Assembly: GCA_011033025.1 (NCBI GenBank)
Contig: WFMF01000036.1
Span: forward strand, 558,001-622,000
Direction of reading: 5' to 3'
Source: Beroe forskalii
Lineage: Eukaryota > Ctenophora > Nuda > Beroida > Beroidae
DNA length: 64,000 nucleotides
Part shown: piece after piece, positions 1-64,000 of the stretch
Layout of the letters: the number at the start of each line of letters is the position of its first letter
Numbering within the stretch: position 1 is the stretch's first letter
Made by a program: the position numbers and the translations under genes
The notes under the pieces: model-generated
The model's input: only the letters and a program-made list of their open reading frames with translations
What the model was told of the DNA's origin: nothing
Databases searched by the model: none

Positions 1-352
1 GTTGCCAATTGGAAGGATAGTCTTCGGACTAATTAATTAATTTTACAAGTTAATGGTTTACATTGCCAATTGGAAGGAAAGTCTTCGGACTAATTAATTA
101 ATTTTAACTGTTAATTGTTTACAGATCGGTCAGTTTGAAATGTGCTTTTGTTATTTCGTTGCCAATTGGAAGGAAAGTCCTTGGACTAATTTATAATTAA
201 TTTTACAAGTTAATGGTTTACAGATGGGTCAATTTGAAATGTGCTTTTGTTGCTTCGTTGCCACTTTGAAGGATAGTCTTCGGACTAATTAATTAATTTT
301 AACTGTTGATGGTTTACAAGTGGATCACTTTGAAATGAGCCGTTTGTTATTT
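1..352. repeat. Tandem repeat, ~97-bp unit, 3.6 copies
   Basis: Units start near 61, 158 and 257, with a shortened copy at 1-60. Each begins with a form of GTTGCCAATTGGAAGGA, continues through an AATTAATTAATTTTA tract and ends near GAAATGTGCTTTTGTT. Copies differ by a few substitutions. The array is cut by the window edge, so its full length is unknown. No coding potential is seen. Confidence 0.9.
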
Positions 353-1323
353 AGGTAGTAGACAATTATCAACTAACGTACGAACTACGAAGGAGCGTCT
401 GCTTGGCGATAAAAGATCTGAAAAGCGTTCTCATAGTTACTTATAACAAAAGATCCAATTAATTTTGTCACGGAAAAATTAAACTCGAAGAGCTCTATAC
501 TGGTATACTGGAAAGTGGAAATTCTTCTCAGAAACAATCAAAATAAATGAAAGAAAGTTGGAATGCTAGAATTAATGTTTCATGATGCAATGTAACAACG
601 AAATGGCTTCCTTTCAATGTGTCTAAACGTGTCCATTTCTACTAATGGCCCATGCTACGTATTGCCTATACATGTTCGAAGCACGGTCCAACCAAACCCC
701 CCCCCCCCCCGTATGTACCCTTCTATTGCCCAATCTAGGTTAAAATTATACAAATATCATAGTATCAAGCATGCCCTGTGCCCCATGCATAGTGAATGCC
801 CTACCATACTCCAACTATGCCCGGAGCTTTGTTTCAGCTATCTAACTTTGCGCTTTTATGCCTCAAAAATGTCCCAACTATACGTCATCAACATGACCGA
901 GTTACAACAGATCCCCATCAATCCAATGTCTTATCCATAGAGGTGTATGGGTATACTAAAAACATAACAAAATACAGCATATCGATTTTCCAATTCAAGG
1001 ATTGACATAGGAGGCGAAGAGACTAAACTGTGAATCATCAGCGGTTACCCTACAGTTGTAAGGTTTCCCTGCCATCTGCAATGCAGGTGTCCCATCAGCA
1101 GGTGGCAAAGGGAAACGGAGGGGTTTTGGCCTATCGTATCCCTCACAACTGCAAGGCTGGGCAACCCAGGACTCCGGAATCCTGAGCAACACAGTTTAGA
1201 GGGAAGGGAGAGGAAAGAGAAAGAGTTCAGTAGAGGTAAATGATCAATGAGTGCTAAAATCGCGTGAAACAAAGGATAAGATTTGTTCTCAGAATAAAAT
1301 ATGTGAAATAATTTCAAACATAC
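353..1323. other. Intergenic or unresolved 3' part of the PLCXD gene
   Basis: I see no convincing exon here. A poly-C run lies near 697-710. The missing C-terminal exons of the PLCXD gene to the right would be expected on the minus strand in or beyond this stretch. A reading frame near 1044-1190 follows a plausible acceptor, but the frame-compatible reading stops after about a dozen codons and shows no family similarity. Confidence 0.5.
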
Positions 1324-4138
1324 CGCTGAATTTGTCCCATATCTTGGCACTGGGCAAAGCATGTCTGGAAACTCCTCTTCAAACATAGTGAGCATTCTTG
1401 CTACATCTTCTTCCTGACACCTTGAAGTTTAAGTTTTCAATTCTACTGTACGCAAAGAATGAGAACTCTACACAAACTACTGTCTTACTGTTACCAATTT
1501 ATTTTTCTCCCCCAATCGCTTTTTTATTAAATATACAGACGCTTTTACTAACAGCACTGCGCTGCAGATTTGGAAATTGGAAAGGAGTTAGGAGACATGA
1601 ATTCAAAATTCGAAACACAAACAGGCTACTTTTAATGATTTAACGCACTGGTAAATGTGATTCACGTCGATAATGACGACTTCAGTAGGGTGACTCAGGA
1701 CAAACTCAGCAATGGCTTTGATCTCGTCTTTAAAAGCTGCAGCTTCAAAACCATGGACCAAGACGAACTCATTGGTATCCGTGTCTAGAAACACTCTAAG
1801 GTCAATGTAGCGAACTCCCATTCTCAGCTGAACCTGGATAAAGAGGATAATAAATTTAAACAATCCTCATCATTAATAAGATTATAACAATCATCAGTAA
1901 TACTGCAGTTGTAATTTCTGTAAGTCTGTAATTGAAGGTGGGTACGAAGTTCAAAACTTGACAACTTTACTTAGAATAACAATCATGAAAATATGAGACA
2001 ACATGGCACCCCTGGAAAATTCTTGGAAGGGAAGAGGACCTACGTAAGATTTTCTAAAAAATTTGAGCATCGAAACGAAGTATAAAATTAAGTGAACAGT
2101 TATGAAATGCGTTCAAATTTATACCTATTTCACTTTAATTTAAATAAACAAAAACGTGATTTTATTAATTGTATTTTACGTAATATTTAAAGAATTAGCA
2201 CTCAGAAATCTGTGTTATGGCATCTATGAAAAATATGTACTTAACTCGAATGGGAATCGGAAAGTATGCAAAAAAAGGTTCATATCCAGTCTCTAAAAAT
2301 GCAAATAAGTGGTATAAAATCTAATCATATAATTTTTTCCTGTTCCCAATCGCGTTTTTGTTTTACAAAAAGGCATTGAGAAAAGGTTAGCAGAGATCGT
2401 GTATTTTGGGGGTTGTGTGTATACTACCTTTACGCGTACTGTTAAATCTGAAATAGGTGGTGCTGCGCGCGACCATATGTCGTTGGTGGTGGTGGTTGGT
2501 GGTACACTTTCAAGCATCCAACTGCTCCTTTATAATATCACTCGCGTCAGAGTAGCTTGGTGTAGTGGCATCCTTTGCATTGTGGGTTGCAGCTAGCTAT
2601 TACAGCGTTGTAAATATTTGAGTTCAATGCTCTGCTCTGTTTATTCTGATGTTGAAATTAATTCTCTCTCAAAAATTTAACAATTCTTAAAAATGAAATC
2701 AAAACTTAATCAATTTTCAAGGAATCAATCAAATAATTGATTGGATTTCAATCACATACTCATTTGGCTTTCTTTAAGTAGCGGGCAATTCGGGCAATTT
2801 ACAATGGGCAGTATTAGTGCAATCAGTTATGAATGATCTAAAGAGGAAAGAAAGACATGAGAGTTTGTCTCGGTCGCGGTCCAATATTGATAATAATGAT
2901 ATACCTATCTGAATCTTTTATCTTAATCTTGTTCAGTAAATATTATATTGTGTATCTCAATCTTGAAAAACAATTAAGGCGGGGTAAAACGATAAAGAAC
3001 ACTGCATCAGTTTGATATCTGCAACGCAACACATAAGAAAACGTAACGTGTAAGAAAAACGGTGATCGTAGTTATGAAATTCTGAACGGCGCGCAACTAA
3101 ACGAATCTTCAAAGAGTTCTACGAAATGGCAGGAAAACGCGCGTGAACATTTGGCACGTGGAACGAAATCGCCCACGTGATATTTTTATCTGCGCGCGTC
3201 AATTCAAACTATTAGGAGAGGGAAATAATATATAGGGAAATAATATATAGCGCCTGCATAACAACGAAGATTTATTAAATTGATTCAATGATGTGAGTAT
3301 TGCGATGTGACACTAATTGATAGAAGAAGCGCGATTGTATCATGATTTGGATGGTCACTTTTATGCTTTATCATCAACTCATCATGTCAGTACCTAAATA
3401 AGTCGGACAACGATTGTCGATAAAATGACAGCATGTTTTAATACCAGCTCCAGGGAACAGGAAATTAAGCGCCTGCATACGGGAACAACGGGCACAAGAA
3501 ATGAGCCTGCAGGCACATTTCTTGTTTATTTATGATAGAGAGCTACAAGATTAAGGATCATTACAAAGTAATGGTTACCGATATTGAGTTGGGCTGAGTC
3601 TTAGACCAAGGAGCTCCAACAATGTCAACAATGGGATTAAGGCATGAGCCTAGGTCAGGTAGCAAATATGTCCTCCTGCAACAAAAGCATTTACCTATTT
3701 TAGTTCACAGTTCAATAAAATAAGATACAATAATTTACCTCAAAAACACAACTAGCAATTTCATGAAATAGTAAAGAGATCATAGTAAAGAGATCATAGA
3801 ATAAAGCCTTCAATACAGTTTGATCCATAATAGTATAATGTTGATCACAGTATGAAAAAATATCCAGGATGAACTACCGTTCATACTTACTTTGAATGGT
3901 TTGTAATGCAGTAACTTCCAGAGTCATGAGATCCAGGAATCACTATTTCACTCAATTTCTTATCTTGAATGGTATCTTGCAAGCATCCCATCCAGCATTC
4001 AAGATCCATCCCATTCCCTTCTAAACCTAGATCAATAGGATTAATGATTATGTTGAATTGCTCTGATACATCTAATGAGGGATTCACTAACAAAAGGGAG
4101 CATGTGGGACAGACAAAAAGTTGTTGGAAATCAGTCAT
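1324..4138 (-). CDS. PI-PLC X domain protein (PLCXD family), 3' end unresolved
   Basis: Exons on the minus strand: 4138-3891, 3675-3579, 1833-1649, 1420-1324. Phases 2, 0, 2, 0 join in frame. Seen: IVIPGSHDSGSY (His about residue 71) and VRYIDLRV followed by FVLVHGF (His about 142), the two histidines expected of the X-box barrel; then HPTEVVIIDVNH and FPDMLCP, both typical of the family. Members resemble the catalytic half of bacterial phosphatidylinositol phospholipase C and lack PH, EF-hand and C2 domains; the substrate here is inferred. Translation may start at the first Met or at MDLECWMG (residue 44), which fits the usual short N-terminus better. After 1324 the family normally has about 120 more residues; I could not place them, so the gene is either split by further introns or truncated. 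Confidence 0.85.
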
Positions 4139-4881
4139 TTATCATTTTTAAATTGATCTAAGTTTTTCTATCATTAAAATGAAAGTTATATTCATACTAC
4201 TATACTATGATAAGTACATATTTTGGTTGTGTTTAAGTTTGTTTGCAGTGGTTAAGTGTTCCCATTTCCCTATCCCAGAACCTATGATAGGAAAAAGACA
4301 GTGACAGTTGTAATGCAGCAAGTGCTGCTTATAACAGGCTGAGACAAAAAATACTACACTGCCACTCATAAAACACAATCATTTGAGCCCCAGTAGCTCT
4401 GTCACTTTTTCCTAATTGTCCCAAATGTCCCATTTGTCCCCAATGTCCCTTTCATAGTTCTTTTAAATTTAGATGTTATGGATATTGATTTAACTGCTAA
4501 TATGCAAGTTCTCAAACAAAATTGTTCATAGAATTGTTCACAAATCTTCACAGACAAAGACTTGTTTAAATAATGCTTTATTTTATACAGGCTAGAATTA
4601 GAATGCTGGCCAACCTAAGGGTAGATAGGAAATGAAATTGAAGTGTCAATGATGGACAAAAGTGTTTGGCATTTGCATATTAGCAGTGGACATAACTGAG
4701 TTCTCACACCAACTAGTCAACAAAAATAAATAATTGTCCAACTCACTTTGAAATCTGTTTCCCATAATTTCAGAAAATTAAATTTCACACCAGAATAAAA
4801 TCCCATGTTTTAGCAAACAACATATACAGTTTGGAACAATATGATACCTTTATGTTTAACAGGGTCCTTCTTGATTCATTT
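4139..4881. other. Intergenic, no feature seen
   Basis: AT-rich DNA between two minus-strand genes. It would hold the promoter of the PLCXD gene and the 3' UTR of the upstream gene. I see no repeats or reading frames worth reporting. Confidence 0.6.
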
Positions 4882-5942
4882 TCATCTATTCTTATCATCC
4901 AAAGCACCTTTTGATATCCAGCTTTTGGTCTTAGTCCAAGAGGTTTTTATTTTACTTTCCTTAACTTCTAGTTCAAGCTGCTGATCCAAATTTTCAATGA
5001 TGGACTCCTCTACATCTTGCATTTCAGCAATGTACTTGCCATATTTGAGGAGATCTCTTTCAGTTGTGTCAGAGCTAGTGGTAGACTTAACATTTTCTGA
5101 TACTTCATCTTGATAGGGGATAGCAACCCCACATTCTGAAACTCTAATAGGATCACCTGATTTTGCATATAAAACTTCTACTCTCTCTGCTGGATTCCCA
5201 TTTATGTCTAAAAGTGTTAACTCTTCCAAATTAATCTTTTGAAGAATGGATTGATGAGATGGATCTTCACTAGACTTTCTAGACTCAGGAGGTATTTCTT
5301 CTAATTTCATATTAATATTGCTTAGCTTAGCATATTTTCCATCATCACTGAGCCATATTACTCTGCCATCTGTAGCAGCATGTTTAGGGGCTTTTTGCCA
5401 TCTACAAATATCATTTATTTCAATATACCGAAAGGGTTTGGAATTAGGACCATCCTTATAAATCTCTTCCCTCACTTTATCTCTATTGACAAATGTCTTC
5501 CCCACATATCTCCAATTAAGCATAGCAGCTCCAACATTTGCTTTTCTTATCATCCTGCAGTTAATTAGATTTAAGGTTTGGCATGCAGCATAAATCTTGT
5601 TTCACTTGAATTGAATTGAAAATAATTTTCACAGTACAATTACAGTAAAAATTAGTTTCAATTCAAGTCAAGTGCTTCACCTACATTTCAGTACTTTCCT
5701 TATCCATACCTTTGAAAAGCTTGTGCATGTATGATATGTGTACAAATGCTTCACACATCATTGATGCAAGTTTATCCTTCTCAATAGCTTTTAAGTTGTC
5801 AACAGTCAATTCTTTTGAGCTTGTACATCCGAACACCTTCAGTTTTTTCTGTAGCCACATACCCCACATTTCCTGCATGGTCATCCATAGCACAATCCAT
5901 TGCACAATGTAGAACTCAGAAATCAGAAGTGAGGGCAAGTTA
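4882..5942 (-). CDS. Unrecognised protein, two exons, 5' end missing
   Basis: Exon 5942-5685 follows acceptor CTCTCAG and ends at donor GTAGGT in phase 2. Exon 5554-4882 begins after AACTGCAG and ends at TAG. The join keeps the frame and gives about 309 residues. The first part has a hydrophobic, Trp/Met-rich stretch (near VQWIVLWMTMQEMWGMW), then a charged helical region; the last 220 residues are hydrophilic and acidic, ending in a basic, Trp-containing tail (TSWTKTKSWISKG). I do not recognise the family. No start codon is visible at the 5' end, so upstream exons are expected between 5943 and about 6700. A frame near 5990-6055 (DEYPQIEKLCCLLELDYYLH) may belong to it but could not be joined cleanly. 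A decayed mobile-element gene cannot be excluded. Confidence 0.55.
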
Positions 5943-7060
5943 CTGAGAGCATTAAAGGGAGGATGCCATTCAACATTACTTGATGTAGATAATAATCAAG
6001 CTCAAGCAGACAACACAGCTTTTCAATTTGCGGATATTCATCTGTCTAAATATACCACATGCTTTACTTTAGAGTATTCTGTATCTGTATAGTAACAGAG
6101 TAAATATATAGTTCATCTAACTAAACTAGATCATCAAGCCAAGATTGGAGTAAATCCCTTAAGAAGAATAGCAATGACTTTATAATGTAACCATTCATAT
6201 TATTCGATAATGAAATGAGATCAAAATGAAATATACCCACTGTAATAAGCACCGAAATGACATCAAAGTCAATTAACTAACTGAGTTAGACCTGGGAATG
6301 TCTTAAGAAGCAGCTTGACCTTGGTAAACAGTAAAGAAGCAAGTTTTGTGGTTCTAAAGTCAATAATCTACACCTTTATTTTTTGTACATAAGTTGAATA
6401 ATTTCTCCAGTATGTACTGTTAAGAGAGTACAACTTTTAACTTTTCAATGAATATGATTTAAAATTCTATTTTTATGCCTCTTTTGGTAGCCTCGTTAAC
6501 AGTCCCAGTAATTGACTGAGTGCTTTCCTTCGGCACAGTCAAGATTCAAGAAACTTCTTCATATAGATTATTGAAAATATATTGTCGTACATGTGCTGTA
6601 AAACTTATATCAAAATCAAATTCAAATTCGATTGTATACAGAATTAGTGCAGATATTTTTACCTAGCGCCTAAATATTTTAACACTTACGCGTCGAGTAA
6701 AATCGTAACTTTTGTGCGCGGCGCGCCAAAGAATCTGAAATTTTGTAGTGCCCATGCCAGTTATGAAAATTGAAATTATGAATTCAGATTAGAATTGGAT
6801 CTTATGCAAATAAATTGCGGACGCGGAAAACGATGACGTAAAATTTGTTTGTCGGGCGTTGCCAGACCCCTCGCGCGCGCGCCACGACTCGCAGACAAAA
6901 ATTTGTCGCATAAAAATGACTAAATGAGATTAAATGTACGTAATGACCCTGCAATTTCAGCCGTCGCGCGCGCTCGTGCTTCTGAGCCGCGCACGCGCAC
7001 TTTACGCGCAAAATTTCGATTGTGTCTAGTCGGATCCTTTTGCCAGGCGTTCAGGTACGT
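5943..7060. other. Intergenic, CG-rich patches near the right end
   Basis: No gene is supported. 6700-7020 contains CG-alternating patches (GCGCGGCGCGCC near 6716 and CTCGCGCGCGCGCC near 6870) next to ACTCGCAGAC. The same block recurs near 7320 and, on the other strand, near 58655-58705, so it belongs to a dispersed repeat. Confidence 0.5.
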
Positions 7061-7295
7061 CTCCCATGTAAACGGGAGCCTTCATTATCTATGACAATGA
7101 CGTCACTCAGAAAAATATAATTAAGCGCACCTAGCGCTTTAAGCATTAGGGTTAGGGTTCTGATTAGGGTCAGGATTTGTTAGGTTCAGGGTTGGGATTA
7201 AGGTTAGGGTTTTGGTTAGGGCAATGGTTAGGTTTAGGATACAGAAAAATTGACGTTTAGATCTGTGACGTCACTCAGAGCCGTTTATATGGGAG
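7061..7295. mobile_element. MITE with degenerate TTAGGG-like core, copy 1
   Basis: The ends form an imperfect terminal inverted repeat: CTCCCATGTAAACGG at 7061 and CCGTTTATATGGGAG at 7281-7295. Just inside each end lies TGACGTCACTCAGA/G. The core (7145-7240) is a degenerate series of GGTTAGGGTT-like words. A second copy in inverse orientation lies at 61514-61741. No coding capacity; a non-autonomous DNA element is inferred. Confidence 0.7.
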
Positions 7296-7652
7296 AGATA
7301 CCGGCGTTCATGCCTGGCCCCCTCGCGCGCGCCCCGACTCGCAGAGACGGGGAAAAAAAGATGGAGCAGACAACGTCTGGTCGTAGGATGTTACCCTACC
7401 CTCGCGCGCGGCGCAACGTTCCACATTGCGACGTCACTTTGCGCCTTCCGAAGAAAGTCAGAAGAAAGGGACGGACATCGCCCGTCGAACGTCTGGCAAT
7501 GCGAGATTAGGAAGATGTAACCCTACCTTGCATCCTTAGATAAGTGCAACACTGGGAAATTTGGTGGGTCGTATTGCATTTCAATATTTCATTTACAATT
7601 TACATACGTTGTGCGTGCGCGCACAACTACAACCTAAAACTACGTGTTTACT

Positions 7653-7658
7653 TTTATT
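7653..7658 (-). promoter_or_regulatory. Candidate poly(A) signal of TPP1
   Basis: AATAAA on the minus strand about 195 nt downstream of the TPP1 stop codon. Position is plausible for a 3' UTR end; assigned by motif only. Confidence 0.4.
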
Positions 7659-7852
7659 TTAGCAAATTGAAATCATAAATATTGAAAATGGAAAATGATA
7701 CATCAAACGATACGGAAATTGCAAACCATCATGATCCACCCAAAATCTAAAAATATCGAACTCGAAGCAAAATATCGGAAAGAAATTAACATTAAGTTGA
7801 TAACATAAGCAGATTCGCATATTTTCAACACTGACACAACTTTATATTAGGT

Positions 7853-10800
7853 TCAGGACAGTACTACCTCCAGGAGCTTGCTAAAGTCCGGAGTTCCCAT
7901 TCCAGTGACAGGATCCCATCCTTCAGCCACATTATAACCCTCCAAAGGATCAAGCCAACAAGCCTCGCTGTTCGTCCCCGAAGTGATATCGGTAAACGCG
8001 TCTCTGTGCCGGTAAATGAAGGGGTTGAGGAAGCCCAGCACAGGCTTCCCGGCAGCCAGCCGAGCGTCGTTGAGCAGCGCGAAGATGCCGGCCACCGTGG
8101 GAGTGGCGGCAGAGGTTCCGGCTACGTTCATAACGAATCTGTTGATTATAATCCAGAAGTTGTCTGACATCGCTGCAAGGTCAGGGAAGGCTCTTTTGGT
8201 GGCATCGAAGTGTTTGGGGTCTGGGAGCTTGCTTGTGTTCAGGTAATGTGCAACTGATTCTTTCTGAAAATTAAGTTCTATAGAGCGACTATAAATTCCT
8301 TTTTTGAGATACTGATAGATTTGAAAAAATGAAAATCAATAAATTTTCATCCGAATTTAACACGTTTAAGCACGTGCTTAAACATTAAACTCGTGCTTAA
8401 ATTCGGACATAAAGGTATCAGCCCAATTATATTAACTGCTTTGAATTTCAACAATTGAACACTGCAGAGTGCGATTTTTGAAACTCAAATATTTTCACTG
8501 AATAAATTTCGTATCAAAATTCAAAAGCAGTATTTGTTCAGCTTTCAGGGGGAGGGGCCTACGAAGGCCAAGACGGCCCCAGGAGATCTGGACAACAGAT
8601 TCTTTCTGGTATTTGGGCATCTTGAACAGAGCACTGAACCCGCCCCCCGAGATGTCGTTTGCTTGCTCGTTATCGTCACTGAACATGCTCGTGAACCTGG
8701 TGCCGCCCACGGCCGTCACGAAGGGGGAGGTGGCTGGGAACTCTGGCTCAAAAGTCACAGACCCGTCCTCAGATCTGAAATGAAATAAAAGTCACAGACC
8801 CGTCCTCAGATCTGAAATGAAATAAAGGTCACGGACCCGTTCTCAGATCAGAAATGAAGTAAAGGTCAGTGGTCACAGACCCGTCCTCAGATCTGAAATG
8901 AAATAAAGGTCACGGACCGTCCTCAGATCTGAAATGAAATAAAGGTCACAGACCCGTCCTGAGAGATCTGAAATGAAATAAGGGTCACGGAACCGTCCTC
9001 AGAAGTGAAGGTCATGGACCTGTCCTCCGATCTGGAATACCCAGAATAAAGGTCACGGGACCCTCCTTAGATCTGAACATTAAGCAAAGGTCAGGGGACA
9101 GTGAACCCTCCTAAAACCTTAACATTAAGTGAAGGTTAGTGGACAGTGTCCCATCTTCAGATCTGAACATTTCAAGAAAACTTCCATTAAATCTACAGTA
9201 AGAGATGGCTATCACTCCAAATAACGAATGATAGAAAAAGCCCCCCCCCCTGTATACCTGTAGCAGCCGGCACCGCCGTCCCCACTAGCGAAGAGGATGC
9301 TGATACCCCGGACACCAGCCTTCTGGAACTCCTTGTTAATCCGCTGCATGTACTCCACAGAGAGACTCCTCTCATAGTCACCGTAACTCACACTGAGAAC
9401 AGAGGGGGTGTTCTTAAAGTGAAAACAAAGGGGGTCTTCTTACAGGGAAAACGTAGGGGATCTTCTTACAGTGAAAACAAAGGGGATCTTCTTACAGTGA
9501 AAACAAAGGGGATCTTCTTACAGTGAAAACAAAGGGGATCTTCTTACAGTGAAAACAAAAGGGATCTTCTTGCGGTGAAAACAAAGGGGATCTTCTTACA
9601 GTGAAAACAAAGGGGGTCTTCTTGCGGTGAAAACACAGGGGATCTTCTTACAGTGAAAACAAAGGGGGTCTTTTTACGGTGAAATCAAAGGGGATCTTCT
9701 TACAGTGAAAACAAAGGGGGTCTTTTTACGGTGAAATCAAAGGGGATCTTCTTACAGTGAAAACAAAGGGATCTTCTTACACTGAAAACAAAGGGGGGTC
9801 TTCTTGCGGTGAAAACAAAGGGGATCTTCTTACATTGCTGAAAACAAAGGGGATCTTGAAGATGTATGGCACAGTGATGTTACTGCTGAGGTGTAACATT
9901 ACCTGAAGATGTATGGCACAGTGATGTTACTACTGAGGTGTAACATTACCTGAAGATGTATGGCACAGTGATGTTACTGCTGAGGTGTAACATTTCCTGA
10001 AGATGTATGGCACAGTGATGTTACTAATGAGGTGTAACATTACCTAAAGATGTATGGCACAGTGGTGTTACTGCTGAGGTCTAACATTACCTGAAGATGT
10101 ATGGCACAGTGATGTTACTACTGAGGTGTAACATTACCTGAAGATGTATGGCACAGTGATGTTACTGCTGAGGTGTAACATTACCTGAAGATGTATGGCA
10201 CAGTGATGTTACTGCTGAGGTGTAACATTACCTGAAGATGTATGGCACAGTGGTGTTACTGCTGAGGTGTAACATTACCTGAACATGTATGACACAGTGA
10301 TGTTTCTGCTGAGGTGTAACATTACCTGAAGATGTATGGCACAGTGGTGTTACTGCTGAGGTGTAACATTACCTGAAGATGTATGGCACAGTGATGTTAC
10401 TGCTGAGGTGTAACATTACCTGAAGATGTAAGGCACAGTGGTGTTACTACTGAGGTGTAACATTACCTGAAGATGTATGGCACAGTGATGTTACTGCTGA
10501 GGTGTAACATTACCTGAAGATGTATGGCACAGTGATGTTACTACTGAGGTGTAACATTACCTGAAGATGTATGGCACAGTGGTGTTACTACTGAGGTGTA
10601 ACATTACCTGAAGATGTATGGCACAGTGATGTTACTACTAAGGTGTAACATTACCTGAAGATGTATGGCACAGTGGTGTTACTACTGAGGTGTAACATTA
10701 CCTGAAGATGTATGGCACAGTGGTGTTACTGCTGAGGTGTAACATTACCTGAAGATGTATGGCACAGTGATGTTACTACTGAGGTGTAACATTACCTGAA

Positions 10801-13800
10801 GATGTATGGCACAGTGATGTTACAGCTGAGGTGTAACATTACCTGAAGATGTATGGCACAGTGATGTTACTACTGAGGTGTAACATTACCTGAAGATGTA
10901 AGGCACAGTGGTGTTACTACTGAGGTGTAACATTACCTGAAGATGTATCGCCCAGTGATGTTACTACTGAGGTGTAACATTACCTGAAGATGTATGGCAC
11001 AGTGATGTTACTACTGAGGTGTAACATTACCTGAAGATGTATGGCACAGTGATGTTACTACTGAGGTGTAACATTACCTGAAGATGTAAGGCCCAGTGGT
11101 GTTACTACTGAGGTGTAACATTACCTGAAGATGTATCGCCCAGTGATGTTACTGCTGAGGTGTAACATTACCTGAAGATGTATGGCACAGTTGCGTTGCT
11201 GCTGAGGTCAAGCATTACCTGAAGATGTATGGCACAGTGATGTTACTACTGAGGTGTAACATTACCTGAAGATGTATGGCACAGTGATGTTACTACTGAG
11301 GTGTAACATTACCTGAAGATGTAGGGCACAGTTGCGTTACTGCTGAGGTGTAACATTACCTGAAGATGTATCGCCCAGTGATGTTACTACTGAGGTGTAA
11401 CATTACCTGAAGATGTATGGCACAGTTGCGTTGCTGCTGAGGTGTAACATTACCTGAAGATGTATGGCACAGTGATGTTACTACAGAGGTGTAACATTAC
11501 CTGAAGATGTATGGCACAGTGATGTTACTGCTGAGGTGTAACATTACCTAAAGATGTATGGCACAGTGGTGTTACTGCTGAGGTCTAACATTACCTGAAG
11601 ATGTATGGCACAGTTGCGTTGCTGCTGAGGTCAAGCATCCACTCCAGAAATGGCTCCTGTCCTTCGTGCAATCCGCCAGTGCTCCAGAAAGTGGTGGTAA
11701 CGTTAGCTCCCAAAGACATGAGGTATTGTACGTCCAGGTTAGCTTCAAGACCTGTTTTACCGCTGTTAGGCCCGATAACGTGATCCACCTGTGATTTGGT
11801 AGAGGCTTATAAGAGAAGATCAATTGATTGACATAACCACACAAAACAAGAATACGAAAACCAGCGGTTGACATTAATTGAGAGCATTGTTAAGTAATAC
11901 TAATAGCCCATGAGACTATCATTACGATAACAGTCAACTAAATCCTGTGAGATATCAACCTAAAACTTCCCACTAGATCTGCCTTATATTACTAACCGTG
12001 GTCCTGTGAGTGAAGCCCTTGCCGAAGAGGTACATGAACTCCTTCAGGTCTGTGGGGGAGTAGTGCTGTCCGAGGAACTGGGCGGTGGCTTGGGAGTTAT
12101 TGGCACTCTGCCCGCCCACTGAAGCCCCCACGCTGTACTGCTTCCGCAGCGTGTCAGGGTGCACGCCGTACCGGAACGCGTGGTAGCTGTCATCTTCCAG
12201 GGAAAACTGGTTGTTGTCAAGGATACTGCTGTCTTGGGAGTTCAGTGGAATTCTGAGGGGAAGCAGTGGAGGGGTCAAACATGGTGGCGATCTCTTCTCG
12301 ATTGGAGTAAAATATGATGTCAATGTATCTGTGAACTGGTGTCATTGTAAACCGGTGTCAGAGTAAATCGGTGTCAGTGTAAACTGGTGGCATTGTGAAG
12401 TGGTGTCAGTGTAAACTGGTGTCATTTTAAACTGGTGTCTTTGTTAATTGGTGTCAGCGTAAACTGGTGTCAGTGTTAACTGGTGTCATTGTAAACCGGT
12501 GTCTTTGTAAACTGGTGTCAGCGTAAACTGGTGTCAGTGTAAACTGGTGGCATTGTGAACTGGTGTCAGCGTAAACTGGTGCCAGTGTAAACTGATAATG
12601 ATATCATTTGTAAACTGGCGAAAGTGTAAACTGGTGTCAGCGTAAACTGGAGTCAGTGTGAACTGGTGTCATTGTAAACCGGTGTCTTTGTAAACTTGTG
12701 TCAGCGTAAACTGGTGTCAGTGTAAACTGGTTGCATTGCGAACTGGTGTCAGCGTAAACTGGTGTCAGCGTATACTGGTGCCAGTGTAAAGTGATAATGA
12801 TATCATTTGTAAACTGGCGAAAGTGTAAACTGGTGTCAGAGTAAACTGGTTTCAGTGTAAACTGGTGCCAACGTAAACCGGTGCCATTGTGAGCTGGTGT
12901 CTTTGCTAAGTGGTGTCAGCCTTAAGCTAAACTGGTGTCATTGTAAACTGGTGTCAGTGAGAACTGGTGTCAGTGTAAACTGGTGTCTGTGTGAACCGGT
13001 GTCATTGCAAACTGGTGTTAGTGTAAATTGGTGTCATTGCAAACTGCTGTCATTGTGAACTAGTGCCAGTAAAGCAGTTGCTCATCTTACCTTTCCCTAA
13101 CTCTCAGACGCCGTCTCACATCAGGGACCCTGTGAAGACCGCCAATGAAGTCCAGCACTTTACCGACCCTGTAGGGCACGGTATACTCCTTGCTCGCCCT
13201 GATGATGACGTCATCACTGGTGTCGGGGGAGGTGTAGTAACTGAACTCAGTTTCGAGGAGTAACTCAGCTGTCTGAACCAGCATGGAGCACTTGAGGAAG
13301 TCCTCGGTGAGGGGTGAGGAACAGGAGCGGTCAGGGGAGATTCCGTAGCTCCTCAGCCATCTTTTTACCTCCTGCAGAAGAAAAGTGGGGAGATAAAAAT
13401 CTCGTTTTTTCAACTTTTGAGATTCCAAGATTGACCGAAAATTAGGAGCAATGTTTTCCGTTACTTGCCTGAAATATTTTGAAATTTTCATTCATTTTAT
13501 TCATAAAACCTCGGAGATATGCCCATTGTTGTAACGCAAAAAGGTGATCATAAGCAAGATCACATTCCATTTTGTAGAGATAAGCATGATGTTTGTTAAC
13601 TCCTGATTGACGGATTGTGTTTATTTTGCATTTCTTCGTGTATTCTAAAGGAAAATTGACAATTTCGGGCATTTTCAGAAACTGGAGTTGAAATTGATTT
13701 TTTCCCCCGATTCTACGCGGAAATATGGCGGAAATATGGAAATACCGTTTTCTTTGTTAATAACTCAGGCATTTTTCAAGTAAGACAGTTTATAACTCAT

Positions 13801-14791
13801 AACCCATTTCATCACGAAACTCTACACACAGAAAAAGTTATAAATCTTTAAAAAAGTAACATGTTTTTTGGGCTACCCGGTATATACCTGTGGATCATAT
13901 CAATAGGCCGAAGAAACCGAGCTAATTCCGACAGAAAGCTCCAGGGTATTATCACGTACTATAACCCCTCCTCCCACGTACCTGTATGTCCCGTGGGTCA
14001 GGTCTGACCAGCTCGGCCACTTCCTCCAATGTCAGGTAGTGCCCGTACATCGGGGAGGAGGGGTCGGAACAACCCCAGAAGTGCTCTTCAAGCAGCGCAG
14101 GGTTACCTTGCTTCAAAGCAAATACCAAGTTTATCTGCTCATTCTTCTTCGCTTTCCTGAGGCAAGCAAACGTTTTTATTCGTAATTAATATTTCAAACT
14201 ACTGCCTCACACGCGGTGTTAGCGTACAAACTACAAAAGGATGATCTTGGGTACTGAAATTGCAGAGCTTCTCCCTTTCTTTTTTCAATGAGACCAGTGA
14301 TTGGCTACCCGTCACAACCCCATCAATAAACTCGATCTTCATATTAATTCATGTCGAGGCTCAGCGGTACTTCAATTTTTGCGAGTATAACTTATCAAAT
14401 GTGCCACATTTCATCGATATATGTGGGAATATGGCACTATTTTAATTTCAAAAAATGCCAATATTGAATGTCAAAAGTGGCACTCTTTCCAAAAAGACCT
14501 GAAATTCTCGAAGAAAAATGGTACCATTTCAAAAAAATCAAAATTGACAGCCAAAATTAGAGAACCACAATTAAAAATACCAAACACATCGTGGTTGCCC
14601 CTCCCCCCCCCCAACCCAAGAGAAAAAGTTGAACTAAAAATATTTTCAAATTAAACTTTAAAAACTCACCCAGCATTTGTCCAGCCATTTGAGTGAGGAA
14701 GCGTCTGTTTTGATTCCAAGAATATCCGTTGATTTGGATTACAGTTGACGGAAAGGAAACAGGCGATCAGCACAAAAAATATGGAATTCAT
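7853..14791 (-). CDS. TPP1: Tripeptidyl-peptidase 1 (sedolisin, S53)
   Basis: Eight exons on the minus strand: 14791-14670, 14156-13982, 13371-13091, 12252-11997, 11788-11595, 9392-9258, 8774-8597, 8263-7853; 1752 nt, 583 aa (human about 563). Lysosomal serine protease that removes tripeptides from free N-termini; made as a proenzyme that self-activates at acid pH. Seen: a signal peptide (residues 1-18), a pro-domain with LTLEEVAELVRPDPRD and VGKVLDFIGGLHRVP, Glu293 and Asp297 in GLEANLDVQYL, oxyanion Asp381 in ASGDGGAGC, catalytic Ser498 in AGTSAATP, and the calcium-site region FTDITSG with GWDPVTGMGTP at the C-terminus. All catalytic residues are present, so the enzyme is probably active. 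The Ser after the oxyanion Asp in the human enzyme is Gly here. Four introns carry long minisatellites, listed separately, and one junction duplicates Lys-Glu-Ser. Confidence 0.95.
8775..9090. repeat. Minisatellite copied from the TPP1 exon 7 acceptor
   Basis: About eight degenerate copies of a unit of about 37-43 bp. Read on the minus strand each copy contains TATTTCATTTCAG followed by ATCTGAGGACGGGTCTGTGA, which is the real acceptor and the first bases of exon 7. Divergence increases away from the exon. Most copies keep AG preceded by a pyrimidine-rich tract, so each looks like a usable acceptor. Confidence 0.9.
9401..9856. repeat. 26-bp minisatellite beside the TPP1 exon 6 acceptor
   Basis: About 17 copies of a 26-bp unit (AAAGGGGATCTTCTTACAGT followed by GAAAAC on the plus strand). 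On the minus strand the unit reads CCCCTTTGTTTTCACTGTAAG, close to the true exon 6 boundary CCCCTCTGTTCTCAGTGTGAG. It lies directly upstream of that acceptor and fills the 3' fifth of the intron. Confidence 0.9.
9857..11594. repeat. 47-bp minisatellite copied from the TPP1 exon 5 donor
   Basis: About 37 copies of a 47-bp unit fill the 5' four-fifths of the intron. On the minus strand each unit corresponds to the last ~42 nt of exon 5 (coding LDLSSNATVPYIF) plus donor CAG|GTAATG. The exonic copy (11595-11638) keeps CAGTTGCGTTGCTGCTGAGG; three or four intronic units share this form (near 11187, 11330 and 11424) while the rest carry CAGTGATGTTACT. Nearly every unit retains an intact donor-like site. 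Confidence 0.95.
12325..13075. repeat. 16-bp minisatellite filling TPP1 intron 3
   Basis: About 46 copies of a 16-bp unit (consensus GTAAACTGGTGTCAGT) occupy almost the whole intron between exons 13371-13091 and 12252-11997. Two longer-range duplications (12595-12620 and 12788-12830, both with AACTGATAATGATATCATTT or close variants) show higher-order amplification. Unlike the other TPP1 arrays the unit has no clear match to the flanking exons. Confidence 0.9.
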
Positions 14792-17019
14792 CCTCAAATG
14801 ATATTAAAATATGAAGAGGAGAAGAGGCGAGCTTTGTGTCACTAAAACTGCGCTTGTACAAACATTACGGATCCAAGTTCCACAACTGCGCCACAGAAAA
14901 TAGCCTCAAATTTGATTGTATAAAGTAGTGTTGTATTAATGTCGTGAATAATGATCAATTTGCTGTGTGAGGTGTGAACTGTGAATTAATTCATAATATG
15001 GGTATGGATTTACCCATGAAACTTAAAGTAAAGACGATTAATCTTGTCACTTGTGTTTTAATTTGTTGTAAATTCATAATATTCGCCTGATAACAATATA
15101 TTGGAGGAACTGGAAGTGCCGAAGAAATAAACCTGCCGCAAAATATCCGGATAAAATAGTTTCATACAGCTACCAGTTACCAAATATCAACAGACAACTA
15201 AAAACATGATTGTATCAGTACGTAGTAAGACAGTCGGGCGATTAAAAACTCGGAGTTTCTAAATTGCGCTTTACAGGAAACATAATACCACGCCAGGGAA
15301 AGATAAGAATATTTGACGGGTTTGAAGGTCAAATTACCTTGTGAACCATGCATCATGTTTTGGGAGTACCAGTTTTTAGAAAATCACGCGGGATTTGTGT
15401 TTGGAGTTAGTTAATATATGACAAGGCACTTCACTAAACATTCAGGTGAAATTTTTCTCCATTACATCATACCATTATTTCATGTAATATGGTTTGAAAC
15501 TTGAAATTGAGTTGAAAAATTTGTTATGTGGTTTGTGGACAAATAGAAGATACTTAAAAAGTAAATGTATTTGTTATTGCAGTGAAAAACATCACTGAAT
15601 GATTTTTGCAGTGATACAAAGTGGATAAAAAAATTTAGCAGATGCTGTTAATTGAATGATTTGGAAATAATAGGCACTGAAATACACTGACACATCATAC
15701 CTTATCAACCAGTAACCATGCCATTGAAGGTGAAGAGCTGTTGCTAGTTAAGCATTTTCTATAAAACTCTTATGTCTGCATTCTTGTTTAACATCATGAT
15801 GTTGAGTATTGATGTTGATTGTATATCCGACGGAATGAGCTCATCAAATTCTTAAGATATGATGCGTTCTCGTGATTCACTCACCTGCGCCACGTGAAGA
15901 GAAGACTTCCTTCGAAAACAGTGCGAGGGCTAGGCAGTTCTTGAGGAATGCTACTCACAGGCAATCTTGAGGGTCATATGATCCGTAGGTGGTATATAGT
16001 CAGTGTTCATTATAAAACCAACTACTGCACCTTATTAATATTAGTTTATTAATCAGGGGATCCATTCCAAAACGGAACTTCATAAATAATACGTCATATA
16101 AATAAACGTACAAAGTTGATTGCAAATTTACTCAACAATTTTGAAAAAAGTCCGTTTTTTGACTTAATGCATGCATGATTGACTTTTTTGATCGATTTTT
16201 GTTATGTCTTCCAACTCTATATGGCCTCATTGCTTGCCCAAAGTTATTCCCAGTGGTTCCTGGCGTTGGCTAGCATTTAAGTCGATGATATTCAACGGGA
16301 GAAACCAGCCCTGGCCCTTAAGAGAGTCCTTGAAGATAGTATTCACCACTTTATACAACTAGCTTCAACACTAGAATTGGGATAACATCAGTTGAGCGCC
16401 TGGGCCTATGCCAAAAAAGGATATGCTACAGACTATGGATTTTCGAAAATTTTCATCTATTTCACGAATTGTGTGCATTATTTCCTATCTCGAATGATTT
16501 ATTAACTCGTCCTATAAATAATCTCACCTTACAACTTCACTTCTCTATGGAATTATCAGATTTCTAATGAATATTGCTGTTGAGTAAGTCAGTAACAGTG
16601 TAGCATACCGCCATAGTCACCAAAACTTCTGAGAAGCAACTTATTATTTAACTCTACAGTGTGGTAGTACCAGACTATGGTTCATTATATCATAAGATCA
16701 TATGACAGGACTGTATAACCAGATCTTCGGAAACTTTGTTACGAGTAGGTATATTGATTAATTCGCTTCTCCTTTTTACGTGAAGTTGCAAGACTTCCTG
16801 CTTTTTACTTTGGACGCTCTTTGAATTTGAAAAGTAAAATTTGAAGATGGGTGGTACTTAAGGTGGGTGGGTGGTAGGTAGGTGGGTTGATGGTAGGTAG
16901 GTGGTATATATTTTGAGGTAAAATATTAATATTAATAAGTTGGTATTGATAGCTGCTGTTGTCTCTTGTTTCTATTCTAGGTCTTGTGCAGCGTGACTAT
17001 GAAATAGTGAGATATAGCC
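14792..17019. other. Intergenic between divergent genes; dispersed repeat and GGT-rich microsatellite
   Basis: TPP1 and the fusogen candidate are transcribed away from each other, so both promoters should lie here. 14906-14935 is a copy of the dispersed TCAAATTTGATTGTATAAAG repeat. 16850-16912 is a GGTGG/GTAGGT-rich microsatellite. No TATA box or coding exon can be assigned with confidence. Confidence 0.6.
14906..14935 (+). repeat. Dispersed 28-30-bp repeat, copy 1
   Basis: TCAAATTTGATTGTATAAAG followed by TAGTGTTG. Near-identical copies are at 17772-17800 and 21851-21880 on this strand, and at 40505-40536 and 58772-58800 inverted. The flanks are not shared, so this is a short conserved block or the end of an unrecognised element. 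Confidence 0.75.
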
Positions 17020-20000
17020 ATGAATGCCGTTATCCTGCTTGTTCTGATGTCCTTGGATCAAATCTTAATAAGTGAGTTGGATCAATTTACTTTTACTACA
17101 CAATTTCTATCTTCTATTCAGATGAAATTCCATATCTTTATTGATCTAGTGTATAGTGAATAGAATGTTTATTCTAGAATTTTATGGATCACAAATCCTA
17201 ATATTCCTAATTTATATGAATTATTTGTCAGTAATCATATATAGTATACTATATAGAGTAGCTAGCCAAAGTTTAGCAGGCCAAATTTCATTCTAATAAT
17301 CCTATCTAAAACATGACTATATTTCAAAGGAGTGGTGTCAAGTGAAGTAATATGCAGTGCCACCTCTGACGTGACAGTCTCCCTGAGAGAATTGCAGAAG
17401 ATAAAAGGGCAGAACACCTACCAGTCAGCCCTCGAAGTGGAGAACCTCTACAATGGAGTCACGGTATTAACACGAGGATATTTATCAATTTTTCATACAA
17501 TATCCTTTAACCTACATGATTTCTCTATATCCGATATAGGGAAATCATGTAGGTTTAAGGATATTGTATTTGTATGAAAAATTGATCAATGTCTGGTACC
17601 CGGCTAGTCAAAAACGTTCGACTAGTATTCAAAGTCAGCCATGGGCTGACTGAATCACTGAAATATTTGATCAGCATCAGCCAGGGATCACTGAAGTATG
17701 GATGTGTTGCGACATTACACAGAACGAGAACACTTAGTAAGAATTGACATGTTTCATGTATAATTATATCATCAAATTTGATTGTATAAGGTAGTGTTGC
17801 ATCAGCATACCCATAAAAGCTAGCTGCTCCCATGGTTGATGTACTGCAGACCAATGGCCACTTTTCAGAAATTGATAAGGCATGCATAAGCAGGGAGCCA
17901 GCCAGTGCTGAAGGTCTAACATTATTTAGAATTATGAATAGTGCATAATTTAGTTTTATTGAACTTACATCGTCTATTTTACTATAGCTGGCTAACTGCT
18001 ATAATCATCAGACCTGTTTCGACTTGAGCCTGCCAGATGGAAAACAGCAGAGATTAGCAGTCAAAATTGAGTCTCTCTACGCAACGGCAAACTTCGAGGA
18101 TCAGTACGATTTCGGAATACCAGAAGCTAAGGTTTAAATTAGAGCATGAAAAATCATTTATTTGGTAATAAGTAGAATATTTCAGTAATGGGATCTGCTA
18201 ACATATGGCTTACTGTGATGTCTCGCCCGTTGGAGGCACAGCATATCACACCACGCGCTTGACTATTTTTCTTTGCACTGTGTGATAGCGTGGAAGTGTG
18301 TGCTTGACTATGTTTGCATAAGTTAGCAGTACAATTGTTCGCTGTTAATCTCTAAAATGCTGCAAAAAAGTAACCAAGCGTGGCGTGCAATGCCGTGCCT
18401 CAAAAGGCCGAGAAATCAAGGCAATGAAGTATCCCACAAAAATAACACGAGTTATAACACATAACCTGTTGAGCCGCAGCCTGCTAAATATGGTTGTCTT
18501 CTCAGGCAAAATGTACGTGCACTTGCAATCAAGTGATATCAAAGGCCGAATGTAACGAAGAAGTTGAAAAATTTTGTGATGGTTACAGTAAAGATGATAG
18601 GTGCATCCACTTTAAGGACGAAACAAATAATATTGACGGTAAATCAATTATTTCAATATTGTTCAGTCATCACGGTATAATGCTCTTCCGAAGTTGTGCC
18701 ATTCCCCTCAGGTTTTACTGTTTTACAAGACCCCTCATGTTTAACAATCAAGTCTGAGGGGTAACGGATGCGCCGGGGGTGTGGCATGGGGCATCGAATC
18801 ATTCAAATTGAAATAGTAGGTAGAGGGCTATTCAGACTATTGATCCAGTTGGGCGATAGACCTGAACGGCCCGAATTCGACAATTCAAGAGATTATATAA
18901 TGCCTTTAGCAACTTGAGTCGAACAAAACCATTATACATATGGGATCGTTCACATATTACGTAATCAATTTTTGGCCGATTTCAACCCCCCCCCTCCCCC
19001 TCGTAATCAAGTTTACAGTAGTTGTATTTGTTACAATAACATGTAACGTAATCATTCGGAAACCCGGCCCCTCCCCCCTCTAGGTGATTACGTAATATGT
19101 GAACGATCCCATATTTTCATATCACCAAACGATGAGACTCCTTCATTTATTAACATAGCAATCAAATTTAAAAATCACTAGGTCAACTGGTCTCGCCCAC
19201 AGCACGACTTGACCCTACCACTCAGCGTGCAGCATATCTTTCATATGCTGATTCGTAAAAAACGTCTGTTATGTGGACAAACTATGATGTTTTCGATATT
19301 CATTTATTCGATTATAAATTACAAAGATGACATTTTATTCTACAGGTTGTGGGATGATTTCTAACACTGCAGTTTACTGCTGTTCAGTGGGCATCAGTGA
19401 GAGTAGCATTAACAAGACCTTCAAAGCTATGAGGATACGGGACCAGAATCAGAATAACTTCAAATTGATAATATACCCAGACTATGACATAGATACAGAA
19501 TTGACTTTTGAACGTGAGTATTTGACAAATTAACAGCTTGATGCCATACATTGACTACTATAAAGTATAAACGACGGCTATTATGACGTCCACTCATGGA
19601 CACTCCTTTTTAGAAGACTTAAACCATATTTTTTAAAATCAAATCTTGCATAAAATTAGCGACAATTCAAAAAATAGAATAAAATTTCAGAGCTGAAAAT
19701 GGATGCCCCTATCCCGCTTGATGATGAATCTACTTTAATATTCGACCAAGTGACAGGAACCATGGGGAATACCGAACAAATTGTCAGTCCTGATAAGTGG
19801 TACATCGGTAAGTGTCTGTCATGGTTGAGAGTAGTTAGAACTGAATGTTCCCCAAGCTCAGCTATGAACTGTTACCACTGAAACTTTCAATTTTCATTTG
19901 AAATTGAATATTTTGAACCCCAAATATTAATGATGTGTTAAATTGATTAAATACTCGCAACATTTAGAACTCCATCTTAACTTCCGGAAATCTACAGGTA

Positions 20001-23000
20001 TAAGAGAACCGTATGATCCCTCTGTATATGAGACAGAGGAGAATGTTGCCTCCAAAGACGAGAGAGACATAAATAAAGCAGGATGGGCAAAGTATGATAA
20101 GCAAAACGTGAGGTTAGTCGCTGTAGACTGAATTCAGTACAAAGTTTATAGTACAAAGTATACATGAAACATTTTCTCATTTTAATATCCACTGAAAATA
20201 TCTAAAGATTCAAGGGTCAAGAAGACAAGAAATGAAATAGGATGGTTTTTGGGTCCAAGTGATACAAGTATTTTGACAGAAAATTTGGCAAATTCACCTC
20301 AGATTTGATATCAAGTCGGGTCCACCAGACAATGACATAAAACAGGCTTTCTCGGCCAAAGTACGCCATTGTGGTGACAGTACAATCGAAACGACCTACA
20401 AAACAGTCAAGGAAGGAGACTTTTACGCTAATTTGAACACCCTGCAAGAGAAACAGTCTGCTCACGTGAACAGGGTTGGTGGATGATATGCCATTTCGTC
20501 TCTTATAGCCACAAAACTTTTACAAATTAAAATATGATTGTCATTTGTGATGTATGGTAGCCATGTGATTCTCACTCGGCTCAGAATTCTGAAAAAGCAC
20601 TTCTAACTGGCAGGTGAATTGGAAGAGTGAAGGAGATGGTCATGGGTCCATGGAATGGGAGTTCCAGGAGGCCGTCATCAAAACAGATTTGCAGTTCACA
20701 TTCAAAGGTTGTGCCATCAATTCTGAATTACATGACATAAATGCATTTTCATAAACGAAAAATAAAAGAAAAAGTTTATCTATGGAACCTATTCTGAATC
20801 TGTATGCTGATACCAACTTAACAAGAAGAGTTGGAGTAGCGTTATTTCATTTAGCTAACAATACAAATTATTGATAATTGATATCATTCAGGAAGAAAAG
20901 AAGACTTTGCTGTGGTGAAAGTTAGTGAATAATGTTGACTTCCACCGTATTAATTCTATAATTAATTTTATAACAACTGTCATAATGGACACATTAACAT
21001 TATAAACAATTTAGATATTGTGGTCACTATCCTATAATTTCCCTTTTCTGGAAAGACCAGTTCAAGACTGGAGCTGTTTCAGAGTGCAGTTAATAAAGTA
21101 ATAAGTAATAACAGCTATGATCTGCTCGTCTCACCAATGTGTGGAGGTACATGCATCGATCCATGAAGGGATTAAAATTCAGGCATACATTTTACAGTGT
21201 ATGCAATTTGCTTTTCATAGAATTTCAGCCAAAAGTAAAGAATTTTTCATGCTTTTATTGAGCGATTCTTGGGCTAACATATGGGTAAAGTTCCTTTGAT
21301 CAGGTTGCAAGTCCGTCAGAAATAGGAGAATTCACGGCCGAAGTTGTGGTATCTGAGTATGGGAACCGCTTCCTTCGAATAAACATCACGGATTCAAAGG
21401 GAACGATTAATGCATTTTATTATGTGAGATCAAAATTTAATTTTTAACCGTTTTTTCACATTACCATAACACTGATAATATATTTAATTGAAGTATAAAT
21501 TGAAGTATTGAGCATCCAGCAACAAAATGTAAGAAGGTACTGCACAAATCGCCCAAATATCCCAAGCCACTTTCAGGTCGATCGATTTGATACAAAGAAC
21601 GAAGTTTTGAGTTTCACATTTGATGTAACTGAAGAAACTGCTCAATCGAAGTACTACAGAGATACCAACTTGAACTGCGAAAAAAATCAAGCACCTGGTA
21701 AACCAAAAATAAATTTCATAGTCCATTTCATCAAAGTGATGGATAAAAACAGCTCTTGAGCAGTGAGAAGCAGAGTTTTAATAACAAAATAGTGAATTAA
21801 TTTCTTTAATCATCAGCACTTTTATAACTTGTCGTACCTATTTCATAATCTCAAATTTGATTGTATAAAGTAGTGTTGTAAAGTTTAAAAGTCGTAAAGT
21901 TTAAAAGTCCATGTCATTGTAGAAACTAACACATTCCAACCATTTCCGAACAATTTTAGTAATTGATATGACAGTTTGAATTTTCAGGAAAGCTCTGTTT
22001 AAGAGCACCATTGTCCATGAGGGTTGAGAAATGTTTCAATAATGTGATGTGTATAGCAACAAAGATCAGAGGTTTGCAAACGGCATGATAAGGCTTATAA
22101 CATATGTTTAATGCAGCAATTACTTTGGCAATAATGCTAAAATAAGATGCACCCTGGATATCACAATTTATAATTGGACTCAATAAATACAGGATATATC
22201 TAGAGATTAAAAATAACTCCGAATTTACAGAGGCCGACATACCATCATATGATCTGGTGACGGAAACAGTTGTCTCAGAAAGCATTAGCAACATAAAATC
22301 ATGGCTCAAGTATGCTAACCCATTCGAATGGTTCAATGGCATCAACAGCTACCAGGTATTTCTATGGACTTTATGATTACATTCTTTAGGCCGATGAAAT
22401 TATCCGCAAGTATTCCAAAATTCCAAAATTCTACTGCATCCTAGCTGACTCCGCAGTGAACTATGGCTGACACGTCCTTAACTCCTTAGTCCTGGTGTCC
22501 CTTAGTATAATTTCATACAACCACTCTATATGAAAACTTAGTGAACTCACTGCCTTGTACCTAATGAAACCCTCAAGCCATGCAATATACATGAGAATAT
22601 TCATGGAAATTTAGCTTCTTTGTAAAACTTGATGAGTCACAAAAATTCAGATAGATTCCAATAGATTGGGTGGTGATAAATCATACACCGACTGTTGATA
22701 ACCAGAATGCTACAGACAAGTCCATATTTCAGGAAGTGATAGTACTACTGGTAGAAGTTATTGGAGCCACTGGAGGTGTTTTCTTGGTTCTGAAAATCCT
22801 GAAGACGATGGGGGTGCTGGGGAAGTGCTGCCATTATATGTGGTGCTGCTTTCTTTGTCCAAAGGTATTATTATTTGTTCCCAATGAGTTCTATGCCTGA
22901 AGGGGAAGCCTGGATACCTTGATTTGACAGTTCAACTGTAATTGAAATGTATAAAAATCTACTGGTATAAAATAGCCCTCCCAACCAATTTTTAAAATGA

Positions 23001-24105
23001 CGTTAAGTACGAGATGTAATCAACGTTTTTAAGAGGGGGGGGGGGGGGGGGGGGTTCAGCACTGATAATAGGTATGTTAAAAAACACGATTTTGGGATGG
23101 GAGTTGGCCATGATATCCTGGACGTGCATACCAGCATTTTGCCGGTGGTCTCAAGTCCATAGGTCCAACAATTGAAATTTTACCAGAAGCTGATAGAGCT
23201 TAGTTTTTTTGGCGCCAATGTTTGCCAAATTTCTGGCCCAAATGGGTTCCAAAATTTTTGGAGGCCTAAATCAAAGATCCCGCCCTATTATTTATTTATC
23301 GTTCCTGCGGAATTTACCCCTTTAACCCCTGCAAAAATAATTATGGAAAAATATAAATCCTTATTCAATTATTAGGTTTTAATGATTGCAGTACAAGAGT
23401 ACAACGACTGATTAAAAGGGGGGGGGGGGCTATTATCTGAAAATTTGATTATTGTTTACTATGCAAACGATCCTTAACAGACAGAAAAGAAGATGCGAGA
23501 AAGGGCTAGCACAGTGAGACAACGTCTCAACACTAACTACTCTAATGCAAAACGTCGTTTCACTTCTAGTGTGAGAAGGAAGCCGAGAAAGGACCTTTCT
23601 GATGCAGAAAAAAGAGAAGTTGATGAGTTTGTTGATAGCATTAGTCCCAGAGAAAGGTGAATAACAAGATTGATTTCATTTGTTGTAGTGGTGAAGATCA
23701 AATACCTATATTATTATACTGTCATACTGAATTTATAGGGTATTCTACCTCGTTGGTTACTAAATTCTGTAACTAATCCATTTTTGCATATCAACTTTGT
23801 ACTCAAGTTGTTACATTCTGTTAGTTTATATACCACAATAACACATAACCAGGTTGAGTACAGCCGCTGTTGCCAAAAGACTACGAAAAGTGATGTCCCT
23901 GAAATTTCGTTCTGCAGAAAAGGAGTTTGGAAGTAGTAACAATATCATTGAATGCGAGGAAATTCCTAGAGGGGATCAAATTGATGAGAATGAATGTGAA
24001 AAGAATAATCTAGAAAAGAAAGTGAGTTGGGCAGCTGACAATAAGGTTAATTTACCATCGAAAACTGAACAAGAGCCTGACATTGAAGGTCAGCATAACA
24101 GTTAA
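17020..24105 (+). CDS. EFF-1/AFF-1-like cell-cell fusogen candidate, type I membrane protein
   Basis: Seventeen exons: 17020-17071, 17330-17463, 18012-18131, 18506-18638, 19346-19513, 19691-19807, 19998-20112, 20215-20258, 20329-20474, 20614-20707, 20892-20920, 21304-21423, 21577-21697, 22231-22355, 22733-22864, 23481-23656, 23853-24105; 2079 nt, 692 aa, all phases consistent. Seen: signal peptide (1-17), Cys cluster KCTCTC (104-109), VYCCSVGI (156-163) leading into a beta-rich stretch KTFKAMRIRD, then SPDKWYI and KAGWAKYD, a second Cys-poor ectodomain part, stem NPFEWFNGI, one membrane span (508-529), juxtamembrane Cys residues (538, 539, 544, 545, 548; palmitoylation candidates) and a ~140-residue basic then acidic cytosolic tail. 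Known: EFF-1/AFF-1 proteins are fusexins that fuse somatic cells, with a fold related to class II viral fusogens. The assignment rests on recalled family pattern (paired Cys, KTF, GW) and topology, not a search. The 70-bp intron 8 (20259-20328) is the least certain junction. The gene has several inverted repeats in introns and AATAAA 40 nt after the stop. Confidence 0.65.
17484..17585. repeat. Inverted repeat (hairpin) in fusogen intron 2
   Basis: Left arm 17484-17523 (TCAATTTTTCATACAATATC and on) pairs with right arm 17541-17585 with few mismatches, leaving a loop that is itself palindromic (TATATCCGATATA). It begins 20 nt after the exon 2 donor. MITE-like, no coding capacity. Confidence 0.85.
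17772..17800 (+). repeat. Dispersed 28-30-bp repeat, copy 2
   Basis: TCAAATTTGATTGTATAAGG followed by TAGTGTTGC, one substitution from copy 1. Lies in intron 2 of the fusogen candidate. Confidence 0.75.
18937..19114. mobile_element. MITE with ~29-bp terminal inverted repeats
   Basis: Left end ATGGGATCGTTCACATATTA then CGTAATC (18939-18967); right end is its reverse complement (19085-19114). The interior is 120 bp with C-rich tracts (CCCCCCCCTCCCCC and a related CCCCTCCCCCC) and no coding potential. It sits inside fusogen intron 4. A diverged copy is at 25150-25330. Confidence 0.8.
21851..21880 (+). repeat. Dispersed 28-30-bp repeat, copy 3
   Basis: TCAAATTTGATTGTATAAAG followed by TAGTGTTGTA, identical to copy 1 over its length. 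Lies in fusogen intron 13. Confidence 0.75.
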
Positions 24106-24145
24106 ATGATATGTTTTCATTCAACAAGTTATGTTAATAATAGCA

Positions 24146-24151
24146 AATAAA
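24146..24151 (+). promoter_or_regulatory. Poly(A) signal of the fusogen candidate
   Basis: AATAAA 40 nt after the TAA stop, with a second overlapping AATAAA just after. A short 3' UTR is implied, leaving about 760 bp before the end of the convergent ankyrin gene. Confidence 0.55.
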
Positions 24152-24915
24152 ATAAAACTAACGGAGCAATGAGCATGACTTGCATTATTTTGATGACAAT
24201 AGGTGATAAGGTATTTTCTTAATGGAGAATTTCTCGGAGCTCAGATTCAAGTTCTCTAATTCTTGTGGACTTTGCATCTTAGCATTTTGCAAATAATCAG
24301 AGCAAACTGAAAGTAAATCGAAAGTAGATATTTTTATTACCATGATATTATTATATGATATTATTATATGATATTATTATTAGAAAGTGACTACGTGAAG
24401 AAAACCGATTTTGGAATTATGTTACTTATTCCTGCATTCATACACTACCTGAAATGATTCCACCATGTTTTTTTGCCATTTCATAAGCTTAAATCTAAAT
24501 AATGATTAATATCATGGAAGTTCTGATTAACAGTATTATAGTGATAGAATCAGTATACTGCAGTATTTGTCATTGATTGGCCAATCAGTATTTCACTTCT
24601 TCAGTAATATTGAAGTTTGTATCATATTATCTTCAAAATAATAAATCGAGTATTTGATTAATTATATTTTTGATTGCAGAGAATAGATAAATGAATATTG
24701 GGCAAATCATCATTAAAATTCCCATCCATAATAGTTGTGACTGACACACCAATGAAGTAAACAGTAATTTGAATTCATCAATTTCGAAAAGTTACCACAT
24801 TATTGCATGGTTTTAGATTTCTGTAGTAATTTAATGGTTCTTTGCAACCGAACTGTAACTCTCAGAGTCTCAGTATTCAGTACCACTTTTTGCTCAAAGG
24901 ATAGATTAGCTCTTT

Positions 24916-27450
24916 TCACTGCACTGCAGATGTAGATTGGCTGTCTTCATCAGGCACTGATCGCAAGGCACGCCGGGTGCTAGCAACTTCTATTTTTTGA
25001 ACCAGGTGGGGATCTTCTGAGTATTCTGATGCTGTTTTACCTGTTCAATTCTGTTTCAGATTTGCAGGGAGTTGGCAAAATATCAGTATCAAACTTCAAA
25101 AACAAAAAATTATGATGTTCATTATTCGTTTTAGGTTATCTGAGGTATCCTTCAAATATTACGTAATCATCTGGGGAGGGGGTGTTTTCTAAATAAGATT
25201 ACGTTTGATTACGGGGTGGGGGTTTTGGTGATTGATTAATGATTACGTAATTAAAATATCCAATTGTAGGGGAAGGGAGTGGTTGGAAATGGCGAAAAAT
25301 TGATTGCGTAATATGAGAACGATCCCTTATAAAAGAGTGATAATTGACCCTACTGTATCAATTGTTGATCAAAGTCGGATTTAATAATGATTATTTTTCG
25401 GAAAATTTTGATTGAAAAAGATAGTTATTGAGCTATTTGCTATTTGTATACATGAACTTAGATAAAGTCAATTCATCTGATCAAATCAAACTGGCTGCTG
25501 CCAGCTGAATTCCATGAGTTTGCATCATAGCTGGTTCTAACTTCGTTCACGTGTTGCATTGGTTATTCAAAATGTTCATGAGTTGATGAAGGATATTACT
25601 AATAACTTAATGACATAACAAAAATTATTGGTTTAATTGTGCCACGACGTTGCAAAATCACAGTACCCAAAATATGGAATATTTGAGCTAATTGTGATGG
25701 AGTAGGTTAGTATGCAAAATGCAAGACTTTTTGGATGATTGTAGGGACTAGGGCCTGGCCAAACTTATTAAAAATGAATTCTAATCATAAAAGATCTGGG
25801 CTTCAAAATAGACCACTTTTTGATTCAAAAATAAATATAGAATTTGGATATCAATGGATGATTTTTAGCTATATATAAAAAATATACTGGCTAAGTAAGG
25901 TCATTCAATGCAGATTTGACTTATTATGTAAAAATGATTAGTTGGATAATGGAAGCCCTTCAAAACCACACATATCTTATCAACGAAGTATTTGAATAAT
26001 TGAATCACATGGAGAGTGGTCACATGATATTCGAAGTAAAGTTTATCAAAATTTTGCAAAATAACCCTTTCATTGTGATTCGCCAATTATCATTCTTTTT
26101 GGATAACCTAATTTCTTGCAAAAAATAACCTTCGCTGGTGACTTTGGTAGTGTCAGCTCCATTGTCTAGCAGAAGTTGGGTGATCTCAGTCAGATTGAAT
26201 GCTGCAGCAAAATGCAGAGCAGTCCAACCGTGGATATCTTGTCCATTAACATCACTCCCAGCATCCAGGAGGATTTCACAGGCTTCCATGTCGTCATAAA
26301 CAACACACTCGTGTAAGTACAGCTTCCCCTGAATATTATATACACAATCAGAGCAAAGAAAAATTGTGTGATCAAGCCAGATACCACAATATAAAATGAA
26401 ACGCCGTTTAAATCAGAAAAGGATAAGGGGAGTGTTATAATAACTGGAAATATTGAGACGAAACAAATATCTCTAGCTGTTAATATTACAAACCTCAGAT
26501 GTTATTGAGTTGACGTCAACTTCATCATTTTCAAGGAAATCCATCAAAGTTGCATAGTCTTGCATCTTAATTGCGGACAGAATTGTTTGCTGAAAATAAG
26601 AAAATAGATGAAGGACTTGTAAATGAAAATTGAAAACTCATGGACAATGCAGAAAATCTCAAATCTGCTATTCTGATGCTGCCATATAAGCGAATTTAGT
26701 TTGAACCAAGGAAATTTCAAAATATCAGAAGCACTTTAGCAAAATAATGTGGAAAGAACCTCATCATCTGTTTGAAGTTGGTCTTTATTACCCTTCACTG
26801 ATATCTCAACGGGCATGTCGACATTCTCAACTTTCACATCAGAATCAATATGTAGGTCCTGTTGATAGAGTGATAGAATCAGGAATGCTCATTTAATGAA
26901 ATCCCTCAGGTAATCAGGGAAGATTTGTCGACTTTTGAAAAATCTATAAGCGTCAACTTTTCAGTTATTTGTATTCTTCAAACCTCTGATTGTGGTTTCC
27001 GTCTCTTTGAACTTCGTCCTTCTTTCACAATCGCAGTAGCTTCATTATCAGCAGTAGGATCCTGTACTTCTGGCTCTTCGACAGGCTTTATTGAGTTTGT
27101 GACTGAGTATAAAGTATCAAACAAGAAAATATGAATATCTAAATAGGGATATCTAAAATATGAATATCTAATATTAAGGTGATCGTTGATCACAAACGTA
27201 GACTTATATTGTGTAAAGGTGTCTGATTCTACTGACTCAACATAACCCTATTTCATTGATACCTTTTTTGGAACCTGTTTGGCTTATAAAGAATTACACG
27301 TTAAAACCTGAATTTACCTGGGATATTATCTGTAGGATCTGACGAAGTCACAAGAATTGGAGGTGATGCTGTGTCTGTCTCTGAAGTTTTCTTCCTTCCA
27401 CAGATTTTCTTACCAAAGAAATATTTCAATCCGCGGAGCTTTTCAGTCAT
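24916..27450 (-). CDS. Small ankyrin-repeat protein
   Basis: Six exons on the minus strand: 27450-27318, 27102-26984, 26858-26760, 26589-26494, 26328-26130, 24989-24916; 720 nt, 239 aa, phases consistent. Residues 1-117 are hydrophilic and basic-acidic mixed, with KRRKPQSE near 77-84 (possible nuclear signal). Residues 118-215 form about three ankyrin repeats, the clearest being DIHGWTALHFAAAFN and LLLDNGADTTKV. The last exon (VASTRRALRSVPDEDS, then stop) is short and assigned by phase and acceptor only. Ankyrin repeats bind protein partners; none can be named from the sequence. Its 3' end faces the 3' end of the fusogen candidate. Confidence 0.8.
25150..25330. mobile_element. MITE, diverged second copy of the TTACGTAATC family
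   Basis: Left end TTCAAATATTACGTAATCAT and right end GATTGCGTAATATGAGAACG then ATCCC match the TIRs at 18937-19114 with several changes. The interior is G-rich (GGGGAGGGGGTG), the complement of the C-rich core of the other copy. Lies in the last intron of the ankyrin gene. Confidence 0.6.
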
Positions 27451-29955
27451 TTCTCATTTTCTGGTTCAATGACAGGTGCATGTTATTGTCAGCCTTCAGG
27501 TGTCAGTCTTCATGATATTTGGAAAATGAACATAATTCATTATACTATGTATCAAAACAAAATCAATTGATAAATTTTAGAGCAAATTCGCAAAAAAATG
27601 ATACTCAGAGCAAACTCGTACAAACTGATATACTTTACAGCAAAAATTTGCACGTCAAATCAAACTACAAAAGTACTAATACTTAGCACAGATCAAGGAA
27701 CTGCAAGGATGACGATGTATATTTGCAATGCTGTGACTAGCAGGTAGTTGTACAAAGTAAATCTTTGTGTCAACAAACTGAACAGTGATCAGCAGTATAT
27801 AAATTCTTGATGTGTAATGAAAACTTGAGGTAGTTTTAAACTGAAGTTATATTATTATACTCCTATTATACACTCACAGGCGTATATAATATGAAGTCCT
27901 ATATATGTCGTCCAGAGTCCTACATTGGAATATTATTAGCCTGAATGAAAGAACAAATTTCTTCAGAAGGTTTCATACAAGAGCTTGGCATTAATAGATA
28001 GCATAGTTTATGTCTATCCTATGAAAGAATGAAATGTAGACTAAGTTTAATGAGTTGACGCACATTGCCATAATCAGATCATTGTCACCTCTACAGGTGA
28101 TCAAAATAATTATAAACACTTTCAATGTTGAATATCTCGCGTAATGGCATGCTGATCTTGTACTTACTGTACTTGTACCCACTGTATGTCAAGATGCCAG
28201 TTGACATCATCAAATTACCATTCTAAACCATGATAATGACGCAACTCTTAACCTCCTGTATGATTTGTGTACGAACAGTTATCAAGAGGAGGATTCCAAA
28301 TATGGCTAATATGGGAATCTATCATGTAATGTTTGAAATATGGTTCGGATCATGGTTAACTCAAGAGATTCATCTCAGAATTCAAAGCAGACAACCACAC
28401 GTTATTCCACATTTCTATGACCGTGTTTCTTGGATATGGTGTCCATGTTCTTTAGCCATTGCTCAAGTATCTTGAAACCGTTTTAGAAGAAATAATAATT
28501 ATAACAGACAAATCTCGAACAATAACAAATATCAATAACAATTCTGTATAATAGTTGTATAATATATTGCAGTTATTCTACCACCATGGAACCGTAAACA
28601 AAGAGATCAATGTCTCGTAAAATATAGTGAGTACACACCTCGTTCAGTGCCATTATACAATACATCCGTGGTTCCATGTGCCATATGATGCTCTACTTAT
28701 ATATATACCAACCAGAGCTACTGCTCCTATAATATGTGTAGGTGGCTGGGGGTGTCGTCATTATCATGGTTAAGAGTGGTGAATTGATGACGTCACTTCG
28801 TCTTGATCTGTCGTTGGTACCATAATCATATGCCGAGTTTTATACCAAGGAGTACTGGTATAGTACGATGTTATGGAGTATATTCAGTATTTAGACTGTG
28901 TTAGCTGCACTGTGTTTGAGTGAAGTCAATGACCAGTTTGTCAGTAACATCAACAGGTGTTATAGTAAGGGCATCACAAATTGGTAAAGGAGCGGGCGAG
29001 TGACTTGCAGATAGTGGATGTTATGTCTTCTCATGAGAAGACATAACATCCACTAAACAGGATTAAACAGGATAAAACAGGATTTAATCCTGTTTAACAT
29101 CCACTATCTGCAAGTCACTCGACCGCTTCATTTAATCCTGAATCAATTTAGCGTCTCTGTCTGAATAAAATGGTGTCAATTAAAGTGCTGTTTGAGTAAA
29201 GTGATGAAATGGTGTCAGTATGAAATGATGTAAGACGAAAAAAATGATGCGATTGATATTCAAGATATTTAACTACAAGCTATGCCCATGTCAGTACCAA
29301 GGCCATGATAACAAGGACACTTTCTCTAGACACCAGTCACCTGCATCCGAAGCGAATTAATTTCATCATCGATCTTGCTGCTAACGCTGCACTAGCTCAT
29401 CTCACTAAATTTAGTACATAAATGGCTAGTTTAATCACGCTGAGAATCTATCGACGGTTGATAAGTCTCAACAATAAACAATTTCTGGCGGCAAAATGTA
29501 AAAGGATCTATGAGGATCTATGGTCAATATTGTATTTGTCCTTTCTTACAATGCCATTTGAAAAATTTCCTGGTTCAATGCAACAAATTTATTAAGTAAA
29601 GCAAAAATTTCCTGGTTCAATGAACATTTTCCACTCTTTCATCTTTCTTAAAACATTGATATACAAACATGACTTGAACACTTGTCGCATGATACCATAT
29701 GTAAGATATGTGTTTACGAGCTTCTGAAAACTCATGAGCTCCAATGAAAGTTGAGCAAATCGAAGAAACACATTATCTAAGTTTTACATGTGAACTAATA
29801 TAGCCGTTATAAATTGTTGTTGCCGTTACGTACGATTATATTACTTCATTGTTTGCTTGCTACACCGTAGTTTTCTTTTTGTGAATTGCTAGCGGTTATT
29901 ACATTTACAAAGCTTTGATCGAAGTTTTTTCGATTGTTATCATGGAATTGGTGTG
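27451..29955. other. Intergenic between divergent genes; MITE fragment and foldback
   Basis: Holds the 5' regions of the ankyrin gene and of the 496-aa gene. 28738-28812 has a GTCGTCATTATCATGG block also found near 37098, 43591 and 50870. 28992-29126 is a foldback listed separately. No exon is supported; short reading frames here lack family similarity. Confidence 0.55.
28992..29126. repeat. Nested foldback: 32-bp arms around a perfect 40-bp palindrome
   Basis: Outer arms: 28992-29022 (GCGAGTGACTTGCAGATAGT and on) and its complement at 29095-29126. Inside, 29015-29054 is a perfect palindrome of 2 x 20 bp (GTGGATGTTATGTCTTCTCA and complement). 29060-29095 adds three ACAGGAT direct repeats ending in a small palindrome AACAGGATTTAATCCTGTT. 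The whole can fold as a cruciform. Confidence 0.9.
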
Positions 29956-32900
29956 ATGTGGTTTGATAACCCCTTCGTGAGCAATAATCCAGATAATTTA
30001 GCTCTTCTTTTGAAGAATCTTGGCCTCAAGCAAGTAAGTCAATCAGTTTATAGTAATAAGCTCGGACTTAAAGCATCTTTTTATTTGGTACATGCAAATC
30101 GCACTTCGCAGTATCAGGGAGGAAACTCTCTTAAAAGTAATCTAGGAGAAGTTGCCCAAATCTTAGGCGTTTCAAGCATTCTTCAGCACTAATAACTAAA
30201 TCTAACAGAAGGCAGAAGAGAAGAAGTCGACAACAGTTGATGTTTGGAGAGGGAATTACGATGCCTTCACGGATCCGTCTCCCAAAATAACGATACTCAA
30301 CAAGTACAACCGGGCAGCTAAAGAGGACATCGCGTAAGTATGGACATTTCAATTTCATTAGTAAAATAAAACCTTAATTTGTCTTATAGTCGGCATGACC
30401 CCAGCCCTCCCTGCACAATTAATCATGATGAGTCACTGAATCTTCACATTTTTTGAAAGATAATCAGTGGTCGTCGTATGAAAGTATACCAATTGGTATA
30501 CTTACATACGATTACGACCTAATCAGTCGAGGGTCTTTGGTATATATTATCATCTGAATGGAACAAATATGTTAAAATGGCAAACAATGGCCATAATGAA
30601 TGATTTCCATTCCAGAGCGGTTAAGACTTTGTACCCAGACCGAGATGCCCCTGGTCCGTCCCCCAGAACGTTGCTGTGTCACCATGCTACTAATCAGAGC
30701 GGTCATGTGACCTGTGCAAACCCCGGGAAATGCAGGTATCTTTTGATAGTATCAGACAACATTTAATTAAAACTATAAAGTTCATCTGATATATCTTATA
30801 GGTCTAGCTAGTTTATTTGTTTAGTGGTGTCCTCTCGAGCGGTATCAGAAATGAAAAAATGGTCAAAGGGAGAAATAGGATTTTCTAAGAGGTTCGATTA
30901 TGGAAGATTTGTTAGAGTAACTAACCGACTCATTTCAGTAAACACCGCTTGGCTAAGCCCTCGGCATTTGAAGTATCTAAACTCGATGAGTGTCGAACTG
31001 TCATTGATCTGTATCAACAGGTCAGACTTGGAATCAAATAGAACTTAAATTAGGCCAGTTAAGTTATGAATTCTTAGGACTTTTTCACTTTTCAAACGTA
31101 TGATGTAGTTTGAAAGTACAGTCATATATTCATATTAAGAGCAGGGATTAAAGGGGCATCTTAAGTTCTTAACAAACTGAAGTCATGACATGTAACGCTG
31201 AACCTCTTACCAAAGTTGAAAAACTTTTTTCTCCATTTGCTCACTCTTCACACTCTCCCAGGGCGTAATGAGCGGAGTTATCAATGCAGATCAACAAGTC
31301 AACCGGGATTCTACCGCTAAGAGGTACAAATATTTGCTTCATTTCAACTGGTCCCGTAATCTGGACCAGTTGAAACCTGGTCAGTTTACCATAGAATCGC
31401 GATCAGAGCCTTCAACATCTGTGATAATGACGTTACTGTGAAAGATTCTTGGTGCATTTCAGGCGATTTTGAGGTTACAGTTAGGGATCGGTTAGGTTTA
31501 AGATTAATCATGGTTGAGACCAGGACTAAGGTTCTACCTAGCTGGTTTGGGGCACAAAAGATTGAGGTAACTATATGTATTATGTAATCTCAATCTTTTG
31601 TGCCCCAAACATTATGATCTGCAGTGAGACAACGAGAGCCGTATGGGAGATAAACGGGATCGTATTAAATTTAAAGTGTACATCTAGTTGTCCTTCTTGC
31701 TTCAACAATACAATTGCAAAAGTTGAACTTTAGACAAAGAAGTATTGCTTTCATCAACTTAATGATTACCTACTAAAAATAAATACTAACTTTTAAATCT
31801 CATTTTCTTGATGAACAGTGAGGTACTTCTAGACTCTTGATACGAGCGAGAAGTTTATTTCTCACGGGTTTCAAGAAAAAAGGATTAAGACTGAGACATC
31901 TAAAAGTTTAACAGTTCGTTCATCTCTGAATGATACCTCCCATCACACTACAATTGCAATGAAGCTTGGCATTTGATCCTGTAGGAGTGTGTTCACGTGT
32001 TCACTGGGTAGTTATGCAGTGTCGCAGTGCTCGTCCCTTGCACGTGCTTGCAGGTCCCTTACAGGTGCCTGCTGCAGGTGTCTGCAGGTGCCTGCTGCAG
32101 GTGTCTGCAGGTGCAACCTTAACGCGCTTTATGGATGGGTAAACTGTTGTCCTGCCGATAACAGTGTTGTCGGCAGGACAACAGTTTACCCATCCAAGCG
32201 CGTTGAGGTTTAACCAATCAGTACGCCAGATCTGAATGCGATGCACGCGCACGCTGAATGCTGATTGGTCAGGCCATGAATTATCTCGATATAGAAATGC
32301 TGTGGGTAAACAAGTTTATAGAATACAGCGTCACCTTGACACTTAACATTGCAGGTACAACCAAGTGGAATACAAAAGTAACCTGGGTCACTGCAAAGCG
32401 CATTCTAGCTGTTCAGGTTTGACAGTTCACAGCAACATTACTTGAAGGTTTTAGAAGCCTTATCATTTTGATTGAAAATGCATATTAATATGGATTTGTC
32501 ATCATATTCTTAGGTTTTTACTTTCGTGAAAAGGTATGATGTTAACCTTCCTTTTCGAGTTATTCCGACCAAAAACCCACAGGAAACTGCAGCGTGCACA
32601 AGCAAATGAACACGCCCATCAATTCACCATACCACACGAGCACCCGTCCGATCCACAACAAACAGAAGGTAGAGGTTGCTAGGCGACGATCTCCGTCCCC
32701 TAGACGACAACGCGCACGGTCCGTATCCCCGGCCAGGACACGTGCAGTGACAAGATCACGCGTTGCCAGTAACGCGAGTGGCTGCGTGGCTGGTAACGCG
32801 GGTGGCTGCGTGACTGGTCACGCAGGAGATAAGCACGTGAGGTTCCGTGACCAGGTGCTGGTGAAGTGCGGGTGCTCCGCGCAGTGTAACTGCGGGTGGA

Positions 32901-34946
32901 GAGCTGCGACAGGTATGAAAGTTGGAGCTTGCAGTGCGCTTCCTCACCTTACAATAATTCCAGGGATCGAAATCTTGGGGGTACGAAATCTGGGGATATT
33001 TTGGGGAATATTACGCATGTTAACGTATGATGATTATGGCATATTGAAATTTTGTGGGGAACGAAAATTTGAGGATTTTTTCGAAAAATCCCTAAATTTC
33101 ATACCTCATAAAATTAAATTTGTCTCGTAAGGTATTATATTGTAGATCTGTCAATGAGTATGGGCAAAATTTGTGCTATAATTCAATCGTAGTAATTATA
33201 GAAGTGGTGATCTGTTTTTTCAGAATTTTATTGTAATTGTTTGTATGTGGTTGTTTGTGGTTGGTTTTTGCTGCCATGTATTAGATCGCTTCTGCAATGT
33301 GCATGTTATCACGTTCGATTTAGAATGTAGATTGTACTTGGAGTTGGATATCATTCGATAGCAATCAGTAACAGATCACGATCAATATTGTGAATAGAAC
33401 AATTGTTATTGACTGTTTAAACTCGTGTTTAACTTTATACCGAACTGGATGTGTTGTGCTAAAGTGTGCATTATTGAGCATACAAATAGAATAAACATGA
33501 TCGAACAAATCATGTCAAAGCTAGGTGTGGCGTATAACTATATGATAAAACATTTACAATTAAAAGCACAAAAAACAAACCGTCTGCTACAGGACAACCA
33601 GTAGCTGTGCCAGCCAGCGAAGTCAAGAAAATAACGTGCAACACAAGTGCAGCCATTCCAGTGCCTGCCAACGGAGGGAAGGTCCTAGAGGAGGAGGTCG
33701 ATGGGAAGTGCGGAGAAGAAGTGAAGTTACTGCCTCCTTGCTATTACCGTGAGTCACATGCATTTATCAACAGAGATTCATGGGTAAGACCTTTTCTTTT
33801 GATTAGGAGATGGGCACGTGACCATTGAATAGTATATTATGACATGAAATTGACTGAAAAGTGAAAGTGAAAAGGTAAATCTCAATGAATTCATTTAGGA
33901 AAATTTTAGCAACTATAATTCAAAAAAACAAGCCAAGTTTTGAAAAGGGATTCTTCTTAGTTCTTACCATCACATTCACACAGAGCACGCAAGACAGCGG
34001 ATGAAGCGACTGAAGGAGAAGTCAAAGACAATCATAGAGAGGACTTACTCTGCCCCCAGTAGTTTAGCAAGACCCAAGTCACACAGTCTAGTCAAGAAGT
34101 ACAACTCAGCCAGGCAGACTTCTATGAAACGACAGAAATTCGTAATTCCAAATGTAAGTGTCCTTTCTGCCCCTTTTCTGATATTGGAATTTTGGGATGA
34201 TTGCAGATAAGCAGATAAATGAAGAATGTGCCATCTATAACATTATGTTTTGAATGAATGCAGATGGCATTTCAAGATACGAGCAGAACAATAACTAGAT
34301 AATCTAGATACCTATTTTAATTCCACTCCCTCCGCAGGTAAGCCCTGATTGCCTGTACCAACCCACAAAACCCAAGAGACCCAAGTCTGCGCCAGCCACA
34401 CGAGGATGCTCCCAGGATGGTGGGATGCAGAGGAAACCTCCCAGTTACCAGATACAAGAATCTCAGTGCGATGGTTTCAGCCCAACAAGGCGCAGGAAGG
34501 GCGGGGGTAAGAAGGGCGGAAAGGGCAGCGGAGTTGATCGGATAAAGGTGGCGGTTGATAAGATTGGTCCCCTGGTTTATGCAGTACAAAATGGTGAGTC
34601 AAACGTAGCACGTTGTGAGCATGGGTGATGGTCATATTGAAACCTTGTCGTTATGTTCGCTTTATAGAAATTATTTGTGTTTTAAATCATAAAATGGTTG
34701 AGAAACAGTAATAATATAATGCCGATTGTGATGTGGAATCTGACTTTTAAGTTTTAAGAATTGTGACCAATTTTAACTTTTTATTATTATTTGCAAAATT
34801 ATCTATGTTGGTGACAGTTACATGAACTCATGAAAGGTAAAAAAATAATGACGTAGACTTGAAGTTAAACAAAAAATGTCATTTCAGGGGAAATAACTCG
34901 AATGAAGATTGACAAGGAACCAGACAGCTGCCAAATGACGATTTAG
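29956..34946 (+). CDS. Unrecognised basic protein with RS-rich segment and KHVRF motif
   Basis: Eleven exons: 29956-30033, 30209-30333, 30616-30735, 30939-31020, 31262-31323, 32355-32416, 32583-32912, 33602-33748, 33984-34153, 34338-34593, 34888-34946; 1491 nt, 496 aa, every phase consistent and donors mostly GTAAGT/GTGAGT-like. No signal peptide or membrane span. Residues 28-70 contain TTVDVWRGNYDAF; 209-236 are Arg/Ser-rich (RRRSPSPRRQRARSVSPART); 237-258 are a threefold repeat of about 8 residues (NASGCVAG type); KHVRF at 260-264 fits the RVxF docking motif for protein phosphatase 1; then a Cys-rich patch KCGCSAQCNCGW; the last 150 residues are Lys/Arg-rich. Family unknown. The start Met is the first in-frame ATG after an upstream stop. 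Introns carry several hairpins. Confidence 0.75.
31545..31610. repeat. Perfect 22-bp inverted repeat in intron 5
   Basis: GTTTGGGGCACAAAAGATTG then AG at 31545-31566 and its exact complement at 31589-31610, separated by 22 nt. Intronic to the 496-aa gene. Confidence 0.9.
32115..32210. repeat. Inverted repeat with ~45-bp arms in intron 5
   Basis: Left arm 32115-32162 (containing GGATGGGTAAACTGTTGTCC) and right arm 32165-32210 are near-perfect complements with almost no loop. Upstream, 32040-32115 holds short direct repeats of CAGGTGCCTGCTG/CAGGTGTCTG. Same intron as the 22-bp hairpin. Confidence 0.9.
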
Positions 34947-37484
34947 ACATAGACACTATATAAATATATGCTAGGATTTAAGATACGATTCAATATGATT
35001 ATCATGTGAACTAGAAATATCATCAAACATTATATAGTGCATGCTGTGTAGTGTGTTTACTTTGTTGTAGGCGTTGTTAGTTTGATAATATCAACCTATA
35101 CCCAGTTCTCCAGTTGATGAGCCCATTTCTGATGCCCCCTTAGACTTATTAAGTGTAAATTTTTAGAAAGTGTTATCACTAATCAGTGAATTATTCCTTT
35201 AGTTTATCCTGATATAAAAGTACAAGCTAGAAACGAGGATTTTTGAAAGGTCTAACTTTTAAGTGTTTAAGTAACAAATGCATTCAAGATCCATATCTTA
35301 AATTCCAACCAAAACTGCCTCATAAATCAGCACTCTACCCAATCAGATGCTAACTTGACAATACGTTCATAAGTTCATAACCCGAGCTGCAGTAACAGGG
35401 GCGTGTCGAACTTCTTTGTGCGCGGCTTTTTCATGCGCGGTGCACTATCTAGTACCTCAACCTGCCATTAACAACCAGTGAGTCGCGCATGATTACGCCG
35501 CGCAAGAAAAAACCGCCCATGTAAGAGTTCGACACGCCATCGTAAGGATTGGGATAAAGGAAATCAATTACAACATTGTACAAAGAAAATGGTGTATTGA
35601 CGATCTGTACAGACGAAACTAAATCAAGGTCATTGTAATCACCTGATAGCCGATCTAGGAGTTCACAGCATATCTTGAAATGAGTAGGTGCAGTTTTCAT
35701 GAGATATAAATACGTTGTTAGATCAGAATATCAGACCGGTAGTAATCATAAGTATTAAGTTAATGTTAGAACACAAATTTTCCCCGTATATCTTAATCAG
35801 CTTAAATATACATTTTGGACATCGAACATGCAGTATAAAATGTAAAAAATGTAGCAAAAAAGTAACAAAATCGCTAAACTCAATTCTGATCAAATTTGCA
35901 AATTCAAATTTATAATAAAATTTGTTTTCATTATTTTTTCTTCGAGATGAAATTTAATCATAAATTATTACGTAAATTTATTTTTACTATAACTTCGTCA
36001 ACAAAGCGTTGAAAATGTTAGAAACACAGGATTAAAAAGGTGCTTTCAATAATAATGCATCTGAGATAAGAGATCGGAATTCCCATGTATTTTCCTAGAG
36101 AATATGTGCGGGATGCTTATCCACGGCACGACGTAGCAGATATTAATCAGCGGAAAATTCTAATCTGGACATTGATTGGTTGTACCGTGGGAAACTGGAT
36201 CAGCTATCTAGCTGTCTATAATAATACTAATAGCACTCACAGCTATCATGGCACTCACCCTGTAGACGACCAATTAAAGAGAAAGACATGCGCGGATTTC
36301 ATTAATTGATCGGAGAAAACACAACAGTTCATCTTAGGAAGAATAAAAGAATTCACTGAGGTTTGAACCAAAAACTTGTCACGGAGTGTCGAACCAACAG
36401 TACAGCGAAGGATCGTCGAATCAACTGAATTTGTACTTTGTAGTAACAGAGTAGAGTCGAACCACCAGGGGTCATGGGCAAACAGGAATCAGCCTCAGAG
36501 AAAGAGGTGTCTCAGAGAATTAGAGTCACGGATACTTGGAGAAACAGGAGAGTTCGATAATTGAACTGAACGTGCTTTATCATGTTCATATTTTCTTCAT
36601 CCCTCTTCAGTGCGCACACTTTACGTGCCTGCGCGCACATGCGACACAATGCACGCGTGCGCGCGCACACGATATACGCCGGCATCACTTTTGTGCGCGC
36701 AGACACGCGTTACGCAGGCTTTTGTGCGGGTTTAGCGGGAGTTTTTGTACCTTGACGTGGGAGCCACTGTCAGGGTTTGTCTTTGTTCCGTGTTTTATGG
36801 ACGGGAGAAGAGGGGAAGTCGAAGCCATTAAACTGGTGTGACGGGGGCGCTCCTAAAACACCGGGATATTTTAAAGAGGAAGGGGATTGGCAGATGGGCT
36901 CGCAGGAAAAATAGACAGTCGATTACTAGAAGGAAATGCCTATTTTTCGTGCGCGACCCATACAAAATTGGGCAACAACATACATTTGCATTCATAATTG
37001 GCCGCATCACTTTGGAATCAGGGTCTCAAGATTTTGCACCGCAGTCCGTATTATAATCTCAATTTATACGCTGCGCACGAGAAATAGGCGGGTAGGATGG
37101 CGTCATTATCATAGCTCAACGTAGTGACCTGATGACGTTGAACCGCCTATTTTTCCAACGCAGCGTTTAAATCGCTATCATTTCTCGCTGCCACATACCT
37201 GGAGTCCAGTGCTTGACGGGGGAGGGTTCTGCGCTGGGAGGGATGTCTGACAACACGGCAGATATCGCTGACAGTGTAATCACCGGGTTGGGGGTTGCCG
37301 CATCACCTGCCATTTAACAGTTATACTCGTGTTATTTGAAGTCTTGTCAAAAGAAACAAAATATTTGTGAATTAGGAAACAGCTTAGGTAAGTGCTATCC
37401 ATCTCTTTTTGTCTTGGAATCAAGTGAATTCTTAAAGAACACATAATTCAAAAAAGGCAAAATTCCATATTCCATTTGCTAATT
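34947..37484. other. Intergenic between convergent genes, with two MITE-like inverted repeats
   Basis: 35400-35538 has inverted ends GGCGTGTCGAACT / AGTTCGACACGCC. 36640-36710 is CG-alternating. 37069-37185 has ends ACGCTGCG...AATAGGCGG and complement, enclosing a GCGTCATTATCATAG block. A reading frame at 36085-36309 lacks family similarity and splice context. No exon supported. Confidence 0.55.
37069..37185. mobile_element. Short MITE with AGGCGG/CCGCCT inner ends
   Basis: Ends ACGCTGCG and CGCAGCGT with inner AATAGGCGG / CCGCCTATTTTT. The core GTCATTATCAT recurs near 28755, 43600 and 50870 with variable flanks, so a small dispersed family is likely. Confidence 0.5.
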
Positions 37485-57370
<19,886 letters not shown>

Positions 57371-59123
57371 CAATCATCCAGGAGTCAGGATTATGATTCA
57401 AATATGCTGTAACAGCTCCTTCAATACATCATCAGAATTGCTAAACTTGGCCCTCAATATAGCAATTTAATATTTGAATTAAAATAAATATTCAAATCCA
57501 GTAAAGAAGGAAAGTTTGCAATAATTATTTACCTCCCTGAGTTAGGATAAATCTCAGCTAGAGTCAAATAGTATACATCTTGAAAAAGCACCAGACATTC
57601 ATAATGGATGGTCTATTGCAATGACAGAATGAATTAATCTGATAACAATCAATGAAAGGTTTAAGGAAGGAGGGTGATATAAAAAGGTAAGGAATATAAT
57701 ATGCAGTAATGGAAAACACAAATGAACTATAATTAAAAATTTATGAATTTGAAAAATATAAACCAGTACCAGGCCACTCGTCAGAATCCAAAATAATAAA
57801 CAATAAATCCTTGCCTATGTAAATGTCCAATTGTAGGGTGCAAACAACCATAATAATAAAACACTGTAATTGCCACTCAAATAGCCACAAATAGCCACAA
57901 CGAGCTGACTTTCTAATGCAAAGTACTTTCAAATCATCATCAGTGAAAAAAGTGCAAACAACCAAACATATATAAAATATAACTTAACAATCACTAAGAA
58001 CACAATTTCAAAGATTGCCCTTTTGGTCTGAGGCATCTCCAATAGTAAAACACCAATATTGCAAAAAATCTAAGTATGCAGCTGCACAAACACACCAGCC
58101 TGCACTTCAGGGTCCTGGTTAGGGCAACAGCTGCACACACACCAGCTGCACACACAACGTCACACACTAGCTGGGTTCCATGAGAGTTTATCAAGCCACA
58201 CGAACGTCACAAACATGGAAAAATAAAATAAAAATGAACTATTTGAATACATCAACACTGTTCTCAGAACTCAATTATCTCCAACTTTCCACCTCATACT
58301 GGATCTTTCAGCCTCTTATAAAATATTTTAATTTAAAAAACAGAATTTGATGATTAAAAGGATTATTTAACATACGTTTTTGTCCATTTCCCAAAGTTTC
58401 GGCCTCAGAACGTAGCGTAGGCCGTAGGCCGCGCGCGCACTTGTTTAGGTGAACTCCGTGCGCGTAGCGTAACCAGGGTCCCGGTTAGATGCAGTGGCGC
58501 GCCTTTCTAGTACACGATAGCTGTACAATGTATGACCGCTGACGCCGGCCGATGAGAATCAGCGCCGCGCGGCCACGCGCGGCCGGTATATTAGCGCTGA
58601 TTCTCATTTATTTTGTTTGACGTCGTCAGACCCATTATTTCAAATTTTAAATTTTGCGAGTCGTGGCGCGCGCGCGCTTCGCGCGCGCGAGGGGGTCAGG
58701 CAACTGCATAACGCCTGACAACATTTATTTGGGTCCGTCAACGGCCGACATGACAAGAATATTAAAAACTTTACAACGCTACTTTATACAATCAAATTTC
58801 AGATTTCCTGATGACACCGAATAGGCCAAGGGATCAAACAACGTCTGACAAGTTGAAGTTTCGACGAAATAAATTCAATTTCAGAAAAAAGTTCATTCCA
58901 TTTCGCTGAGCTAAGAATAGAATAAAGAAAATTATTCATTATAAATGAAATTATTGGTCAAAATGTTAATAAATAACAGTTGATGTGCTTGAGCTCATTT
59001 ATGTAAAATAATTTGCAAATAAATATGTTTTCAAATCTTGTTTAAAAGTTCGAGTGTCACTAGCACTTCTGAGTTCATAAGGGAGTTTGACAGCTTGGTG
59101 GTATGTCATATGTGAGAAGACCC
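57371..59123. other. Upstream region of the kinase gene; CG-rich palindromes
   Basis: No exon is supported. It should hold the kinase promoter. 58410-58720 is the most CG-rich stretch in the window. It includes an inverted repeat GATGAGAATCAGCGC / GCGCTGATTCTCAT (58552-58609) around GGCCACGCGCGGCC, and a CG-alternating palindrome at 58668-58692. Confidence 0.55.
58772..58800 (-). repeat. Dispersed 28-30-bp repeat, copy 5 (inverted)
   Basis: ACAACGCTACTTTATACAAT then CAAATTT, complement of the block at 14906 with one substitution. Confidence 0.7.
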
Positions 59124-59223
59124 NNNNNNNNNNNNNNNNNNNNNNNNNNNNNNNNNNNNNNNNNNNNNNNNNNNNNNNNNNNNNNNNNNNNNNNNNNNNN
59201 NNNNNNNNNNNNNNNNNNNNNNN
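59124..59223. other. Assembly gap (100 N)
   Basis: Exactly 100 unresolved bases, the size commonly used for a gap of unknown length. Sequence order across it should not be trusted without read support. Confidence 0.99.
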
Positions 59224-60462
59224 TGAAATGAGTTCAAATACGACTAATGCATGTCAAATTAGATCTGGGTGCTACATTTCAGCACGTGAGTTGACGTGGA
59301 CGATTTGTAGAAATTAGGAAATTGGTCAATTCTAGTAATTCCAAGTTAGAATTACGTTGTTTCGGAATGCGTGAGGTTTAGTTACGTTGGTTCCAACCGA
59401 AAGAAATGGACTGACGTCACCAAACTAGCAGGGGGTTACTACGACAACCGTCCCGGTTTTGGAGAGCCTATAAATAGACCTCCTAAGGTATTGCATATGA
59501 ATTGATTGTGTCGAGAAGAATAAAATGTTAGTTTGATTGAAAAATTTTGGATTGATTCATAATTTCATCTTATATTTCCCTCCCAAATCACTGCAAGAAA
59601 TATGAAAACCATTATTAGTTCACCATCGTATCACAGAATAGCTGGCTACAGTACAAATTTTCGTCATGGATGTAATCTCAATAATTTAGCGACTAATCTT
59701 TAGAGGCTCAACATGGCAACATTTTTCGGCCGTTCACCATGGAACTCGTTTTATAGCTAAATCTCGAGGTCTACAAGCAATGTTTGAAGTAAACATAATC
59801 AATGAAACTCTCTGAGTAAGAGATGTTGAAAGTAGCGCAAAATAACAATCTATCGCAAAATACGTTGTTTTAGAGTTTTTACGCAATTTTGATGACGTCA
59901 TCACAGCACCAAAATTGGCTCAAATCGATTTCCTACATAGCCTACTATACAATTTCGCCTTAGCCCAACATACTTTGGCCGGTCTCAGCTCATGATAAGT
60001 CGTAAGTTTTGACATGTCACTCGTTTAAGTTTTCTTCTAAAACTTAAAAATCGATTTTTCACCGTGCCTTACAAAATCGCGTATATCTCGATGAAAAATC
60101 GAGATAGCCCAATGATCCCTATGATTTTCTGAAAGCTCTTTAAATTTCCAACTAACGATTTTCCAACATTTTTGAGCTATCTCCATTCCTTCTTGCTCAA
60201 AAATGCGCACAAAGATGACCTATTTTCGCTAAGCAAGCAAGAAAATTTCGCTAAGCTGATGACGTCATAATGACATCATAATGACGTCATCAGAACTTCC
60301 CTTATAGCCAATTACCTACTCCTGTCTTAGATGAACAAAACATTACCTCGATCATGTCTCTACTATTTGTGGATCTTGAGATATGGGTCAGTGAGCGCGG
60401 ACTCCTTTGACATAACTTTTGTTGCGCACGAATTTTCATACAGCGCGCGCTGTAGATTCTAG
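59224..60462. other. Intergenic; TGACGTCA-rich patch
   Basis: No gene seen. 60256-60293 holds GATGACGTCATAATGACATC followed by ATAATGACGTCATCAG, three CRE-like words in a near-perfect palindrome; GATGACGTCATCAC occurs also near 59890. Confidence 0.5.
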
Positions 60463-61058
60463 ATTAGCCACCTCGGCCATGAGCGATTTTTTTGGCTAAA
60501 AAATGGGTGGACTTAACTCCGCCGCGGACCCGCTGCGGACCCGGTGGACCCGCTGCGGGTCCGCCGTGGACTCCACTAAAGTCCACCATAATAAATTTTT
60601 TTGGTGGACTTTGGTGACCCGCAGCGGACTTTTCAAACTCCGCCGCGGAGTGGTGGGTCCGCTGCGGTCCGCTCGGGCTCCGCCGCGCACTGGTGGACAG
60701 TCCACCGAAAAAGTCCACCAAAAAGTCCACCAGGAAAAAAAGTCCGCCGTGGATTGAGTCCACCGCGGAGTTTTTGTCCACCGGTGGACTCCCAGGTGGA
60801 CTCCACCAGCGGACTTTGGTCCACTGGCGGAGTCCACAGGTGGAGTCCACCAGCGGAGTCCACAGGTGGATTCCACCAGCGGAGTCCACAGGTGGATTCC
60901 ACCAGCGGAGTCCACAGGTGGAGTCCACAGGTTGAGTCCAACTCCACCAGCAGAGTCCTCTCGCGGATAACATTTTTGGCCCCGAAATTCCATGATTTTA
61001 TGGTGAAATAGCCGTCAAATCGCTCAAAATTTCCATGAATTGCGGACGTCCGCATTAT

Positions 61059-61520
61059 GTCCGATATACCTTATCGGACATAATTATCACGGACTTTAGT
61101 TTCACGGACATAAAACTTCACGGACATTAATATTCACGCTCGATCCAGCCACTTCAAATTTCAAAAATCTTCAAAATTATCGGCTCGATTTCTCCCATTT
61201 TTCCCCACTTGAATGCTTGAATTGGAGATTTTTCAATATTTTTCTTTAATAAATATGATAAATTTCCATATTGCAGGTACTAAGCATTAAAAGAAGCATC
61301 TCTTACAAATTCTATTATTTGCGCATTTCAAGAGAGGAGGTCAGAAATTTTGCGTCTCTACCCTATAAATTTTATGACGAAATGCCGGACTTAATTTTCA
61401 CGGACCTGAATATTACGGACATTAGTATCACGGACAAAATTTTCACGGACATTAATATTCATGCTGAGGTGCTCAGCGTGAATTTAATGTATGTGATAAT
61501 TATGTCCGATAAGGTAAACG
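61059..61520. repeat. Internal inverted repeat with CACGGACAT direct repeats
   Basis: CCTTATCGGACATAATTATC at ~61070-61090 is matched by its complement at ~61493-61513. Between them, short direct repeats of TCACGGACATTAATATTCA recur about eight times in two clusters (61088-61138 and 61390-61465). Confidence 0.75.
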
Positions 61521-61741
61521 GGGCTGAGTGACGTCACAGATCCGAAGGTCAATTTTTCTCTATCCTAAACCTTACGGAGACTCTTACCAAAACCCTTACA
61601 GTTACCTTAATCCTGACCCTAAACCTAACAAATCCTGACCCTAATCCCGACCATAACCTTCAAAGCGCTAGATGCGCTTGATTATATTTTTCTGAGTGAC
61701 GTCATTGTCATGGAAAATGAAGGCTCTCGTTTACATGGGAG
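61514..61741. mobile_element. MITE with degenerate TTAGGG-like core, copy 2 (inverted)
   Basis: Reverse-complement relative of 7061-7295: same TIR words (GTAAACGGGG and CGTTTACATGGGAG), same TGACGTCA blocks near each end, and CCCTAA-like core at 61590-61660. Nested inside the composite element at 60463-63190. Confidence 0.7.
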
Positions 61742-62689
61742 ACGTATTGGCCAGAATCCCCCAGGCCCATCTCAGATTTGGGCTAATATCAACTTTTTGT
61801 TGGTAATTTAATTATCCCCCATTTGTCTTAAAAAGAGGTGTGACATGTTTATTTTGGTCAAATCCTTAATTTCACGTTCGCACCGGACACCTTTTTTCCA
61901 ATTCCAGCTGGAAAAAAGCATTGAAATTACTATTAGGGGTTTCTGGATCGCGGACGTTTGCGACAAGGGGGAGGGAGGGATCTGAAATGGCCAAAATTTT
62001 GCGGACCTCCTTTATGGATGGCCCCCAAGTTGATTTTGAAATATCGATCAAATCTGAGAGGGTCTACTCACCCCTCCCCCCTCGTTGCGACGCCCTTTAT
62101 GGATGGTCCCTTTGAAATATCGACCGAATCTGAGAAAGCTATGTGTACTGCACATGGCACTCCTTTCCAAAAACCATACAGCCCTAATGGCGGAGTCCAC
62201 TGGCAGAGTCCACTGGCAGATTCCACCAGTGGAGTTTACTGGTGGACTCCACCAGCGGAGTCCACTGGCGGAGTCGAGTCCACTGGCGGATTCGAGTCCA
62301 CTGGCGGAGTTGAGTCCACTGGCGGAGTCGAGTCCACCAGTGGACTCCACTGGTGGAGTCCGCCAGTGGACTCGAGTCCACCAGTGGACTCCGCCGGTGG
62401 AGTCCACTGACTCCGCGGCGGACTTACCTCCACAATTATTTTAGTCCACGGTGGACTTTTTTGGTGGACTTTTTCGGTGGACTGTCCACCAGTGCGCCGC
62501 GGAGCCCGAGCGGACCCGCAGCGGACCCACCACTCCGCGGCGGAGTTTCGAAAAGTCCGCTGCGGGTCCACCAAAGTCCACCAAAAAATTTTTATGGTGG
62601 ACTTTAGTGGAGTCCGCGGCGGACCCGCAGCGGGTCCACCGGGTCCGCAGCGGGTCCGCGGCGGAGTTAAGTCCACCCATTTTTTAGCC

Positions 62690-63150
62690 ATTTTTTTTCA
62701 AAATTTTTTCGAAATTTTTTTCACTTTTTTTTTTTTAAATTTACTTTCGTTTTTTTTCCTTTTTTTAACTCAAAAAATTTTGAAATGGTTATTTTTTATT
62801 TTACTTTGGTTTTATTTTGATTTTATTTTGATTTAATTTTGGTTTTACTTTTATTTTGATTTTACTTTCATTTTCATTTCGTTTTCATTTTATTTTCATT
62901 TAATTTTCATTTTAAAATGGTTTTATTTCTATTTTACTTTAGTTTTATTTTGATTTTATTTTGATTTAATTTTGGTTTTACTTTGATTTTGTTTTATTTT
63001 TATTTTCATTTCGTTTTCATTTTATTTTCATTTCATTTTGATTTTTTAAAATTTTCATTTCATTTTTATTTCATTTTCATTTTATTTTCATTTCATTTTG
63101 GTTTTATTTTTATTCTATTTTGATTTTAGGTTGATTTTACTTTGATAACA
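62690..63150. repeat. T-rich low-complexity tract of ATTTT/CATTTT words
   Basis: Poly-T followed by hundreds of bases of TTTTATTTTCATTTCATTTT-type words with a period near 5-6 and longer duplications. Strand-asymmetric, with almost no G or A runs. Confidence 0.9.
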
Positions 63151-63190
63151 ATAAAAATTGCTTAAAAAATGCCATTAGCCACCTCGGCCA

Positions 63191-64000
63191 CCATACTGAC
63201 CAGGGCTTCTGTAGTCCCCTGATCTTTTTACTAGTGTGTTTCATAATGATTTGCATGTAAGCAATAAATGCCTCCCAGAATAACAAAACTGAAAAACGAC
63301 TATCACAACTTGTAATATGAACCACTGTGGTATTTTTGTTGCTGGGCAAGGTTCTAGGAGCTTTAGAGGTTTTCTTTTTTTAACTGATAAATTAATGACT
63401 GGGACACTGGGTTCTGTGCTGCACTTTGTGTCACCTAGAGAGATAGAAATCACTCTATATCGTTATGGACTAAATAGTAAGAGCCATGAGGACTTCACCA
63501 GGTTGTAGAGCTTTAAATTTCAGTCTAAAAGAAGTATTTTAAAGAAATCCACCATAACCAAAAGGATCCACAAAAGTACAAACTGGCTTTTCCAAGACTG
63601 AGGTCGGGAAATTTGTGTAGCTTTATAACCAAGAGGCAGACAAATGTCCATAACTTGTTTAATTATGGTTGCACATACGTATCGTTTAAAATATAAGTTG
63701 AACATATCAAACACTACAAATGCTGTAAAAATCAGTAATCTAGTAACCTACACCTTAAAATGCACCAGAGACGAGTTTTTGAAATCCGTCTTCTTTCAAC
63801 TGAAATTTTGACAATCAGCTCGTGTGTCTCATTAAAGTGTTGTGAAACCTGGCAATTGACAGTGACAAAGTATTTTGTAAAAGGTGTCGAAAAAAATCAC
63901 AACTTTGCCACTTTATGTCCTATTTGAATATAATTTTGTGAGGTCACTCATGTTATATACCTTGAATTGGTGTGAAGATCCGACTACCGTCTACCACAAT
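63191..64000. other. No feature supported
   Basis: AT-rich DNA. A 63-codon frame at 63317-63508 has no recognisable similarity and is not linked to splice sites I can support. Confidence 0.5.

Follow-up and report, generated by a model that had tools for sequence, protein, structure and literature searches.

Tandem arrays at both exon–intron borders make up intron 5 of a TPP1 gene in the ctenophore Beroe forskalii

The analysed window is a 64,000-nucleotide stretch of the Beroe forskalii genome (contig WFMF01000036.1, positions 558,001 to 622,000). Exons on its minus strand encode tripeptidyl peptidase 1 (TPP1), as indicated by alignment with the human enzyme (3ee6, E = 9.6e-146) and by the Pfam family Pro-kuma_activ in the product. 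The join between exons 5 and 6 is gapless against the human protein (VPYIFS|VSYGD versus LPHVHT|VSYGD; here and below, the bar marks a splice border or the corresponding position), and exon 5 ends at position 11595 with ATCTTCAG|GTAATG. The features around introns 5 and 6 are the following, in window coordinates:

11595..11788, minus strand: TPP1 exon 5, whose translation aligns with the human enzyme (3ee6) and whose last 44 nt gave rise to the 47-nt unit
11594-9393, minus strand: TPP1 intron 5, 2,202 nt
9856..11594, minus strand: donor-side array of intron 5, 37 × 47 nt, each unit being GTA plus a copy of the exon 5 end
9393..9856, minus strand: acceptor-side array of intron 5, about 17 × 26 nt
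9258..9392, minus strand: TPP1 exon 6, from the alignment to human TPP1 (3ee6)
8775..9164, minus strand: acceptor array of intron 6, with 37-nt units like TTTATTTCATTTCAG|ATCTGAGGACGGGTCTGTGAC
8597..8774, minus strand: TPP1 exon 7, source of the intron 6 array

Intron 3 of the same gene holds an ordinary 16-bp array that lies away from either junction.

Tandem Repeats Finder reports the donor-side array at 9857-11614, with a period of 47, 37.4 copies and 93% matches. Cut at the donor, the array resolves into 37 units with 19 distinct sequences, which follow one another in irregular order and contain no N. Unit 9 is GTA followed by the exon 5 end (44/44), and from this exact match the duplicated segment can be set at 44 exonic plus 3 intronic nucleotides. 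A first-pass annotation of this DNA had described about 37 tandem copies of the exon 5 end with its donor, grown from the junction itself, and the unit count and unit 9 bear out both points. Its assignment of the unit to exon 5 also stands, with the exonic part corrected from the last 42 nt or so to 44. A 32-nt probe over the exon 5 donor finds an exact 32/32 copy in the first 1,494 nt of its own intron, compared with a best score of 15 in 200 dinucleotide shuffles. A DNA search of the whole assembly, with a tool that skips very common words, matched this locus only and in a single copy. Near-identical intron sequence at many loci, by which introner elements are recognized, is not seen in this search.

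GT is retained at 35 of the 36 unit–unit junctions, 33 of them reading CAG|GTAATG and two TAG|GTAATG. The remaining junction is CAG|GAAATG, and the distal end of unit 37 is CAA|GATCCC. The real donor and nearly all decoys have the common core CAG|GTAATG, in agreement with the annotated dozens of near-equivalent donors. The three most exon-like units, 9 (44/44), 4 (41) and 6 (39), all lie in the proximal quarter of the array. Over the whole array, exon-likeness shows no gradient with distance from exon 5 (Spearman rho 0.04, p 0.81, n=37), contrary to the annotation's statement that units close to the exon share variants with it. Unit 1 matches exon 5 at 38/44 positions and has the same sequence as unit 33. 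Both this identity and the presence of 19 distinct sequences among 37 units are typical of minisatellite turnover.

The 26-bp acceptor array fills the rest of intron 5, and therefore the entire intron consists of two arrays, which abut at about 9856 and together account for 2,202 of its 2,202 nt. The 26-nt unit comprises a polypyrimidine tract, CAC or CAG, and mostly TGTAAG, and the array terminates in the true acceptor TTCTCAG|TGTGAG. AG is present in 2 of the 17 copies. This array is intron-weighted, its exon homology spanning only about 6 nt, and an exon-heavy probe of this side (5A) is not significant, with 27 of 200 shuffles reaching its score. In intron 6, each unit combines the acceptor with the start of exon 7, and the acceptor probe scores 34 versus a shuffle maximum of 16; additional, more decayed copies are found further upstream. 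The first-pass annotation did not mention either acceptor array, nor the other genes and the amphioxus precedent described below.

Since exon–intron borders have been copied, splicing must choose the true border among look-alikes. Read-through past the first donor of intron 5 adds R and then TAA, and use of donors with +1, +2, +3 or +6 units (5D) gives a stop in every case. Stops also arise from the use of four upstream acceptors in intron 6 (6A) and, in an MSK-like kinase gene, from one to three extra units at the acceptor side 9A. Only the exon-proximal copy therefore codes normally at these sides. The frameshift that the annotation had expected from an outer donor is moot because the tested outer donors give an immediate stop, the second read-through codon already being one. 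Exon definition would favour the shortest exon. Since it is also the innermost sites that leave an exon with normal coding, the spliceosome most plausibly picks the donor next to exon 5 and the acceptor next to exon 6, while products of outer donors, which hold a stop, would be degraded.

The reading that we favour, with a probability of roughly 0.8, takes intron 5 of TPP1 for a two-sided boundary minisatellite, or 'mirage', which expanded in tandem, is spliced at its proximal sites and is probably tolerated. The sequence shows that a 47-nt segment over the exon 5/intron 5 border was duplicated in tandem and diverged into 37 copies, and that a separate 26-nt segment on the acceptor side is now present in about 17. 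Expansion may have proceeded via replication slippage or unequal exchange, possibly aided by a hairpin that most units can form, and the original interior of the intron was presumably deleted where the two arrays meet. With the copy nearest the exon as the one that would be in use, the arrays are probably tolerated.

Nearly every unit starts with GT and ends with AG, which raises the alternative of a recursive, self-correcting intron, in which any surplus of k × 47 nt would itself be a GT...AG intron, and its removal would restore exactly the correct product. Scoring matrices were built from splice sites of the B. forskalii genome (24 donors, 25 acceptors). By these, CCATACATCTTCAG|G at the unit end reaches 10.3 as an acceptor, against a range of 0.7 to 13.2 for real acceptors (leave-one-out), and CAG|GTAATG, with 6.8, is a middling donor that ranks 13th of 24 (real donors 3.0 to 10.9). 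As both scores are within the real range, the unit border appears usable as donor and acceptor. However, the consensus unit has no YTNAY branch motif, the nearest sequence being TAGTAAC, whereas YTNAY is found at -50 to -12 in 22 of 25 real introns. An intron of 47 nt would also be very short, the shortest of 26 introns measured having 97 nt. Furthermore, GT...AG closure is an automatic result of duplicating an AG|GT segment, and acceptor arrays such as that of intron 6 (CAG|ATCT) do not have it. The missing YTNAY motif makes recursive splicing a minor rival, which we consider improbable.

Alternatively, the outer donors could be functional decoys that tune TPP1 output via U1 binding or stop-triggered degradation. 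The retention of GT at almost all unit–unit junctions, set against AG in so few acceptor copies, is compatible with such a role, as is the stop reached from each outer donor tested. Recent turnover, however, homogenizes copies and would leave intact GTs without selection. In addition, AG persists in several decoy acceptors of both intron 6 and JNK, the second-copy donor of an MSK array is mutated, and the predicted accessibility of the real donor is unstable, ranking 1, 10 or 29 of 37 according to the folding window. We regard a decoy function as very improbable. We also considered that a hairpin might mask the decoy donors: most units are predicted to fold GUAAUGUUAC on GUAACAUCAC, and the unit of the real donor is not. 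Against this, unit 33 is identical to the real donor's unit, and the same shift of accessibility ranks with the window applies.

Tandem arrays are prone to misassembly. A mirage in the amphioxus draft genome was aberrantly assembled (PMC3087553), and the copy numbers of lancelet PGBD5 differ between two assemblies (2 versus 7, and 3 versus 6; PMC3902484). Nevertheless, the TPP1 array has 19 distinct units in irregular order without N, its borders coincide with splice sites, and unrelated arrays are found at other junctions on other contigs, all of which make an artefact in its length or presence extremely unlikely.

Boundary minisatellites have precedents. Amphioxus mirages are minisatellites of exon–intron boundaries, described in the globins BflGb6 and BflGb9 by a paper that also cites Adh3 (PMC3087553), with PGBD5 as a further case (PMC3902484), and by RT-PCR they seem not to disturb splicing (PMC3087553). 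In the available portions of these papers, the features in common with TPP1 are junction-spanning repeats at a donor or acceptor, many units with AG/GT and one coding copy. The AG/GT splice signals by which a mirage is recognized occur in TPP1 intron 5 as GT (35/36) in the donor array and AG (2/17) in the acceptor array. The differences are the host, a ctenophore, and the extension over both ends and the full length of one intron. The copy number of 37 compares with 6 and 3 in BflGb6, and in the amphioxus globins acceptor and donor cases are in separate genes (PMC3087553). PGBD5 has two arrays, abutting the exon 3 and intron 4 donors; the paper names 5' and 3' sites, and two-sidedness is possible there (PMC3902484).

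Human genes in segmental duplications contain minisatellite-like internal tandem repeats at exon–intron boundaries, which are linked to altered or new introns (PMC2812944). These are recent primate paralogs with a mean of about 4 units of 30 bp, and the portion of the paper available to us describes no intron made wholly of both its own borders. In intron gain by tandem duplication, as in potato RdRp, an AG|GT segment yields a new GT and AG (PMC4974935). Unlike such introns, intron 5 has at its 3' end an acceptor array and not a copy of the exon 5 end. An ordinary intronic minisatellite is similar in unit size and turnover, but in TPP1 the repeated unit takes in part of a coding exon together with a splice site, and the junction is where the array starts. 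Earthworm intron repeats are not placed across splice sites in the accessible part of the paper describing them (PMC12783039). For ctenophores, the literature searched, mostly in the form of titles and abstract beginnings, contains no report of border arrays, and the available text of the Hormiphora genome paper, which gives 13% tandem repeats, has nothing on them. New is the presence in another phylum, together with arrays at both ends over a whole intron.

In published variant tables, human TPP1 exon 8 corresponds to c.887-1075 (PMC6851559). Since codons 312/313, the position of intron 5, fall inside this exon, there is no human intron at that position on the published numbering. The acceptor of TPP1 intron 7, by contrast, lies after the residue aligned to human Gln422, and we take c.1266 to be the end of a human TPP1 exon. 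The variant tables include c.1266 G>C (p.Gln422His).

Similar arrays are present in other genes. A total of 42 junction sides were probed (TPP1 14, the MSK-like gene 20, JNK 5 and a gelsolin-like gene 3), and at seven of them none of 200 shuffles reached the score: TPP1 5D and 6A, MSK 2A, 8D and 9A, the JNK E5-E6 acceptor and the gelsolin-like acceptor. Six of these seven are clear arrays; MSK 2A was rejected as a single weak 29-nt match. All six had been noticed in repeat lists before the probe test, and JNK E5-E6 and the gelsolin-like side 'a' were probed for their arrays, the other 40 sides irrespective of arrays. A candidate donor array in JNK intron 2 was also rejected, its score being reached by 175 of 200 shuffles and reflecting mainly a recurring CCAGGT motif. 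Border arrays thus recur in the TPP1, MSK, JNK and gelsolin-like genes of one ctenophore. The two MSK arrays and three further, probable cases are:

46634..46746, minus strand: MSK-like kinase 8D, 57 nt × 2, exon end plus donor
38469..38784, minus strand: MSK-like kinase 9A, 35 nt × 8.7, acceptor array, CTTTCAG|GTCCTAAGGAATGTA...
L047: donor, 43 bp × 2.2, probable exon-bearing border duplication, by inspection
L048: acceptor, 50 bp × 3.2, probable exon-bearing border duplication, by inspection
L050: acceptor, 50 bp × 2.1, probable exon-bearing border duplication, by inspection

The MSK-like gene has human RPS6KA5/MSK1 (3kn5) as its best solved match. At 8D, the mutated donor of the second copy reads CAG|AT, and one extra unit would be in frame and free of stops. 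The true border at 9A is less certain, because the exon downstream of the 35-bp array is longer than human MSK1 by 15 residues close to its beginning. The innermost acceptor of JNK aligns gaplessly at the junction with human MAPK9/JNK2, and the gelsolin-like gene is identified by a Pfam gelsolin repeat (E 1.1e-05). A further gene, which we take from its sequence to be CDK7 (Pfam gives Pkinase), has an acceptor array (42 bp) and a donor array (24 bp) that reach junctions and include few exon letters. The exon status of L047, L048 and L050 is weaker than in the other genes: the L047 peptide has no family match, and that of L048 matches Pkinase under the cut-off (E 0.0071). The repeat lists of L041, L043, L044, L045 and L046, whose exons are unmapped, contain no exon-bearing border array, nor was one found on inspection of the array ends in L046.

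Across 26 introns of TPP1, MSK, JNK and CDK7, 7 of 14 arrays with a reported period of 20 or more reach a junction, versus 2.7 expected from a rough random-placement model (P 0.002). The corresponding values are 5 of 10 versus 1.3 with TPP1 excluded (P 0.001) and 2 of 3 versus 0.6 for MSK alone (P about 0.01, worked by hand). In these counts a merging step discards overlapping arrays, which leaves the 26-bp array of intron 5 uncounted and has the 16-bp intron 3 array counted under a longer period. TPP1 was given by the finding itself; exon mapping of MSK, JNK, CDK7 and the gelsolin-like gene started from an array already spotted in each of them, and this makes the P values too favourable. The junction preference is only a hint. 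Plain tolerance leaves the excess unexplained, a point against our preferred reading that the bias of the sample weakens. It would fit a broader proposal, which we think unlikely, that tandem duplication is aimed at junctions genome-wide and rebuilds introns from their own splice sites, with AG|GT donor arrays forming self-correcting introns.

The name and description of mirages come from lancelets, and the recurrence of such border arrays in a ctenophore, at both ends of one intron, suggests a repeated mode of intron remodelling. With 2 to 37 copies, the arrays set near-identical splice sites in natural competition, and rules by which donors and acceptors are chosen, exon definition among them, can be tested on them directly.

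Further observations in the same assembly point to a ctenophore and, in the case of COX1, away from a lancelet. It contains a cluster of open photoprotein frames, and one of the products matches berovin (3.1e-133) and mnemiopsin (9.7e-127) far better than obelin (8.7e-21). A GFP family search and a query with a lancelet-type fluorescent protein gave no hits. In the mitochondrial COX1 gene, on a contig of 13,339 bases, TGA is read as Trp and ATA stands where isoleucine reads naturally, while AGA and AGG are found at arginines that we presume to be conserved.

At both ends of TPP1 intron 7 (8593-8608 and 8251-8266), the start of exon 8, CAGAAAGAATCAGTTG, is echoed by the end of exon 7, CAGAAAGAATCTGTTG. 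A frame-fitting donor for this intron was found at AATCT|GTTGTC, with which the protein would gain three residues, KES.

In the MSK-like kinase gene, the exon past the 35-bp acceptor-side array (38442-38486) encodes 15 residues more than human MSK1, directly behind the array-bearing acceptor. These extra residues are possibly array sequence that has become exon. Two further coding features lie within introns of this gene:

51978-53381, minus strand, single-exon legumain-like gene (Peptidase_C13, 1.8e-93)
45113-46447, plus strand, secretin-type 7TM frame (5.6e-10)

Arrays also occur on other sequences of the assembly. In the acceptor array at L048:6619-6779, a probable border duplication, the copied GCTAATCCCTCCC stands where one would expect the next copy's pyrimidine tract; the final copy of this sequence looks like coding sequence. 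A kinase gene carries a 36-bp tandem duplication (L021:2270-2346) across its apparent stop codon. Tandem satellites of 171-173 bp are present on two contigs (L044:6418-9296 and L049:8234-10000), and the window itself contains, at 60750-62800, dense short repeats with many palindromes resembling GTCCACNGGTGGA. Elsewhere in the assembly, open photoprotein frames are clustered:

G000:C254:149756-154035, photoprotein frames close to berovin
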